The position numbers and the translations under genes are program-made. The notes beneath the pieces were generated by a model. It was not told the origin of the DNA and ran no database searches. It saw only the letters and a list, made by a program, of their open reading frames with translations. A stretch of 62,986 nt of DNA from Deltaproteobacteria bacterium (GTDB lineage: Bacteria; Desulfobacterota; GWC2-55-46). The stretch is taken from NCBI GenBank assembly GCA_020846435.1, contig JADLDY010000029.1:1-62986 (forward strand), read 5' to 3'. This document shows, one piece after another, positions 1 to 62,986 of the stretch (position 1 is its first letter; each line of letters begins with the position of its first letter).

Positions 1-46
<46 letters not shown>

Positions 47-55
47 GAATTGATA

Positions 56-86
56 AAAGGCCAATCCTTATGGGTTGGCCTTTTTT
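56..86 (+). terminator. Intrinsic terminator after tRNA-Pro
   Basis: An inverted repeat (AAGGCCAATCC paired with GGGTTGGCCTT, short loop) ends in a run of six T at 81-86, ten bases after the tRNA. It is a standard rho-independent terminator. Confidence 0.85.
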
Positions 87-97
87 ATTGTCGCCAT

Positions 98-174
98 GCC
101 GTCATTGCGAGGAGCCTTGGCGACGAAGCAATCTCTGGCGCCTGGTTTGATTGGAGACGAGATTGCGTCGGCTC
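98..174. repeat. Dispersed hairpin repeat, GCAATCTC family, copy 1
   Basis: CGACGAAGCAATCTC at 121-135 faces GAGATTGC at 59-66 of the same hundred (159-166), flanked by GTCATTGCGAGG on the left. The same core occurs at 56497-56545 and, with an AGAATCT core, at 22092-22165. It is an intergenic palindromic repeat; nothing in it is coding. Confidence 0.6.
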
Positions 175-213
175 TAATATGCAGGGCAGGGTTCATGGCG
201 CGTACCCTGTACA

Positions 214-251
214 GCCTCGCTCTGGTGCGCTGCAGCGCACCAGAGCGAGGC
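214..251. repeat. Perfect 38-bp palindrome
   Basis: Bases 214-232 are the exact reverse complement of 233-251, with no spacer; the centre is CTGCAG. It lies 32 bases downstream of the stop codon of the tiny minus-strand gene at 283-366 and could form the 3' hairpin of its mRNA, although no T-run follows on that strand. Confidence 0.75.
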
Positions 252-282
252 TTCGAGCACCGCGTAAAGCCGGCCTAAAAGG

Positions 283-366
283 CTACATTATGGCCACTAT
301 CACTACGGCGATCGTGGGCTGGATCATCGCTACGAACAGAGCCAGTATCAGATGTGCTTTCTTCAT
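283..366 (-). CDS. 27-residue single-span membrane peptide (P1)
   Basis: The frame starts ATG (364-366) and stops TAG (283-285). An AAGGAG Shine-Dalgarno lies nine bases upstream. The product begins MKKAHLILALF; after the two lysines it is almost entirely hydrophobic except for one Gln-Pro pair, so it should cross the inner membrane once. It has its own promoter (417-450) with tandem YYTAAT half-sites, shared with two other tiny peptide genes here. No known family is recognised. It could be a small subunit of a membrane enzyme, a regulator or a type I toxin; nothing in the sequence decides between these. The strong start signal and dedicated promoter argue that it is a real gene. Confidence 0.65.
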   Translation of the reverse strand: MKKAHLILALFVAMIQPTIAVVIVAIM

Positions 367-416
367 GTCGTTGTTCTCCTTTTTGTATTGCTGGATACTA
401 CCTGTTTACGAGTTTT

Positions 417-450
417 ATTATATCCTCTCTGTTATTAGCGGATGATTAGA
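417..450 (-). promoter_or_regulatory. Tandem YYTAAT-box promoter A (upstream of P1)
   Basis: Read on the minus strand: TCTAAT (445-450), 5 bp, GCTAAT (434-439), 11 bp, then TATAAT (417-422). The half-sites repeat every 11 bp, one helical turn, and end 11 bp before the -10, where an OmpR-family activator would replace the -35. Four other promoters here share this layout. Confidence 0.7.
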
Positions 451-493
451 GCATGCCGGCCGGAGAGCCTTTCCCTTGACCATTGGAGCCCCG

Positions 494-522
494 TTGATAT
501 ACTTACCTTGTCCTTAAAATAT
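494..522 (+). promoter_or_regulatory. Sigma-70-type promoter for sppA
   Basis: TTGATA (494-499), 17-bp spacer, AAATAT (517-522), placing the start of transcription near 529, just before the GAGGTGA ribosome-binding site of sppA. The -10 is a poor match to consensus. Confidence 0.4.
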
Positions 523-539
523 TCCCATTGAGGTGACGC

Positions 540-1499
540 TTGATCGCTATATCCCGGGTGCTGTCCTTCTTTCTGGCCATTGTTCTTTCCGGCTGTATCT
601 CTATAAATCTGCCGTCAGTCCAGCCTCTTGCCGAAAAGGTCGTCGCTGGCGAAGGCAAGGCGAAGATACTCCTCGTCGACATATCCGGCATCATAAAAGA
701 CGAAGAGAGCGCGAATGTCTTAGGCCTGCAAGGGAGCCCGAACCTCACCGCAAGGGTAAGGGAGGAGCTTGACCTTGCCTCAAAGGACGACGCCGTAAAA
801 GCAGTTGTTTTGCGCATAAACACGCCGGGCGGGTCGGTGACAACGAGTGATATCATCAGCCACGAGATAGAGAGCTTCAAAAAGAAGAGAAAGGTGCCAG
901 TCGTAGCAGAGCTCATGGATGTTGCCGCCTCTGGCGGCTACTACATAGCCTCCTCAGCCGACAGGATAATAGCCCACCCAACGACAGTTACCGGCTCCAT
1001 AGGCGTCATCGCGATAAGCGTCAGCGCCAGCGGCCTCATGGAAAAAATAGGCATCACCAATCAGACGATAAAGTCAGGGCCGCTCAAGGACATCGGCTCG
1101 CCGCTCAAGACCATGACAGAGGAGGAAAGAAGGATACTCCAGTCTGTCATTGACGGCATGTACGACAGGTTCATCGATAGGGTGATGACCGGGCGGCCGG
1201 ATAGTTTCACGCTCGATGAGCTGAGGAAGATAGCCGACGGCAGGGTCTATACGGCATCCCAGGCCAGGGACTTGAAGCTCATCGATTCAATAGGCTACCT
1301 CGACGACGCCATAGACTGGGCAAAGCAGGCCTCCGGCGTAAAAGAGGCGAGGGTAGTCACCTACGCCCAGCCCCGGGCGTACAGGAACAACATCTATTCA
1401 AGGGCCGAGAGTGCCCCGTCCGGGATAAACCTCATCAACATAGACGCGGGCATACCGAAGTCGTCGGGCATGGAATTTATGTATATCTGGCTGCCTTGA
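540..1499 (+). CDS. sppA: Signal peptide peptidase SppA, S49 serine protease
   Basis: The 319-residue product matches the short, single-domain form of SppA, which cleaves leftover signal peptides in the membrane. An N-terminal hydrophobic stretch ends in a lipobox-like LSGC (residues 16-19), so it may be lipid-anchored. The S49 catalytic dyad is visible: Ser131 in AASGGYY and Lys183 in GPLKDIGSP, 52 residues apart as in Bacillus SppA. The start is TTG at 540; GAGGTGA at 530-536 supports it and no nearby in-frame ATG competes. The next gene begins 12 bases after the stop, so the two probably share a transcript. Confidence 0.9.
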   Translation: MIAISRVLSFFLAIVLSGCISINLPSVQPLAEKVVAGEGKAKILLVDISGIIKDEESANVLGLQGSPNLTARVREELDLASKDDAVKAVVLRINTPGGSVTTSDIISHEIESFKKKRKVPVVAELMDVAASGGYYIASSADRIIAHPTTVTGSIGVIAISVSASGLMEKIGITNQTIKSGPLKDIGSPLKTMTEEERRILQSVIDGMYDRFIDRVMTGRPDSFTLDELRKIADGRVYTASQARDLKLIDSIGYLDDAIDWAKQASGVKEARVVTYAQPRAYRNNIYSRAESAPSGINLINIDAGIPKSSGMEFMYIWLP

Positions 1500-1511
1500 G
1501 GTTGTGGTATA

Positions 1512-3296
1512 TTGGGACGCGCCGGGATCCTCTGGCGCATCTCAAACCGGATGTACTCAATGGAGCTTCTATATAGGGCCGCTCTTGCCCTCGGTGGCTT
1601 GAGCCTCTCTGTATTCTTCCTGGGAGCCGTCGGCCAGCTTTCCCAGGCTCTTCTCGTCATTGTCCTGGCCGTATCTTCCGGCGCGTTCATCTATTCGTGC
1701 AAGAGCGTCTATTTTAAGGGGCTTAAAGATTTTTCGCAGGCTGAAAAGTTTCTTCTGGCCGCCTGCGTGCTCTCTATCCTGCTGATACTGCCTCTTGCGC
1801 TCATGCCGCCAACGGTCAGGGACGAGCTTATTCAGCACCTGGCGCTGCCAAAGCTCTACATCAACGAAGGCCGCATCTGGGAGATAAGGCACATCGGCTT
1901 TTCTTACCTCCCGCAAAATATCGATCTCCTCTATCTCATCCCTCTAGCGCTGGGCAGCGACATGGCCCCGAGGCTCGTCCACCTGCTCTTTGCCGTCATG
2001 ACGGCGGGGCTTGTCTATTCGTTCATCCTGCCGAGGGCCGGAAGGCCATACGCGCTCACAGGCTTCTTTCTATACATGACAACGCCCCTTGTCTTCAATC
2101 TCTCGAGGATGGCGTACATAGACAACGGGGCCGCGTTCTACTCCATGCTGTCTTTCATGGCCGCGTTGAGGTACAGAGACGATGGCTCTTTGAAGTGGCT
2201 TGTAATCTCAGCCGTCGCTATGGGCCTGGGGCTAGGGTCAAAGTATAACCTCCTAATATCGTTCCTACTCATCGGTCTTTTCATCACAGCCGTCTCATAT
2301 AAGAAAAAAGGTATGCCTGAGGCGATAAAAAAGTCGGTCCTTTTCATTGCCGTCGCCGTTGCCGTGCTCTCGCCATGGCTGATCCGCAACTACGCGTGGA
2401 CAGGCAGCCCCTTTTATCCTTTGTTCGAGACGGCCGCGGCTTCCGTCGCCAAAGGCGAGGGGCTGCACATAACAGGCGAGATGGCCCCTGTCGGCAAGAG
2501 GTTCCTCCTGTACGGCGAAGGGGTCATCGACCTCATTATCCTTCCGTTGCGCCTCTTCTGGGAAGGGGCAGACAACTCGATAGAGAAGTTCGACGGCGTC
2601 CTTAATCCGCTCTTCCTGATCTTCATCCCGCTCGCCTTCTTGAAAAAAGTGAAGGACGCGAAGCTCCTTCTCGCGTATTGCGCCTTTTTCTTCCTGGCCG
2701 CCGCCCTTACCGTAGACCTCGTGACAAGGTACTTGATGCCGGTCATCCCGGCAGTCATCATACTGGTGACGCTCGGCGTCAAAAACGCTTTCACTTCACG
2801 CACTCTGAGATGGCCGGCCGCCCTCATCGCGGCCGCCCTCATCGCCTTCAACGCAAGCTATGCCGCCGGACTCTACCAGAGGACCGGAGCTCTCGGTTAC
2901 TTCTCAGGGGGCATGGACAGGGAAGGGTACCTGAAGGCAACGCTGCCTGACTACGATACGGTAAGTTTCGCGAACAGGACTCTGCCGGAAAGCGCGAAGG
3001 TCATGCTGATTTTTACCGGTGACAGGGGCTATTACTGGGACAGGGATTATATTTACGGGGACAGGACAGGCGTGTTCCTGAGAACGCTGGTGAAAAACGC
3101 TCAGGACGCTGGCTCTATCGGCGCGGGGTTCAAGGGCTTTGGCGCGACCCACCTCATGTTGAACGAGGCGCTCTTCCAGAAGTTCGTGAACGACAACTTC
3201 AAGGAAAAGGAACTGGAACTGCTTGTTTTGTTCTTCAATACCCGCTTGAGGACGCTCCATACTTCCAGAGGTTATTCGCTTTACGAGATACTCTGA
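1512..3296 (+). CDS. GT-C-type membrane glycosyltransferase (ArnT/PMT-like)
   Basis: The 594-residue protein has about eleven hydrophobic segments. The first large loop carries an acidic motif (RDELIQHL) at the place where GT-C enzymes, such as ArnT and protein mannosyltransferases, carry their catalytic acidic residue. A soluble C-terminal part of about 120 residues follows the last span. Such enzymes transfer sugars from polyprenyl-phosphate donors on the outer face of the inner membrane; the acceptor cannot be inferred. The TTG start at 1512 has GAGGT at 1498, but ATG at 1551 or 1560 is also possible. The gene follows sppA by 12 bases. Confidence 0.75.
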   Translation: MGRAGILWRISNRMYSMELLYRAALALGGLSLSVFFLGAVGQLSQALLVIVLAVSSGAFIYSCKSVYFKGLKDFSQAEKFLLAACVLSILLILPLALMPPTVRDELIQHLALPKLYINEGRIWEIRHIGFSYLPQNIDLLYLIPLALGSDMAPRLVHLLFAVMTAGLVYSFILPRAGRPYALTGFFLYMTTPLVFNLSRMAYIDNGAAFYSMLSFMAALRYRDDGSLKWLVISAVAMGLGLGSKYNLLISFLLIGLFITAVSYKKKGMPEAIKKSVLFIAVAVAVLSPWLIRNYAWTGSPFYPLFETAAASVAKGEGLHITGEMAPVGKRFLLYGEGVIDLIILPLRLFWEGADNSIEKFDGVLNPLFLIFIPLAFLKKVKDAKLLLAYCAFFFLAAALTVDLVTRYLMPVIPAVIILVTLGVKNAFTSRTLRWPAALIAAALIAFNASYAAGLYQRTGALGYFSGGMDREGYLKATLPDYDTVSFANRTLPESAKVMLIFTGDRGYYWDRDYIYGDRTGVFLRTLVKNAQDAGSIGAGFKGFGATHLMLNEALFQKFVNDNFKEKELELLVLFFNTRLRTLHTSRGYSLYEIL

Positions 3297-3301
3297 GGAT
3301 A

Positions 3302-4477
3302 TTACCTGAGTTCAACAACTTTTCTGAATAACAGATAGCTTGACTCTGACGTGGTCCTGAGTGCTTCTCTCAGCTCCTTGTGCTTCATGTCAGGGTCCTG
3401 TTTTTTTAACGCGCTCTCAAAAAAACGCTGGTAAAACTCATCAGGATAGACGCGGACCTCCAGGACAAGCTGTCCGGCTTTTTCAACGCGCTTCATCTCA
3501 TAGTTGAACTCGAAACTCCTGAACGGAGGAATCCTGGTATCGAACAGCTCCGTTTCAAGGTCCAGCGTTACCTTGCGTCCTATCTGTGCCTCCATTAGAG
3601 TGCCTTTGAGCGCGTTTCCCTTTGAGTCTGTCAAAAAGCCACTGATTACCACAAGCGGCGTTACGTAAGTCGGGAAAAAGTGCCCCACGCCTGAATTGGT
3701 GATCTTGAGCGTCGCTTTCACGCTCTCCGGATTGTCTGTGCTTTGCAAGTCAAAACTCAGCCCGCCTTTGACCATCTCCTGGTCATGGACCCCCCTGAAA
3801 AGATGCCTGCGCCCAGGCATGTGACAGCTCTGGCAGGTAATTTTGTTTTTTGCGTATTCGCTCTCCTTCCACTCTTCGTATGTGTTTACGAGGATCCTGC
3901 CGTTGAGTTCATAGCCATTATCGAGCTGATGGCAGGCCGCGCAGAACTCTGCTTCTTCAAAAAAAACATTTTGAACGGAATCATGTTCAGCTTTAATGTT
4001 CTGTTTCCGGGCAGGAGGCATTGACAGAGGAGGGCCGGCAACGCCGCTGCTCCTTACATGGCACGCGGCGCAGTTCACTCCGGATAATTTAAGCCTTTCA
4101 TCATAAGAGCTGTTGGGAAGAAAAACAGCTTCACCTGATGCGTTTTCTCCGAGAAGCTCTTCATTTTGCGTTTTGAGGGGCGCGTGGCAGAAATAGCATG
4201 AGACGGCTGTCTGCGGGTCTTTTAGCGGATGCAACTGCGCGAGAAGCCCTGGTCCGGTACTTTTGCTGTGAAGTGCGTTTTTCCAGTCATTGTACTGGTC
4301 CCGGTGGCAGAGGCCGCACTTTTCAGGGTAGAGGTCCTCAGCATGGACAGAACCACCTGTTTCGAGCGGCCGCCTCCAGTGTTCATTTACGTCGGCCGCT
4401 TCGCCAGGAGCGGAAAATGCAGCGGCCGCCGTAAATAAAAGAGAGAGAACAAGTGCCTTGAGCAATAATGCGCGCAT
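3302..4477 (-). CDS. Pentaheme c-type cytochrome, c554-like
   Basis: A signal peptide (about residues 1-28) is followed by five CxxCH heme sites: CGLCH, CYFCH, CAACH, CAACH and CQSCH. All fall in the first 60% of the 391 residues. The rest is beta-rich without heme sites and ends in a region similar to the non-heme domain of cytochrome c554/multiheme proteins. It should be periplasmic and move electrons; its partners are unknown. It begins six bases after the upstream monoheme cytochrome gene, so the two form an operon. A specific reductase activity cannot be assigned from the sequence alone. Confidence 0.8.
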   Translation of the reverse strand: MRALLLKALVLSLLFTAAAAFSAPGEAADVNEHWRRPLETGGSVHAEDLYPEKCGLCHRDQYNDWKNALHSKSTGPGLLAQLHPLKDPQTAVSCYFCHAPLKTQNEELLGENASGEAVFLPNSSYDERLKLSGVNCAACHVRSSGVAGPPLSMPPARKQNIKAEHDSVQNVFFEEAEFCAACHQLDNGYELNGRILVNTYEEWKESEYAKNKITCQSCHMPGRRHLFRGVHDQEMVKGGLSFDLQSTDNPESVKATLKITNSGVGHFFPTYVTPLVVISGFLTDSKGNALKGTLMEAQIGRKVTLDLETELFDTRIPPFRSFEFNYEMKRVEKAGQLVLEVRVYPDEFYQRFFESALKKQDPDMKHKELREALRTTSESSYLLFRKVVELR

Positions 4478-4483
4478 TCCCTG

Positions 4484-4984
4484 TTACATACCGCGTAGGT
4501 TTTTCGGTGCGCACGGGTTCATCATTGGCATTGCGCTCTCTTTCGAGTTAGCCGTTATGTAGGCGCCAAGCGCTGTCATCTCCTGAGAGTTCCAGGCGAG
4601 CGGCTTGCCCTTCATCGGGTTCACCATGCAGAAGTTTATCATCTGGTCCATTGTCACGATGTCGCCAGCCATCTTGATATGCTTCGGAAATGGTTCCTTT
4701 TTCAATCCTGCTCCGTTCGGGTGGCAGGTGGCGCAGGCATTGCCGGATGTCCCGAGCATTGTATCGCTCCAGAGCTTGTCCGCCATCTCCATGAGTCTGG
4801 CAGAGTCTGTTATCATGTTTTTCCTGATGGGCATCGGGCTCATGGCGCATGGGTTTTTGGCCATGCAGGGGTTTTTTGCGCAAGGGTTCCTGTCTTTTGC
4901 CTCGGCTCCGGCAATAAGGCCTGAAGCGGCAATCGCCACGACTGCCAGAGATATCTTTAACACCGTTCTTCTGATCGTCAGCAT
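4484..4984 (-). CDS. Monoheme cytochrome c with NPC repeats
   Basis: The 166-residue precursor has a signal peptide, a single CATCH heme site near residue 83 and a C-terminal helix typical of small class I cytochromes. Just after the signal peptide there are three NPC motifs (NPCAKNPCMAKNPC), and a fourth NPC is near the C-terminus. These extra cysteines are not part of heme sites and could bind metal or form disulfides. AAGGAGG six bases before the ATG fixes the start. It is the first gene of an operon with the pentaheme cytochrome. A GTTCCCA-TT-TGGGAAC palindrome lies in its upstream region. Confidence 0.8.
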   Translation of the reverse strand: MLTIRRTVLKISLAVVAIAASGLIAGAEAKDRNPCAKNPCMAKNPCAMSPMPIRKNMITDSARLMEMADKLWSDTMLGTSGNACATCHPNGAGLKKEPFPKHIKMAGDIVTMDQMINFCMVNPMKGKPLAWNSQEMTALGAYITANSKESAMPMMNPCAPKNLRGM

Positions 4985-5030
4985 ACATCCTCCTTAGTTT
5001 GTTGTGAGAGTTTGCTGAAAAGCCGCCATT

Positions 5031-5046
5031 GTTCCCATTTGGGAAC
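5031..5046 (-). promoter_or_regulatory. Palindromic operator upstream of the cytochrome operon
   Basis: GTTCCCA and TGGGAAC form 7-bp perfect arms around a 2-bp centre. On the minus strand a TATAGT -10-like hexamer directly precedes it, so a bound protein would sit over the transcription start. The regulator is unknown. Confidence 0.45.
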
Positions 5047-5160
5047 TATATCAGAAAAAAAACAGACCGGCGCAAGCTGTGGAGGTTCGTCGACAGGGTG
5101 AGTCGTATCGGGTAGTTGAGCGGTATGGACAGATTTTCTGGGAGTTTTTTTGCTCAGGAT

Positions 5161-5205
5161 TATCCTTTCAGAGAGGCAGGAAAAGCCTGCCTCTCTGAAA
5201 GGATA
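5161..5205. terminator. Long hairpin after the M16 protease gene
   Basis: Two perfect 20-bp arms (5161-5180 and 5186-5205) are separated by five bases, three bases beyond the stop of the M16 protease gene. No T-run follows on the minus strand, so it is either a weak terminator or an mRNA 3'-end stabiliser. Confidence 0.6.
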
Positions 5206-5208
5206 TAT

Positions 5209-7872
5209 CTATTGTGCTTTTTCTTCCATGTCAGCCGGCCCGACGATGGAGATGACGTACGCGTCAAGGTCGAGGTATTTCTTCGCTACCCGCGTGACGT
5301 CTTCCGCGGTGACGGCCTCTATCTTCTCCGGATAGACCTTCGAGAAGGCGTACCCGAGGCCGTAGAGCTCGCTGTTGGCCATGTCAACGGACTGGCTTGA
5401 GACCGACTGGAGCCCTATCTCATAGCTGCCTATTATCGACCTCTTGGCCCTGTTGAGCTCATCAATGCTAACCGGTTCCTCGCGCATCTTCCTGAATTCG
5501 CCGAGGAGCCCCTGGATGGCTTCTTCCTTTTTTCCGGGCGCTGTGGCGATGTAAGCGGCTATCATGCCGGGGTCGACCGCTTCTTTTGAGAAGGCGCTGA
5601 CCGAGTACGCTAGAGACTTTTTGTCCCTCAGTTCAAGGAAGAGCCTGCCGCCCTGGCCTGAGAGTATCTCGGTCATGACGCGCAGGGCATAGCTGTCATC
5701 GCTCCCTATTGTCGTGCCGTTGAAGCCGATCGCTACGTGGGTCTGCTCCTTGTCCTTGGAAGCGCCTGTCTTTTCAATTGCGATCTCAGGCTTGTCCTTT
5801 GGCGGAACAGGCAAAGCCGCTGAAGTGCGCCTGAAGTTCGCGAAAAGCTCTGAGACCTTCTTTTTCGCTCTCTCGGCGTCTATGTCGCCGACTATCGTCA
5901 GGACCATCCTGTCAGGCGTGAAAAAGGCGCTGTGGTGGGCTATGAGGTCGTCCCTCTTGAGCGCGCTTATGGACTCCTTCGTGCCTATGGTCTGCATGCC
6001 GTAAGGGTGCACGTCAAAAAGCTCGCGGTACAAGAGCTTGAACGTGTAACCGGGGAGGTTGTCCTCCTGGCGCGCTATCGCGGCGAGCGTGTCAACGCGC
6101 AGTTTCTCGATCTCTTTTTCCGGAAAGACCGGGTTCATGATGACGTCGGCGAGGGTCGTGAGGCCCTTGTCAAAGAACCTCGAGAGGAACTTGCCTGATG
6201 CTCCTGTCGAGTTCCAGCCAGAGAAGCCGCTGACTCCGCCAGCGATGTCCTCAAGTTCCTTTGAGAGCTCTTCCCTCGTCATCTTCGTAGTGCCGTTTGT
6301 CAGCATCGCGGCCGTAAAAGAGCCTATGCCGTTCTTCGCCGTCTCCTCGAACCTGAGGCCGCCGGGGAAGGCCGCGTAAAAGGCCACCGTCGGGTTTGAA
6401 CGCACTTCCTTGACTATGAGGGTGATTCCGTTCTCGAGCACTGTCTTTGTGGTTTTGCTCTCGTCAGACTCCTCTGGCGCGGTTTTTGCCGCTGTTTTCA
6501 GGGAGGCGGCCTTGGCGCTTTCGGCGAGCAGTTCAGGCGTGATTGAGCTCTCCTGAGCTTTGGGCACGAGCACTGAGACAGACATGTTGGACGGCGTCAG
6601 GTATTTCGCGGTGACCCGTTTGATGTCCTCCGGCGTGACCTTTCTTATGTTCTCGATATATTTCTTTTCAAAGGCGTAGTCCTGAAGGTTGACCTCGAAG
6701 AAACCGAGCTTGCTCGCGAGCCCGTCCATCGTCTCCCTCGAATAGACGAAAGAGCTTTCGATGTTGAACTTCGCCCTTTCAAGCTCCTCAAGGTCAGGGC
6801 CCTTATCGCCGAGCTCATTTATCACCTCGAGCGCGCCTGTGATGGTCTTGCCCGCGTTCTCAGGCTTCAACATGGCCGTCACGAATAACAAGCCCGGGTC
6901 TTTCAACGCCATCGAGTAGACGGAGATGCCGTGCACGAGCTCGTCTTCGAGCTTGAGCTTCTTGTACAGACGCGAGGTCTCCCCTCCAGAGAGGATGTTC
7001 TCAAGGACGTCTATTGCGTAGGTGTCGGTTTCCTTCACGGACGTGATGTGGAAAGTCATCCCGAGCTGGGTGTCCTGCACTTCCATGGCGAGGACCCCGG
7101 TCCTGAGGCTCTTCTGCGCAGGCTCGACAGGCCTTTTCCTGTGGGGCTCGGGTCTTGCCTTGAAGCCATTGAACGCTTCTTTCACGGCTTTGAGAGCGGC
7201 TTCATGCTCGACGTCGCCGACTATGACAAGGACCATGTTGTTGGGAACGTACCACTTCCTGAAAAAGTTCAGTATGTCCTGCCTCGTAAAAGACTTTACC
7301 GTGTCGGCAAAGCCTATGACCGGGCGGCCGTACGGGTGCGTAGAGTACGCTGTGCCGAGGAGCGACTTGAAAAGCCTCCTGCCGGGGGTGTCCTCGTTCA
7401 TCCGTATCTCTTCGAGGACTACCTCGAGCTCCTTCTTCAACTCGGCGGGGTCAAAGGATGAATGCTGTATGGCGTCGCTTATGACGTCGAGACCGGTCGA
7501 GAAGTGCCTGCTCGGCACGGTGAGGTGGTAGACGGTATTGTCAAAAGATGTGTACGCGTTTATGTCTCCACCGACCGACTCTATCATCGTGGCTATCTGG
7601 CCCACGCCTTTTTTTGCGGTCCCTTTGAAGAGCATGTGCTCGAAGACGTGTGAGATGCCCGCGAGCTTTTGCGGCTCGTCGGCGCTGCCCACTTTGACCC
7701 ACATCTGCACAGAGACGACCGGCGCTGAATCGTCCTCCTCGATGACGACGGTAAGTCCGTTATCGAGCTTTGTCCTGTATACTTTTCCCGGGTCTGCCAG
7801 GGCCTCGATGCCGGTCATGGCAAGCAGGCAGAAAACTGCCAGGGCGAGAAGCGCCCGTCTGGTGTGCGTCAT
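5209..7872 (-). CDS. Two-domain M16 family zinc protease
   Basis: The 887-residue precursor has a signal peptide and two consecutive M16 repeats joined by a Lys/Thr/Glu-rich linker near residue 450. The first repeat carries the inverted zinc motif HVFEH followed about 75 residues later by the third ligand region (VVLEEIRMNED). The second repeat lacks HxxEH, as in many M16 pairs where it only builds the chamber. It should be a periplasmic peptidase. The start chosen is ATG at 7870-7872, which has GGAGG nine bases upstream and leads directly into the signal peptide. An upstream in-frame ATG at 7935 would add an implausible N-terminus. Confidence 0.88.
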   Translation of the reverse strand: MTHTRRALLALAVFCLLAMTGIEALADPGKVYRTKLDNGLTVVIEEDDSAPVVSVQMWVKVGSADEPQKLAGISHVFEHMLFKGTAKKGVGQIATMIESVGGDINAYTSFDNTVYHLTVPSRHFSTGLDVISDAIQHSSFDPAELKKELEVVLEEIRMNEDTPGRRLFKSLLGTAYSTHPYGRPVIGFADTVKSFTRQDILNFFRKWYVPNNMVLVIVGDVEHEAALKAVKEAFNGFKARPEPHRKRPVEPAQKSLRTGVLAMEVQDTQLGMTFHITSVKETDTYAIDVLENILSGGETSRLYKKLKLEDELVHGISVYSMALKDPGLLFVTAMLKPENAGKTITGALEVINELGDKGPDLEELERAKFNIESSFVYSRETMDGLASKLGFFEVNLQDYAFEKKYIENIRKVTPEDIKRVTAKYLTPSNMSVSVLVPKAQESSITPELLAESAKAASLKTAAKTAPEESDESKTTKTVLENGITLIVKEVRSNPTVAFYAAFPGGLRFEETAKNGIGSFTAAMLTNGTTKMTREELSKELEDIAGGVSGFSGWNSTGASGKFLSRFFDKGLTTLADVIMNPVFPEKEIEKLRVDTLAAIARQEDNLPGYTFKLLYRELFDVHPYGMQTIGTKESISALKRDDLIAHHSAFFTPDRMVLTIVGDIDAERAKKKVSELFANFRRTSAALPVPPKDKPEIAIEKTGASKDKEQTHVAIGFNGTTIGSDDSYALRVMTEILSGQGGRLFLELRDKKSLAYSVSAFSKEAVDPGMIAAYIATAPGKKEEAIQGLLGEFRKMREEPVSIDELNRAKRSIIGSYEIGLQSVSSQSVDMANSELYGLGYAFSKVYPEKIEAVTAEDVTRVAKKYLDLDAYVISIVGPADMEEKAQ

Positions 7873-7963
7873 AGTATCCTCCGTTAAAGCCGTCAGTTCA
7901 AATATCAGAATAAAACAAACAGGCCGCTTTTTCAATCGGCAAACTGGCTGGTTGGCGTCTCGG

Positions 7964-8281
7964 TCAGCTGGATGTGAGCTTGAGCCCGGCTATCCCGGCT
8001 ATTATGAGGCCTATGCATAAAAGGCGCAAGGCGGCCCGGGGCTCGCCGAAGAGAAGCATGCCCAGAATGGCGGTGCCGACGGCTCCTATGCCTGTCCATA
8101 CGGCGTAGGCAGTGCCCATGGGGATCGTCTTGAGCGAGTAGGCCATGAAGGCCATGCTGAGGCCCATAGCGGCTATCGTGCCGATGGCCGCGACAGGCTT
8201 TGTGAAGCCTTCCGAGAGCTTGAGGCCGAGTGCCCAGAGTATCTCGAAAAAACCGGCGGCAAAAAGGAGTATCCAGGCCAT
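7964..8281 (-). CDS. sugE: SugE/Gdx-type small multidrug-resistance transporter
   Basis: The 105-residue protein has four membrane spans. It keeps the essential membrane glutamate near residue 13 (GFFEILWALGLK) and the TAYAVWTGIGA signature. Both fit the SugE/Gdx branch of the SMR family, which exports guanidinium rather than broad multidrug substrates. Its ATG overlaps the stop codon of aspA (TAATG), so it is translationally coupled and the last gene of the murI operon. No guanidine riboswitch leader is present, as there is no intergenic space for one. Confidence 0.88.
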   Translation of the reverse strand: MAWILLFAAGFFEILWALGLKLSEGFTKPVAAIGTIAAMGLSMAFMAYSLKTIPMGTAYAVWTGIGAVGTAILGMLLFGEPRAALRLLCIGLIIAGIAGLKLTSS

Positions 8282-9720
8282 TACTTCTTGGATCTCCCTT
8301 TCTTCAAAAGTCCCTTGAGGTCAAAAGGCGACGTTATGTTCTGAGGCTTCATGAGCTTTCTCCATGCGGCTTCAGTCAGGACGCCTTTTTCGAGGGCTGT
8401 CTCCTTGATGCTCTTTCCGGTCGTCCTGGCTTCCTTCACGACCGAAGCCGCCTTCTCGTACCCGATGAACACATTCAGAACAGTGGCAAGTCCAGCAGAG
8501 CTCTCGAAGTAGAGGGCGCATCTTTTCCTGTCGGCCTTTATGCCTGAGACGCACTTCAATGTAAAGGCGTCCAGTGCGTTGGTCAAAATTGCGGCCGGGC
8601 CGAGGAGGTTATGGCTGATGACAGGCGTCATGACGTTCAGTTCAAGCTGTCCGGCCTGGGCCGCAAGCGCGATAGCCTGGTCTGCGCCCATGACGTGGAA
8701 CGAGACCATGGAGAGCATCTCTGCCATGACCGGGTTGACCTTGCCCGGCATTATGGAGGAGCCGGGCTGGAGGGCAGGGAGCATTATTTCGGCAAGGCCG
8801 GTATTCGGCCCTGAGGCGAGGAGCCTCAAGTCGCCTGATATCTTCACGAGGTCAACGCACAGGAGCTTCATGGCTCCCGAGAGGGCGGCGAAGTCCGACA
8901 TGAAGGAGAGGGCGGCGAATGAATCCCTGGCTTTTTCAAGCCCCTTTATGCCCGTCGCCTTTCTCAATTCAGCGAGTACCGTGTCCCTGTATCTGCGGTG
9001 CGTGTTGATGCCGGTACCAACGGCGGTCGCTCCAAGCCCGACTTCCTGAAGCGCCTGTGAAGCTTCGTTCAGGCGCTCTCTTGCCGCTCTCATGGCGTCG
9101 GCGTACGAGCCGAACTCCTGCCCGAGGGTCACTGGCACGGCGTCCTGCAGATGCGTTCTCCCTGATTTTATGACGCCGGAGAACTCTTTTGATTTTCTGG
9201 TGAAAGCCTTCTCGAGACGGCCGATAGAGGCGGTTAGCTCTCTTGAAGAGTTGATGGCCGCTATCCGGATGGCTGTCGGCACAACGTCGTTCGTTGACTG
9301 GCTCATGTTGACGTGGTCGTTGGGGTGCACGAGCGAATAATCGCCGCGGCTGCCGCCGAGGAGCTCTATGGCCCTGTTGGCTATCACCTCGTTGGCGTTC
9401 ATGTTGTGGGATGTTCCGGCCCCTGCCTGAAAGGCGTCGACAACAAACTCGCGCCGGAGGCCGCCGGAGATCACCTCGGAGGCGGCCCTGCAGATGGCGT
9501 CAGCCCTTTTCCTGTCAAGGAGGCCGAGCTTGTGGTTGGCTTTCGCTGACGCGAATTTGACGCCGGCTGTGGCGGTTATGAGGAGAGGGTGCACCCCGAG
9601 GCCGCTTATCTGGAAGTTCTCAATCGCCCGCTGCGTCTGTATGCCGTAGTAGGCTTTTCGAGGGACTTTCTTCTCTCCGAGGGAGTCTTTCTCTGTCCTG
9701 AAGCCTTCTGCCTTGGCCAT
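8281..9720 (-). CDS. aspA: Aspartate ammonia-lyase
   Basis: The 479-residue protein belongs to the fumarase/aspartase superfamily. It shows the signature GSSIMPGKVNP with the flexible catalytic loop, and a THLQDAVP segment at the active site. The N-terminal YYGIQTQRAIENF favours aspartase (aspartate to fumarate plus ammonia) over class II fumarase. GAGGAG lies upstream of the ATG. It sits between gerMN and sugE in the murI operon; glutamate racemase and aspartase both handle acidic amino acids. A fumarase role cannot be fully excluded without testing. Confidence 0.9.
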   Translation of the reverse strand: MAKAEGFRTEKDSLGEKKVPRKAYYGIQTQRAIENFQISGLGVHPLLITATAGVKFASAKANHKLGLLDRKRADAICRAASEVISGGLRREFVVDAFQAGAGTSHNMNANEVIANRAIELLGGSRGDYSLVHPNDHVNMSQSTNDVVPTAIRIAAINSSRELTASIGRLEKAFTRKSKEFSGVIKSGRTHLQDAVPVTLGQEFGSYADAMRAARERLNEASQALQEVGLGATAVGTGINTHRRYRDTVLAELRKATGIKGLEKARDSFAALSFMSDFAALSGAMKLLCVDLVKISGDLRLLASGPNTGLAEIMLPALQPGSSIMPGKVNPVMAEMLSMVSFHVMGADQAIALAAQAGQLELNVMTPVISHNLLGPAAILTNALDAFTLKCVSGIKADRKRCALYFESSAGLATVLNVFIGYEKAASVVKEARTTGKSIKETALEKGVLTEAAWRKLMKPQNITSPFDLKGLLKKGRSKK

Positions 9721-9741
9721 GTCCGCTCCTCACGGGAATTT

Positions 9742-10278
9742 TCAGTCCTTTATGATCTTCCTGTCCGGCCCCAGCGGCGTTGTTATGTCGATATGCCCGG
9801 CTATGGTCTCTTCCCTGTTCCCGGCGACGAGTATCTGCACTTCCTTTATCTCCGGGAAACTCAAGGCGAGCGTGTTGACTATCGAATAGATCGTCTGGAG
9901 CTCTCCTGAGGAGCCGCCTTCATGGTTGGTCATGACCTCAGGGCTAAGGTCGACTATGGCGACCTGCCCGTCTATCCTGACGGACAGGAGCTTCGTGCCA
10001 TTGGGCAGCGTCTTGCCTGACTTCGCGTCTTGCGGCCCGTTTATGAGCGCCTGGACCGCTTCGGCGGCCTCCATGTCAAGGGCGCCTTTTTTTACCTGCT
10101 GTTTTTCAGCCTTGAGATAGATGCCGTCCTCGTCGCTGAAAAAAACGGTTATATCCTTCATCTCTTTTTTCGCCGGCCCGCCGGCAAGCCACGAGAGGAC
10201 GATTATCCCGGCTATGACCGTGATCGCCGCGATGACGATTATCGCTGTCAGGCTCTTTTTTCCTTTTTTACCAGCCAC
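9742..10278 (-). CDS. GerMN-domain membrane-anchored protein
   Basis: The 178-residue protein has a short basic N-terminus, one membrane span (about residues 9-30) and an extracytoplasmic GerMN domain. The domain is seen in the pattern of a charged start, ALINGP, LPNGTKLLSV and a Val-Asp-Leu strand followed by helices. GerMN domains are found in cell-envelope and peptidoglycan-related proteins; the exact role is not known. It lies 11 bases after murI and 21 before aspA, which fits a cell-wall link. Confidence 0.8.
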   Translation of the reverse strand: MAGKKGKKSLTAIIVIAAITVIAGIIVLSWLAGGPAKKEMKDITVFFSDEDGIYLKAEKQQVKKGALDMEAAEAVQALINGPQDAKSGKTLPNGTKLLSVRIDGQVAIVDLSPEVMTNHEGGSSGELQTIYSIVNTLALSFPEIKEVQILVAGNREETIAGHIDITTPLGPDRKIIKD

Positions 10279-10289
10279 TTCGAAGCACC

Positions 10290-11099
10290 TCAGTTTTCTG
10301 TTAAAATCGCGAGCTCAGCGGCGGCAAGGTTCTCGCCGAAAAACCGCCTTCCGACCGCCATGAACCGCTCTGGGGAGTCGGTCACGAAGAACCTGTGCGC
10401 TCCCGGGGCTTTCCCGTTGTTCAGTAGCCCTTTTTCTTCGAGTATTTTTTTAACTTCTATCGCGGTCGAGGCGGCAGAGTCGATGAGCGTAACTCCTTCA
10501 CCCATTACAGAGGCTATCGTATCCTTGAGGAGAGGGTAGTGCGTGCACCCGAGGACGAGCGTGTCGATACCTGCGTCCTGGAAGCCTGAGAGATAACGCT
10601 GGGCGATGATTGCTGTCACCTCGTCTTCGGCCCAGCCCTCCTCGACGAGGGGCACGAACAAAGGGCAGGCCTGGACAAAGGTCTCGGCTTCAGGCTTTAT
10701 AGCCTTTATGGCGGCCGTGTAGGCGCTGCTCTTTATAGTGCCTTCTGTGCCTATGACGCCAATCCTCCCTGCTTTCGTCGCTCCTGCCGCGGCCCTCGCG
10801 CCCGGCTCTATGACCCCGGTCACCGGGATGGAAAGGCCGGTCTTGAGAGAAGGCACGGCGAAGGCAGAGGCCGTGTTGCAGGCCGCGACAAGCATCTTGA
10901 TGTCGTATTTGAGGAGAAAGGCGGCTATCTCGAAAGAGTACCTCTCGATAGTCTCCTTTGATTTGCTGCCGTAGGGGACTCTGGCAGTGTCGCCCAGATA
11001 GACGGTGTTCTCATTGGGAAGAAGCCTTGTGATCTCACGCAGGACTGTTAGCCCGCCTATGCCTGAGTCAAAGACGCCGATCGCGCTGTTCCTGTTCAA
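10290..11099 (-). CDS. murI: Glutamate racemase
   Basis: This 269-residue enzyme makes D-glutamate for peptidoglycan. The N-terminal FDSGIGGLTVL and YLGDTARVPYG motifs, and the two catalytic cysteine motifs AACNTASA and LGCTHYPLL, are all present. It is the first gene of a four-gene minus-strand operon (murI-gerMN-aspA-sugE), driven by a well-formed sigma-70 promoter at 11157-11185. Confidence 0.95.
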   Translation of the reverse strand: MNRNSAIGVFDSGIGGLTVLREITRLLPNENTVYLGDTARVPYGSKSKETIERYSFEIAAFLLKYDIKMLVAACNTASAFAVPSLKTGLSIPVTGVIEPGARAAAGATKAGRIGVIGTEGTIKSSAYTAAIKAIKPEAETFVQACPLFVPLVEEGWAEDEVTAIIAQRYLSGFQDAGIDTLVLGCTHYPLLKDTIASVMGEGVTLIDSAASTAIEVKKILEEKGLLNNGKAPGAHRFFVTDSPERFMAVGRRFFGENLAAAELAILTEN

Positions 11100-11156
11100 A
11101 ACTTTTAATGGCCTTTCATTGTTTTGGAGCGGCGGCTGAACCTCTCCTGATAACTA

Positions 11157-11185
11157 AGTTTAGGTAAAGAGCCGGAGCAAGTCAA
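11157..11185 (-). promoter_or_regulatory. Sigma-70 promoter of the murI operon
   Basis: On the minus strand TTGACT (11180-11185), a 17-bp spacer and TAAACT (11157-11162). The transcript would have a leader of about 50 bases before the murI ATG. Confidence 0.6.
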
Positions 11186-11281
11186 CCGGAAAAACACGCC
11201 GAACTAAGGCGGGCGGACGGCTGTAAAACAGTGTATATTATATAGTAAAATGAAGAGCTTTGAAAGGAAGCCCGGTTTAGC

Positions 11282-13033
11282 ATGGAAAACCCGGATATAG
11301 CCAGCGTCTTTTTAGAGATAGCCGACCTCCTTGAACTCAAGGGTGCAGAGATTTTCAGGGTCCGCTCGTACAGGAACGCCGCGGTAGTCGTGGAAGGCCT
11401 GCCTGAGAGCCTCAAGGCTCTTTACGCCCAGGGGGGAGAAGCGGCCTTAAAGGGCATCCCCGGCATCGGCGAGAGCACGAGGGGCAGGATAATCGAGATG
11501 CTCCAAACCGGCGGCTGCGCCCTTCACGCAGAGCTCCTCGCGGAGGTCTCCCCCGGCATGCTGGATGTGATAAAGGTCAGCGGCCTCGGCCCGAAAAAAG
11601 CGGCTTCCCTCCATGAAAAGCTCGGGATAAAGGACTTGAACGGCCTTGAGGAGGCAGCAGCAAAAGGCCTGATAAGGGAATTGCCAGGCTTTGGCAAGGT
11701 CTCTGAAGAGAAGATCCTGAGGGGAGTAAAAGAGCTGAAGTCGCGAGCGAGAGTCTTCACCCGCTCCTATGCCGCCCATGTAGCTGTTTCATATGCCGCC
11801 TATCTCAAGGAGGGCGCCGGGATCTCTGACATAGCCGCGGCAGGGAGCTTTCGCAGGTGGAAGGAGACAGTCGGCGACCTCGACATACTTGCCGCCTGTC
11901 AAGACCAGCCCTCTGTCATGGAGCGATTCGTCCAATACCCTGACGTTAAAGAGGTGCTCTCAAAGGGCGGCACAAAGTCGAGCGTCGTCCTCAAAAGCGG
12001 GCTCCAGGTCGATATCAGGGCAATCGAGAAGAAGTCGTTTGGAGCGGCGCTCCAGTATTTTACCGGCTCAAAGGCGCACAACGTGGCCCTGCGCGAGAGG
12101 GCGAAAAAAATGGGGCTCAAGCTGAGCGAGTACGGCGTCTTCTCGGAGAAGGATGGTTCATGGCTCGCGGGCGAAAAAGAGGAGGACGTCTACGCCGCGG
12201 TCGGCCTGCCGTACATAGCGCCTGAACTGCGTGAGAACAGGGGCGAGATAGAGGCGGCCCTCGAAGGCAGGCTCCCCGCTCTCCTGAAGCGCTCTGACAT
12301 AAGGGGCGACCTCCATGTGCACACGACCGAGAGCGACGGCACTAACTCTCTTGAAGAGATGGCCGAGGCTGCCATGAAGCTCGGCTACGAGTACATGGCT
12401 GTGACTGACCATTCAAAGGCCGTCGGCATAGCGAGGGGGCTCGACGAGGCAAGGATCCTTTCGCAGATGAACGTGATAGACGAGTTCAACGAAAGGCTCA
12501 AGCGCCAGAAAAAGAAGTTCATTGTACTGAAGTCGTCTGAGGTCGACATAAGGGCCGACGGCACGCTCGACCACTCCGAGACTGTCCTCAGAAAGCTCGA
12601 CATCGTCGTAGCCTCGGTCCATTCAGGCTTCAACATGAAAGAGGAGGAGATGACAGGCCGCGTCATAAAGGCCGTGAGGACCGGCTTCATAGACATCATA
12701 GGGCACCCGACAGGCAGGCTTCTTGGCGAGAGGGAGCCGTTTCACATGGACATGGCATCAGTCATGGACGAGGCGAAAAAATACGGCACTGCCCTTGAGC
12801 TCAATTCGAGCCCGGAGAGGCTCGATCTCAATGACAGCCACTGCATGCTCGCGAAGGAAAGGGGAGTTCTTGTCGCTGTCTCTACCGATGCCCACTCGAC
12901 ACGCCACTTCGGCAACATCGAGTACGGGGTGCACACGGCCATGAGGGGCTGGCTGGAGAAGAAGGACATCCTGAACGCGCGGCCCCTTGCCAGCCTTCTG
13001 AGGATATTGAAGAAAAGAAGGCAGGGGCGCTGA
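11282..13033 (+). CDS. polX: PolX-type DNA polymerase with PHP domain
   Basis: The 583-residue protein combines an N-terminal helix-hairpin-helix DNA-binding region (GIPGIGEST, VSGLGPKKA, LPGFGKVSE), a nucleotidyltransferase core (AGSFRRWKETVGDLDIL, with the metal-binding aspartates) and a C-terminal PHP domain with metal motifs HVHTTESDG, TDHS, SVHS and TDAHS. Bacterial PolX enzymes of this layout fill short gaps in base-excision repair and the PHP domain supplies 3'-5' exonuclease activity. The gene is alone on the plus strand, divergent from murI. The ATG has only a distant GGAAG. Confidence 0.93.
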   Translation: MENPDIASVFLEIADLLELKGAEIFRVRSYRNAAVVVEGLPESLKALYAQGGEAALKGIPGIGESTRGRIIEMLQTGGCALHAELLAEVSPGMLDVIKVSGLGPKKAASLHEKLGIKDLNGLEEAAAKGLIRELPGFGKVSEEKILRGVKELKSRARVFTRSYAAHVAVSYAAYLKEGAGISDIAAAGSFRRWKETVGDLDILAACQDQPSVMERFVQYPDVKEVLSKGGTKSSVVLKSGLQVDIRAIEKKSFGAALQYFTGSKAHNVALRERAKKMGLKLSEYGVFSEKDGSWLAGEKEEDVYAAVGLPYIAPELRENRGEIEAALEGRLPALLKRSDIRGDLHVHTTESDGTNSLEEMAEAAMKLGYEYMAVTDHSKAVGIARGLDEARILSQMNVIDEFNERLKRQKKKFIVLKSSEVDIRADGTLDHSETVLRKLDIVVASVHSGFNMKEEEMTGRVIKAVRTGFIDIIGHPTGRLLGEREPFHMDMASVMDEAKKYGTALELNSSPERLDLNDSHCMLAKERGVLVAVSTDAHSTRHFGNIEYGVHTAMRGWLEKKDILNARPLASLLRILKKRRQGR

Positions 13034-13072
13034 AAAAAAAGAGCGGGGCGAAAGCGCGCCCCGCTCTTGATA
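13034..13072 (-). terminator. Terminator of the CNNM/CBS gene
   Basis: Arms AGAGCGGGGCG and CGCCCCGCTCT enclose a short loop. On the minus strand the stem is followed by eight T. It serves the minus-strand gene ending at 13099 and may also block read-through from polX. Confidence 0.8.
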
Positions 13073-13098
13073 CGTCAGATATGGCTGTTTCAGGCCTC

Positions 13099-14433
13099 TC
13101 AGGCCTTTGCCTGCTTTTGCGCTTGTCCGTCGAGAGGCTCGACCTTGACCTTGATTATTCTGTTCTGCTCGACGTCCACGATAGTGTAGCGCATGCCCTT
13201 GTACGCGACGAATTCGCCGCCCCTCGGTATCCTCTGGAGCTTCGAGAGCATGAACCCCGCGAGCGTGTTGTACTCTTCGTCCTCTTCGCCTATGGAGATG
13301 CCGATGTTCTCGAGGTCTCCGAGAGAGGCCGAGGCGTCTATTATCATCGTGCCGTCGCGGAGCTTTTCAACAAGCCCGCCGGCCCCTACGTCGTACTCGT
13401 CCTCAATCTCTCCTACAAGCTCTTCGAGTATGTCCTCGATAGTCACAAGCCCGTCGAGGTCGCCGTGCTCGTCTATGACGATGGCCATGTGAATCTTGCG
13501 CCTCTGGAGCTCGCGCAGGAGTTTGCTTATCATTATGGAGTTCGGGACGAAGTACGGCGTCCTGATCATCGTCTTCACGTCAAGCTTGCGCCCCTTCTCA
13601 AGGGCGTTGAAGACGTCCTTGTTGTAAAGGATGCCAACTATCCTGTCAATGCTGTCCTTGTAAACCGGGTACCTCGAGAAGCCCGCGTCCGAGATGAACT
13701 TCAACGCGACTTCCGAAGAGGTGTCCAGCTCTATGGCGCTTATCTTGTGCTTCGGGACCATGACTTCCTTGACCGTCTTGTCCGCGAACTCGAACACGCC
13801 GTGCAGGAGCTGGGCTTCGGTCTCTTCGAAGACGCCGGTAGCCCGTCCTTCCCGGATGAAGTACTTGATCTCCTCTTCAGAGATGAATACCTTCTGCCCG
13901 GTGTCCTTTACTCCAAGGACCTTCAGGATCGCGCTCGTCGAGGCCGTGAGCACCATTACAAAGGCGTTCGTGACCCTGGAGATGAAGTGAAGCGGCCTGG
14001 CTGAGAAAAGCGCGATCTTCTCGGCGTATCTTATCGCCAGGGACTTGGGCACGAGCTCGCCCAGGACGAGGCTCACATAGGAGATTATCACCACGACCAG
14101 CGCGATGGCGAGCAGCTCTGAAGCCTCCTGTACCGGAGTGAAGGGGATCGACTCGATAATGGGTTTTATGCGCTCGGAGGCTATTATACCGCCCAGGACC
14201 GAGGCGAGGGTGCTGACGACCGTGACGCCGACCTGCACCGTGGCAAGAAACCTGTCAGGGTCCTCTTTCATCTGGTGGACGACAGAGGCCGAGACGTTCC
14301 CGTCCTTGGCGAGCTTATCGATGAGGCTCCGTTTTGCGGAGATTATAGCTATCTCCGCGCTGGAGAAAAATCCGTTGATGATGATGAGGATGAAGACAAA
14401 CAAAGCCTCGAAAATAAGGCCTTCTGAAACCAC
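13099..14433 (-). CDS. CNNM/DUF21-CBS-CorC_HlyC membrane protein
   Basis: The order is a DUF21/CNNM membrane domain of three to four spans (about residues 1-190), a CBS pair (about 200-335) and a C-terminal CorC_HlyC domain. Related proteins handle Mg2+/Co2+ efflux or were once annotated as hemolysins. The start is GTG at 14431-14433, because GGAGG precedes it; an ATG 26 codons upstream lacks such support. The gene is flanked by its own terminator and the eno terminator, so it is probably a single-gene transcript. Confidence 0.88.
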   Translation of the reverse strand: MVSEGLIFEALFVFILIIINGFFSSAEIAIISAKRSLIDKLAKDGNVSASVVHQMKEDPDRFLATVQVGVTVVSTLASVLGGIIASERIKPIIESIPFTPVQEASELLAIALVVVIISYVSLVLGELVPKSLAIRYAEKIALFSARPLHFISRVTNAFVMVLTASTSAILKVLGVKDTGQKVFISEEEIKYFIREGRATGVFEETEAQLLHGVFEFADKTVKEVMVPKHKISAIELDTSSEVALKFISDAGFSRYPVYKDSIDRIVGILYNKDVFNALEKGRKLDVKTMIRTPYFVPNSIMISKLLRELQRRKIHMAIVIDEHGDLDGLVTIEDILEELVGEIEDEYDVGAGGLVEKLRDGTMIIDASASLGDLENIGISIGEEDEEYNTLAGFMLSKLQRIPRGGEFVAYKGMRYTIVDVEQNRIIKVKVEPLDGQAQKQAKA

Positions 14434-14486
14434 GAAACCTCCAGTGGTGAGTTTTACGCAAAAAAACGATTTTTTTCGCGGTCTTA

Positions 14487-14512
14487 TGCCGGGGCTGAAA
14501 AAAGCCGGCATG
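14487..14512. repeat. Hairpin upstream of the CNNM/CBS gene
   Basis: ATGCCGG and CCGGCAT arms enclose a loop containing six A, about 55 bases upstream of the CNNM gene start. It could be a leader structure or a relic terminator. Confidence 0.4.
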
Positions 14513-14542
14513 TGTGGATTATATCATACGCCCCTGCTTAAG

Positions 14543-14573
14543 GCCAAACCGGGGGGAGCGCCCCCCGGTTTGG
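14543..14573 (-). terminator. GC-rich hairpin after eno
   Basis: Perfect arms built on CCAAACCGGGGGG and CCCCCCGGTTTGG, six bases past the eno stop. No T-run follows on the minus strand. It probably terminates eno or protects its 3' end. Confidence 0.6.
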
Positions 14574-14578
14574 CTCAA

Positions 14579-16042
<1,464 letters not shown>

Positions 16043-16068
16043 TCAAGGCGGGAGAGCCCGTTACCGAT

Positions 16069-17697
16069 ATGACTGATATGACCACTACGATCTCCATATT
16101 GAGCCTTTTCGGCGGCGCCATGCTCATCCTCTTCGGCATGAAGCTTGCCGGCGACGGTCTGCAAAGGGCCGTCGGAGCCAGGCTCAGGAACTTTCTGCTG
16201 ACAGCGACCGACAACCGCCTGAAGGGAGTCGGGGTCGGCGCGGCCATAACCGCGCTCTTGCAGAGCTCATCTGCCACGACAGTCATGCTCGTCGGTTTTG
16301 TCGGCTCGGGCCTCATGGGCCTCACGCAGACCATGGGCGTCATACTCGGCGCGGACATCGGCACGACCGTTACCGTCCAGATAATCGCATTCAAGGTGTA
16401 TGACTACGCCATAGGGCTCGTGGGCCTGGGCGCTCTGGTAACGTTCCTGGGGAGAGGCGGCAGGTGGAAGGACGCTGGCCAGGCGATCCTCGGTTTTGGC
16501 TTCGTCTTTTTCGCGCTCAAGATACTTATAGACACCTTCGAGCCGGTCTCACAGAACCCGTTCATGAAGGACTTCCTTCTGGGCCTGAGCAAGGACCCGT
16601 TCGCCGGTATCATCATCTCGGCTGTCCTTACCGCCCTTTTTCAGTCAAGCGCGGCTACCCTCGGCATAGCGCTCACCGCCGCCCATTCCGGCATACTCGG
16701 CATCGAGGCCGCTGTTCCAATAGTGTTAGGGGCCAACATAGGCACGACAGTTACGGCGATAGTTTCGTCTCTGGGCGCGACGGTAGACGCCAAGAGGGTT
16801 GCGTTTGCCCATGTTCTGTTCAAGGTGATTGGCGTGCTTCTTGTACTGCCATTTCTCGATTTTTTCACAACGCTCGTGGGCCATTCCTCGCCGGATGCCG
16901 CACGGCAGGTCGCCAACGCGCATACTTTTTTCAACATCGGCATAGCGGTCCTGTTCCTGCCGTTCACAGGCCCGTTCACGAGGCTGGTGACCGCTTTGCT
17001 GCCGCAGTCTCTGGCCCCTGAGCGTTTCGGCCCCAAATACCTCGACCCCATAGTCCTCGCGTCCCCGACTCTCGCGCTGGTGCAGGCGACGAGGGAGACC
17101 CTGAGGACAGCGGACATCGTCCAGGAGATGCTCGTCAAGTCGATAGAGGTCTTTGACAACGACAGCGTCTCGACCCTCGAGGAGATACAGGAGATGGACG
17201 ATGACGTCGACATCCTCGACAGGGAGGTGAAGCTCTTCATCATAAAACTCTCGAAGGAGAGCCTCTCCGGCGAGCAGGCCCGCCGCGAGCAGGAGATAAT
17301 GCTCTTTTCCGACAACCTTGAGAACATAGGCGATGTCATAGACAAGAATCTCATGGAGCTGGCGAAAAAGAAGATAAAGGGGGGGCTCAAGTTCTCGAAG
17401 GAGGGCATGGAGGAGATAAGGGCCCTTCATAAAAAAGTGATCGAGAACTACCAGATGGGGATCGCGGCCTTCACTTCGAGCGACACTGAGCTCGCGAGGC
17501 GTCTCATAACGCACAAGCAGAAGATGACTGAGCTCGAGCGCGACCTCAGGCAGGCGCACATAAGCCGCCTGTACAAGGGGCACAAGGAGTCGATAGACAC
17601 GAGCGCCATACACCTCGACGTCCTCACCAACCTCAAGAGGATAAACTCCTACATAACCAACGCCGCCTACCCCATACTGGAGCGGGAGAAGGACTGA
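16069..17697 (+). CDS. Na+/phosphate cotransporter with PhoU-like tail
   Basis: The 542-residue protein has two inverted Na/Pi-cotransporter repeats, each with the paired signature seen as QSSSATTVM near residue 65 and FQSSAATLG near 190, and GANIGTTVTA. A long helical PhoU-like domain fills about residues 330-542. It should import or export phosphate with sodium in the inner membrane. Two ATGs lie nine bases apart (16069 and 16078) and neither has a strong ribosome-binding site. GGATAAT upstream is a possible -10. The gene stands alone between eno and sthA. Confidence 0.9.
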   Translation: MTDMTTTISILSLFGGAMLILFGMKLAGDGLQRAVGARLRNFLLTATDNRLKGVGVGAAITALLQSSSATTVMLVGFVGSGLMGLTQTMGVILGADIGTTVTVQIIAFKVYDYAIGLVGLGALVTFLGRGGRWKDAGQAILGFGFVFFALKILIDTFEPVSQNPFMKDFLLGLSKDPFAGIIISAVLTALFQSSAATLGIALTAAHSGILGIEAAVPIVLGANIGTTVTAIVSSLGATVDAKRVAFAHVLFKVIGVLLVLPFLDFFTTLVGHSSPDAARQVANAHTFFNIGIAVLFLPFTGPFTRLVTALLPQSLAPERFGPKYLDPIVLASPTLALVQATRETLRTADIVQEMLVKSIEVFDNDSVSTLEEIQEMDDDVDILDREVKLFIIKLSKESLSGEQARREQEIMLFSDNLENIGDVIDKNLMELAKKKIKGGLKFSKEGMEEIRALHKKVIENYQMGIAAFTSSDTELARRLITHKQKMTELERDLRQAHISRLYKGHKESIDTSAIHLDVLTNLKRINSYITNAAYPILEREKD

Positions 17698-17793
17698 GCA
17701 GGCCTTTAATCCGCGCTCCGGCAGACATCTCAAACTATCCAGTTAAATATTTTTTCAGCTATAATCAGGTAATACTTCAATCAAAGGCGGCAC

Positions 17794-19182
17794 ATGATGA
17801 GACATTATGACGCGCTTGTCATAGGCTCTGGCCCGGGAGGGCAGAAAGCGGCCATACAGGCGGCGAAGCTCGGCAAGAAGGTCGCGATAATCGAAAAGGG
17901 CCAGTTCATCGGCGGGGCCGGGCTCCACACCGGGACGCTGCCGAGCAAGACCCTGCGTGAGACGGCCCTCCTTTACGCCGCCTACCAGCAAAGGGGCGCC
18001 TTCGGCCTTCAGGTGATATTGAACAGGGACGTGGCCCTGAGCGAGCTGATGAACAGAAAAACAGAGGTCGTCCGCCGACAGATGGAGGTCATAGTCGACC
18101 AGTTCGGCAGGAACAACGTCGAGGTCATATTCGGCGAGGCATCTTTCTTAGGCCCCGGCAGGGTGCGCCTGAAAGGAAGCGGCGGGGAAGAAGAGATCAG
18201 GGCTGACTTCATAATAATCGCGACAGGCTCGAGGCCGTCGAGGCCTCCGGACGTGCCGTTCGACACGGACCACATCTACGACAGCGACACGATACTCGCC
18301 CTCAACAGGATCCCCGCTACTATGACCATCATCGGCGGCGGCGTCATAGGCTGCGAGTACGCCTGCATATTCAGCGCGTTCGGGGTCAAGGTCACGCTCG
18401 TCGACAAAAAGGCCCGCCTCCTTGACTTTGCCGACAATGAGATAGTCATGAACCTCATCTACTGGATGCGCCACTCTGGCGTGACCTTCAGGCTCGAAGA
18501 GGAGGTCGTGGATATCTCGGTCGAGAGCCCCGGCAGGGTATTGACAAGGCTCAAGAGCGGCAAATCCATAGTCACTGAAAAACTCCTTTACACGATGGGC
18601 AGGGTAGGCAACTCAGACGGGCTCTGCCTCGACGCGATCGGCATCAAGGCCGACGCGAGGGGTTCGATACAGGTCGACGTGGGCTTCCAGACTCTCGCGC
18701 CGAACGTCTACGCGATAGGCGACGTCATAGGCTTTCCTTCTCTTGCCTCGGTCTCCATGGAGCAGGGACGGCGCGCCGTGTGCCACGCCTTCCAGAAAGA
18801 GGGCATAACCTGCGAGCTGCCCGGCCTCCTGCCGTTCGGAATATACACGATACCCGAGATAGCGATGGTAGGGGAGAGCGAAGAAGCGCTGACCAGAAAA
18901 GGGATACCGTACGAGGCTGGCTGCGCCTACTTTCACGAGGTCGCAAGGGGCCAGATAATAGGCGACGTCCACGGCATGTTGAAGCTCCTGTTTGACAGGG
19001 TAACCCGGCGCATCCTCGGCGTGCACATAGTCGGCGACAGGGCCAGCGAGCTCATCCACATCGGACAGGCCGTCATGAGCTATGGCGGGACCATAGACTA
19101 CTTCAAGGACGCTGTCTTCAATTACCCGACGCTCTCTCTCGCGTACAAGGAAGCCGCCCTCAACGGCTTCAACAAGCTGTAG
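17794..19182 (+). CDS. sthA: Soluble pyridine nucleotide transhydrogenase
   Basis: The 462-residue flavoprotein has the lipoamide-dehydrogenase fold: FAD-binding GSGPGGQKAAIQAA, NAD-binding GGGVIGCEYA, the second FAD motif YAIGDVIG, and the C-terminal dimer domain. The segment where relatives carry the redox-active disulfide reads GGAGLHTGTLPSKTLRET, with no cysteine pair. That absence is diagnostic for SthA, which balances NADH and NADPH. AAAGGCGG precedes the ATG. TATAAT lies about 30 bases upstream. The hydrolase gene follows after 26 bases and may be cotranscribed. Confidence 0.92.
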   Translation: MMRHYDALVIGSGPGGQKAAIQAAKLGKKVAIIEKGQFIGGAGLHTGTLPSKTLRETALLYAAYQQRGAFGLQVILNRDVALSELMNRKTEVVRRQMEVIVDQFGRNNVEVIFGEASFLGPGRVRLKGSGGEEEIRADFIIIATGSRPSRPPDVPFDTDHIYDSDTILALNRIPATMTIIGGGVIGCEYACIFSAFGVKVTLVDKKARLLDFADNEIVMNLIYWMRHSGVTFRLEEEVVDISVESPGRVLTRLKSGKSIVTEKLLYTMGRVGNSDGLCLDAIGIKADARGSIQVDVGFQTLAPNVYAIGDVIGFPSLASVSMEQGRRAVCHAFQKEGITCELPGLLPFGIYTIPEIAMVGESEEALTRKGIPYEAGCAYFHEVARGQIIGDVHGMLKLLFDRVTRRILGVHIVGDRASELIHIGQAVMSYGGTIDYFKDAVFNYPTLSLAYKEAALNGFNKL

Positions 19183-19208
19183 CTCTCTTTTTACCGGAGG
19201 CAGACAAC

Positions 19209-19850
19209 ATGGAAAAGCTCGTCCATATACCCGTTGACGGCGTGAGGTTAGAAGGCATGCTGAGCGTGCCTGAGAAAGCAACAGGTCTTGTGCTCTTCGC
19301 GCACGGCAGCGGGAGTTCAAGGAAGAGCCCGAGGAATAACTTCGTGGCAGGGGAGTTGAGGAAGGCAGGCCTCGCGACTTTGCTCATGGACCTCCTGACG
19401 CTTGAAGAGGATAAGGATTACGATACAAGGTTCGATATAGGCCTTCTGGCGAGAAGGCTCGACGCCGCGGCAAAGTGGGCTGGCGTTGAGCAAGCGACAG
19501 GAAAACTCAGGCCCGGGTACTTCGGCGCGAGCACCGGTGCGGCCGCGGCGTTGATGTCAGCGGCTTCTTCGGGAGAAGCCATAGGCGCGGTTGTCTCAAG
19601 GGGAGGCAGGCCAGACCTCGCGATGGAGTCACTCCCGTTAGTGAAGTCGCCGACGCTTTTGATAGTCGGCGGGGAGGACGGCCCTGTCATCGAGTTCAAC
19701 AGGACGGCCTATGAGTTGATAACCGCGCAAAAGGAACTGGTCATAGTGTCGGGCGCGACCCACCTTTTCGAGGAGCCGGGGACTCTTGAAATCGTGGCTA
19801 ACCTTGCATCAGCTTGGTTCACGAAGCATCTCAAGCCGATTGAAGAATAA
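19209..19850 (+). CDS. Alpha/beta hydrolase, dienelactone-hydrolase-like
   Basis: The 213-residue protein shows the oxyanion-side FAHGSGSSR motif, the nucleophile elbow GASTG (Ser about residue 103), a strand with an acidic residue (IVGGEDGPV) and a late histidine (GATHLFEE), giving a full catalytic triad. No signal peptide, so it is cytoplasmic. The substrate is unknown. A GGAGG site lies about eight bases before the ATG, and it follows sthA closely. Confidence 0.8.
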   Translation: MEKLVHIPVDGVRLEGMLSVPEKATGLVLFAHGSGSSRKSPRNNFVAGELRKAGLATLLMDLLTLEEDKDYDTRFDIGLLARRLDAAAKWAGVEQATGKLRPGYFGASTGAAAALMSAASSGEAIGAVVSRGGRPDLAMESLPLVKSPTLLIVGGEDGPVIEFNRTAYELITAQKELVIVSGATHLFEEPGTLEIVANLASAWFTKHLKPIEE

Positions 19851-19859
19851 TAAAGTCTC

Positions 19860-20840
19860 TTATTTGTAGATGGCCGCGACATGCTCGCCATAGCCGTTGT
19901 ATAAAACAGTCTGTCTGAGTTCCCCCGTGCCTATCATCTTCTCGGTTTTCTGCGGCCACCTCTGCCGCTTGTCGTCAGGGTCGATGTTCGAAGTGAAGCC
20001 GTACTCCTCAGGGTTGAGAGTGTTCCAGAAGGTCTTGGGCCTACTGTCTGTGAATTCTATCCTCATGATGGATTTTATGGACTTGAAGCCGTACTTCCAC
20101 GGCACGACGAGCCTCATCGGAGCGCCGTGCTGGGCAGGGAGCTCGTGCCCGTAGATGCCGGTCGCGAGGAATGTCAGTTCGCTTGCGGCTTCTTCCATTG
20201 TGAGCCCCTCTTCGTACGGCCAGGGCTGCCATAGCCTCTGTGACTGGCCGGACGCCCATTCAGGGTTCATGAAGGCGCTCATCCTGACGAACTTCGCCGA
20301 GGAGAGGGGGCGGCTTATCTTCAAGAGCTCCCTCATTGGAAAGCCTGTCCACGGGACCGCCATAGCCCATGCTTCTACGCACCTGTGCCTGTAAAGCCTC
20401 TCTTCGAGCGCCACCTTCCTTATCAGTTCGTCTATGTCGTATGTCTTAGGCTTTTCAACGAGTCCGGTTATCTCGATTGTCCAGGGGCGCGCCTTAAACG
20501 CCTTGACATGCTTCCAGACATCCTTGCCTGTCGTGAACTCGTAGAAGTTGTTGTATGAGGCGGCAGTAAGCTCGTCGGTAAGGGGCCTGTCCAGTGAGTA
20601 GATAAGGTTTCTTTTAGCGGGATAAAGCCCAGAGGTCGTCGTGCGCGCAAGCTTTATTATGTCTTCTTTTTTTTCTCCCTCGAAAAGGCCAAATATGCCG
20701 GCGCCTGCCCCTGAAAGCATGAGAGCGCCGAGAGAAAGATATCCCGTATTACTGAGAAACCTTCTCCTGCCGAGGTAGACCTCTTCCGGGACAGCCTCTC
20801 TTTCAGGTATATTCCAGGTTTTTTTTCTTCTTATGAACAT
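19860..20840 (-). CDS. msrP: MsrP, periplasmic methionine sulfoxide reductase catalytic subunit
   Basis: The 326-residue molybdoenzyme has a twin-arginine export signal (GRRRFLSNTG, residues 24-33) and the sulfite-oxidase fold with the molybdenum-ligating cysteine Cys154 in HRCVEAWAM. MsrP repairs oxidised methionines of envelope proteins. Its usual membrane heme partner MsrQ is not adjacent, so electrons must come from elsewhere. The ATG at 20838-20840 has no Shine-Dalgarno, and a TATACT hexamer sits only six bases upstream, suggesting a leaderless mRNA. It is divergent from the sorbosone-dehydrogenase-like gene. Confidence 0.92.
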   Translation of the reverse strand: MFIRRKKTWNIPEREAVPEEVYLGRRRFLSNTGYLSLGALMLSGAGAGIFGLFEGEKKEDIIKLARTTTSGLYPAKRNLIYSLDRPLTDELTAASYNNFYEFTTGKDVWKHVKAFKARPWTIEITGLVEKPKTYDIDELIRKVALEERLYRHRCVEAWAMAVPWTGFPMRELLKISRPLSSAKFVRMSAFMNPEWASGQSQRLWQPWPYEEGLTMEEAASELTFLATGIYGHELPAQHGAPMRLVVPWKYGFKSIKSIMRIEFTDSRPKTFWNTLNPEEYGFTSNIDPDDKRQRWPQKTEKMIGTGELRQTVLYNGYGEHVAAIYK

Positions 20841-20846
20841 GAATAA

Positions 20847-20852
20847 AGTATA
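20847..20852 (-). promoter_or_regulatory. -10 element of msrP at leaderless distance
   Basis: TATACT on the minus strand ends six bases before the msrP ATG, so transcription would begin at or next to the start codon. No good -35 is visible. Confidence 0.4.
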
Positions 20853-20872
20853 CCCGAAAAATTCTGGTCAGG

Positions 20873-20901
20873 TTGCGCTCCCGGAATATTGGAAGTAGAA
20901 T
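20873..20901 (+). promoter_or_regulatory. Promoter of the sorbosone-dehydrogenase-like gene
   Basis: TTGCGC (20873-20878), 17 bp, TAGAAT (20896-20901). The ATG at 20908 is six bases past the -10, so the mRNA may be leaderless. Confidence 0.45.
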
Positions 20902-20907
20902 AAAGGC

Positions 20908-22083
20908 ATGAGGATATTTTCCGCTTTTTTGCTTTCGCTGATATTGTTGTCCGCGCCCTCGGCCTTCGCGCTGGAGTTGCGCACTGTTGCCGTTGATGTG
21001 CCGCAAAAGTACAGGAACGGGCCGCTCGCCGTCAAGAGGGAGTTGAAGGCCCTCCCTGGTCTGAGCGTTTCGGTCTTTGCCTCAGGCCTGGGTGACGCGA
21101 GGTTCATGGCTGAAAGTTCCGACGGGGTGCTTTTTGTGTCGATACCATCAGACGGCACAATACTCGCTCTGCCTGACAGGGACAAAGACGGAGTTGCCGA
21201 CGAGGTCATCGTATACGCAAGGGGATTGAAAAGGCCGCACGGCCTGGTTTTCAGGGATGGAGAGCTGCTTGTCGCTGAGGCAGGCAGCGTCGCGGCTTTG
21301 AGGGATAACGACAACGACCTCAAGGCCGACTCTAAAAATGTCATTACTTCAGACGTGCCCTCCGGCGGAGGGCATTGGACAAGGTCGATAGCCGTCGGGC
21401 CTGACAAAGCGATCTATCTTTCGGCCGGCTCGAGCTGCAACGCGTGCGTGGAAAAGGACAGGCGGCGGGCCGCTGTGATGCGTTTTGCCGACTCTGAAGC
21501 CGGGCTTTTCGCAACCGGCCTGAGGAACACCGTCGGCATCGAGTTCCACCCGAAAACCGGCAAGCTCTGGGGCGTTGACAACGGAAGGGACATGCTTGGC
21601 GACGACATCCCGCCAGAAGAAGTGAACCTGATAGAGAAGGGCGCTGACTACGGCTGGCCTTACTGCTACGGCAACAGGGTCCCTGACCCTGAGAGGGGAA
21701 GTAGAGAGCGCTGCCAGAATACAAGAGCGCCCGAGGTCGAGATGCAGGCCCATTCAGCGCCTCTGGGTATTGCGTTCGGCTACGGACTTCAGTTCCCGAA
21801 GATGATAAAAGATTCCCTCCTCATAGCATTTCACGGCTCATGGAACAGGAGCGTGCCGACTGGCTATAAGGTCGTTGCCGTGCCGTTCAACGACAAGGGA
21901 GAGCCCGCGGCCAGGCCTTTTGATGTGATAACAGGCTGGCATGATGGCAGGAGGGCGTGGGGAAGGCCTGTTGATATCCTCGTGGGCAGGGATGGCGCGA
22001 TGTATGTCTCTGACGACGAGGCAGGGGCGGTATATAGAGTTACTTTTGATGCGCCGAAGAAAAAGATGGATGGGAAGAGGTAG
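20908..22083 (+). CDS. Exported sorbosone/glucose dehydrogenase-like beta-propeller
   Basis: The 391-residue precursor has a signal peptide (about residues 1-21) and a six-bladed beta-propeller related to PQQ-dependent soluble glucose/L-sorbosone dehydrogenases. Conserved points are GLKRPHGLVF, GGGHWTRSIA, GLRNTVGIEFHP, NLIEKGADYGWPYCYG and FHGSWNRSVPTGYK. An Asp-rich DRDKDGVADE segment looks like a calcium site. It should act in the periplasm, oxidising a sugar or aldehyde if it binds PQQ; no PQQ biosynthesis genes are in the window, so the cofactor is an inference. Confidence 0.8.
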   Translation: MRIFSAFLLSLILLSAPSAFALELRTVAVDVPQKYRNGPLAVKRELKALPGLSVSVFASGLGDARFMAESSDGVLFVSIPSDGTILALPDRDKDGVADEVIVYARGLKRPHGLVFRDGELLVAEAGSVAALRDNDNDLKADSKNVITSDVPSGGGHWTRSIAVGPDKAIYLSAGSSCNACVEKDRRRAAVMRFADSEAGLFATGLRNTVGIEFHPKTGKLWGVDNGRDMLGDDIPPEEVNLIEKGADYGWPYCYGNRVPDPERGSRERCQNTRAPEVEMQAHSAPLGIAFGYGLQFPKMIKDSLLIAFHGSWNRSVPTGYKVVAVPFNDKGEPAARPFDVITGWHDGRRAWGRPVDILVGRDGAMYVSDDEAGAVYRVTFDAPKKKMDGKR

Positions 22084-22091
22084 GGTTGTAT

Positions 22092-22165
22092 TGTCATTCT
22101 GATGAGCCGTAGGCGACGAAGAATCTCATAGTAAAAACAGATTCTTCGCTTCGCTCAGAATGACA
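22092..22165. repeat. Dispersed hairpin repeat, copy 2
   Basis: TGTCATTCTGA (22092-22102) pairs with TCAGAATGACA (22155-22165), with an inner GAAGAATCT/AGATTCTTC pair. It is related to the GCAATCTC-family hairpins at 98-174 and 56497-56545. Confidence 0.65.
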
Positions 22166-22169
22166 TAAT

Positions 22170-22186
22170 GGTGGGCGTAGCCCACC
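22170..22186. repeat. REP-like hairpin GGTGGGC/GCCCACC
   Basis: Seven-base perfect arms with a GTA loop. The same arms recur around the transposase gene at 29130, 29731 and 29812, so this is probably an isolated REP copy. Confidence 0.6.
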
Positions 22187-22199
22187 CGAAAAGCTAATA

Positions 22200-22224
22200 C
22201 CCCTCTCCCACAAGGGGAGAGGGG
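22200..22224 (-). terminator. Hairpin after glgB
   Basis: CCCCTCTCCC (22200-22209) pairs exactly with GGGAGAGGGG (22215-22224), five bases past the glgB stop. No T-run; possible terminator. Confidence 0.45.
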
Positions 22225-22228
22225 GCGA

Positions 22229-24166
22229 TCAGCCCTTCTTGAAAAATAGAGCCGAAAGAGGCGGCAGAGTCATGTTTATCGAGAAGTGTCTCTTGTGCAC
22301 TGGTATCTCTTCGGCGTTAAGCCCGCCCATGTTTCCCTTGCCGCTGCCGCCGTACATCCCGGAATCGCTGTTCAAAAGCTCGCGCCACCATCCGCCTTCA
22401 GGCACGCCGACCCGGTAGCCGGGCCTGTACACCGGGGTAAGGTTGAGCACGACGAGTATCGTTTCGTTGGTCGTGCCGGACTTCCTGAGGAAACACACGA
22501 CACTGTTCTCCCAGTCGTGGAAGTCTACCCATTCATACCCTTCGGGCGAAAAATCGAGCTCGTGGAGTGCTTTTTCGTTCCTGTACAGGCGGTTGAGGTC
22601 TGAGACCCACGCCTTTGCCCCGGCGTGGTACGGGTACTGGAGTACATGCCACTCAAGGCTCGTGTCATGCCCCCATTCCCTTACCTGCGCGAACTCCGAG
22701 CCCATGAAGATGAGCTTCTTGCCTGGGTGTCCGTACATGTACCCGTAAAGAAGGCGCAAATTGGCGTGCCTCTGCCATTCGTCACCGGGCATTTTCCCTA
22801 CGAGCGAGCCCTTGCCGTGGACGACCTCGTCGTGTGAGAGAGGGAGCAGGAAGTTCTCGGTAAAGGCGTACCAGATGCTGAAGGTCAGCTGGTTGTGGTA
22901 GTACTTCCTGTAAATGGAGTCTTTTGAGAAGTACTTGAGTGTGTCGTGCATCCACCCCATGTTCCATTTCATGCCGAAGCCGAGCCCGCCGAGCCATGTC
23001 GGCTTCGAGACCATGGGCCAAGCCGTCGACTCTTCGGCAAAGGTCTGCGTGTCGGGGTAACCCTGATATATCGCCTCGTTGAGGCGCTTCAAGAAGCCTA
23101 TGGCCTCGATGTTCTCGTTTCCGCCGTGCTCGTTCGGGACCCATTCGCCCTCTTTCCTCGAGTAGTCGAGGTAGAGCATGGAGGCGACGGCGTCGACCCT
23201 CATGCCGTCGATGTGGTACTTGTCGAACCAGAACATCGCCGAGCTTATGAGGAAGGCCCTGACCTCGTGGCGGCCGTAGTTGAATATGTAGCTCCCCCAG
23301 TCAGGGTGAAAGCCTTTTCTCATGTCAGAGTGCTCGAAAAGGTGCGTGCCGTCGAAATAGGAGAGGCCGTACTCGTCGCCGGGGAAGTGCGAGGGCACCC
23401 AGTCGAGTATGACGCCTATTCCGTTCTGGTGGAGGTAGTCAATGAGGTACATGAAGTCCTGGGGAGTGCCGTACCTCGATGTCGGCGCGAAGTACCCGAG
23501 CGTCTGATAGCCCCATGAGCCGTAGAACGGGTGCTCCATTACGGGCAGGAATTCGACGTGCGTAAAGCCGGTCTCTTTCATGTATTCGGCAAGCTCACTC
23601 GCCATCTCGCGGTAGGTGAGGGGCCTGTTGTTATCTTCCGGCACCCGTCTCCACGAGCCGATGTGTACTTCGTATATGGAGATGGGCTTGTCGAGGGAGT
23701 TCTTCTCGCGCCTGTTCTTCATCCAGTCCCTGTCGCCCCATTCGTAGGCGAGGTCCCAGACGACAGAGGCTGTCCTTGGCGGGTTTTCCCAGTGGAAGGC
23801 GAACGGGTCGCCCTTGTCCACGCTGTATCCGTAATACCTGGACTTTATGTGGTACTTGTAGACCGTGCCGGCGTCAAGTCCGGGTATGAACCCTTCCCAT
23901 ATTCCCGACCAGTCGTCGCGCGCCTTGAGGGGGTGCGTCCTGTTGTCCCATCCGTTGAAGTCGCCTATGACCGAGACGCTCTCGGCGTTAGGAGCCCAGA
24001 CCGCGAAGGCAACGCCCTTTACGCCGTCGATTGCCATGAGGTGCGCGCCAAGCCTGTTGTAGAGGGAGAAGTGGTTGCCTTCCTTGAAGAAGTATATGTC
24101 CTGGTCGCTTATGTGGCTCACTTTGTGGAGCACCGCCTGTTTGCCGGAACTTTTGGAGCCGTCCAT
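22229..24166 (-). CDS. glgB: 1,4-alpha-glucan branching enzyme
   Basis: The 645-residue GH13 enzyme adds alpha-1,6 branches to glycogen. It has an N-terminal carbohydrate-binding module (FAVWAPNAESVSVIGDFNGW), the (beta/alpha)8 barrel with the nucleophile in DGMRVDAVASM, the acid/base Glu in FAEEST and the third carboxylate in LSHDEVVHGK, then a C-terminal beta domain. The gene is alone; no other glg gene is in the window. Confidence 0.95.
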   Translation of the reverse strand: MDGSKSSGKQAVLHKVSHISDQDIYFFKEGNHFSLYNRLGAHLMAIDGVKGVAFAVWAPNAESVSVIGDFNGWDNRTHPLKARDDWSGIWEGFIPGLDAGTVYKYHIKSRYYGYSVDKGDPFAFHWENPPRTASVVWDLAYEWGDRDWMKNRREKNSLDKPISIYEVHIGSWRRVPEDNNRPLTYREMASELAEYMKETGFTHVEFLPVMEHPFYGSWGYQTLGYFAPTSRYGTPQDFMYLIDYLHQNGIGVILDWVPSHFPGDEYGLSYFDGTHLFEHSDMRKGFHPDWGSYIFNYGRHEVRAFLISSAMFWFDKYHIDGMRVDAVASMLYLDYSRKEGEWVPNEHGGNENIEAIGFLKRLNEAIYQGYPDTQTFAEESTAWPMVSKPTWLGGLGFGMKWNMGWMHDTLKYFSKDSIYRKYYHNQLTFSIWYAFTENFLLPLSHDEVVHGKGSLVGKMPGDEWQRHANLRLLYGYMYGHPGKKLIFMGSEFAQVREWGHDTSLEWHVLQYPYHAGAKAWVSDLNRLYRNEKALHELDFSPEGYEWVDFHDWENSVVCFLRKSGTTNETILVVLNLTPVYRPGYRVGVPEGGWWRELLNSDSGMYGGSGKGNMGGLNAEEIPVHKRHFSINMTLPPLSALFFKKG

Positions 24167-24354
24167 AACTTGAGCTTCTCCCTGTTTGATTTATGGGTAC
24201 GCGAGCCGAGACGCGGCAGCGGCCCGTCATGGCTCTCAGATGAATATGAGTTTGTGAACCTTTATGCGAAAGCGCTAATTATAGCACAATTTCTCCCGCG
24301 GGCCCCAATTTCCTCAGATGCCTGGCGTCCTTGTGGACGACCGGCTTAAACATG

Positions 24355-24383
24355 TTGAATTTACGCTCTGTTTTTATTATATT
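24355..24383 (+). promoter_or_regulatory. Promoter of the surE operon
   Basis: TTGAAT (24355-24360), 17 bp, TATATT (24378-24383). Transcription would begin near 24390, which is itself an in-frame TTG for surE, leaving almost no leader. Confidence 0.45.
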
Positions 24384-24398
24384 TGAACGTTGAAGGAA

Positions 24399-25154
24399 AT
24401 GGCCGAAAACACGAAAAAAATCATACTCGTATCCAACGACGACGGCATCCGCTCCGAGGGGATTTTGAAGCTCGCTTCTGCCCTCCGGAGGGTAGGCACT
24501 GTCTATGTCGTCGCGCCTGACAGGGAAAAGAGCGCGGCGAGCCATTCGCTCACGCTCCACAGGCCGCTGCGCGTGGACGAGACCGGGCCGAGGATGTACG
24601 CCGTTGACGGCACCCCGACAGACTGCGTCACTCTCGCGCTGCACGGGATAATGCCGGTGAGGCCCGACATAGTCGTCTCCGGCATAAACAAGGGCGGCAA
24701 CATGGGCGAGGATGTATTGTACTCAGGGACAGTGTCGGCCGCGATGGAGGGCACGCTCCTCGGCATACCCTCGATAGCCGTCTCGCTTGCCGCCAGAGAT
24801 GATTTTGACTTCTCTCAGGCCGCGGCCTTCTCCGCCCGCCTGACGAGGTATGTTCTCAAAAAGGGCGTGCCAAAGGATACTCTATTGAACGTCAACGTCC
24901 CGGCTGTAAAGAACATAAAAGGGTACAGGGCCACGACCCAGGGAAAGCGTTTTTTCACTGACGCGGTAGTCGAGAAGCTCGACCCGAGGGGCAGGAAGTA
25001 TTACTGGATAGGTGGGGACCTCGAAAGATGGGAAGGCGGCTCTGACGCGGATTACCGCGCTGTCCAGGACGGCTACATCTCGATAACTCCCATACACCTC
25101 GACATGACAAGTCACTCCTCCATAGAGGAACTCAAAGGCTGGAGGCTAAGATGA
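24399..25154 (+). CDS. surE: 5'/3'-nucleotidase SurE
   Basis: The 251-residue phosphatase shows the SurE signature [14 protein letters not shown] (metal aspartates), [14 protein letters not shown] and [25 protein letters not shown]. It dephosphorylates nucleoside monophosphates and is linked to stress survival. Two starts are possible. ATG at 24399 has an AAGGA almost touching it; TTG at 24390 coincides with the predicted transcription start. The ATG is given. The gene opens the surE-pcm-SLOG-nlpD-rpoS string and its stop overlaps the pcm ATG. Confidence 0.92.
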
Positions 25155-25861
25155 GGAGCGCCTCCGGAAGGCCTTCGCCGCTCAAGGTGAAAAGGGACAT
25201 ATACGAGCGCTCCAGGCAGAACATGCTCGACACCCAGCTCATACCCAGGGGCATAAGCCGGCCTGAGGTCTTGCACGCCATGCTGACCGTGCCGAGGCAC
25301 CTGTTCGTCGACGAGGCGCTCTGGTCGCAGGCATACACCGACCACGCGCTCCCCATCGGCGAGAAGCAGACTATCTCCCAGCCTTACATGGTCGCCTTCA
25401 TGACAGAGGCGCTCGGGCTCAAAGGCGACGAGCGGGTCCTCGAGATAGGCACGGGCTCAGGCTATCAGGCGGCGGTTCTTTCGATGATAGCCCACAGGGT
25501 ATATTCGGTCGAGCGCATCGGCACGATAGCCGCCCGGGCAAGAAAGCTCCTCGACGGCTTCATGTGTTCGAACGTCATAATACGCGTCTCTGACGGCACG
25601 CTGGGGTGGCCGGATGAGGCGCCTTTCGACGCGGTCATAGTTACGGCGGGCTCCCCGACTGTGCCTGAGGCGCTCATTGCGCAATTGAAGCCCGGCGGCC
25701 GTCTCGTCATCCCGGTAGGGCAGGAAGAGGACCAAAAACTCCTTCGCATCACGAAGAGGGAGGACGGGGGAGCTGACACGGAAGTCCTCGGCGGCTGCAA
25801 GTTCGTCAAGCTCATCGGCAAGCAGGGCTGGCAGGAGGCAAGGGAGAGGGCCTCATTGTGA
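25151..25861 (+). CDS. pcm: Protein-L-isoaspartate O-methyltransferase
   Basis: The 236-residue enzyme repairs isoaspartyl damage in aged proteins using SAM. The family motifs are clear: [36 protein letters not shown], and the SAM-binding [16 protein letters not shown]. Its ATG overlaps the surE stop (ATGA) and GGAGG lies upstream. Coupling with surE is the classic arrangement in Proteobacteria. Confidence 0.95.
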
Positions 25862-26334
25862 AGGCGCGCTCCGGAGGGCCTCTCATTGCCGTAATAGGAA
25901 ACGGGCTCGAGGACGACTCGCTCAACTCTCTTGCCGAGCAGACCGGCTATCTTCTGGCTGAGGCGGGCTGTGTCCTCGTGAACGGCGGGCTTGGCGGGGT
26001 GATGCGGGCCTCTGCAAGGGGCGCGAAGTCAAAAGGCGGGCTTACAATCGGGCTTCTTCCGGGGCTTGACCCGGCTGCTGCCAACCAGTACATAGACGTT
26101 CCGATAGCGACCGGCCTCGGAGAGATGCGCAACCTCCTCATCGTCAGGAGCGCGGCCGTAGTGATAGCGATTGGCGGAGGCTACGGCACGCTCTCAGAGA
26201 TAGCCCTCGCTCTGAAGGCCTCGAAGCCGGTAGTAGGGTTGAAGACCTGGGAAGTTTCCACAGACATAACCAGGGCAAATGACGCGCCAGAGGCTGTCCG
26301 GGCCTCCCTGTCTTTCCTCAAAAGCAGGCTCTGA
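25858..26334 (+). CDS. SLOG-fold (TIGR00725-type) putative nucleotide-binding protein
   Basis: The 158-residue protein has the Rossmann-like SLOG/lysine-decarboxylase-like fold: an N-terminal IAVIGNG strand, the glycine-rich [15 protein letters not shown], and the [14 protein letters not shown] loop. The family binds nucleotide or sugar-nucleotide ligands, but no reaction is established for this branch. The GTG start overlaps the pcm stop (GTGA), giving translational coupling. It is an insertion into the otherwise conserved surE-pcm-nlpD-rpoS order. Confidence 0.75.
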
Positions 26335-26365
26335 ACCTTTCACCGCAACGCATGGAGTCTTTGAC

Positions 26366-27103
26366 ATGCCTTCCTTGAAAAAAATCCAGATAACGCTCGC
26401 CGCTTTTCTGTTAGCCGTTGTCCTCGCCGGCTGTTCAGGGCCAGGGGTCTATCACAAGGTAGGCAAGGGCGAGACCCTCTGGAGGATAAGCAAGACCTAC
26501 GGCGTCGATATTCAGGATGTGGCCGAGCTCAACAACATAAAGCACCTGACCGAGATAAAGACCGGAAGGCTCCTTTACATCCCGGGGGTCTCGAGGCTCA
26601 AGAAAGTCAATGTCTATGTGCCCCCGAAGTCAAAGGGCGCGCCCGTTGAAAATGCCTTGAAAGAGGGGGACTCTGTCCAGCCGATCGATGCCGCTGGCGA
26701 GCTGGAAGGCTCGATAGCGGTCCAGAACAACAGGTTTATCTGGCCTGTCGACGGCAAGGTCATATCCAGCTTCGGCATGAGAAACGGCACGAAGCACGGC
26801 GGCATCGACATCAAGGCCCCTGAGGGCGTGCCTATCAAGGCGGCTGAATCAGGCACAGTCGCCTATCTTGACTCTGACATGAGGGGCTACGGCAAGATAG
26901 TCATCCTCAAGCACGAAGACGAGTACTTCACTGTCTACGCCCATAATAAGGAAAACTTCGTGCAGATGGGCGATAAAGTCGAGAAAGGCCAGCTGATAGC
27001 GACAGTCGGGGCAACCGGAAACGCCACCACTTCCCACCTGCATTTTGAAGTCCGCCATGGAAAAACTGTAAGGAACCCGCTTTTTTTCTTGCCATCGAAT
27101 TAA
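26366..27103 (+). CDS. nlpD: NlpD-type lipoprotein: LysM plus M23 domain
   Basis: The 245-residue precursor has a signal peptide ending in a lipobox (LAGC near residue 23), one LysM peptidoglycan-binding domain (VGKGETLWRISKTYGV) and a C-terminal M23 LytM domain. The M23 metal motifs HGGIDIKAP and HLHFEV are intact, so unlike enteric NlpD, which activates amidases through a degenerate domain, this copy may be an active endopeptidase. The start is ATG at 26366 with GGAG upstream; a longer frame overlaps the previous gene. Confidence 0.9.
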   Translation: MPSLKKIQITLAAFLLAVVLAGCSGPGVYHKVGKGETLWRISKTYGVDIQDVAELNNIKHLTEIKTGRLLYIPGVSRLKKVNVYVPPKSKGAPVENALKEGDSVQPIDAAGELEGSIAVQNNRFIWPVDGKVISSFGMRNGTKHGGIDIKAPEGVPIKAAESGTVAYLDSDMRGYGKIVILKHEDEYFTVYAHNKENFVQMGDKVEKGQLIATVGATGNATTSHLHFEVRHGKTVRNPLFFLPSN

Positions 27104-27191
27104 AAAGATGTAAAAATACGTTACACCGGAGTCAGCCAGGAATAAAGCTTCAAGTCTCCCGGACTATCTAAGGAAGGGACGGTAGAAGCCA

Positions 27192-28103
27192 ATGGATAAG
27201 TTCGAGAACGCATCTGGGGGTACTTTCAACCAGCGCGCGGGCCGCGGCGATGAGCAGGAGCCCCGTGAAGGATTTTCAACTGATTCTGTAAGGCATTACT
27301 TCAACTCGATTAGAAAATTCCCGCTCCTCAAACCAGCCGAAGAAAAGACGCTTGCCAGAAAGATAGCCAGGGGGGACTCTCTTGCCCGCGCAAGGATGAT
27401 AGAGGCCAACCTGCGTCTCGTCGTGAATATCGCCAAGAAATACATGAACAGGGGTTTCCCTATTCAGGACCTGATCGAGGAAGGCAATATCGGCCTCATC
27501 AAGTCGGTCGAGAGGTTTCGCGCGTCGAAGGGCTGCAAGTTCTCGACCTACGCGACCTACTGGATAAGGCAGACCATAGAGAGGGCGGTCGCGAACCAGG
27601 CTAATGTCGTAAGGCTCCCCATACACGTCTCGGCCGACATCTCGAAGCTCTCAAGAGCCCAGCGCGAGCTCACGATGACCCTCTCGAGGGAGCCGGACTT
27701 CAGCGAGCTCGCTGAAAGGACCGGCTTTTCAGGAAGATACGTAAAAAAGCTCGACCTCGTCGGCAAAAAGAGCTATTCCCTCGAGGCGGCCCTGCCGGAT
27801 GGTTCCGAGCTCTCGCTCCTCGACAAGATAGAGGATATGAGATTCCCGACCCAGCTCGAGATGCTCGACCAGGCCAGAAAGTCCAGAAGGGTGAGGGCGT
27901 GGCTCGCCATGCTCGAAGAGGGCGAGAGGCGCATACTCGACCGCAGGTTCGGCATAGGCTCAGGGTGCCCCGAGACTCTCGAGGAGATTGGAAAGGCGCT
28001 CGGCGTCACGAGGGAGAGGGTCAGGCAGATCGAAGTCAAGGCCATGGAGAAGCTCAAGAGGATAGTCGAGCGTGACAACATCGCCTCCCTTGATGCGGTG
28101 TGA
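27192..28103 (+). CDS. rpoS: RpoS-like alternative sigma factor
   Basis: The 303-residue sigma-70-family protein has a short N-terminal region without a long region 1.1, then region 1.2/2 ([55 protein letters not shown]), region 3 and region 4 with its helix-turn-helix ([20 protein letters not shown]). Size and its position right after nlpD match RpoS, the general stress sigma factor; a lineage-specific group 2 sigma is the alternative. AAGGAAGGGA lies 15-25 bases upstream of the ATG. Confidence 0.85.
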
Positions 28104-28153
28104 GCAGTTGTGCTATCATGCGTGCGCCTGCAAACACCTCCAAGGAGACAACG

Positions 28154-28672
28154 ATGGTAGACCAGTTAAAGAACTCGATCAGGGATGTTCCTGATTTCCC
28201 GAAGAAGGGCATACTTTTCAAGGACATAACGACCCTGTGCAAGGAACCGGCGATGTTCAACCGCATGGTCGACTTGATGGGTCACAGGTACATAGGCCGC
28301 AAGATAGACCTCGTGGTCGGAATAGAGGCGAGGGGCTTCATCGTCGGAGCGGCCCTCGCTTACAAGATAGGGGCAGGGGTCGTCCTTGTCAGAAAGCCCG
28401 GCAAGCTCCCCCACAAGACCCACAAGGCGAGCTATTCGTTAGAGTACGGCACGGACACCCTTGAGATACACCAGGACGCGATACAGCCAGGGCAGAATGT
28501 GATAATAGCCGACGACCTCCTTGCAACAGGCGGGACGGCCGGCGCGGTCGCAGGTCTTGTCGCTGGCATGGGCGCGAACATTGTCGAGTGCTCTTTCATA
28601 GTCGAACTCGAAGAATTGAAGGGCAAGGATAAGCTCGCTCCTCACCCTGTGTTCTCGCTGATAAAGTACTGA
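28154..28672 (+). CDS. apt: Adenine phosphoribosyltransferase
   Basis: The 172-residue type I phosphoribosyltransferase converts adenine and PRPP to AMP. It shows the N-terminal [26 protein letters not shown] and the PRPP-binding loop [14 protein letters not shown]. The start is the ATG at 28154 with AAGGAG seven bases before it. A strong terminator follows, which closes the surE-to-apt block. Confidence 0.95.
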
Positions 28673-28686
28673 TAAGCGCCGCTTCC

Positions 28687-28720
28687 AAGGGCAAGGCCTT
28701 TATCGGCCTTGCCCTTTTTT
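28687..28720 (+). terminator. Intrinsic terminator after apt
   Basis: AAGGGCAAGGCC pairs with GGCCTTGCCCTT and runs into six T at 28715-28720. Confidence 0.9.
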
Positions 28721-28723
28721 AAT

Positions 28724-28740
28724 GGTGTGCGGAGCGCACC
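28724..28740. repeat. Degenerate REP hairpin at the islet's left edge
   Basis: GGTGTGC pairs with GCGCACC (one G-T wobble). It is followed by CTGCAAGGCT, close to the CTACAAGGCT that follows the two REPs downstream of the transposase gene. Confidence 0.5.
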
Positions 28741-28774
28741 CTGCAAGGCTCAGAATAAAACTTGAGGAGGCATT

Positions 28775-29167
28775 ATGAATCTAAAAATATTCTCTATTTT
28801 GTTTTGTTTATTTTTTTTGTTTATGCCAATGATTACTCATGGTGCTGAAAAAATTCCTGCCAATAGATATGAGATAAGAACTTCACAAGATGCCCCGGCT
28901 ATTCTTTTAGATACCGTAACAGGCCAGACATGGATTTTAGAAATAGTTTTCGATGGAGAAAAAGGGGTGAGTGTTGTTAATGGGTGGATTCCTGTTTTAA
29001 TGAAGACAGAAAAAAAATATGATACAGACAAAACAAAGAATTTTTGGGTCTATTCTGCTGAGGACGCTAACTTTGTAAGAACGCAAATTACTGGAAAAGA
29101 TATAATCCTGGGAATTTTTAGTCAGGTAGGGTGGGCACCGCCCACCATAAAAACAAGCCATAAATGA
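28775..29167 (+). CDS. Exported hypothetical protein, probably truncated
   Basis: The frame encodes 130 residues with a clear signal peptide (about 1-23, ending near THGA) and a GAGGAGG site before the ATG. No family is recognised. The mature part is short and beta-rich (ILLDTVTGQTWILEIVF is the most regular strand pair). The codons are much more AT-rich than in neighbouring genes, a sign of transfer. The last codons (VGWAPPTI) are read straight from a REP hairpin at 29126-29146, so the natural C-terminus was probably lost when the REP/transposase unit arrived. Confidence 0.6.
   Translation: MNLKIFSILFCLFFLFMPMITHGAEKIPANRYEIRTSQDAPAILLDTVTGQTWILEIVFDGEKGVSVVNGWIPVLMKTEKKYDTDKTKNFWVYSAEDANFVRTQITGKDIILGIFSQVGWAPPTIKTSHK
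29126..29146 (+). repeat. REP with GTAG foot, left of the transposase gene
   Basis: GTAG (29126-29129) precedes GGTGGGC (29130-29136), loop ACC, GCCCACC (29140-29146). GTAG next to a hairpin is the hallmark of REPs recognised by RAYT transposases. Confidence 0.8.
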
Positions 29168-29174
29168 TAATACA

Positions 29175-29726
29175 ATGCCGAATTATAGAAGGGTAAGAGA
29201 AGGCAATACTTTTTTCTTTACGGTTGTGACTTACGGCAGGCAACCGCTGCTCTGTTTGGAAGAAAGCCGTGCCGCTCTTGGCGAGATAATTAAAGAGACA
29301 CGGGCACGTATGCGCTTCGGGATAGATGCCTGGGTTTTGATGCCGGACCACCTCCATTGTATCTGGACGCTGCCTGCGGGTGATAGCGACTATTCCAAAC
29401 GGTGGGGGCTGATAAAAGCAGCGTATACAAAAAGAATCGGCAAGGCCCTTACGGGCAAGGCACAGGGTGAGAACGCCTCACGGTTGAAACACAGGGAACA
29501 GCTTGTGTGGCAGAGAAGGTTTTGGGAACACCGGATACGAGACGAAAAGGACTTTGAAGCGCATTGCGACTACATACATTACAATCCAGTCAAGCATGGT
29601 CTGGTTAAGTCTCCGAAGGATTGGGTCTATTCAACCTTCAACAGGTATGTGGAACAAGGTATCTATTCCGAAGATTGGGGAAGCTCGGATATTATGAAGC
29701 TCCCGGAAGACATAGGGGCGGAATAA
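29175..29726 (+). mobile_element. REP-associated tyrosine transposase (RAYT)
   Basis: The 183-residue Y1-type single-strand transposase has the metal-binding HUH motif as HLH in MPDHLHCIW and the catalytic tyrosine in CDYIHYNPVKHGL, plus the WQRRFWEHRIRD block typical of RAYTs. These enzymes nick REP hairpins bearing a GTAG foot. Here one REP lies upstream in direct orientation and two lie downstream inverted, so the whole forms a complete REPtron. Its 3' end is part of an 81-bp tandem duplication. No clear Shine-Dalgarno precedes the ATG. The motifs look intact, so it may be active. Confidence 0.9.
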
Positions 29727-29838
29727 AGGCGGTGGGCGGTGCCCACCCTACAAGGCTGGGGAAGCTCGGATATCATGAAGCTCCCGGAGGATATAGGGGC
29801 GGAATAAAGGCGGTGGGCGGTGCCCACCCTACAAGGCT
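29677..29838 (+). repeat. 81-bp tandem duplication of RAYT 3' end plus REP
   Basis: Unit 1 (29677-29757) contains the last 50 bases of the transposase gene and an inverted REP. Unit 2 (29758-29838) repeats it with three base differences. REP hairpins lie at 29731-29747 and 29812-29828, each followed by CTAC, the complement of the GTAG foot. Confidence 0.9.
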
Positions 29839-29867
29839 GAGCCAGCAAAAAGTAGGGAGATGTTATT

Positions 29868-30596
29868 ATGTCTGGACTTGATCCGAGTTATTGGAGTAAG
29901 TATTTTAAGGAAGTTTTTTGCAAACAAATAAACACATTCACGGATTCTATTGCGAGTCGTGTTCTGCCTACATTTGATCAAATTGAATCTGAGGCAGAAG
30001 CAGCGGCTGAAAAAGAATGGGAACGACTTGGTAGCTTATACTCTGAATACTCGGACATGGGAGATGTTGCAGAGCGAGCACAAGAAGCTGGCATAGACTA
30101 CTATCAATCCTTAGAGGCGGTGCGGCAGTCATTGGTTAATATAACAGCCACGGCTTTATATCATATGTTTGAACAACAGGTTTTTCTTTTTCACCGAAAA
30201 CAAGTTCTTCATCCCGAAGAAGAAAATAATATTAAACTGATAAACATGGAGGAGTTCAAAAAACGGCTTGCCGGTTTCGATATTTCCATTGAGGCAATAT
30301 CTGCCTGGTCAAAGGTCAAGGAGTTAGAAGTTGTTGCAAACGCGGTAAAACACGCCGAGGGCCGCTCGGCAGTCGAACTGCTATCGCTACGTCCAGATTT
30401 GTTTGACCACCCAGCTATACAAAAATATCCGTTTTTCAATTTTGGAATAAGTAGACCCCATGTCTACATGCCACTGGCAGGTGAGGATATATATCTCACC
30501 ATAAATGACCTCAACACCTATAGTTCAGCTCTCGTATCTTTTTGGGAAGAATTAGCGGATAATATCGGGCGACCCTGTAACGACCATCCTTTTTAA
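29868..30596 (+). CDS. Hypothetical AT-rich accessory protein
   Basis: The 242-residue protein is soluble, mostly helical and acidic, with no signal peptide. I do not recognise a family. The segment ELEVVANAVKHAEGRS resembles the NxxKH-G segment of several uncharacterised HEPN-like helical proteins, but the catalytic Arg of HEPN RNases is not in place, so no such function is claimed. AGGGAG precedes the ATG. Base composition is AT-rich like the 28775 gene and unlike the core genes on both sides, indicating transfer. It lies between two sets of REP-like hairpins. Confidence 0.65.
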   Translation: MSGLDPSYWSKYFKEVFCKQINTFTDSIASRVLPTFDQIESEAEAAAEKEWERLGSLYSEYSDMGDVAERAQEAGIDYYQSLEAVRQSLVNITATALYHMFEQQVFLFHRKQVLHPEEENNIKLINMEEFKKRLAGFDISIEAISAWSKVKELEVVANAVKHAEGRSAVELLSLRPDLFDHPAIQKYPFFNFGISRPHVYMPLAGEDIYLTINDLNTYSSALVSFWEELADNIGRPCNDHPF

Positions 30597-30645
30597 TGGT
30601 GGGTTCAGTCGGGTAGATACCGTTTTACCCGTCAAGCCCCTTAGC

Positions 30646-30670
30646 TGGTTCAGGTTTGTAACCTGAACCA
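30646..30670. repeat. Second-type palindrome GGTTCAGGTT, copy 1
   Basis: TGGTTCAGGTT pairs exactly with AACCTGAACCA around a TGT loop. A related copy lies 48 bases downstream. Confidence 0.7.
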
Positions 30671-30704
30671 GGAGATTGCTGACCCTTTGTCACTTTGAAC
30701 TAAA

Positions 30705-30729
30705 AGGTTCAGGGTGCAACCCTGAACCT
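30705..30729. repeat. Second-type palindrome GGTTCAGGGT, copy 2
   Basis: AGGTTCAGGGT pairs exactly with ACCCTGAACCT around a GCA loop. It shares the GGTTCAGG/CCTGAACC arms with 30646-30670 and differs from the transposase-linked REP. Confidence 0.7.
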
Positions 30730-30783
30730 GCAAAAGTGTTAGCGAAGCGTAACCCAACACAAATTCAATCCGTTTTCTAATCA

Positions 30784-32031
30784 ATGCAAGAGATAAACAT
30801 AATCCCGCCAATAATCCTCGCCGTTGTCTTCGTTCTTATCACCATTAGGCAGGTAGGAAATATAAGGCTCGCCATCTGGCAGATAATGCTTATGGGGGCC
30901 GTGGCCGCGCTTGCGACTGGCTCTATCGGCGTGGAAGCGGCAGGTAAGTCCATAGACCTCGATGTCATGATCTTTTTGTTCTGCATGTTCGCCGTCGGCG
31001 AGGCGATGGTCGAGAGCGGGTATTTGAAGCACCTCGCCTACGGCCTCTTCCGCAGGGCGCGCTCGGTCGACTCCCTCGTACTCTTCATCCTTTTCATAAT
31101 GGGCTTTTTCTCGGCCTTTCTCATGAACGACACCATAGCCATAATAGGCACTCCGCTCGTGCTTTACTTCGCCGGACGCTACAATATCTCTCACAAGCTC
31201 ATGCTCCTCAGCCTCTGTTTCGCCGCGACCCTTGGGAGTGTCGCGAGCCCCATCGGCAACCCGCAAAACCTCCTCATAGCCCTGAGCGGCAATGTCGCTG
31301 ACCCGTTCGTGACCTTCCTCAAGTGGCTCGCCGTGCCGACTGTCTTGAACCTCTTTCTTGCCTACGGCCTGCTCAGGCTATTTTTCAGAAAGGAATTCCA
31401 TTCGACACCAATAACCGCGGAAAAGGAGCCTGTGACAGACAGGGAAATGGCCGCTCTTTGCAGACTGTCGTTGATAATAATCTTCGCGCTCGTCGGAGTT
31501 AAAGTCCTCTCAGTCACGCTCGGCCTCTTTGACTTGAGGCTCACCTGGATTGCTGTCGCGGCGGCGGCGCCCATTCTATTCCTCAGCCCACGGCGCGCTC
31601 ATATACTCAGGAGAATCGACTGGCATACGCTCGTATTCTTCGCCGCGATGTTCGTCCTGATGGAAGCGGTGTGGGCCTCAAACTTCATACAGAGTTATAT
31701 GCCCTCCGGCCCGGAAGCTTTTTCAACAGGCGCTGTTCTCGCTTCCGGCGCGCTCGCAAGCCAGCTCCTTTCAAACGTGCCGTTCGTGGCCCTCTATCTG
31801 CCGGTTCTCGATCATCTGGGCGCGCCCCTGGAATCGTACATGGCCCTTGCCGCCGGGAGCACCATCGCCGGGAACCTCTTCATACTGGGGGCGGCAAGCA
31901 ACGTCATAGTCATACAGACGGCGGAGAAGAGGGGAGGAAAGACGCTCTCTTTCGTCGACTTCGCCCTTGTTGGAATTCCGCTTACCGCTTTGAACGTGCT
32001 TGTCTACTGGCTCTGGTTTTCGCTGATGTGA
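30784..32031 (+). CDS. ArsB/NhaD-family ion permease
   Basis: The 415-residue protein has about eleven membrane spans and the pattern of the ion-transporter superfamily: MNDTIAIIGTP near residue 118 and SPIGNPQNLLIA near 157, with a second half-repeat ending SNVPFVALYLP and GAASNVIVIQ. Relatives move arsenite, sodium or organic anions; no arsenic genes are adjacent, so the substrate is open. The gene restarts normal GC-rich composition after the islet. The start lacks a clear ribosome-binding site. Confidence 0.85.
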   Translation: MQEINIIPPIILAVVFVLITIRQVGNIRLAIWQIMLMGAVAALATGSIGVEAAGKSIDLDVMIFLFCMFAVGEAMVESGYLKHLAYGLFRRARSVDSLVLFILFIMGFFSAFLMNDTIAIIGTPLVLYFAGRYNISHKLMLLSLCFAATLGSVASPIGNPQNLLIALSGNVADPFVTFLKWLAVPTVLNLFLAYGLLRLFFRKEFHSTPITAEKEPVTDREMAALCRLSLIIIFALVGVKVLSVTLGLFDLRLTWIAVAAAAPILFLSPRRAHILRRIDWHTLVFFAAMFVLMEAVWASNFIQSYMPSGPEAFSTGAVLASGALASQLLSNVPFVALYLPVLDHLGAPLESYMALAAGSTIAGNLFILGAASNVIVIQTAEKRGGKTLSFVDFALVGIPLTALNVLVYWLWFSLM

Positions 32032-32046
32032 GATGGGCGGGATGAA

Positions 32047-32084
32047 ACCGGCAGGGGGGCTTTTTAAACGCACCTCCCGCCGGT
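32047..32084. terminator. Bidirectional hairpin between convergent genes
   Basis: CCGGC-GGGAGG-type imperfect arms surround TTTTTAAAC between the permease and rlmI genes. It is probably a shared terminator. Confidence 0.45.
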
Positions 32085-32094
32085 CAGGATAGAC

Positions 32095-33255
32095 TCAGAT
32101 GACTTCCATGATGACGCATTTCAGGTACTCTGTCTCAGGGACTGTAAGGGATGCCGGGTGGTCCTTTGCCTGCGAGCGGGTCTCTATTACGCGCGCCTGT
32201 TTTCCGGCGTCTCTTGCCGCCGAGCGCAGGATGTCGAGGAACATGGCCCGCTCTACGTGGTAAGAGCACGAGGAGGTGGCGAAGAGCCCCCTGTACTTCA
32301 GAAGGCCCATGCACGAGTTGTTCAATTCCCTGTACGCCTTTAACGCCTCAGCCATCTTTGACTTTGATTTGACGAAGGCCGGAGGGTCGAGGACTATGCA
32401 TTCGTACTTCCTGCCTGAGGCTTTCTCTGCCTTGACAGCCTCGAAGACATCTTCTTTTACGAACTCGCAGTTCGAGAGGCCGTTCAATTCGGCGTTCTTT
32501 CTGGCCTGTCCTATGGCGTAGTCGGATGAGTCAATGCCCTTCATCCTGACGCCTTTTTTAGCGAGCGCCAGGCTCCAGGCGCCGGTATAGCTGAAGAGGT
32601 CGAGGCCAACGCCTCCGCTGGCAAGGGAGGCGAAGGCGGCCCTGTTCTCGGCCTGGTCGTGGAAAAAGCCGGTCTTCTGGCCTGACATCGGGTCGACCTC
32701 CATTTTAAGGCCGAACTCGTCGATGACTGGCAGGGTGTCGAGGCTGCCCTTTATCATCTTCTTTTCGAGCGGCAGGCCTTCGAGCGTCCTTATGTTGTTG
32801 TCGTTCCTCAGGATGATGCTTGAGGGGCTGAAGACTTCTTCCAAGGCCTGGAATACGCTGTCAGCAAGGGTTTCCATGCCGAGGGTCAGGAACTGCACAG
32901 AAAGGCAGTCTTCGTATTTGTCGACGATGAGCCCCGGCAGGAAGTCTCCTTCGCTGAAAACCGCCCTGAACGATTTTCTGTCGCCAAGAAACCTTTTTCT
33001 GTACGCGAGGGCGTCCTCGATGCGTTTTTTTATGAACGCCGCGTCTATCGCCTCTTTTTTCCTCGTAAGCACGCGTATGGATATCAGCGAGTGCGGGTTG
33101 GCGTACCCTATGCCGAGGAAGATGCCTTTCTTGTCCTGGAGCTCCACGAGAGAGCCAGGCATGAGCTTCTTTGGTGAAGATGCCAGCTCGTTGGAAAAGA
33201 CCCAGAGGTGTCCGCTAAGGAGCCTCGACGTCCTGTTAAGTACTGCGATTTGCAT
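32095..33255 (-). CDS. rlmI: RlmI-like 23S rRNA cytosine-5 methyltransferase
   Basis: The 386-residue protein has an N-terminal PUA domain (LLSGHLWVFSNEL), a central EEHEQ-type domain and a SAM-dependent methyltransferase (GLDLFSYTGAWSLALA, DPPAFVKSKSK, catalytic cysteine in TSSCSYHV). RlmI methylates C1962 of 23S rRNA in E. coli. The start is ATG at 33253-33255 because GGGAGG precedes it; a longer frame from 33300 has no such site. It is convergent with the permease gene. Confidence 0.87.
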   Translation of the reverse strand: MQIAVLNRTSRLLSGHLWVFSNELASSPKKLMPGSLVELQDKKGIFLGIGYANPHSLISIRVLTRKKEAIDAAFIKKRIEDALAYRKRFLGDRKSFRAVFSEGDFLPGLIVDKYEDCLSVQFLTLGMETLADSVFQALEEVFSPSSIILRNDNNIRTLEGLPLEKKMIKGSLDTLPVIDEFGLKMEVDPMSGQKTGFFHDQAENRAAFASLASGGVGLDLFSYTGAWSLALAKKGVRMKGIDSSDYAIGQARKNAELNGLSNCEFVKEDVFEAVKAEKASGRKYECIVLDPPAFVKSKSKMAEALKAYRELNNSCMGLLKYRGLFATSSCSYHVERAMFLDILRSAARDAGKQARVIETRSQAKDHPASLTVPETEYLKCVIMEVI

Positions 33256-33420
33256 TTTTGTATCCTCCCAGCCCGCCATTATAATAAACCGCGGCCCCAT
33301 ATAAAAGGTATTTCAGGCCGCCGGACTTATTCTGTCTCAATTATCTGCATTATTCACCGAAATCCTATATAATTGGTATCGGTAAAAACACGAAGGCGGC
33401 TTTAAAAAAGAGGTGTTGGC

Positions 33421-36138
33421 ATGGCTGTAAGCAAGCGGACTGGAATGGCGATAGAGCCTGAGAGCATAGAGGTGATACTGCGAGACGGCCAGAGCCTCAA
33501 GCTCCGGCCGATAAGGCCTGATGACAAGGCGAGGCTCAGCGATTTTTTCTACAAGCTCAGCCCGCATACGAGGTATCTGCGCTTCCAGTATGTAAAGGAG
33601 CATATTACAGACGACGAGCTCCGGCATTTCACCGAGGTTATCCCGCCTGACAGGTACGCCTATGTCGCGGCGACCGGCGAGGGCGAAAAGGAGCGCATCG
33701 TAGCCGTGGCGCGCTGGGACGCCCTGCCTGACAGGAAGAGCGCGGAGGTGGCCTTTACAGTTCAGGACAACATCCAGCTCCACGGAATAGGGACCATACT
33801 TCTGGAAGAGCTCGCGAAGGCCGCCCTCGCGTGCAACATAACGGTCTTCATCGCGCAGGTCCTCGGCGAGAACACCCGCATGCTCGAGGTCTTTGAGGAG
33901 AGCGGCTTCAAGCTCAAGAAGGGCTTTCTCGAGGGCCTGTGGAGCATAACGATAGATTTGAAAGACCAGGAAGAGTACTCCAAACGCCAGTCTTTAAGGG
34001 AACACATTGCAAGGAGCGCTGGCGTAAGAAAACTATTCAACCCAAAGAGGGTCGCGATAATAGGCGCGTCCAGGAGCCCTGAGAGCGTCGGCGGAGCCCT
34101 GTTCAGGAACATGCTCAAGGACGGCTTCATGGGCGTCGTCGTGCCTGTCAACCCGAAGAGCGATTCCATCGCCGGGGTGCTCTGCTACAAGACGGTCCTC
34201 GACGTGCCTGTCGACATAGACCTTGGCGTCATCGTCGTCCCGGCAGAGGGCGTCCTCGATGTCGTCGACCAGTGCGCTGAAAAGGGAATCGGGACCCTTG
34301 TAATCATATCCGCCGGGTTCGGCGAATCAGGCCCGGAGGGTGTTGAGCGCGAAAGAAAGCTCCGTGAGAAGATACTATCATACGGCATGAGGGTCGTCGG
34401 CCCCAATTGTCTCGGCGTACTCAACAACAGCCCTGAGGTGAGGATGAACGCGACTTTCTCACCTGTGAGCGCACCTGCCGGAAATCTTTCGATCGGCACG
34501 CAGAGCGGAGCGCTAGGGCTCGCGCTCATCGACCACGCGAGGTCTATCGAGCTCGGGATATCGAAGTTCGTCAGTTACGGGAACAGGATAGACATTGCGA
34601 CCGACGATTTACTCGAGTTCTGGGAGGACGACCCGGACACAGACGTCATAGTCCTCTATCAGGAGTCTTTCGGCAACCCGCGCAACTTCGGAAGGATAGC
34701 CCGGAGAATAGCCCACAAGAAGCCGATAATCGCGGTCAAGGCGGGCAGGTCGACCGTCGGCGCGAGGGCGGCAAGCTCTCATACAGGGGCTTTGGCTGCT
34801 TCCGACGTCGCTGTCGACGCGCTTTTCAGGAACGCCGGGGTAATAAGGGTCACGACGATTGAAGAGATGTTCAACGCCTGCCAGGTGCTCACTAACCAGC
34901 CACTTCCAAAGGGGCCGCGCGTAGCCATACTCACGAACGCCGGAGGCCCGGGCGTGCTTGCGGCGGACGCCTGCGAAGGGCTCGGCCTCAAGGTTGCGCC
35001 TCTCACGCAAGAGACTCAGGCAAAGCTCAGGAGCTTTCTGCCGAAGGCGGCGGCTGTCGCGAACCCGGTGGACATGATAGCGACCGCCCCTCCGCTGGCT
35101 TACAACCAGTGCCTGAAGGCGCTCCTTGAAGACCCTGGCATTGATTCCGTTATAGTCATCTACATACCGCCTCTTGTGACGAAACCGGAAGAGGTGGCGG
35201 AGGCTGTCAACGCGGTTCTCATGGACTACAAGGGTGGGAAGCCTGTCGTGACCTGCTTCATGATGTCGGAAGCGTCGATGGCAGGCATAAGGAAGGGCTC
35301 GAAGATGAGGCCCTTTGTATTCCCTGAAGACGCGGTGCAGGCGCTCTCGCTCGCGCACAGCTACGCGCTCTATAAGGAGCGGCCCGAGGGGGCTCCTGTA
35401 AAGTTCTCCGGGATAGACACCGAGAAGATAAGGAAGGAGTTTCTCCCTGACGCCGCGCCTGAGAAGGGTGGCTGGATGATGCCGGAAGCCGCTCTCGCGC
35501 TGCTCAAGGCCTACGGGATACCGGTTGTCGAGACTTTTGTCGCCATGACGCCTGATGAGGCCGTTACACACTCTGAGAAGGCGGGCTTCCCTGTCGTGAT
35601 GAAGGTGCGCTCGCGCTCGATCGTCCACAAGACAGACATCGGCGGCATCAGGGTGAATCTCGGCAACGCGGAAGAGGTCAGGGCCGCGTTCAACGACATA
35701 AGGCTCAAAGTAGAGGCGGCTGGAAAGGGCGGCATGGACGGCGTCCTCATACAGCCCATGGTAAAGGGCGGCCAGGAGATGATAGTCGGCATGTCGCTCG
35801 ACCCGCTCTTCGGCCCGCTTGTCATGACAGGACTTGGAGGAGTCGAGGTCGAGCTCCTCAAAGACGTCGCCTTCGCCATACACCCTTTGTATGACATCGA
35901 GCCTGAGCGCATGCTCTCGCAACTCAAGAGCCTGCCGCTCCTTAAAGGGTACAGGGGCAGGCCGAACCGCGATGTAGACGCATTGAAGGAGACGCTCCTG
36001 CGTTTCTCGGCGCTCATAGAGGACTTCCCTGAAATAGAGACCATTGAGATAAACCCGTTGATGGTCATGGAACAGTCAAATGGCTGCGCGGCAGTTGACG
36101 CGAGGGTCTATATCGGGAGATCCGAGGGCAATAATTGA
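33421..36138 (+). CDS. GNAT acetyltransferase fused to ADP-forming acyl-CoA synthetase
   Basis: The 905-residue protein has an N-terminal GNAT domain (about 25-185, with LHGIGTILLEELAKAA as the acetyl-CoA loop), then a CoA-binding domain (PKRVAIIGASRSP), a CoA-ligase domain with the phospho-histidine motif SSHTGALAASD, and a C-terminal ATP-grasp domain (GFPVVMKVRSRSIVHKTDIGG). In enteric Pat/PatZ the GNAT is C-terminal and the synthetase part is inactive. Here the order is reversed and the phosphorylatable histidine is retained, so both activities are plausible. A TATAAT lies about 50 bases upstream. Confidence 0.88.
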   Translation: MAVSKRTGMAIEPESIEVILRDGQSLKLRPIRPDDKARLSDFFYKLSPHTRYLRFQYVKEHITDDELRHFTEVIPPDRYAYVAATGEGEKERIVAVARWDALPDRKSAEVAFTVQDNIQLHGIGTILLEELAKAALACNITVFIAQVLGENTRMLEVFEESGFKLKKGFLEGLWSITIDLKDQEEYSKRQSLREHIARSAGVRKLFNPKRVAIIGASRSPESVGGALFRNMLKDGFMGVVVPVNPKSDSIAGVLCYKTVLDVPVDIDLGVIVVPAEGVLDVVDQCAEKGIGTLVIISAGFGESGPEGVERERKLREKILSYGMRVVGPNCLGVLNNSPEVRMNATFSPVSAPAGNLSIGTQSGALGLALIDHARSIELGISKFVSYGNRIDIATDDLLEFWEDDPDTDVIVLYQESFGNPRNFGRIARRIAHKKPIIAVKAGRSTVGARAASSHTGALAASDVAVDALFRNAGVIRVTTIEEMFNACQVLTNQPLPKGPRVAILTNAGGPGVLAADACEGLGLKVAPLTQETQAKLRSFLPKAAAVANPVDMIATAPPLAYNQCLKALLEDPGIDSVIVIYIPPLVTKPEEVAEAVNAVLMDYKGGKPVVTCFMMSEASMAGIRKGSKMRPFVFPEDAVQALSLAHSYALYKERPEGAPVKFSGIDTEKIRKEFLPDAAPEKGGWMMPEAALALLKAYGIPVVETFVAMTPDEAVTHSEKAGFPVVMKVRSRSIVHKTDIGGIRVNLGNAEEVRAAFNDIRLKVEAAGKGGMDGVLIQPMVKGGQEMIVGMSLDPLFGPLVMTGLGGVEVELLKDVAFAIHPLYDIEPERMLSQLKSLPLLKGYRGRPNRDVDALKETLLRFSALIEDFPEIETIEINPLMVMEQSNGCAAVDARVYIGRSEGNN

Positions 36139-36200
36139 TCTGACGCCTTGACCTGTACTGAGGGTTTTGAATAATCCGCTGAATCACAAAAGGGGACCGA

Positions 36201-37082
36201 TTGGACGGAAAAAACACAAAAGGCGCTTCACGTGCCGGCCTCTTCAAGAAGCTCCTCATAACCTTTCTCATAATCGACGCCGTTGCCGTTGCCTTCGTTT
36301 TCGCGCTCTTTCACCTGATTCCGGGAAGCCTCTACGAGAGATTGCTCGCAGGAGAGCTTTTGCAGAGGGCGGGCCTGAGGTACGAGAGGGCGTCTTTCTC
36401 GACCGCCTTCCCGATGGCCTTCAGGTTCGAGGGTTTGAAGCTTTATGACAGGGCCGGGGGCGAGTTGATTGCCGTGGACTCTCTCAAGGCTGGACTGAGC
36501 CCTTTTGGGCATCCAGGCGGCCTGAAGATTTCCATTGAAGGGCTCGCGTCAGGAGGGCAGGTGACCGGGGTCGGCAGAGTCGGGTTTTTCGGTTCTTCAT
36601 TGGAGATGGAGGCGAGGGGGGTCGGCTTCAACGCCATCCGCGCCCTTGAGCGCGCAGGCGTAAAGCTTGACGGCACGTTCGACGCCATGCTCGTCTCAAA
36701 GACCGATGAGGGTTGCCCAAAGGGCTCTTTGAAGGTCCAGAGCGTGGAGATAAAAAGCGGCGAGTTTGCTTTCAGGGGTTTGCCTCTGCCGATCGATGAC
36801 ATCGACGAAGCCGGGCTTTCCGCGGAGTTCATGGACTGCCGCGTCCGCCTCGACGGCCTGTGGATTGACGGCAGGGACCTCTCGGCTAGGATAAAGGGCG
36901 ACCTGAAGATGGCGAGCCCGATAGAGGCGAGCGCTGTTGACATGGTGCTCGAGCTCATGCCCAATGAAGGCCTCCGTGAAAAAGAGTTTCTCCTGAACCT
37001 CATACAGCAGTACAGGAAGTCGACGAACTACTATTCCATACAGCTCAAGGGCACTCTGGGCAGGATTGAAGCAGTGAATTAG
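36201..37082 (+). CDS. gspN: Type II secretion protein GspN
   Basis: The 293-residue protein has a cytoplasmic basic tail, one membrane span (about 18-40) and a periplasmic beta-rich AsmA-like domain, the layout of GspN in delta-proteobacterial type II secretion loci. TTG is the only good start, with AAAGGGGA at spacing four. It is followed after 43 bases by gspG, which supports the assignment. The rest of the secretion system is not in the window. Confidence 0.75.
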   Translation: MDGKNTKGASRAGLFKKLLITFLIIDAVAVAFVFALFHLIPGSLYERLLAGELLQRAGLRYERASFSTAFPMAFRFEGLKLYDRAGGELIAVDSLKAGLSPFGHPGGLKISIEGLASGGQVTGVGRVGFFGSSLEMEARGVGFNAIRALERAGVKLDGTFDAMLVSKTDEGCPKGSLKVQSVEIKSGEFAFRGLPLPIDDIDEAGLSAEFMDCRVRLDGLWIDGRDLSARIKGDLKMASPIEASAVDMVLELMPNEGLREKEFLLNLIQQYRKSTNYYSIQLKGTLGRIEAVN

Positions 37083-37125
37083 CCGCGCTATAAATATTGT
37101 CATCAGGGATGAATTGGTATAAAAT

Positions 37126-37584
37126 ATGCAAATGCAGATGATGAGAGCACATAGAGCCGGAGAAAAAGGTTTCACGCTTATCGAGCTGATGGTCGTCATA
37201 GTCATCCTCGGCATCCTCGCCGCGGTCATCGCGCCGAGGATCATCGGCAGGACTGACGAGGCTAAGGTCACAGAGGCCAAGGTCCAGATAAGGAATCTGG
37301 AGACGGCCCTCAAGCTCTACAAGATAGACAACGGCTTTTACCCTGACACTGCTCAGGGTCTGGAAGCGCTCATAACCAAGCCTGAGGCCGGCAGGGTGCC
37401 GCAGAGCTGGCGCGAAGGCGGCTACCTCGAAAAGAAGAAGGTTCCCAAAGACCCCTGGGGCGCTCCTTATGTCTACGCTTCGCCAGGAGCCAACGGCGAT
37501 TACGACATCCTCTCATACGGCGCCGACTCCGCGAGGGGCGGAGAGGGCTTTGACGCTGACATAGAGAGCTGGAACCTCGACTGA
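37126..37584 (+). CDS. gspG: Major pseudopilin GspG
   Basis: The 152-residue precursor has the type IV prepilin signal [23 protein letters not shown] cut before the Phe, written here only as [10 protein letters not shown], and the C-terminal GspG features ([38 protein letters not shown]) that form its calcium-binding loop. GspG builds the type II secretion pseudopilus. TATAAA lies just upstream. Its start has three possible ATGs (37126, 37132, 37138/37141 region); the first in-frame one is given. Confidence 0.9.
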
Positions 37585-37680
37585 CGCCCATTCCTCCCGC
37601 ATCGATCCATCCACGCCATGCCTGAAGCACGCCCCTGATTTGCAAACCCATTGTTTTTCGAAGCTGATTTTTTGAGGAGG

Positions 37681-38484
37681 CTACTCCGGCCTGTTGACGA
37701 TGAAGGCCGCGAGGAAGATGGCGAGCGAGACAAGGACGATCGTTCCGCCGCTCGCCAGATCGAAGTAATACGACAGGAACAGCCCCGATATGACAGAGAC
37801 GAGAGAGAAGGCTATCGAGACGAGGATGGTGTTCCTGAAACTCAGCTCGAATTGCCTCGCGGTCACGACCGGGATTACCATGAGCGCTCCTATGAGGAGT
37901 ATCCCGACGATGCGCATTGCAAGGGAGACTGTCACCGCCGCAAGAAGCACTATGAAGAGGTTCAGGGCTCTGGCCTTGACCCCGCCCGCCTCTGCGAACT
38001 CTTCGTCGAACGAGACCAGGAAGAATTCCTTGTAGAAAAGGCCGATAGAGGCGAGGACAAGGACGAAGAGGGCGGCAAGGAGATACAGGTCGACGCTGCC
38101 AATAGTCGAGATGCTGCCGAAAAGGTAGCTGAGGAGATCGACGTTGAAGCCCTTGGCGAGGCTTATCATAACGACCGCTACGGCAAGGCTTCCTGAAAGG
38201 AATATCGCCAGCACTGACTCGGCGAAGAGCTTCTTGAGGCCGCGCAGGCGCTCTATCAGCACCGCTGATATTGCTGACGCGATCACCGCCGCTATCACGG
38301 GGTTGGTCTTCATGAGCACGCCGGTCGCAACTCCCACAAGGGAGACATGCGCGAGAGTGTCCGCCATGAGCGAATAGCGCCGCACGACGAGGAACGTGCC
38401 TATTACCGGCACTATTATGGAGATGAGAAGGCCCGCAACGAAGGCCCGTCTCATGAACTCGAGTTCGAATATTTCAAACGCCAT
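37681..38484 (-). CDS. znuB: Zinc ABC transporter permease
   Basis: The 267-residue protein has about eight membrane spans in the ABC-3 family pattern: VRRYSLMADTLAHVSLVGVA near residue 35 and the FDEEFAEAGG coupling loop. It is the channel subunit of the ZnuABC system. It is the last gene of the operon zur-znuA-znuC-znuB and starts 28 bases after znuC. Confidence 0.88.
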   Translation of the reverse strand: MAFEIFELEFMRRAFVAGLLISIIVPVIGTFLVVRRYSLMADTLAHVSLVGVATGVLMKTNPVIAAVIASAISAVLIERLRGLKKLFAESVLAIFLSGSLAVAVVMISLAKGFNVDLLSYLFGSISTIGSVDLYLLAALFVLVLASIGLFYKEFFLVSFDEEFAEAGGVKARALNLFIVLLAAVTVSLAMRIVGILLIGALMVIPVVTARQFELSFRNTILVSIAFSLVSVISGLFLSYYFDLASGGTIVLVSLAIFLAAFIVNRPE

Positions 38485-38512
38485 CTGAATGCCTTTCTCT
38501 CAAAGCTGCCGG

Positions 38513-39271
38513 TCAGTGTCCGTGCAGTATGAACCTTACCTTTTTTCCGTAGAGCTTTTGCATGTAGTCTTCCGTGATGAAGTCCTTCGGAGGGCCGTGG
38601 CATACGAGGCGCCTGTTGAGGCACAGTATGCTTCTTGCCTGGTGAGCTACCACGTCTATGTCGTGGGAGATGAGCAGTATGGTCAGCCCGGAGCCGGTGT
38701 TGAGGTTCTCGAGGAACGAATAGAACTTCTCCTGCGCGCTGACATCGACTCCCACGTCAGGCTCGTCGAGTATCAGTATCTTCGGGTCGCTCGCAAGGGC
38801 TCTGGCTATGAAGACCCTCTGGCGTTCTCCGCCGGAGAGCTGCCCGATGAGCCTTTTTCTCAGGGTCGCGACGTCGGTCACTTCCATCACCCGCTCTATC
38901 GCGCCAGCGTCCTCTCTGGCAAACCGCTTGAGGAGTCCGAGCCTCGCGGTCCTGCCGCTCCGTACGACCTCCTCGACCGTCGCCGGGAAGTAGTAGTCTG
39001 AGAGCGATCTTTGCGGGACATATCCGATGACGTGCTTTTTTCTGAAGCTCTCAAGGGGCTCCCCGTATATCCTGACCTCGCCCTTCTGCGGGACAAGCAG
39101 GCCGAGTATGACCTTGAAGAGAGTCGTCTTGCCCCCTCCGTTGGGCCCGATGATGCCGAGGTACTCGCCTTCCCTGACGTCAAAGGTTATGTCCTGGAGT
39201 ATGGGGTTTCCGGCGTAGCCGAAGCTGACGTCCCTGACCTCTATGCAGGTTGCCGGGCCTGTCATATGCAC
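38513..39271 (-). CDS. znuC: Zinc ABC transporter ATP-binding protein
   Basis: The 252-residue ATPase has Walker A (GPNGGGKTTLF), the Q-loop region VPQRS, the signature LSGGERQRV and Walker B (ILILDEPDVGVD), followed by the switch histidine (LLISHD). It powers zinc import through ZnuB. Its start overlaps the znuA stop by ten bases. Confidence 0.92.
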   Translation of the reverse strand: MHMTGPATCIEVRDVSFGYAGNPILQDITFDVREGEYLGIIGPNGGGKTTLFKVILGLLVPQKGEVRIYGEPLESFRKKHVIGYVPQRSLSDYYFPATVEEVVRSGRTARLGLLKRFAREDAGAIERVMEVTDVATLRKRLIGQLSGGERQRVFIARALASDPKILILDEPDVGVDVSAQEKFYSFLENLNTGSGLTILLISHDIDVVAHQARSILCLNRRLVCHGPPKDFITEDYMQKLYGKKVRFILHGH

Positions 39272-40209
39272 TGGAGCGCCTTTCTGATGTTCGCGAGGTT
39301 CATGCGCATGACTGATATGTAGTCCTTTCCGGAGGCAACTTCGTCTTTTGTGAGCCCTTCAAGCGGGTTGATCTCGAGGACCTTTGCGCCTGTCTCGCGG
39401 GCGATGGTCTCTGCTATCTTCGGGCTTGTCAGAGGCTCGAAGAATATGTACCTGATTGACCTTTCCCTGACTATCTTCGTTATCTCGGCTATGCGCCTTG
39501 GTGAGGGATCTTCCCCTGAAAATACGCCTGTGACGGCGATGATGTTGACTCCGTACCTTCTGGCGAGGTAGCCGAACGCGTCATGGGCTACGACAAGGTC
39601 GCGCCGCTCGCATTTGGAGAGGCCAGCGCTGAACTCTTCGTGGAGCGCCTTGAGCTTGTCCGAGTACTCTCTGGAAAGGGCCCTGTACGAGGCGGCGTTC
39701 GTTGGGTCAGCGGCTTCAAGAGCTTCTCCTATTAGGGAAGTCTGCTCCGCGGCCATGAGCGGGTCGAGCCAGATGTGGGGGTCAAAGGCCTCTTCGCCGT
39801 GATTGTGGCCGTCCTCGTCGTGTCCGTCTTCCTTTTCGGCGTTGAGAAGGGTGAACTTCGAGGCCATGCCGAGCGTCCTTACCCCTGATTCCCTGAGAGT
39901 CGGCTCGATCCTTTCGGCCCAGGGGTCGAGCCCCGCTCCGTTATAGAGAAAGAGGCTCGCCTCTCTTATGCGTTTTATGTCCCTGGGGGTCGGCTCGAAG
40001 TCGTGAGATTCGACTCCCGCCGGGGTCACCATGAACACGTCTATGCGCTCGCCCCCGGCTTTTTCGGCGAAGTGTGCGAGCGGGTAGAAGCTTGCCGCAA
40101 CCTTGAGGCCGCCTTTTGCCTCTTTTTCTTCAGAGAGAAGGCTGAGCAGCATGATGCTGACGCCGGCCAATATGATGAGGGCGGCCAGGAAAAGGACTGC
40201 TTTTCTCAT
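39262..40209 (-). CDS. znuA: Zinc-binding lipoprotein/periplasmic protein
   Basis: The 315-residue protein has an N-terminal membrane anchor and the cluster A-1 substrate-binding fold. Metal ligands are visible: GVESHDFEP, DPHIWLDP and VAHDAFGY, with a fourth acidic site in GVFSGEDPSP. Between them is a His/Asp-rich loop (GHDEDGHNHGEE), a feature of zinc-specific members. The ATG overlaps the zur stop (TGATG), so it is translationally coupled. Confidence 0.92.
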   Translation of the reverse strand: MRKAVLFLAALIILAGVSIMLLSLLSEEKEAKGGLKVAASFYPLAHFAEKAGGERIDVFMVTPAGVESHDFEPTPRDIKRIREASLFLYNGAGLDPWAERIEPTLRESGVRTLGMASKFTLLNAEKEDGHDEDGHNHGEEAFDPHIWLDPLMAAEQTSLIGEALEAADPTNAASYRALSREYSDKLKALHEEFSAGLSKCERRDLVVAHDAFGYLARRYGVNIIAVTGVFSGEDPSPRRIAEITKIVRERSIRYIFFEPLTSPKIAETIARETGAKVLEINPLEGLTKDEVASGKDYISVMRMNLANIRKALQCI

Positions 40210-40637
40210 CAGAGGCAGCCCCTGCATATGCCGTGGAATTCGAGCATGTGGTTCGTCACCTTGAACCCCTTTGATTTGAGTATGGATTTTTCCTGCTCGA
40301 CAAGGTCGTTTTCCAGGACTATGTCCTCGACCCTGTTGCATCTGAGGCAGACGAGGTGATGGTGGTGGTCGAGGGAGGCGAGCTCGTAGCGCTTTACCCT
40401 CTCATGCAGGAACTGTATCTCCTGGATTACCCCTTGTTCCTTGAGAAAAGCGATTTCCCTGTATACGGTAGCCCTGTTAAAGGCAGTCTCTCCTGAGCGC
40501 AGGAGCCCCATCAGCTCGTCGGCTGACAAGGGCAGGCAGTTGCTCGCGAATATCCCGGCAATGGCCTTCCTCAGCTTCGTCATCCTGAACCCCTGATCAG
40601 CAAGGGAGGATAATATGCTCGCGGCGGTCTCTTTCAT
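40209..40637 (-). CDS. zur: Fur-family regulator, Zur-like
   Basis: The 142-residue repressor has an N-terminal winged helix (GFRMTKLRKAIAGIF, FNRATVYREIAFL) and a metal-sensing dimer domain with HHHHLVCLRC and the C-terminal CRGC, the paired CxxC structural zinc site. Its place as first gene of the znuACB operon argues for zinc sensing. Its promoter (40648-40676) has a palindrome exactly in the spacer, so it should repress itself. The ATG has no Shine-Dalgarno and lies about four bases from the predicted transcription start. Confidence 0.9.
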   Translation of the reverse strand: MKETAASILSSLADQGFRMTKLRKAIAGIFASNCLPLSADELMGLLRSGETAFNRATVYREIAFLKEQGVIQEIQFLHERVKRYELASLDHHHHLVCLRCNRVEDIVLENDLVEQEKSILKSKGFKVTNHMLEFHGICRGCL

Positions 40638-40647
40638 CGATGAGACA

Positions 40648-40676
40648 GTTTAATGCAACTAAGTTGCGTTTGTCAA
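40648..40676 (-). promoter_or_regulatory. zur-znu promoter with palindrome in the spacer
   Basis: On the minus strand TTGACA (40671-40676), 17 bp, TTAAAC (40648-40653). Within the spacer, GCAACT-A-AGTTGC (40655-40667) is a perfect palindrome, the likely Zur operator. Confidence 0.7.
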
Positions 40677-40737
40677 CATGGAAGGCCGCGCTTCTGGCAG
40701 GCCCGGTTGCTGTTGTTGTATTTTTCAGACAGGTCCC

Positions 40738-40771
40738 TTTAATATTCTTTTAATTAAGCGGCTCATATAAT
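40738..40771 (+). promoter_or_regulatory. Tandem YYTAAT-box promoter B (P2 and cytochrome operon)
   Basis: TTTAAT (40738-40743), 5 bp, TTTAAT (40749-40754), 11 bp, TATAAT (40766-40771). Both half-sites are identical and match the PmrA-type YTTAAK consensus. Confidence 0.75.
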
Positions 40772-40824
40772 GGATACATAAAACGCGTCACTTATCAAAA
40801 GAACAGTTTCACGCGGGAGGTATT

Positions 40825-40917
40825 ATGATTGACGAGATCGGCATAATGGATTTGCTGCTGGTATCAATATTCATCGTCTCTCTGATCTTGTTCGTATCGA
40901 CCATTGCTTTTTCGTGA
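40825..40917 (+). CDS. 30-residue single-span membrane peptide (P2)
   Basis: ATG at 40825 with GGGAGG eight bases upstream and TGA at 40915. The peptide has a short acidic start (MIDEIGIMD) and then about 20 hydrophobic residues ending in AFS, so the N-terminus is probably periplasmic. It is the first gene of the transcript leading into the cytochrome b561 gene 21 bases later. That position suggests a small subunit of the b561/diheme complex, as CydX is for cytochrome bd; this is an inference. It shares its promoter type with P1 and P5. Confidence 0.7.
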   Translation: MIDEIGIMDLLLVSIFIVSLILFVSTIAFS

Positions 40918-40938
40918 TTTAAAGGGGTTGGGGGAGTA

Positions 40939-42069
40939 ATGAAAAAAATAAAGGTCTGGGACCTGCCCACGCGTCTTTTCCACTGGTCGTTCGCCGCCGC
41001 TTTTCTCAGCGCGTTTGCCGCCTCTTCGAGGGAATGGTTTCTCGATTATCATGTGCTCTCAGGTTCCATTGTCCTGGGCCTTGTCGCCTTCAGGGTAGTC
41101 TGGGGCTTTTCAGGCAACCCGAACGCCAGGTTCAGCAGTTTTGTCAGGGGATGGAGCGAGACAAAGGGCTTTCTTTCGGGGCTCCTGAGGCTCTCTCCAG
41201 CCAGATACCCCGGGCATAACCCGGCTGTCGCCTGGGTCATACTGGCGATGCTTTTGTTCGCGTCTGTCCTTGCCGCTACCGGCATTATAGTCTATTCCGG
41301 CGAGGAGATGAGGGGGCCTTTCGTAGGGTTCTTCAGCTTCGAGACGGCTGAGAAAGCCGGTCTTATTCATTCAATCGCCGCCTATTCGTTCCTCGCTATC
41401 GCCGCTGTCCATGTAGCCGCGGCGCTCCTTCATGACATCATCTGGAAGGAAGGGCTCATAATATCGATGCTGACGGGCTCTAAAGCCGTAGAAGGCGTAC
41501 ATGATGCTCCGGTCGTTGAGAGGCCGCTCCTGAAAAAGGGCGCTTTCGCGGTCCTCGGCGCGGTGACAATAAGCGCCGTCCTGGTGGTGCTCCCGGGGCA
41601 TAAGGACGCCTCTGGCTTTACGCGCACTCTTCTGGAAGACCAGGGCGGGCTTCGCGCCCTCGAGAGGAACGCGCTCTACGAGGAGGAGTGCGGCTCATGC
41701 CACAACGCTTTGAGCCCGACGCTCCTGCCGGCGAGGTCCTGGGAGAAGGTTATGGCCGGCCTTGGCGAGCATTTCGGAGACGACGCTTCATTGCCTGAGG
41801 AGACTTCAGCGGAGATCTTGAAGTGGCTTGCCGCTTCCTCGGCAGACCACGCCTTCTCCGAGCCGTCCAAAAAGATGATAAGCTCCATTGGAGACAAGAC
41901 CCCTCTGAGGATAACCGAGGTATCGTACTGGAAGCGCAAGCACTCTGACATCGGCAACGATGTGTTTTCAAGAAAAGGCGTCTCGAGCAGGACAAACTGC
42001 GCTGCATGCCACCCTGGCGCGCCGCTCGGTTCTTTCGACGACAGGGACATATCCATCCCCAGGGGATGA
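40939..42069 (+). CDS. Cytochrome b561 fused to a diheme cytochrome c domain
   Basis: The 376-residue protein begins with a four-span prokaryotic cytochrome b561 domain (WDLPTRLFHWSFA; heme-binding histidines in HW, YHVLSG, LIHSIAAYSF and AVHVAAALLHD). A further span (about residue 205) leads to a periplasmic DHC domain with two heme sites, CGSCH and CAACH, and the family block LPARSWEKVM. It could pass electrons from the quinone pool to the SHP and DHC proteins encoded next. A stand-alone DHC gene lies two genes downstream, so the fusion looks like a duplication of that domain. Confidence 0.88.
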   Translation: MKKIKVWDLPTRLFHWSFAAAFLSAFAASSREWFLDYHVLSGSIVLGLVAFRVVWGFSGNPNARFSSFVRGWSETKGFLSGLLRLSPARYPGHNPAVAWVILAMLLFASVLAATGIIVYSGEEMRGPFVGFFSFETAEKAGLIHSIAAYSFLAIAAVHVAAALLHDIIWKEGLIISMLTGSKAVEGVHDAPVVERPLLKKGAFAVLGAVTISAVLVVLPGHKDASGFTRTLLEDQGGLRALERNALYEEECGSCHNALSPTLLPARSWEKVMAGLGEHFGDDASLPEETSAEILKWLAASSADHAFSEPSKKMISSIGDKTPLRITEVSYWKRKHSDIGNDVFSRKGVSSRTNCAACHPGAPLGSFDDRDISIPRG

Positions 42070-42080
42070 AGGAGGAAGTA

Positions 42081-42497
42081 ATGAGGATAGTCAAGGGACT
42101 TACAGCGTTATCCGCACTTTTTTTTGCCGGCAGCGTATTTGCCGCTTCTCCCAGCGCGCAGATGAACGCCTTGCTCGACGGCCTTAAAAAAGAGGCCGGT
42201 GTCGCTTCTTTTTCCGCCGAGGAGGGCAAAAAACTCTACAACGCGAAGAGGGTCCATTCGCAGAAAAAAGAAGAGCGTTCATGCACTACCTGCCACACGT
42301 CAAACCCGGCTGCCCCCGGCAAGACGCCTGTCGGCAAGGTGATAGAGCCGTTATCTCAGGCTGCCAACAAGGAGCGTTTCACAGACCCCAAAAAGGTCGA
42401 GAAGTGGTTCAAGCGCAACTGCGAGTGGGTGCTTGAAAGGGAGTGCACTCCCAAAGAAAAAGGCGATTTTATAACTTACATGACGACTGTTAAATAG
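42081..42497 (+). CDS. SHP-type monoheme cytochrome (DUF1924)
   Basis: The 138-residue precursor has a signal peptide and a single CTTCH heme site. The motif KKWFKRNC-like (EKWFKRNCEWVLERECTP) with the extra cysteine pair and the late asparagine match DUF1924, the family of sphaeroides heme protein SHP. SHP has an unusual heme that binds oxygen or NO when reduced. ATG at 42081 has AAGGAGGA. It lies between the b561 fusion and the DHC gene, the standard arrangement. Confidence 0.87.
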   Translation: MRIVKGLTALSALFFAGSVFAASPSAQMNALLDGLKKEAGVASFSAEEGKKLYNAKRVHSQKKEERSCTTCHTSNPAAPGKTPVGKVIEPLSQAANKERFTDPKKVEKWFKRNCEWVLERECTPKEKGDFITYMTTVK

Positions 42498-42507
42498 GGA
42501 GGCTCAA

Positions 42508-43062
42508 ATGGAGTTCAGGATAAATAAAACTCTCACCATTGCTCTAACGCTCTCAGTTGGCCTGTTGGCTGGCTCTTTTGCCGGAGCTGACGACGATTAC
42601 CGCGAAGTACGCGAAGGGAGCAGGCACTCCAGGAGTCAGGCGGCCGCAAAGACGCCTGAGAGCGCTCTGTACAAGCAGGAGTGCTCTTCGTGCCACCATC
42701 TCTACCAGAGCTGGCTTCTGCCGGCAAGGTCGTGGCAGGCAATCATAGACGACTCTGACAAGCACTTCGGCGACGACCTGGCCCTTGACGACGCCACCAG
42801 AAAAGAGCTGCTCAATTACCTCAAGGCCAACTCCTCTGAGAAGACCTCCACAAAGTGGGCGCAGAAGATAACCTCGAGTTCGGAGGGCATGACCCCGAAG
42901 AGGATAATGGACGTGCCCTGGATAAAGAAGGAGCACCGCGAGGTCGGCGCCAATGTTTTCAAGAGGGCAGGTATCGGGAGCGCCTCGAATTGCGTGGCGT
43001 GCCACACAAAGGCCGTTGAGGGCAATTATGACGAGGATTTCATAAAGATACCCAGGAAGTAG
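42508..43062 (+). CDS. Diheme cytochrome c (DHC)
   Basis: The 184-residue precursor has a signal peptide and two heme sites, CSSCH and CVACH, in the same context as the C-terminal part of the b561 fusion (LPARSWQAIIDD, HFGDDLALDD). In Rhodobacter DHC is the electron donor to SHP. GGAGG precedes the ATG and a terminator closes the operon. Confidence 0.9.
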   Translation: MEFRINKTLTIALTLSVGLLAGSFAGADDDYREVREGSRHSRSQAAAKTPESALYKQECSSCHHLYQSWLLPARSWQAIIDDSDKHFGDDLALDDATRKELLNYLKANSSEKTSTKWAQKITSSSEGMTPKRIMDVPWIKKEHREVGANVFKRAGIGSASNCVACHTKAVEGNYDEDFIKIPRK

Positions 43063-43081
43063 AGCGTACAGGCTGGTTCAC

Positions 43082-43112
43082 GGGCGCGCCATGGAAGGCG
43101 CGCCCTTTTTTT
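43082..43112 (+). terminator. Terminator of the cytochrome b561 operon
   Basis: GGGCGCGCC and GGCGCGCCC arms, six-base loop, then seven T. The T-run abuts the convergent MBL-fold gene. Confidence 0.9.
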
Positions 43113-43833
43113 ATTTCTTTATCCCGAGCTTCCTCAAGACAGCCACTTCCACCCCTGAGCCTTCAAGCAGGGAGCGCATCTTTGAAGGGTCCTCTTTTCT
43201 GGTGAAGAACGCCGGGTCTTTTGAGAAGAACATGTCCGGCGTGAGTATCGGGTCTGCTTCGCCTGAAGGGGTGTAATGGACCGGGATGAAGAGGCGCGGC
43301 TTTATCTCCCTTACGGCCTCGGCAATGTCTTTCATGTCGATGGCGTAGGCGTTGTCGGCTATCGGCAGTATAGCCGTGTCGATGTGTCCGAGCACCGACA
43401 TCTCCGGGATCCTCGCCGTGTCGCCGGAGAAGTATATCCTCTGTCCATTGGTCTCTATGATGAAGCCGCAGCCCTCGCCCTTCATGTGAAAGCCCCGCTT
43501 AGTGTAAGCCTCGACGCCTGTTATGACCGCGCCGGCAAGCTCTATCGTCTGCCCGATCTTTATTGTCCTTACGCCTTTTATCTCCTGGGCGCAGTGCGTT
43601 ATGTAGCTGTCGTGAAAGGCCGCCAGTTTCGTCTTTTCGTCCCTTATAGGGGTTATGAACTCAGGCAGGCAGTGGTCGACATGGTGGTGTGTTATGAGTA
43701 TCAGGGTAGCGACCGGCGGGCCGTTGTCGAGCATGACAGGGTCTGTGTAGATGACTGTGCCGGGCGCGGTCATCCTCACGCAGGATTGTCCCAGCCATTC
43801 GTATCTGATCGAGCCAAGGGTGATCGAATCCAT
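43111..43833 (-). CDS. MBL-fold metal-dependent hydrolase
   Basis: The 240-residue protein has the metallo-beta-lactamase fold: THHHVDH (the HxHxDH metal motif), a later histidine in AFHDSYITH, YFSGDTARI and the final VHYTPSGE. It resembles UPF0173 metal-dependent hydrolases. Cytoplasmic; substrate unknown. AGGAGG precedes the ATG. It is convergent with the cytochrome operon. Confidence 0.85.
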   Translation of the reverse strand: MDSITLGSIRYEWLGQSCVRMTAPGTVIYTDPVMLDNGPPVATLILITHHHVDHCLPEFITPIRDEKTKLAAFHDSYITHCAQEIKGVRTIKIGQTIELAGAVITGVEAYTKRGFHMKGEGCGFIIETNGQRIYFSGDTARIPEMSVLGHIDTAILPIADNAYAIDMKDIAEAVREIKPRLFIPVHYTPSGEADPILTPDMFFSKDPAFFTRKEDPSKMRSLLEGSGVEVAVLRKLGIKK

Positions 43834-43970
43834 AGAGCCTCCTCATTGATGGATAGACTATATCAGAGAGCGCCAAAAGACAAAATGCCATATGTCAGGT
43901 GAAGGCCTGGGGCTCTGGGGCGCCGGAGATGCTTGATTTTAAAGGGGATAATATGGTATCTGACCGGACT

Positions 43971-44004
43971 TCTAATCTGGTCTTAATGTTTCCGGTGGAA
44001 TAAT
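43971..44004 (+). promoter_or_regulatory. Tandem YYTAAT-box promoter C (TlpA/DUF4266/DUF3570)
   Basis: TCTAAT (43971-43976), 5 bp, CTTAAT (43982-43987), 11 bp, AATAAT (43999-44004). It lies 29 bases upstream of the thioredoxin-like gene. Confidence 0.7.
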
Positions 44005-44032
44005 CTCGCTTAATAGAAAAGCGGAGCTCTCC

Positions 44033-44536
44033 ATGCTGAAAAAGGTCCTGGCGGTTTTTTTCCTGATTATGGCTTTTCCGGCCCTTTCACATGCCGGGGT
44101 TGTCGGCAAGGCGGCCCCAGGCTTTACGCTTAACGGACTTGACGGCAAAGCCGTCGAGCTTGAGAGGTTCAAGGGGACGGTCGTATTCCTCGACTTCTGG
44201 GCGAGTTGGTGCCCGCCATGCAAAAAAGAGATGCCTGAGATTGCGAGGCTCGCGGAAAAGTTCAGCTCTTCCGACCTGTCAATCGTAGCGGTGAGCGTCG
44301 ATAAGAAAAAAGAGCACGCGAAGGCCTTCATATCGACTGTCCCTGGAGCTTCGAGCTCTCTCATTGTCCTCCATGACCCCGAGGCTTCGGTAGTCTCAGC
44401 GTACAGTGCCCAGGCCATGCCTACCTCGTTCATCATCGACAGAGCAGGGGTCATAAGGTTCGTGCACTTCGGGTACAGGGAGGAAGACCCGGTTGAATGG
44501 GAAAAAGAGATAGAAAGTCTTCTGAAGGGTAGATAA
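44033..44536 (+). CDS. TlpA-like periplasmic thioredoxin
   Basis: The 167-residue precursor has a signal peptide (about 1-22) and a TlpA/ResA-type thioredoxin fold: PGFTLNGLDGKAVELERFKG, the active site WCPPCKKEMP and the cis-proline region AMPTSFIIDR. It should reduce or exchange disulfides outside the cytoplasm. It is the first gene of an operon with the DUF4266 and DUF3570 genes, whose products may be its clients. GGAG precedes the ATG. Confidence 0.9.
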   Translation: MLKKVLAVFFLIMAFPALSHAGVVGKAAPGFTLNGLDGKAVELERFKGTVVFLDFWASWCPPCKKEMPEIARLAEKFSSSDLSIVAVSVDKKKEHAKAFISTVPGASSSLIVLHDPEASVVSAYSAQAMPTSFIIDRAGVIRFVHFGYREEDPVEWEKEIESLLKGR

Positions 44537-44545
44537 GGAGTTTTC

Positions 44546-44764
44546 ATGAAGCCTGTACTTATGGCGCTCTTGATAGCGCTGGCCGCCTTGTCCGTGTCGG
44601 GATGCGCGAGGGTCAAGCCCTGGGAGAGGGAGCATCTCGCCGACCCCATCATGCAGTTCGACGTCAACAAGGAAGAGCGCGCCGTGCGCGAGCATTTCCT
44701 CGGCACGAGGGAGGGGAGCGCCGGAAGTTTCGGCGTGAGCGGAGGCGGCTGTGGGTGCAATTAA
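44546..44764 (+). CDS. DUF4266 lipoprotein
   Basis: The 72-residue precursor has a lipobox (VSGC near residue 20), so about 52 residues remain after processing. The DUF4266 signature is visible: VKPWEREHLADPIM, then RAVREHFLGTREGS and the C-terminal GGGCGCN with two cysteines. AAGGAG precedes the ATG. The family travels with DUF3570 and a thioredoxin, as here; a thiol or metal role of the CGC tail is an inference. Confidence 0.87.
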   Translation: MKPVLMALLIALAALSVSGCARVKPWEREHLADPIMQFDVNKEERAVREHFLGTREGSAGSFGVSGGGCGCN

Positions 44765-45899
44765 AAGGCTCGCGGCTTCAGCCGCCATTTTCTTCGCCAT
44801 TGCCGGAGTCTCTTTCGCCGAGGACTACGCGGCTGTCCAGGGCTATGTGCACAGCTTCAACAACGGAGTATCCGTATACTCCGGCGTATTTGCCCTTAAC
44901 AAGGATGTCTCCCTTGACACAACTGTCAGCTTCAAGTACGCGGTCGACCTCATAAACCCGGACGGTGAAGATGACGATGACGATGAAGGCGGCGGAGTAG
45001 CCGTTGTCTCCGGCGCTTCCAGCGCGCTCAGCGGCGGGAGCGACACCAGGCATGCCGTAACAGCTGGAGTGGCGCACAACTTCTCCAACATCATCGGGGT
45101 AGAGGCGTACTATGATTACAGCTTCGAGAAGGACTATTCTTCGAGCACTCCGACGCTGACCCTCAAAAAAGACCTCTTCGACAAGAACACGACCCTCACG
45201 GCCGGGTACTCGAGGAACTCCGACACCATAGACGGCCAGTTCATGACAGGCGAGGAAGACCGGACGACAGACAACTTCTTTTTAGGTCTCACCCAGGTAT
45301 TGTCCCCGGTCATGGTCGCGCAGCTCGGCTACTCTCACTCTGCTTCGAGCGGGTATCTTTCCGAAGGCATAAGGCTCGTGCCTCTTGGAGCGGCAGACCC
45401 CGCGACCTGCGTCGCCGTCTCGGTAGACTGCGCCCTTGAGGCCTTCCCTTCCGAGAGAAAGCGGGACGCCTACCTCATAGGCTTGAGCCGCTACTTCACG
45501 GAGGGGCTCGGCGGCCTTCTCGACAGGTCAGCGGTGAAGCTCTCGTTCAGGTACTACGACGATTCGTGGGACGTAAGCTCCTGGATGGGAGAGGCCGAGT
45601 TCCATAAATACCTCGACGAGAGCCTCATAATGAGGCTCAATTACAGGTACTACACGCAGTCCGCGGCCTTTTTCGTTAAGGACACCTACGCGGCGCCCGA
45701 CGTCTACAAGAGCTCGTCCCCGCAGATTGAGGAGAAGGACACGAACCTCGTCGGGATCAAATTCACATATCTCCTCTCTCAGCCGGCACAGGCATGGAAG
45801 CTCTCGGTTAATTCGCTTGAAGCCAAGTATGAGTACTACACAGAGTCGATCGGGGTCGACGCTCACATTCTCATGGGCGGCTTGAGGATGAGTTTCTGA
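44751..45899 (+). CDS. DUF3570 outer-membrane beta-barrel
   Basis: The 382-residue precursor has a signal peptide and alternating aromatic/hydrophobic beta-strands ending in a C-terminal phenylalanine (GGLRMSF), the mark of an outer-membrane barrel. An Asp/Glu-rich loop (EDDDDDE) lies near residue 75. GTG at 44751 overlaps the DUF4266 stop by 14 bases and uses a GGAGG inside that gene. The set TlpA/DUF4266/DUF3570/ApbE occurs together in other bacteria and suggests an envelope redox function. Confidence 0.85.
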   Translation: MGAIKRLAASAAIFFAIAGVSFAEDYAAVQGYVHSFNNGVSVYSGVFALNKDVSLDTTVSFKYAVDLINPDGEDDDDDEGGGVAVVSGASSALSGGSDTRHAVTAGVAHNFSNIIGVEAYYDYSFEKDYSSSTPTLTLKKDLFDKNTTLTAGYSRNSDTIDGQFMTGEEDRTTDNFFLGLTQVLSPVMVAQLGYSHSASSGYLSEGIRLVPLGAADPATCVAVSVDCALEAFPSERKRDAYLIGLSRYFTEGLGGLLDRSAVKLSFRYYDDSWDVSSWMGEAEFHKYLDESLIMRLNYRYYTQSAAFFVKDTYAAPDVYKSSSPQIEEKDTNLVGIKFTYLLSQPAQAWKLSVNSLEAKYEYYTESIGVDAHILMGGLRMSF

Positions 45900-45923
45900 T
45901 TTTTCAAGAGAGGAAAAACATCG

Positions 45924-45955
45924 TGGCCGGGGAGCTGCCCCGGCCTTTTCTTTTT
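45924..45955 (+). terminator. Terminator after the DUF3570 gene
   Basis: GGCCGGGG and CCCCGGCC arms with an AGCTG-type loop, then TTTTCTTTTT. It separates the DUF3570 operon from the next promoter. Confidence 0.85.
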
Positions 45956-45974
45956 GGTTTCAGAAGGTTAGAGC

Positions 45975-46008
45975 TCTAATAATCCCTTAATGTAAGGTTG
46001 GATATACT
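45975..46008 (+). promoter_or_regulatory. Tandem YYTAAT-box promoter D (small-RNA candidate)
   Basis: TCTAAT (45975-45980), 5 bp, CTTAAT (45986-45991), 11 bp, TATACT (46003-46008). The transcript would start near 46015 and reach a terminator at 46118-46148 before apbE. Confidence 0.7.
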
Positions 46009-46014
46009 CAGTCG

Positions 46015-46148
46015 TACAATAAGAATATTCCATTTGCCATCCCGGACGGCCTGTCCGTCCTTTTCCATACCGCAAAACTCCATTCACAAAAAACATCCCG
46101 CTCCCCAACCCGCCTTAGGAGAGGCTCAGCGCCTCTCCGCTTTTTTTT
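46015..46148 (+). ncRNA. Candidate small RNA or apbE leader, about 134 nt
   Basis: The stretch runs from the start predicted for promoter D to a strong terminator and has no supported coding frame: no ATG lies in it and no start has a ribosome-binding site. It contains a small hairpin (CGGAC/GTCCG, 46043-46057), a long unpaired C-rich linker including CATCCCGCTCCCC, and the terminator hairpin GGAGAGGC/GCCTCTCC with eight T. C-rich unpaired segments can pair with Shine-Dalgarno sequences. The alternative is a terminated leader that controls apbE by attenuation. Confidence 0.5.
46118..46148 (+). terminator. Strong terminator upstream of apbE
   Basis: GGAGAGGC (46118-46125), loop TCAGC, GCCTCTCC (46131-46138), then GC and eight T (46141-46148). 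The apbE start is 56 bases downstream. Confidence 0.9.
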
Positions 46149-46167
46149 GCCTCGAGACTTCCGCCGC

Positions 46168-46196
46168 TTCAAGCATCCTCTTTTTTCTGATATCAT
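46168..46196 (+). promoter_or_regulatory. Possible leaderless promoter of apbE
   Basis: TTCAAG (46168-46173), 17 bp, TATCAT (46191-46196); the ATG follows at 46204. The -35 is a weak match. Confidence 0.35.
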
Positions 46197-46203
46197 TCCT
46201 TTT

Positions 46204-47196
46204 ATGAAAAAGCTGATTTTTCTCGCGGTATCTGCTGTATTCCTGCTTGTTTTTGATTGTTCGGCGGGACAAGGCGCGACCTACAAAAAAGACTCTTCAG
46301 TCATGGGCACGGCCCTTGAGGTTACGCTTTCGGCCCCTTCGCGGGAAGAGGCTGACGCCGCTTTCAGTTCAGTGGAACGCGAGATGAAGAGGCTCGATTC
46401 TCTCCTCAGCGAGTGGATTAAGACATCTCCCGTCTCTGAAGTGAACAGGGCCGCGGGGAAAAAGCCGGTCAAGGTGCCAGCGGAGCTCTTCAATGTCATC
46501 GAAGCGGCCCTGCGGGTCTCAGAGGTGTCAGAGGGCGCGTTTGACATCACATGGGCGTCGATGAGAGGGCTCTGGGATTTCAGAGCAGGCTACGAGAGGG
46601 TGCCCGCTGATGAAGATGTGAGGGCGAGGCTCGGCCTTGTCGATTACAGGGATGTCGTCATCGACCCCGTCATGAGCACCGTCTTTCTCAAGAGGAAGGG
46701 CATGGCTATCGGCCTCGGCGGGATCGCCAAGGGCTACGCCGTAGACAAGGCCATGGAGTCTGTCTTGAAGTCCGGTATAAGGAACGCCATCATAAAGGCC
46801 GGTGGGGACATAAGGGTGCAGGGGAGGGCTGAAGGCTCATCCGGATGGGAGGTCGGCATACAGGACCCGAGGGATAGAAAGCGTCTCCTGGCAAAGCTCA
46901 CTTTGACCAATGTATCCATCTCGACTTCCGGCGACTACGAGAGGTTTTTCATAAAGGGCGGCCAATTGTACCACCACATAATGGACCCCGGGACTGGCTT
47001 TCCGGCAACAAGGGCGAGGAGCGTTACGATAATAGGGCCTGACACCATGACGACCGACGCGCTTTCGACCGCCATATTCGTGCTCGGGCCGGTCAAGGGC
47101 ATGGCCCTTGTGGAAAAACTCCCCGGTGTCGAGGCTGTAATCGTCGACAGCGCGGGCTCTGTCACCTCCTCCGGCGGCATAGCGCTCGGACGCTGA
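46204..47196 (+). CDS. apbE: FAD:protein FMN transferase ApbE
   Basis: The 330-residue exported protein attaches FMN to threonine residues of envelope flavoproteins. It has a signal peptide and the family motifs VMGTALEVTL, GGIAKGYAVDKAM, IIKAGGDIRVQG, YHHIMDPGTGFPA and TTDALSTAIFVLG. No obvious FMN-accepting protein is encoded next to it in the window, so its client is unknown. The ATG lacks a ribosome-binding site and may be on a leaderless mRNA. It follows the DUF3570 cluster, with which ApbE often co-occurs. Confidence 0.92.
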   Translation: MKKLIFLAVSAVFLLVFDCSAGQGATYKKDSSVMGTALEVTLSAPSREEADAAFSSVEREMKRLDSLLSEWIKTSPVSEVNRAAGKKPVKVPAELFNVIEAALRVSEVSEGAFDITWASMRGLWDFRAGYERVPADEDVRARLGLVDYRDVVIDPVMSTVFLKRKGMAIGLGGIAKGYAVDKAMESVLKSGIRNAIIKAGGDIRVQGRAEGSSGWEVGIQDPRDRKRLLAKLTLTNVSISTSGDYERFFIKGGQLYHHIMDPGTGFPATRARSVTIIGPDTMTTDALSTAIFVLGPVKGMALVEKLPGVEAVIVDSAGSVTSSGGIALGR

Positions 47197-47212
47197 AATA
47201 TCGAAAACGGAC

Positions 47213-47252
47213 TTGACAGGAAGCCTTGAACGTATTAAAGTAAGCACTTACT
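47213..47252 (+). promoter_or_regulatory. Promoter and TetR operator of the efflux operon
   Basis: TTGACA (47213-47218), 17 bp, TAAAGT (47236-47241). AGTAAG-CA-CTTACT (47239-47252) is a perfect palindrome covering the -10 and start site, of the type bound by TetR-family repressors. Confidence 0.75.
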
Positions 47253-47288
47253 TACTTGTTTTGTTCTTATTCAGCCATACGGGGACAC

Positions 47289-47948
47289 ATGGAAAGAAAA
47301 GTTACAAAACCACGCGCAACCGCACTCAGGGCTTCCGGCAAGGCTTCCAGGAGGATGCCCGGCGAAGAGAGGCGCGCCCAGATAGTAAAGGTCGCGACAG
47401 ACCTCTTCTCGAAAAACGGCTTCAAGGGCACGACCACCCGCGAGATAGCCCGCAAGGCGGGCATAAGCGAAGCCGTCATCTTCAAGCACTTCTCCAGAAA
47501 AGAAGAACTTTATAAAGCCATAATCGATTCGCGCTGCACTGACACCGGGGGAGAGTCCTTCCTCATCGGCAGGCTCAAAGGCAAGAAAGGCAAGGAGGTC
47601 TTCAAGACCGTCGCCGTCTATTTGCTCGAAGAGCACCATAAAGACCCTTCGTTCATGCGCCTACTGACTTACAGCGCGCTCGAGCAGCACGCTCTCTCCG
47701 AGCTTTTTCTGAAGACCAGGGCTTTGGAGCTTTTGGGTTTTCTCGAAGACAATATACGCGAGCTTATGAGGGAAGGGTCGATGAGGGAGGTAGACCCGGC
47801 GATAGCGGCGAGGGCCTTTATCGGCATGGTCATCCATTACAGCATCTCCCAGGAGCTTTACGGCTTTAAACGCTATTTCAAGAGGCCTCTTGAAGAAGTG
47901 GCTGAGGCCTTTGTGGACATTTTTTTAGAGGGAACAACAAGGAGGTAA
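47289..47948 (+). CDS. TetR-family repressor of the efflux operon
   Basis: The 219-residue protein has an N-terminal TetR helix-turn-helix (ATDLFSKNGFKGTTTREIARKAGISEAVIFKHF) recognised by its ATDLFSKNGFKGTTTREIA core, and an all-helical ligand-binding C-terminal domain. It heads the operon with a TolC-like channel, an adaptor and an RND pump, and a palindrome overlaps its promoter, so it should repress the pump until a ligand binds. ATG at 47289 is used; an upstream TTG at 47256 lies within the operator region. Confidence 0.92.
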   Translation: MERKVTKPRATALRASGKASRRMPGEERRAQIVKVATDLFSKNGFKGTTTREIARKAGISEAVIFKHFSRKEELYKAIIDSRCTDTGGESFLIGRLKGKKGKEVFKTVAVYLLEEHHKDPSFMRLLTYSALEQHALSELFLKTRALELLGFLEDNIRELMREGSMREVDPAIAARAFIGMVIHYSISQELYGFKRYFKRPLEEVAEAFVDIFLEGTTRR

Positions 47949-47952
47949 TGCA

Positions 47953-49284
47953 ATGCGCAATACCGTCGTGCATATATGCCGGCATCGAAAGCTTTTTGGG
48001 ATAGCGCTCATAGCCTTATTCTCGCTCTCGTCCTTCAGCCAGGATCTCTTCGCCGCCGACCGCGTGTTAAGCCTTAGTGAGGCTTACTCTCTCGCTCTCG
48101 AGAACCACGAGGACCTGGGGATTGCGAAAGAGAACATAAACCAGGCGAAGACAGACCTGACAAAGTCGGTCTCAAGGATCCTGCCGAACATCACTGCCGA
48201 GGGCTCTTACACGAGGTACACGGAGTCCAAGTCATCCGGCACCGGGTTCGTCACCCAGCCAGAGTCCGCGACCGCTGTCGAGCTGAGGCTCACGCAGCCA
48301 CTTTATTCGGGCGGCCGCGAGTGGGCCATACAGCGGCAGGCGAAGTACCAGATACAGGGCGAGACAAAGGGGCTCACCGGCGCGACCGAGTCGGTGATGC
48401 TCTCGACAGCGCGGGCCTATTACGGCGCGCTCAAAGCTCTCAAGGACCTCGAAATAAAGACCGCCGCCCTGAAAAGGGCGAAGGAGCGCCTCGAAGTCGC
48501 TGACGCGAGGTTTGAGGTCGGAGAAGTGACCAAGTCGGCTGTACTGAGGAGCAGGGCAGAGCTCGCAGGCTCCGAGGCCGAGCTCCTGAGGGCGACCAAC
48601 AACCTTGAGAACGCGAAGGTGCTCCTCGCGAGGCTCACCGGCATCGAAGGCTCTTTTACCGTCGCTGAGCCGCCAGCTCACGGGGCGGTTGAGCTCGACA
48701 CCATAAGGCTCACAGACCAGGCGCTTGAGCACAGAAGCGACTACGCGAGGCTCCTTCTCCAGGAGAAGGCCGCGACCGAATCCATACAGATAGCGAAGGC
48801 GGGCTTCAAGCCATCACTCAAGCTCGAGGGCGTCTATTCGTGGAGGGACCAGGACCCGCAGACGACCTTTTTTCAGGAAGAGAGCGTGTACGGCACTTTG
48901 CGCCTCACCTATCCGCTCTTCGAAGGGTTTTTGCGCAAGGCCGAATTGACTGACGCGAGGAGCGAGTTCAGGGAAGCCGAACTTGTAAGGCTCGGCCTCA
49001 AGAGGAACATCTCTGTGCAGGTCAATGAGGCGGTTAACAACGTCAAGGTGACCGACTCTCTGATAGAGGCTTTCAGGCGTCAGGTAGCGTTTGCCGAGGA
49101 AGACTACGCAATGGTCTTCGAGCAGTTCAAGTACGGCGTGGCGACGACTCTCGACGTCATCGACGCGGACACGACTCTTGTCTCGGCGCAGACGTCTCTC
49201 GCTTCGGCTGTCTATGACCTTGAAGTCGCCAAGCTTAATTTGAAGTTCGTGACCGGCACGCTCGCTGACGGCGCGATAAAATAG
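47953..49284 (+). CDS. TolC-family outer-membrane efflux channel
   Basis: The 443-residue precursor has a signal peptide (to about residue 35) and two OEP repeats with long coiled-coil helices. The repeats share the LTQPLYSGG / LTYPLFEGF strand pattern. It forms the outer-membrane exit duct for the RND pump encoded two genes later. AAGGAGG precedes the ATG, four bases after the tetR stop. Confidence 0.9.
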   Translation: MRNTVVHICRHRKLFGIALIALFSLSSFSQDLFAADRVLSLSEAYSLALENHEDLGIAKENINQAKTDLTKSVSRILPNITAEGSYTRYTESKSSGTGFVTQPESATAVELRLTQPLYSGGREWAIQRQAKYQIQGETKGLTGATESVMLSTARAYYGALKALKDLEIKTAALKRAKERLEVADARFEVGEVTKSAVLRSRAELAGSEAELLRATNNLENAKVLLARLTGIEGSFTVAEPPAHGAVELDTIRLTDQALEHRSDYARLLLQEKAATESIQIAKAGFKPSLKLEGVYSWRDQDPQTTFFQEESVYGTLRLTYPLFEGFLRKAELTDARSEFREAELVRLGLKRNISVQVNEAVNNVKVTDSLIEAFRRQVAFAEEDYAMVFEQFKYGVATTLDVIDADTTLVSAQTSLASAVYDLEVAKLNLKFVTGTLADGAIK

Positions 49285-49299
49285 TTTTTCCGGTTTCAG

Positions 49300-49320
49300 C
49301 CCTCCTGAAAGGAGGGTCTT
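49300..49320 (+). terminator. Weak hairpin between channel and adaptor genes
   Basis: CCCTCC and GGAGGG arms with a TGAAA loop, then TCTTTT. It may lower pump expression relative to the channel rather than end transcription. Confidence 0.4.
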
Positions 49321-49350
49321 TTGGAATCCTATCACTGATCGGGGAGCCTT

Positions 49351-50499
49351 ATGGTCAAAAGATTGAGTATAGTTCTTTCTGTCCTTATGTTCGGAGTCTT
49401 GCCCATGCAGGGCTGCTCGAAAAATGAGTCCCCGCAAAAGCCCGAAAACAACGGCGCCAAGACGCCCTCGGTCCTGCCGGTTGCAACGGCCCTTGTGGAG
49501 GCCAGGACGATCGAAAGGTCTGTCGAGGCGACCGGGACTCTCGCGGCCAGGGATGAGGTTATTGTGAGCTCCGAGCTGGCAGGGACCGTTCTGAAGATAA
49601 ATGCCGACCTCGGCGACAGCGTAAAGGCTGGAGACGCTCTGGCCATACTCGACCAGAGGGAGGCGCAATTGAACCTCGATCAGGCTGCCGCGGCGCACCA
49701 GAGCGCGGCTCGCTCTCTCGACAGGGAGAGGGCGAGGCGCGAAGAGGCTGTGGCGAGCTTCAAGAGGTATGACGAGCTCTTCAGGAAAGGCATGGTATCG
49801 GCGAGCCAGTTCGACAGCGCGACAGCCGGCCGCGACATAGCGGAAGCGCAGCTCCATGAGGCTGAGGCGAGGGAGCAGGAAGCCTCGGCCCGTCTCGGGT
49901 TGGCGAAAAAGCGCCTGAGCGACACGGTGGTGAGGTCTCCCATCTCAGGCGAGGTAAGCAGCCGCTTTGTCTCGACCGGCGAGGCTGTGAAGGAAAAGTC
50001 TCAGATGTTCACCGTGGTCTCGACCGGCGCGCTCAAGTTCAGGGGCACTGTCGCCGAATCCGCGGTGCCTGTCCTGAGGCCGGGACAGCCGGTCCTCATC
50101 ACAGTCGAGGCGTTCAAGGACAGGACCTTCAAGGGCACTCTCAAAAGGATAAGCCCGGCGCTCGACGCGCAGACCCGTACCCTTGAGATAGAGGCCGAGG
50201 TCCCGAACCCCGGGTTGGTCTTGAAGCCAGGCTTTTTCGCGAAAGGCGTCATCCTGATCAAAAAGGAAGAAGGCGTCCCGTTCGTGCCTGAAGAGGCTCT
50301 CTATTCGTTCGTCGGCATAAACAAGGTCTTTGTCATAAACGGCGATACGGTAAAGGAGCTTGCAGTCACGAGGGGCATGAAAGACGGCCGTATGATAGAG
50401 GTCGCCGGAGCGCCCATCAAGGACGGAGACACTGTGGCGGCATCCAACCTTCAGAACCTCTACGACGGCGCTGGCATCACCGTCCAGGGTAAAAAGTAA
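49351..50499 (+). CDS. RND efflux periplasmic adaptor lipoprotein
   Basis: The 382-residue membrane-fusion protein has a lipobox (MQGC near residue 22), a biotinyl-lipoyl-like half (SSELAGTVLKINADLGDSVKAGD), a helical hairpin (about 95-170), the second lipoyl half (SPISGEVSSRFVSTGE) and a beta-barrel. It links the pump to the TolC-like channel. The pump gene follows after four bases. Confidence 0.92.
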   Translation: MVKRLSIVLSVLMFGVLPMQGCSKNESPQKPENNGAKTPSVLPVATALVEARTIERSVEATGTLAARDEVIVSSELAGTVLKINADLGDSVKAGDALAILDQREAQLNLDQAAAAHQSAARSLDRERARREEAVASFKRYDELFRKGMVSASQFDSATAGRDIAEAQLHEAEAREQEASARLGLAKKRLSDTVVRSPISGEVSSRFVSTGEAVKEKSQMFTVVSTGALKFRGTVAESAVPVLRPGQPVLITVEAFKDRTFKGTLKRISPALDAQTRTLEIEAEVPNPGLVLKPGFFAKGVILIKKEEGVPFVPEEALYSFVGINKVFVINGDTVKELAVTRGMKDGRMIEVAGAPIKDGDTVAASNLQNLYDGAGITVQGKK

Positions 50500-50503
50500 C
50501 CAT

Positions 50504-53500
50504 ATGTCACTTTACGAGATATGCATAAAAAGACCGGTATTCGCGACAATGCTCGTAATGAGCCTTGTCGTCATGGGCCTTGCCTCCTATGCAGAGCTCG
50601 GCCTTGACCTTTTTCCCAAGGTCGACCTGCCGACGGTCACGATAACGACACGCCTTGAAGGCGCGAGCCCTGAAGAGATCGAGAGCCAGATAACAAAGCC
50701 GATTGAAGAGGCGGTAAACACCATAAGCGGCATAGACGAGCTGCGCTCGACCACCATCGAGGGGCAGTCCCAGGTCTTCGCCACCTTCGTTCTCGAGAAG
50801 AACATAGACGTCGCCTCGGAAGAGGTAAGGGCAAAGGTCTCCGCGCTTCTTTCAACCCTCCCGCCGGGCACCGACTCTCCCATAATGGAGAAGTTCGACC
50901 CTGATTCTGCCGCGATCATGTCGATAGTCGTCTCCGGCAAGCGCTCGGCCAGGGAAGTCACCGAGATCGCCGACAAGAAGATAAAAAGGCAGCTCGAGGT
51001 CGTAAAGGACGTCGGAGCCATAACCCTCGTAGGCGACCGCAAGAGGGAGATACAGATAGTCGTTGACCCGGACAGGCTTACGGCCTACGGCATGTCCATC
51101 TCACAGATAAGCGAGGCCATAAAGAAGCAGAACGTCGAGGTCCCGGGAGGCAGGATAACCTGGGAAAAGGGTGAAGAGGGCCTGCGAACGATGGGCCGCA
51201 TCGAGCGCGTCTCTGACTTCGAGAACCTCATAATAGCCGACCGCAAGGGCGCTCCCGTGCGCGTGAAAGACGTCGCTGACGTTCTCGATACGCAGGAAGA
51301 GCCGCGCACCATGAGCCGCCTGGACGGCAACAACGCCGTCTCGGTCCTCGTGAGGAAGCAGTCCGGCACGAACACCGTCGAGGTCATTGACAAGATAAAG
51401 GAAAAGCTCGAGGAGATAAAGGGCTCTCTGCCTCAGGACATCCAGACGCAGGTCGTCATAGATCAGTCGCGCTTCATAAAGAAGGCCGTAAGCCAGGTCG
51501 AGGAGCACCTTGTCCTCGGCTCCATACTCGCGAGCATCATCATACTTCTTTTCATCAGGAACTGGAGGACCGCGCTGATCGCGGCTCTCGCCATACCGGC
51601 GTCCATCATAGGCACCTTCACTCTCATGCGGTACATGGGCTTCACGCTCAACAACATGACGCTTCTGGCCCTGTCGGTGTGTACCGGCATAGTCATAGAC
51701 GACGCCATAATCGTCCTTGAGAACATCTTCCGCCATATGGAAGAAGAGGGCAAAGGGCCGATTCAGGCGGCCATAGACGGCACGAAAGAGATAGCCCTGG
51801 CCGTCATGGCGACGACCCTTTCGCTGGTCGTCATATTCCTGCCGGTGGCGTTCATGCAGGGCACTGTCGGCAAGTTCTGGAAGAGCTTCGGCTTGACTGC
51901 GGCCTTCGCCATCATGATATCCCTCCTTGTCTCGTTCACCCTGACGCCCATGCTCTCGTCGAGGTTCCTGAAGCCCAAAGAGGCAAAGGCCGCGTCCCGT
52001 GAGGGCAGGGTGTACAAGGTAATGGAAGGCGCTTACCTGGGCATCCTCAGCTGGTGCCTGAGGCACAGGGCGATAGTCATAATCGGGGCCCTCGGCATAC
52101 TCTTCTCGCTCGTGCCGCTCATGCAGATAGTCAAGGGCGAGTTCATAAAGGACGACGACATGAGCGAGTTCGAGGTCGTCGTAGAGACCCCTCCAGGGTC
52201 TTCGCTCGAAAGGAGCACGGAGATACTCATAGATGTAGAAGGCAGGATACGCAGCATACCAGAGGTCGTGCATACGTTCACCACGACTGGAGTGAGGGGC
52301 CAGTACATATCGAACGTGACAGACTCGTCCATATATGTCGCACTGAAGCCCCTTGGCGAAAGGGAGAGGAGCCAGAGCGAGCTGATGCAGGCCGTGAGGA
52401 CTCTCATGAAAGACATGCCTGACCTGCGAGTAAGCGTCCAGCAGATAAACCTCGTCTCAGGCGGCGGCTTCAAGGCTACTCCGTTCAACATGGTACTGCG
52501 CGGGCCTGACCTTAAAAAGCTCGATGAGTACTCCTCCGAACTCATACACAAGCTCAAGGCTGTGCCCGGCTTCGTCGACACTGACACAGGACAGGCCCTG
52601 AAGCACCCTGAGGTGCAGGTCCATATAGACAGGCAGAAGGCCTCCGACCTCGGTGTGAGGGTCGAGGCGATAGCATCGAGCCTTCGCACGATGGTCGGCG
52701 GAGAGAAGGTATCGTTATACCGCGAGGGAGACGAGCAGTACAACGTGAGGCTGCGCCTCAGGGACGAGTACAGGAAGGACTCCGGGGTGATCTCCGGGCT
52801 TACCGTGCCCGGCTCGTCCGGCATAGTGCGCCTCGACAATGTCGCGACCCTCTCGCACGGGTCGAGCCCCGGCCAGATAGACCGCTACGCTCAGGAGCGG
52901 CAGATAACCGTAATATCGAACCTGCACAACAAGCCGCTGGGAGAGGCCATGACGGAAGCCAGCAAGATAGTCGCCGACATGAAGCTGCCGGCCGAGTACT
53001 CGACATCGTATCTCGGCAGGGGAAAGCTCATGGCAGAGGCCTTCAGGAACTTCCTCATAGCCTTTGTGCTGAGCCTCATATTCATATACATGGTGCTGGC
53101 CGCGCAGTTCGAGAGCTTCGTCCACCCGGTAACTGTCATGACCTCGATATTCCTGGCGCTGCCTTTCGGCATATTGAGCATCATACTGGCGGGCAACACG
53201 CTCAACATATACAGCGTCATGGGCATGTTCATCCTCATCGGCGTCGTCAAGAAAAACGGCATACTCCAGGTCGATTACACGAATACGCTCAGGGCCCGCG
53301 GCATGGAGAGGTATGAGGCGCAGATGCTCGCCAACAAGGTGAGGCTCCGTCCGATACTCATGACCACCTTCGCGATCATCGCCGGCATGCTGCCCGTGAC
53401 CCTCGGCAAAGGCGATGGCTCAGCCGCGAGGGCGTCGATGGCCATCGTCATAGTCGGCGGCCAGATGATGTGCCTGCTCGTTACCCTCGTCGTGATACCG

Positions 53501-53587
53501 GTCGTCTACTCGGCGTTCGACGACATAAAGCTCCCGGCCTTCATGAGGAACTTCAAGTTCCCGTTCACTCGCGGGAGAGAGCAGTAG
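50504..53587 (+). CDS. RND multidrug efflux pump, HAE1 type
   Basis: The 1027-residue inner-membrane pump has twelve spans and two large periplasmic loops. The proton-relay aspartate pair is in GIVIDDAIIVLEN, and LPVAFMQGTVGKFW follows span 6. It exports hydrophobic compounds using the proton gradient. It is the last gene of the TetR-controlled operon and is full length for the family. Confidence 0.95.
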   Translation: MSLYEICIKRPVFATMLVMSLVVMGLASYAELGLDLFPKVDLPTVTITTRLEGASPEEIESQITKPIEEAVNTISGIDELRSTTIEGQSQVFATFVLEKNIDVASEEVRAKVSALLSTLPPGTDSPIMEKFDPDSAAIMSIVVSGKRSAREVTEIADKKIKRQLEVVKDVGAITLVGDRKREIQIVVDPDRLTAYGMSISQISEAIKKQNVEVPGGRITWEKGEEGLRTMGRIERVSDFENLIIADRKGAPVRVKDVADVLDTQEEPRTMSRLDGNNAVSVLVRKQSGTNTVEVIDKIKEKLEEIKGSLPQDIQTQVVIDQSRFIKKAVSQVEEHLVLGSILASIIILLFIRNWRTALIAALAIPASIIGTFTLMRYMGFTLNNMTLLALSVCTGIVIDDAIIVLENIFRHMEEEGKGPIQAAIDGTKEIALAVMATTLSLVVIFLPVAFMQGTVGKFWKSFGLTAAFAIMISLLVSFTLTPMLSSRFLKPKEAKAASREGRVYKVMEGAYLGILSWCLRHRAIVIIGALGILFSLVPLMQIVKGEFIKDDDMSEFEVVVETPPGSSLERSTEILIDVEGRIRSIPEVVHTFTTTGVRGQYISNVTDSSIYVALKPLGERERSQSELMQAVRTLMKDMPDLRVSVQQINLVSGGGFKATPFNMVLRGPDLKKLDEYSSELIHKLKAVPGFVDTDTGQALKHPEVQVHIDRQKASDLGVRVEAIASSLRTMVGGEKVSLYREGDEQYNVRLRLRDEYRKDSGVISGLTVPGSSGIVRLDNVATLSHGSSPGQIDRYAQERQITVISNLHNKPLGEAMTEASKIVADMKLPAEYSTSYLGRGKLMAEAFRNFLIAFVLSLIFIYMVLAAQFESFVHPVTVMTSIFLALPFGILSIILAGNTLNIYSVMGMFILIGVVKKNGILQVDYTNTLRARGMERYEAQMLANKVRLRPILMTTFAIIAGMLPVTLGKGDGSAARASMAIVIVGGQMMCLLVTLVVIPVVYSAFDDIKLPAFMRNFKFPFTRGREQ

Positions 53588-53645
53588 GGGTTGTGAGCCT
53601 TGAGTTTTCATGATGGAAATCATATAATAAGGCGTAATGCCGTTT

Positions 53646-53666
53646 TATAATGTCTCATGATGAGAC
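53646..53666 (+). promoter_or_regulatory. -10 and palindromic operator of the DUF1858 gene
   Basis: TATAAT (53646-53651) is directly followed by GTCTCAT-G-ATGAGAC (53652-53666), a perfect palindrome over the expected transcription start. The binding protein is unknown. Confidence 0.5.
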
Positions 53667-53691
53667 TTAAATTCCATTGGGAGGAAACAAT

Positions 53692-53919
53692 ATGCCTGAC
53701 ATAACCGGCGATATGACGACAGGCGAGGTCACGACAAGGTGGCCCTCGACAAAAGAGGTCTTCTCGAAGCATTTTGGCACCGGCTGCTTCACATGCCCTG
53801 CCTTCGGCGGTGAGCCGATATCAATGGCCTGCACCATGCATTCGACCGACGTCAACATGTTCGTCTCCGAGCTTAAAGAGGCGGCGAACAGGGACATCGC
53901 AGCGGGTACGGCGAAGTAA
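53692..53919 (+). CDS. DUF1858 redox-disulfide protein
   Basis: The 75-residue cytoplasmic protein matches the hybrid-cluster-protein-associated redox disulfide family: an N-terminal MTTGEVTTRWPSTKEVF helix and the cysteine motif GTGCFTCPAF, then a third cysteine in MACTMH. The motif suggests thiol redox or metal binding. GGGAGG precedes the ATG; a hairpin terminator follows. The hybrid cluster protein itself is not in the window. Confidence 0.85.
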   Translation: MPDITGDMTTGEVTTRWPSTKEVFSKHFGTGCFTCPAFGGEPISMACTMHSTDVNMFVSELKEAANRDIAAGTAK

Positions 53920-53936
53920 GTCTCTTGCAGATGACG

Positions 53937-53976
53937 AAAAGGCCGGGGTCGATGTTCGATCCCGGCCTTTTCTTTT
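53937..53976 (+). terminator. Terminator after the DUF1858 gene
   Basis: AAAAGGCCGGG and CCCGGCCTTTT arms around a GTTCGAT-containing loop, followed by CTTTT. Confidence 0.9.
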
Positions 53977-54128
53977 GTGTCTGAGGCTTTCCGCTTTCAT
54001 GTGAACCCGTCATCTCCCCAAAAAAGACCGCTCGGCCCAGTTCCAAAGGGTAATATTTGCCTCGAGTTGTCAATTTACCACCTTTGAGTCTCATTTTTTT
54101 GACTCTTTCCCTGAAACTCTCCTGATTA

Positions 54129-54231
54129 TGTTTCGAAAGTGAACAATGTTTCTTGAATGAAACATGACAGTAACTATCTGTTTTTTCTATCTTTATTTTC
54201 TATAAGTCAAATTCTGTTTCAAAATTGAACA
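54129..54231. promoter_or_regulatory. Array of TGTTTC-N6-GAA(A)CA sites (candidate enhancer)
   Basis: Three sites lie in an AT-rich stretch: TGTTTC-N6-GAACA at 54129-54145, the best palindrome TGTTTC-N6-GAAACA at 54147-54164, and TGTTTC-N6-GAACA at 54215-54231. They are 80-180 bp upstream of a sigma-54 promoter, the usual enhancer distance. The same motif recurs at 54784-54820 before the sigma-54 activator gene. Confidence 0.65.
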
Positions 54232-54308
54232 AAATTGAACTGATACGCTCAAAAAGCTAATTTTTTTAAAATGTAGATAATTCAAGTGGTTATGTCTTTT
54301 GAGGGAAC

Positions 54309-54325
54309 TTGGCACGCTTCTTGTA
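54309..54325 (+). promoter_or_regulatory. Sigma-54 promoter of the P3-P4 peptide genes
   Basis: TTGGCAC (54309-54315), five bases, TTGTA (54321-54325). The GG and G of the -24/-12 elements are ten bases apart as required; the -12 has GT in place of GC. Transcription should start near 54336. Confidence 0.65.
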
Positions 54326-54384
54326 TATAGAAGAATGCAAGCAATACGGACTGTAGTAAGAAACAGGACGGTCAGAGGGACTCG

Positions 54385-54486
54385 ATGGTCTGTAAAATGG
54401 TTTGCAGAAGGGATGTACTGGCACTGTTACTCGGGCTGACCGGGCTGGTTCTGCTCGGCATGGAGAAAGCACTGGGCTTTTTTTAG
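54385..54486 (+). CDS. 33-residue membrane peptide (P3)
   Basis: ATG at 54385 to TAG at 54484. The start is Cys/Arg-rich (MVCKMVCRRD), followed by a leucine-rich span of about 16 residues and a short tail. The ribosome-binding site is weak (GAGGGA), and an alternative ATG lies four codons in. It is the first frame after the sigma-54 promoter. No family is recognised; it is less certain than P4. Confidence 0.4.
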   Translation: MVCKMVCRRDVLALLLGLTGLVLLGMEKALGFF

Positions 54487-54559
54487 GGCGGTTTGCTGAT
54501 CCTTACTGACAATTAATTGAGCATGACCAAGCCCTGGAACAGAGCGCAAGGAGGAAAAA

Positions 54560-54643
54560 ATGAAAAAGATGACTTTGAACGTATTAGAGGTGATCGCCCA
54601 TCTGGCGGTCGTGGTAACGATAATAATCGCGGTTGCCAGATAA
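54560..54643 (+). CDS. 27-residue single-span membrane peptide (P4)
   Basis: ATG at 54560 with AAGGAGG seven bases upstream, TAA at 54641. The start MKKMTLNVLEVIAH leads into a span of Val/Ile/Ala and ends in Arg. It resembles P5 (56340-56423), which has the same length, a similar start and a final Arg. It is downstream of P3 and probably on the same sigma-54 transcript. Confidence 0.65.
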   Translation: MKKMTLNVLEVIAHLAVVVTIIIAVAR

Positions 54644-54730
54644 GAGGGGCCCGCGCTTCTGACAGTCTTCTCGCACAGATGCTTTTCCACCATAAGCCCG
54701 CAATAAACAACCTTCCTCATCTCCCCCCGA

Positions 54731-54762
54731 CCCCTGTCTGGATCCGGTAATCCAGGCAGGGG
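54731..54762 (+). terminator. Hairpin after the P4 gene
   Basis: CCCCTG-CTGGAT and ATCCAG-CAGGGG arms with single-base bulges and a CCGGTA loop. No T-run; it may end or stabilise the peptide transcript. Confidence 0.4.
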
Positions 54763-54783
54763 CCGCTGCTCACCTCCCCTGGT

Positions 54784-54855
54784 TGTTTCAAAATGTTGCG
54801 AAGGTTTCAATTTGGAAACATTTTTATGGTTTATGCGAGGCCGACGGGTTATAAT
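54784..54855 (+). promoter_or_regulatory. Control region of the sigma-54 activator gene
   Basis: A half-site TGTTTC (54784-54789), a palindrome GGTTTC-N6-GAAACA (54803-54820) and TATAAT (54850-54855). The activator probably controls its own gene through these sites. Confidence 0.55.
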
Positions 54856-54875
54856 GGTTGCCTGAGGAGGCGACA

Positions 54876-56249
54876 ATGGAGCTTGAGAAGATAGAGCAAA
54901 ACCCCGGGGCTGTTCACAAGTACCTTGAGATAAACAGCGATATCATCCTGAACAGCATCGCTGACGGCGTTGTCGTGCTGGGGCTTGACCATAAGATACT
55001 CTTCATAAACCGCGCCGCCAGGGAGCTCCTCGGCAGGCCTGAGGCTGAAGACCTGCTCAAGACCGGAAAATGCAGCGACGTGCTCGGTCACTCGGGCTGC
55101 TCTTTTGACTGCCTTATCAACAGGACCATAAAGACGGGCGAGCATCTCTATAATTACGACGTAACGCTCGAGCGCGGCAATAAGAGGATAACTCTCAGCA
55201 TCAATACCGCGCTCCTCAAGGACGAGCAGGGCAAGGTAATAGGCGGCATAGAGATATTCAGGGACAACTCCCTCATAAGGGAGCTCAAGGAAGAGATAAA
55301 AGGGCGCTATACCTTTGAGAAAATAGTCGGAAAGAATTACAGGATGCATGAGGTCTTCGAACTCCTCCGCGAGGTCGCGCCGACCAAGGCGACAGTCCTC
55401 ATTGAGGGCGAGACAGGCACAGGCAAGGAGCTCATCGCCAACGCCATCCATCATAACTCCCCGAGGTCTGAAGGGGCCTTCATAAAGGTCAACTGCGCGG
55501 CTCTCTCAGAGGGGCTCCTTGAAAGCGAGCTCTTCGGCCACGTAAAGGGAGCCTTCACAGGCGCCATAAGCGACAAGGTCGGCAGGTTCGAGCTGGCTGA
55601 CAACGGCACTATCTTCCTCGACGAGGTCGGCGACATAACCATGCATACGCAGGTCAAACTCCTGAGGGTCCTTCAGGAGGGCGAGTTCGAGAGAGTGGGG
55701 GGCACGAAGACGCAGAAGGTAGACGCGCGCGTCATCACGGCGACCAACAAGGACCTGAAAGCGATGGTCGAGGCAGGAGAGTTCAGGGAGGACCTCTATT
55801 ACAGGCTCAAGGTCGTACCCATACGCCTTCCGGCGCTGCGCGAGAGGAAAGACGACATACCCATACTCGTCAGGTATTTTCTCGACAAGTTCAACCGCGA
55901 GATGAAGATGGAGGTTACGAACATCTCCGCGCCCGCCATGGAACAGCTGATGGATTATGATTACCCCGGCAACATAAGGGAGCTCGAGCACGTCATAGAG
56001 CACGCCTTTGTCCGCTGCCAGGGCAGGACGATAAACTCCGAGCACCTGCCCAAGGACCTTCAGGCAAGAGGCGTCATAGAAAGGGTCATGTCCACTGAAG
56101 AGCCTTTGAAGGCCCTTGAAAAGGAGATGATCATGAAGGCTCTTGTCGAGACCGGCTGGAGGTATGGAGACGCGGCCGCAAAGCTCAGCATGAGCAGGAC
56201 GACTCTCTGGCGCAGGATCAGGGAGCTCGGGATACAGAAGGGCTCATAG
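54876..56249 (+). CDS. PAS-domain sigma-54-dependent activator
   Basis: The 457-residue regulator has a PAS domain (about 20-130), an AAA+ domain and a Fis-type helix-turn-helix at the C-terminus ([17 protein letters not shown]). The PAS contains a cysteine cluster, [14 protein letters not shown], that could hold a metal or sense redox. The AAA+ part has Walker A GETGTGKE, the canonical sigma-54-contact loop GAFTGA and Walker B LDEVGD. No receiver domain, so it senses a signal directly. ATG at 54876 has GAGGAGG. Palindromes in front of it and of the P3-P4 promoter are its likely targets. Confidence 0.9.
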
Positions 56250-56274
56250 CCCGTTGTAATGGTTACACCCCGGC

Positions 56275-56307
56275 TTTAAGGCTCCCTTAATGCAGGGTTG
56301 GTATAAT
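56275..56307 (+). promoter_or_regulatory. Tandem YYTAAT-box promoter E (upstream of P5)
   Basis: TTTAAG (56275-56280), 5 bp, CTTAAT (56286-56291), 10 bp, TATAAT (56302-56307). Both half-sites match YTTAAK; the gap to the -10 is one base shorter than in the other four. Confidence 0.7.
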
Positions 56308-56339
56308 GGTTCACAGTAAAAATGAAAGGAGGGACAATT

Positions 56340-56423
56340 ATGAAGGTTCTTGCTGCCGATTTTGCGGCAAACATGGTCGTTGTAGTCGCTGTACTCGCTG
56401 TTTTCGTGTCGTTCTGGCGCTGA
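56340..56423 (+). CDS. 27-residue single-span membrane peptide (P5)
   Basis: ATG at 56340 with GGAGGG seven bases upstream, TGA at 56421. The start MKVLAADFAANM is followed by a Val-rich span and the tail SFWR. It has its own tandem-box promoter, 90 bases past the sigma-54 activator gene. The aromatic-Arg end and overall shape match P4. No family is recognised. Confidence 0.68.
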   Translation: MKVLAADFAANMVVVVAVLAVFVSFWR

Positions 56424-56779
56424 TCAGAAGTGGCGCGCCTGAAAAAGAAAGTCGTGACCGCTCGAATGCGGATGTGTGAATCGACATTGTAGCGAAACGA
56501 AGCAATCTCAACCGGAACGCGTTAGACACCACGAGATTGCTTCGTCGCGGCTTTCTTCCCCTTTTTCTCAAGCCTGTCAAGCCTTGACCTCGATGAATTC
56601 CCCTCAACGGAGCGTCCCAAGCCTTTAGAGCCAGCTTGAATGCCATTTATTATGAAAAAGCGCGCTATCCGGCTTTATCTTTCTCAAATGATTAAAATTC
56701 TCCGCCATTTGCTGCAGGGCATACCCATACAATTAGGATGCTTTTCTTATTTTTTTAATGTATCTTTACAGGACGAAAA
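56424..56779. other. Intergenic stretch without a supported gene
   Basis: It holds one dispersed hairpin repeat (56497-56545). Short frames on both strands lack ribosome-binding sites. From about 56640 it becomes AT-rich and probably contains the uup promoter, but no clear -35/-10 pair stands out. Confidence 0.5.
56497..56545. repeat. Dispersed hairpin repeat, GCAATCTC family, copy 3
   Basis: ACGAAGCAATCTC (56497-56509) pairs exactly with GAGATTGCTTCGT (56533-56545). It shares CGAAGCAATCTC with the copy at 98-174. Confidence 0.7.
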
Positions 56780-58669
56780 ATGGCGCTTATAAATCTCAAG
56801 AACATAAAGGTCGGCTTCGGGAGCCCGCTCCTGCTTGACGGCATAGACCTCCAGATAGAAAAAGGCGAGAGAGTCTGTCTCGTTGGCAGAAACGGCGCGG
56901 GTAAATCGACCTTCATGAAGGTCATAAGCGGCAGTCTCGAGCCTGACGGCGGAGACATATCGCGCCTTCCCGGAATCAAGGTCTCCATGCTCCAGCAGGA
57001 GGTACCAACAGGCCTTGACGGCACTGTCTTTGACGTCATAACGAGCGGCATCGGAGACGTCAACGCCCTTATGAACAGGTATCACGCGGCCCTGAAGGCG
57101 CTCGAAGAGGGCATTGACGCCATGGCCGAGCTCGAGGCGGCCCACCACGACCTTGAGCGCACCGGATGCTGGCAGGCGACCCAGCGCGTCGAGGAGATAA
57201 TCTCAAGGCTCTCTCTTCCGGCCAACGCGAACTTCTCTGAGCTCTCGGGCGGCTACAAGAGGAGGGCTCTCCTCGGAAGGGCTCTCGCGGCAAGTCCTGA
57301 CCTACTACTCCTTGACGAGCCTACAAACCACCTTGACATCGAGTCAATCACCTGGCTTGAGGAATTCCTCCTCGGATATAACGGCACGCTCCTTTTCGTG
57401 ACGCACGACAGGATGCTTCAGCAGAGGCTCTCGACCCGCATTATCGAGCTCGACAGGGGCTCACTGCACAACTGGCAGTGCGACTACAAGAGCTATGTCG
57501 AGAGGAAGGACGCGCTTTTAGAGAACGAAGCGAAGATGAACGCGCTCTTCGACAAGAAGCTCTCTGAAGAAGAGGCGTGGCTCCGCCAGGGCGTAAAAGC
57601 CAGAAGGACCAGGAACGAGGGCAGGGTAAGGGCCCTTCTCGACATGAGAAAGGACAGGGCTGAGCGCAGGGCGCTCGAAGGCAGCGCGAACCTCAAGGCG
57701 ACCGAATCGGATATATCCGGCAGGCTCGTCATCGAGGCCAAGAAAGTCTCTTTCTCCTACGACAGTGAAAGCGCCATAGCTCCCGCGATAAAGGAATTTT
57801 CCACCGTTATAATGAGGGGCGACAAGGTCGGCGTCATAGGGCCGAACGGCTCCGGCAAGACGACCCTTTTAAAGCTCCTCCTCGGACAGCTCAACCCTGA
57901 CTCAGGCACGGTGCGCCTCGGGAGCAGGCTCGATATCGCCTACTTCGACCAGCTCCGGGCCGCGCTCGACGGGGAAAAGACGGTACAGGACAATATAGCC
58001 GAAGGCAATGATCAGGTCATCATAAACGGCAGGCCCCGCCATGTGATAGGCTATCTCCAGGATTTTCTTTTCACTCCGTCAAGGGCGAGGACGCCTGTGA
58101 AAGCCCTTTCAGGAGGCGAGAGGAACAGGCTGCTTTTAGCCAAGCTCTTCTGCAAGCCGTCAAACCTCCTTGTAATGGACGAGCCGACAAACGACCTTGA
58201 CAGCGACACGCTCGACCTTCTCGAAGAGCTGCTTGCCGGTTACTCCGGCACGGTGCTTCTCGTGAGCCACGACAGGGCGTTCCTCAATAACGTCGTCACG
58301 AGCACGATAGTATTCGAAGAGGGCGGCCTCAACGAGTACATCGGCGGTTATGACGACTGGCTGAGACAAAGGTCAGTCAAAAACCCGGTCAAGGCTGAAG
58401 GCGCGTCAAAGCAGGAACGTCAGAAAAAAGGCAAGCCAGCGAAGCTCAGCTACAAGGAAGAAAAAGAGCGCCAGGAACTGCCCGCCAGAATAGAGGCGCT
58501 CGAAGCGAAGCACCTTGAGATTTCAGCCGCGCTTGCTGACACGGAGCTTTACAAGCAGGGCGGCCAGAAAGCGGCCGAAGTCAAGGCGAAGATGGACGAA
58601 GCGGACCTTCTTTTGAAGGGGCTGTACGCGAGGTGGGAGGAGCTTGAGGCAAAGTCCTCCGCTGACTGA
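56780..58669 (+). CDS. uup: ABC-F ATPase, Uup-like
   Basis: The 629-residue protein has two ABC ATPase domains (Walker A GRNGAGKST and GPNGSGKTT, signatures LSGGYKRR and LSGGERNR, Walker B LLLDEPTNHLD and LVMDEPTNDLD) and no membrane part. The linker between them and a C-terminal coiled coil (about 545-629) match Uup, an ABC-F protein that acts on the ribosome and in DNA recombination intermediates. A weak AGGACG precedes the ATG. Confidence 0.9.
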   Translation: MALINLKNIKVGFGSPLLLDGIDLQIEKGERVCLVGRNGAGKSTFMKVISGSLEPDGGDISRLPGIKVSMLQQEVPTGLDGTVFDVITSGIGDVNALMNRYHAALKALEEGIDAMAELEAAHHDLERTGCWQATQRVEEIISRLSLPANANFSELSGGYKRRALLGRALAASPDLLLLDEPTNHLDIESITWLEEFLLGYNGTLLFVTHDRMLQQRLSTRIIELDRGSLHNWQCDYKSYVERKDALLENEAKMNALFDKKLSEEEAWLRQGVKARRTRNEGRVRALLDMRKDRAERRALEGSANLKATESDISGRLVIEAKKVSFSYDSESAIAPAIKEFSTVIMRGDKVGVIGPNGSGKTTLLKLLLGQLNPDSGTVRLGSRLDIAYFDQLRAALDGEKTVQDNIAEGNDQVIINGRPRHVIGYLQDFLFTPSRARTPVKALSGGERNRLLLAKLFCKPSNLLVMDEPTNDLDSDTLDLLEELLAGYSGTVLLVSHDRAFLNNVVTSTIVFEEGGLNEYIGGYDDWLRQRSVKNPVKAEGASKQERQKKGKPAKLSYKEEKERQELPARIEALEAKHLEISAALADTELYKQGGQKAAEVKAKMDEADLLLKGLYARWEELEAKSSAD

Positions 58670-58856
58670 AAGAGGCCCTGAGGCGAAGTTCAGGTTAGTT
58701 GAGTACGGGGCCCATTTTTTATTGACAGGAAATCCTTTTTTTGAGACAATTTATCGGCTCAGGGAACTCTCTGCTTCCGGTTTTCGCTAACAACCCTGAA
58801 AATAAGCATTAAATCGGCCTGACAGCACTGTTCAGCGCAAACAGGTTTTCCATAAT

Positions 58857-58933
58857 GCCCCCGTAGCTCAGCAGGATAGAGCAACGGATTCCTAATCCGT
58901 GTGCCGGACGTTCGAATCGTCTCGGGGGCACCA
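58857..58933 (+). tRNA. tRNA-Arg (CCT)
   Basis: A full cloverleaf of 77 bases with acceptor GCCCCCG/CGGGGGC, discriminator A and encoded CCA. The anticodon stem ACGGA/TCCGT encloses loop TTCCTAA, giving anticodon CCT, which reads AGG, a heavily used codon in this window. Confidence 0.95.
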
Positions 58934-58939
58934 ATAATA

Positions 58940-58978
58940 AAAAGGGGTTACGGGTTTTGGGCCTGTAACCCCTTTTCC
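58940..58978 (+). terminator. Terminator between tRNA-Arg and the two-component genes
   Basis: AAAAGGGGTTAC and GTAACCCCTTTT arms. The T-rich end on both strands suggests it serves both tRNA-Arg and the convergent response regulator gene. Confidence 0.85.
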
Positions 58979-58983
58979 TTTAA

Positions 58984-60327
58984 TCAATACTTCGGTTTCT
59001 TCAGCAGACGATAGAGCGTCTTCCTGTCCACGCCTAATATCTCGGCCGCCTTTACCTGGTTGCCGCCGGTCTCCCTCAGGACTTTTTCTATGTAGTCGAG
59101 CTTGACCTCCATGAGGGTCGGCAGGCTCTTCAATTCCCCTTCGTCCGGCCTGCCCCTGTGCATGAGCTCAAGCGGTATGTCGCTCACCATGAGCGCCCTG
59201 TTGCTCGTAAGGGCAATGGCGCGCTCAATCGTGTTCTCAAGCTGTCTTATGTTGCCGGGCCAGTGGTAGGATGTCAATACTTCCATCGCCTCCTTCGATA
59301 TGCAGCGGACGTCCTTCTTTGTTTTTGAGACGGCCTTCCTGAAGAAGTGTTCGACAAGGAGCGGGACATCCTCGAGGTGCGCCCTCAGAGGCGGCAGGTT
59401 AATGGTGACGACATGGAGCCTGTAATACAGGTCCTCCCTGAACTCCTTGGCCGCGACCAGCTCGTCGAGGGCCTTGTTGGTCGCGGCTATGAACCTGACG
59501 TTTATGGTGCGGCTTGCCGTGTCGCCTATTCTCCTTATCTCGCTCGTCTGAAGCACGCGCAGGAGTTTTACCTGAAGGGAGATAGGCATGTCGCCTATCT
59601 CGTCCATGAAGCAGGTGCCGCCGTCGGCTTCCTCGAAGAGGCCTCTTTTGTCGGTGAGCGCGTTGGTGAACGCGCCCTTCACATGGCCGAAGAGCTCGCT
59701 CTCGAGGAGGTTTTCAGGGAAGGTCGCGCAGTTGACGACGACGTAAGGCATCAATGACCTCGGCCCGTTCTCCTGTATGGCCCTCGCGATAAGCTCTTTT
59801 CCTGTGCCGCTCTCTCCGGTTATCAGTACAGGCGCGTCGCTCGACGAGGCGCGCGCGACCGTCTTGTAGATCTCGAGCATCATCGGGGAAGAGCCTATGA
59901 TGGTCTTGAAGGGCGGCGGTGGAGGGACCTCTTCCCCTGAGCTCCTCGAGAGTACCTTCTGCTGCTCGACGCACCTTCGCACCTTTGACTTTATCTCGTC
60001 TATCCTGAAGGGCTTGACCATGTAGTCGTAGGCCCCGTTCTTTATGGCGTCCATCGCCGTGTCGAACGAGCCGAAGGCGGTGATGACGATGACGACGCTT
60101 GAGGGACTCGCCAGAGTGAACGCTTTCAGGACCTCAAGGCCGCTGAAGTCGGGCATCTTGAGGTCTGTTATGACGATGTCGAAGAACTCCTTTTCGCCGA
60201 GCCTCACGGCTTCCCGGCCATCTGTCGTTATCTTTACATCGTAGCCTTCCCTGACGAGCACCTCTGAGAGGAGCTCGGCCGCCACCATGTCGTCGTCCAC
60301 TACGAGTATCTTCGGTATAGCCATCAC
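58984..60327 (-). CDS. NtrC-family response regulator (sigma-54 activator)
   Basis: The 447-residue protein has a receiver domain (about 1-125, phosphoacceptor Asp55 in VITDLKMPD), an AAA+ domain (Walker A GESGTGKE, Walker B MDEIGD) and a Fis-type helix-turn-helix (NQVKAAEILGVDRKTLYRLL). The sigma-54-contact loop reads GAFTNA in place of GAFTGA, a natural variant found in a minority of the family. It overlaps the kinase gene by four bases. The narK-like gene on the other side has a perfect sigma-54 promoter and is the likely target. Confidence 0.93.
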   Translation of the reverse strand: MMAIPKILVVDDDMVAAELLSEVLVREGYDVKITTDGREAVRLGEKEFFDIVITDLKMPDFSGLEVLKAFTLASPSSVVIVITAFGSFDTAMDAIKNGAYDYMVKPFRIDEIKSKVRRCVEQQKVLSRSSGEEVPPPPPFKTIIGSSPMMLEIYKTVARASSSDAPVLITGESGTGKELIARAIQENGPRSLMPYVVVNCATFPENLLESELFGHVKGAFTNALTDKRGLFEEADGGTCFMDEIGDMPISLQVKLLRVLQTSEIRRIGDTASRTINVRFIAATNKALDELVAAKEFREDLYYRLHVVTINLPPLRAHLEDVPLLVEHFFRKAVSKTKKDVRCISKEAMEVLTSYHWPGNIRQLENTIERAIALTSNRALMVSDIPLELMHRGRPDEGELKSLPTLMEVKLDYIEKVLRETGGNQVKAAEILGVDRKTLYRLLKKPKY

Positions 60328-61904
60328 TTCTTCTCCTCAGGTTCAGCCGGCAGGTAAATTGTAAACGCGCTTCCCTTGTCAACGCGGCTTTCGACCGTGA
60401 TGCGGCCGTGGTGCGTCTGTATTGTCTCGTGGGATATCGCGAGCCCAAGACCAGTACCCTGGCCGTAGGCCTTTGTAGTGTAAAAGGGCGTGAATATGCA
60501 GCCCAGGTGCTCGGCCGGTATGCCCCTTCCGTTGTCCTTTATGGTCGCCGTCACATACCGGCCTTTTTGCGCGCCGTCGCCTTCAAGCATGCCGGTCGTG
60601 ACCTCTATCGCGCCGCCTTGCGCGCACGCGTCCATGGCGTTGTCCATGATGTTGAGGAATACCTCCTGGAGCTTCATATTAGACCCGTAGACCGTGGCGA
60701 GCCCTTGCTGAAGATTTCTGGTGACGGTTATCTGCTTTGAGAGGGCTTCAGGGTGCATGAGGAGGGCGGCCTCCTCTATTATTTTATTAATGTCGAGGCT
60801 GCCCATCGCGTCCGGCGGTCTCGTCGTGTCAAGGAGGTTCTGTATGCTGGCGGTTATACGCTCGAGCTGTGAGAGCATTATCTTGAGCCTCCTCGAGGCG
60901 TCCGCGCTCAAGTCCGGCTCTTCCATCAAAAGCTGCAGATGGCCCATGACCGAATGGAGAGGGGTGCCGAGTTCGTGCGCGACAGTCGCCGAGATCTGGC
61001 CTACGGCCGCGAGCCTCCTTGAGTGGCCGAGCTTCCTCTGAATGTCGGATATCGACTGGTTGGCGCGCCTTAACGCCTCGTTCCTCTGGAGGAGCTCGAG
61101 GGTGGCGAGGTCGACCTTCTGCTTCAGTTCGTCGTTGTGGCGGTTTATCTGGCTGAGTAGCTCTTCTTTTTCAGCCGAGTCTTTTCTAATGGTCGAGAGC
61201 ATCTCATTGAAGTGTTTGGAGAGAGCGCCTATCTCGTCAGAGGCGGCCGGTTCGACGGTCGCGTTCAGGTCGCCTTCCTTGACGCGGTTTATGGCTTTCA
61301 GGAGGTTCTGGATGGGCGTGCTGACAAGGCGGTCCATTGACAGTACGAGCACTCCGGCGATGGCAAAGAGCGCGATGCCGGACACGAGGATGGTCACCTT
61401 GCGCTTGTTCGAGAGGAGCTCGTGGAACTCGTCCTGTGAGACCTTGAAACCGGCTATTCCGAAGACCAAGCCTTCGTATCTCAATGGCGCTGTCACATTG
61501 ACGTAGCTGTGCTCGGCCGACTGCTCAAATGAGAGGAGGAGTTCCCCTCTGAGGGCGGCCTTCAGGTCTTCGGGCGTTATACCTGGCAGTTCAACTGGGA
61601 GTTTATACTTGCTCACGACGCGCTTGAGCTGGTCGCCGGCGTTTAATGTATAAGCGTCGACCCTGACAAGGTGAGGGCTGAGGAAGAGGAGCTCGTCGAA
61701 GTGCTCGTCGATCTCGAGGGGGTCTGCTTGTTTTGCGCCTTGCGGCATGTAAGACTCTATCTGCCGGGCTATCTTCGAGGCTTCGTCACGGAGCGCGTTC
61801 TCGTGGGTTTTTTCTGCCGCTTTATGGGTGTAATATGTGGATATGAAGAGGATGGAGATAAGCGTGGATATCGTAAGAAGCAGTATCTTGGTCTTGATCC
61901 GCAT
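60324..61904 (-). CDS. Membrane sensor histidine kinase
   Basis: The 526-residue kinase has two spans (about 6-24 and 172-192) around a periplasmic sensor domain of about 145 residues, then HAMP, a coiled coil and the kinase core: phosphoacceptor His in VAHELGTPLHSV, N box NIMDNAMDAC, G1 DNGRGIP, G2 GTGLGLAI. It should phosphorylate the overlapping NtrC-type regulator. The sensor domain resembles single-Cache folds, so a small-molecule ligand is plausible; nitrate or nitrite is suggested only by the neighbouring transporter gene. Confidence 0.92.
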   Translation of the reverse strand: MRIKTKILLLTISTLISILFISTYYTHKAAEKTHENALRDEASKIARQIESYMPQGAKQADPLEIDEHFDELLFLSPHLVRVDAYTLNAGDQLKRVVSKYKLPVELPGITPEDLKAALRGELLLSFEQSAEHSYVNVTAPLRYEGLVFGIAGFKVSQDEFHELLSNKRKVTILVSGIALFAIAGVLVLSMDRLVSTPIQNLLKAINRVKEGDLNATVEPAASDEIGALSKHFNEMLSTIRKDSAEKEELLSQINRHNDELKQKVDLATLELLQRNEALRRANQSISDIQRKLGHSRRLAAVGQISATVAHELGTPLHSVMGHLQLLMEEPDLSADASRRLKIMLSQLERITASIQNLLDTTRPPDAMGSLDINKIIEEAALLMHPEALSKQITVTRNLQQGLATVYGSNMKLQEVFLNIMDNAMDACAQGGAIEVTTGMLEGDGAQKGRYVTATIKDNGRGIPAEHLGCIFTPFYTTKAYGQGTGLGLAISHETIQTHHGRITVESRVDKGSAFTIYLPAEPEEKK

Positions 61905-61949
61905 GGCGCCAGGGAGAACTCCGGGGGATGACCGGATGATACCTGAGAG

Positions 61950-61991
61950 TGTCTCGTTTTACAAGCTAAATCCATTTTTTGAGACAAAATG
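61950..61991. promoter_or_regulatory. Candidate enhancer for the NtrC-type regulator
   Basis: TGTCTC (61950-61955) and GAGACA (61981-61986) face each other; the second sits in CATTTT-N7-AAAATG. The site lies about 100-130 bp upstream of the narK sigma-54 promoter. A related TTTTTTGAGACAA occurs at 58736-58749, at the other end of the two-component locus. Confidence 0.45.
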
Positions 61992-62080
61992 CCACAGATA
62001 TTTGGGGCAGAAAGCCTCGTGTCGATCGAGTTAGCGTGCTGAAAAACGGATAAATCCCTGATAGTTACGAATGTTCTGTT

Positions 62081-62097
62081 TTGGCACCTTTCTTGCT
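62081..62097 (+). promoter_or_regulatory. Sigma-54 promoter upstream of narK
   Basis: TTGGCAC (62081-62087), five bases, TTGCT (62093-62097). GG and GC are exactly ten bases apart: a consensus -24/-12 promoter. The start is near 62108. Confidence 0.85.
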
Positions 62098-62138
62098 GAT
62101 AAAGTACTCATAAATTTATTTTACAGTCTCCCTGGTCC

Positions 62139-62159
62139 TGCCGCGCCGGCGTTTTTTTT
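62139..62159 (+). terminator. Hairpin with T-run in the narK leader
   Basis: GCCG-CGC-CGGC followed by G and eight T, about 35-50 bases after the sigma-54 start and 210 before the narK ATG. It could end a short RNA or attenuate narK. Confidence 0.5.
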
Positions 62160-62367
62160 GTCCACGCTTCGGAGTGCGCATGCCTGCACGCATGGCATGA
62201 CTGCGTCCTGGCAAAGGGACCTCGGGGCGCTTTGATATATACCGGACGGCTCGACAGGGCTTTTCAACGGCCGGGATGTATTCTGACCGGGCCTGACCGT
62301 CTCGCCAATGGCGCGGTCAATGCAATGGATAAATGAAAAATATCATAAGAAGGAAAGGACTTCTGAC

Positions 62368-62986
62368 ATGTCACTGAAGGGTTTCTGGAAATCAGGGCAC
62401 CCGCCCACGCTCATCATGGCTTTGCTTTACTTTGATATGAGCTTCATGGTCTGGATGGTCAACGCCGCTATGGCGCCGTTCATAAGCCAGGAGTTCAACC
62501 TGACCTCAGCTCAAAAGGGTTTGATGCTCTCGATCCCGGTCTTCGCTGGAGCGTTTCTGAGGATACCTCTCGGGTTAGTAGCCGAGATGGTCGGCAGGAA
62601 GGCCGCCGCGCTCATAGGCCTCAGCATAACCGTGTTTGCGATGATGTACGGCTTTTATTTCGTCAGTTCCTATACCGAAGTCCTTATCATGGGCGGCTTC
62701 CTCGGCGTAGCGGGCGCGAGCTTCGCCGTCGCCCTCCCGCTTGGCGCGGGCTGGTTCCCGCCGGAGCGTCAGGGACTTGCCATGGGCATAGCAGGCGCGG
62801 GCAACAGCGGCACCATCTTCGCGGGTCTTCTGGCCCCGCCTCTGGCGATGATGTTCGGGTGGAACGCGGTCTACGGGTTCTTCGCCATACCCATAGTCCT
62901 CGTCATGATAGGCATGTGGTTTTTCGCGAAGGAGCCGCCGGACAAGGTCGAGAGAAAGTCCATGGCCTCGTACCTCAAGGTGCTCG
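62368..62986 (+). CDS. narK: NarK-type MFS nitrate/nitrite transporter (5' part)
   Basis: The visible 206 residues contain about six membrane spans. The MFS motif between spans 2 and 3 (GLVAEMVGRKAA) and the glycine-rich nitrate signature-like GLAMGIAGAGNSGT are present, and GWFPPERQGLAMG is typical of the NarK family. It should exchange or import nitrate/nitrite. AAGGAAAGGA precedes the ATG. It is downstream of a sigma-54 promoter, with a leader of about 260 bases. The gene runs off the window. Confidence 0.85.
   Translation, partial: MSLKGFWKSGHPPTLIMALLYFDMSFMVWMVNAAMAPFISQEFNLTSAQKGLMLSIPVFAGAFLRIPLGLVAEMVGRKAAALIGLSITVFAMMYGFYFVSSYTEVLIMGGFLGVAGASFAVALPLGAGWFPPERQGLAMGIAGAGNSGTIFAGLLAPPLAMMFGWNAVYGFFAIPIVLVMIGMWFFAKEPPDKVERKSMASYLKVL

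Follow-up and report, generated by a model that had tools for sequence, protein, structure and literature searches.

A candidate C-rich small RNA gene between DUF3570 and apbE genes, with microprotein-encoding relatives

The window analysed here, a stretch of DNA of 62,986 nucleotides, very probably holds a genuine and conserved RNA gene that lacks an open reading frame (ORF), located in the 304-base gap between the end of a DUF3570 gene (45899) and the start of apbE (46204). Judged from the sequence, positions 46014-46148 appear to form a self-contained transcription unit. At a probability of roughly 0.6, we propose that it encodes a C-rich small RNA that acts in trans by base pairing; the most likely form of this reading is a two-component-controlled, Hfq-independent RNA that has a CUCCCC seed and the layout of SgrS/T and VcdRP, except that the ORF is missing. 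It would represent an undescribed small RNA family in an uncultivated, groundwater-type lineage where Hfq was not found. The features of the locus, with their conservation in two congeneric genomes (G001 and G003) and in one of another genus (G029), are:

44751-45899, forward strand: DUF3570 gene (PF12094), the final upstream gene
45925-45955, forward strand: intrinsic terminator of the upstream DUF3570 operon, GGCCGGGGAGCTGCCCCGGCC-TTTTCTTTTT, with 8 GC pairs and a T-rich tail
45976-45991, forward strand: tandem direct-repeat box CTAAT-N6-TTAAT with an 11-bp period (CTAAT 45976-45980; TTAAT 45987-45991), a presumed OmpR/PhoB-type site replacing the -35 element
46003-46008, forward strand: -10 element TATACT, 11 nt past the second box
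46014-46148, forward strand: candidate small RNA of ~135 nt, its start inferred from the -10 element and its end set at the T-run
46037-46043, forward strand: first C-rich motif, CCATCCC, unpaired and immediately 5' of hairpin 1; invariant in G001, G003 and G029
46044-46060, forward strand: hairpin 1, GGACGG/CCGTCC, with one compensatory pair (A-U to G-C) between congeners
46096-46116, forward strand: conserved, unpaired C-rich segment TCCCGCTCCCCAACCCGCCTT, the presumed base-pairing seed
46096-46106, forward strand: invariant core TCCCGCTCCCC of the C-rich segment
46118-46148, forward strand: intrinsic terminator GGAGAGGC/GCCTCTCC plus T8 (stem 46118-46138), with one compensatory pair between congeners
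46168-46203, forward strand: promoter-like element of apbE, CTTCA ... CTGATATCAT, conserved in G001 and G003 and ending 7 nt before the ATG
46204-47196, forward strand: apbE (FAD:protein FMN transferase family; PF02424), downstream

A sequence-only reading of this locus had described two terminators, a tandem-box promoter, a hairpin and the C-rich segment, and every one of these was recovered, position for position. Its central proposal of a promoter sending a transcript into a terminator is supported by a tandem box that occurs beyond chance and by the conservation of promoter and terminator in the congeners. It had also seen no coding frame, and the window RNA indeed contains no ORF of at least 8 codons; reading frames were likewise absent from the RNA in G001 and G029, while the copies in G003 and on contig C9 of G005 have only unconserved TTG-start frames. 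Thus no conserved coding frame lies within the small RNA, and conservation is not confined to the terminator. The terminator at 45925-45955, which was also found by sequence in G001 and G003, appears to shield the small RNA gene from the upstream operon, as had been suggested. Taken together with ORF-less homologues elsewhere, the conservation, the promoter and terminator of its own and the missing frame set this gene apart from its neighbours.

The whole gap between the DUF3570 gene and apbE could be aligned with G001 and G003. In 20-column windows, three-way identity reached 95% over the promoter and 75-80% over the C-rich block and terminator, while most linkers fell to 15-45%. The -10 element TATACT is invariant in both congeners, with TATAAT in its place in the homologues. 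Of the 21 bases of the C-rich block, TCCCGCTCCCCARCCCGCCTT, 20 are invariant in the three congeners, and a single difference separates the block from that on contig C18 of G005. Both helices, hairpin 1 and the terminator, are kept in all three congeners, each with one compensatory change; every helix cell is paired, and the two compensatory pairs compare with none in slid controls, a result from three sequences only. The window RNA has a predicted folding energy of -27.0 kcal/mol (z = -2.9 versus shuffles), and the segment at 46096-46116 is unpaired in this predicted fold. Rfam scans at both gathering-score and relaxed thresholds returned nothing relevant, with no match to a known RNA family, and the small RNA was not found in G002, a genome that is 79% complete.

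A covariance model was built from the three ORF-less RNAs (window, G001 and G003), with the promoter outside the model. The sequence-only reading had called for such a search in related genomes, and it uncovered two further ORF-less copies in two more genera, at G029:C153 (51.7 bits) and G005:C9 (48.7 bits). Both have TAAT-N6-TTAAT-N11-TATAAT directly upstream and, the model having been built without the promoter, its presence at both new copies lends independent support. The G005:C9 copy sits in a row of microprotein genes. The other lies immediately before a TetR gene, with no apbE between, and this TetR gene is the orthologue (67% identity) of the one that follows apbE in the window; the G029 bin has a completeness of 77% and a contamination of 4%. 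A five-sequence covariance model, run over 63 genomes of the class, found nothing outside this family. Pattern matches L087-L090 were rejected as homologues, being apparently coding or unrelated sequence without the architecture of the RNA.

Homologues that do carry an ORF were found directly before apbE in G005 (genus g3) and in four genomes of another genus, g10. In these relatives the slot holds an ORF of 28-37 residues with one likely membrane span (e.g., MSSKMDGRNGIMTTTGIFELIANLAIIVTIVSAVFMP); after it come the same C-rich block and then a terminator of the GGGGAGGC/GCCTCCCC type. A paralogue within the window's own genome, on contig C26, has two microprotein ORFs and shares the 3' module, with TTCCCGCTCC... 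and the same terminator type. The ApbE tree places the window's genus (g1) as sister to g10 (92/94), and G005 falls outside. Because the ORF is present in both G005 and g10, and the C-rich block of G005 is near-identical to that of the window, the simplest history would be that the ORF was lost in g1 and that the RNA descends from a family of microprotein mRNAs. With homologues still in the coding state, the passage from a small-protein mRNA to a regulatory RNA can be traced locus by locus.

The promoter of the window small RNA was not called by a generic sigma-70 scan, as the tandem boxes stand in for a -35 element. Across five genomes the pattern TAAT-N6-YTAAT-N10/11-TANNNT occurs at 75 sites, against 6 for a reversed control; the own genome accounts for 19 sites, against 1 in the control. 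The genes behind the own-genome sites, named by reading their sequences, include those for two small cytochromes c, for a cytochrome b and for several membrane microproteins, as well as a hemA-like gene; the sites in relatives add whole rows of microproteins. The small RNA promoter appears to be part of a regulon of cytochromes, a hemA-like gene and many microproteins, and the locus opens a view of this regulon, with its direct-repeat box, its cytochromes and its many membrane microproteins outside any Pfam or NCBIfam family. Among all tandem-box sites, a (C/T)CGTAA-like sequence often lies a few bases past the -10 element, close to where transcription would be expected to start.

Sites of OmpR/PhoB-family regulators typically show direct repeats that are spaced by one turn of the helix and placed ~11 nt ahead of the -10 element (PMC3335776, PMC3798270, PMC5253667). 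The PhoP, ArcA and HP1043 boxes similarly consist of two short direct repeats, 11 bp centre-to-centre, that are recognised by members of this family (PMC3335776, PMC3798270, PMC5253667), and in PhoP class II promoters the repeats lie ~12 nt before the -10 element (PMC3335776). The window box differs from these in its YTAAT repeat, in a cytochrome and microprotein regulon of its own, and in having a regulator that is predicted only. The own-genome search found just two OmpR-family regulators. One is encoded at G000:C29:26723-30054 (L141), where a cytochrome b, an OmpR-family response regulator and a histidine kinase form one run behind a tandem box; the other, in a PhoB-PhoR-like pair on contig C50, has no such box. 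With only two such regulators, one of them in a box-headed operon, the C29 regulator-kinase pair is the natural candidate and the probable regulator of the tandem-box regulon. The pairing of the box with a cytochrome b gene recurs in G001. Assignment to a Pho regulon was considered and rejected: the box is Pho-like, yet the own-genome sites precede cytochromes, the hemA-like gene and microproteins, no pst or pho genes were seen behind them, and the box is absent at the PhoB-like gene on C50.

A separate match lies at G003:C71:1170-1193 (L015), where a nuoC-like gene has a -10 and start region that agrees with the small RNA promoter at 23 of 24 bases, directly after an apparent inserted inverted-repeat element. 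As a small RNA homologue it was discarded, since it is a nuoC-like promoter region with only the -10 and start region in common.

Several characterised RNAs resemble the proposed one. VcdRP of Vibrio cholerae carries a 29-aa ORF and a CCCC seed before its terminator, and the four C's pair with translation-initiation sites (PMC8672173). This order recurs in relatives of the window RNA, with an ORF of ~29 residues, a conserved 3' C-run and an intrinsic terminator; the window copy, in contrast, has no ORF, and VcdR depends on Hfq, for which the search in this genome found no gene. VcdP is reported to bind citrate synthase, whereas the microproteins here look membrane-spanning, and no sequence relation was seen. 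In SgrS of enteric bacteria the ORF also lies upstream of a conserved region that precedes the terminator, and the sgrT ORF is missing in Yersinia while the pairing region is retained (PMC4021124). The dual-function type has a small-protein ORF in the same transcript, which the g3 and g10 homologues carry and the window's genus lacks; the C-rich block is conserved and lies where a region between ORF and terminator would be predicted to pair. SgrS differs in its Hfq-binding terminator domain and its activation by SgrR, and the window RNA has no Rfam match. For C-rich RNAs, the unpaired UCCC motifs of LhrC reach mRNA without Hfq and LhrC is under LisRK control (PMC4132741, PMC5419742), while RoxS has C-rich regions, is controlled by the ResDE two-component system and regulates redox genes (PMC5419742, PMC4132741). 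RsaE/RoxS and LhrC share with the window RNA unpaired C-rich motifs complementary to G-rich mRNA sites; they belong to another phylum, the Firmicutes, with no detectable Rfam-level relation, and their pairing is proven where ours is predicted. To our knowledge, no coding ancestor is known for RsaE/RoxS or LhrC.

The C-rich motifs of LhrC and RoxS, the layout of VcdRP and the ORF loss of SgrS are the grounds on which we propose a base-pairing RNA. What the sequence itself shows is the architecture of the locus, its conservation, the absence of the relatives' ORF, the shared promoter box and the independence from apbE. We infer transcription, the identity of the regulator, base pairing and targets, in the following manner. 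An OmpR/PhoB-family regulator, most likely that encoded on G000:C29 beside a cytochrome b and a histidine kinase, would bind the two TAAT boxes and recruit RNA polymerase to TATACT. The transcript would form hairpin 1 and the terminator and leave a C-rich stretch unpaired, and its C-rich UCCCGCUCCCC segment could base-pair with mRNAs at G-rich translation-initiation regions with no need of Hfq, thereby repressing respiratory or membrane genes while the regulon is on. The ancestor would have been a dual-function transcript with a membrane microprotein ORF, the C-rich segment and the terminator, from which the ORF was lost in g1. We offer, as a tentative and rather doubtful extension, that the family exists in two states, either a membrane-microprotein mRNA with a regulatory 3' end or a pure small RNA, and that in its pure form it serves a two-component regulon, composed largely of membrane microproteins and cytochromes, as an RNA arm that tunes how the microprotein or cytochrome mRNAs from which it arose are translated.

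Pairing with ribosome-binding sites had been suggested from the sequence and stays a prediction: the C-rich segment is unpaired and conserved, but no class of targets rises clearly above background. A pattern search for start regions with a perfect complement gave 8, 7 and 5 matches, against 6, 5 and 0 in the control, which is near background. Those matches that recur across genomes proved to be a ZTP riboswitch (RF01750) and what seems to be tolQ coding sequence, and were dismissed as targets. Against the start regions of the window, 5% of shuffles of the C-rich segment pair as well as the segment itself, a slight preference. The strongest candidate in the window is GGGGTTGGGGGAG, before the cytochrome gene at 40939 (-23 kcal/mol), a gene that is itself behind a box; this sequence has no counterpart in G001 and was rejected as a conserved target.

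It is possible, though unlikely, that the RNA is functional and, instead of pairing with mRNA, acts on a protein or on termination or decay, for example if its C-rich, G-poor stretch captures Rho or an RNA-binding protein or titrates a regulator. The region 46062-46117 is mostly unpaired, rich in C and very poor in G, and the C-rich block is retained in mRNAs that still have the ORF, both of which suit such a role. The invariant core TCCCGCTCCCC, however, is sequence-specific and lies beside an intrinsic terminator, which is the seed layout of VcdRP and SgrS. A poorer prospect is that the locus is a functionless relic of a microprotein gene, its promoter and terminator having outlasted the ORF. 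The presence of the ORF in relatives, its disappearance from the window and the lack of signal in the target scans agree with this; the near-invariance of the promoter, of CCATCCC with hairpin 1 and of the 21-base C-rich block, against 15-45% identity in most linkers and flanks (20-column blocks), and the ORF-less copies at different loci in three genera, argue against it.

The sequence-only reading had raised as its alternative an attenuated apbE leader. Such a cis-acting leader, with the C-rich segment as a potential antiterminator against a terminator arm, is largely refuted and very improbable, for although in g1, g3 and g10 apbE is the gene immediately after the RNA, and CTCCCC could pair with the terminator GGGGAG in G001 and G003, the window stem has become GGAGAG/CTCTCC on both arms with CTCCCC unchanged, a conserved promoter-like element (CTTCA...CTGATATCATT) stands after the terminator and just before the apbE ATG, and the RNA occurs without apbE in G029 and inside a microprotein cluster in G005. 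The change of the terminator arms weakens the antiterminator and implies that pairing with that arm is not what keeps CTCCCC constant, the G029 and G005:C9 copies imply that the RNA does not depend on apbE, and apbE itself probably has a separate promoter and a near-leaderless mRNA.

Some further observations were made on the microproteins and other elements. Rows of genes for membrane microproteins of 26-32 residues occur at G005:C9:95753-97281, G012:C10:295800-296351, G000:C26 and G000:C60. Most of these genes have a tandem TAAT box, and those tested are without a Pfam or NCBIfam match; none of ten microproteins tested matched either database at a meaningful score. Within the window, the segment 40740-40917 holds a tandem-box promoter and, behind it, the ORF of a membrane microprotein of 30 residues (MIDEIGIMDLLLVSIFIVSLILFVSTIAFS); the cytochrome b561/dihaem cytochrome gene at 40939 comes next, and G001 has the same pair. 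Membrane microproteins of the same general type are found at 54560-54643 (MKKMTLNVLEVIAHLAVVVTIIIAVAR) and at 417-448, a minus-strand site (MKKAHLILALFVAMIQPTIAVVIVAIM), the second of them behind a tandem box. A ZMP/ZTP riboswitch (RF01750) of the own genome, at G000:C13 near 12489 (L179:1460-1543), is conserved in G001 and G003. Finally, a sigma-54-like promoter, TTGGCACGCTTCTTGTA, lies at ~54308-54324, upstream of small ORFs at 54335-54643 that are followed by a sigma-54-activator-like gene at 54876.
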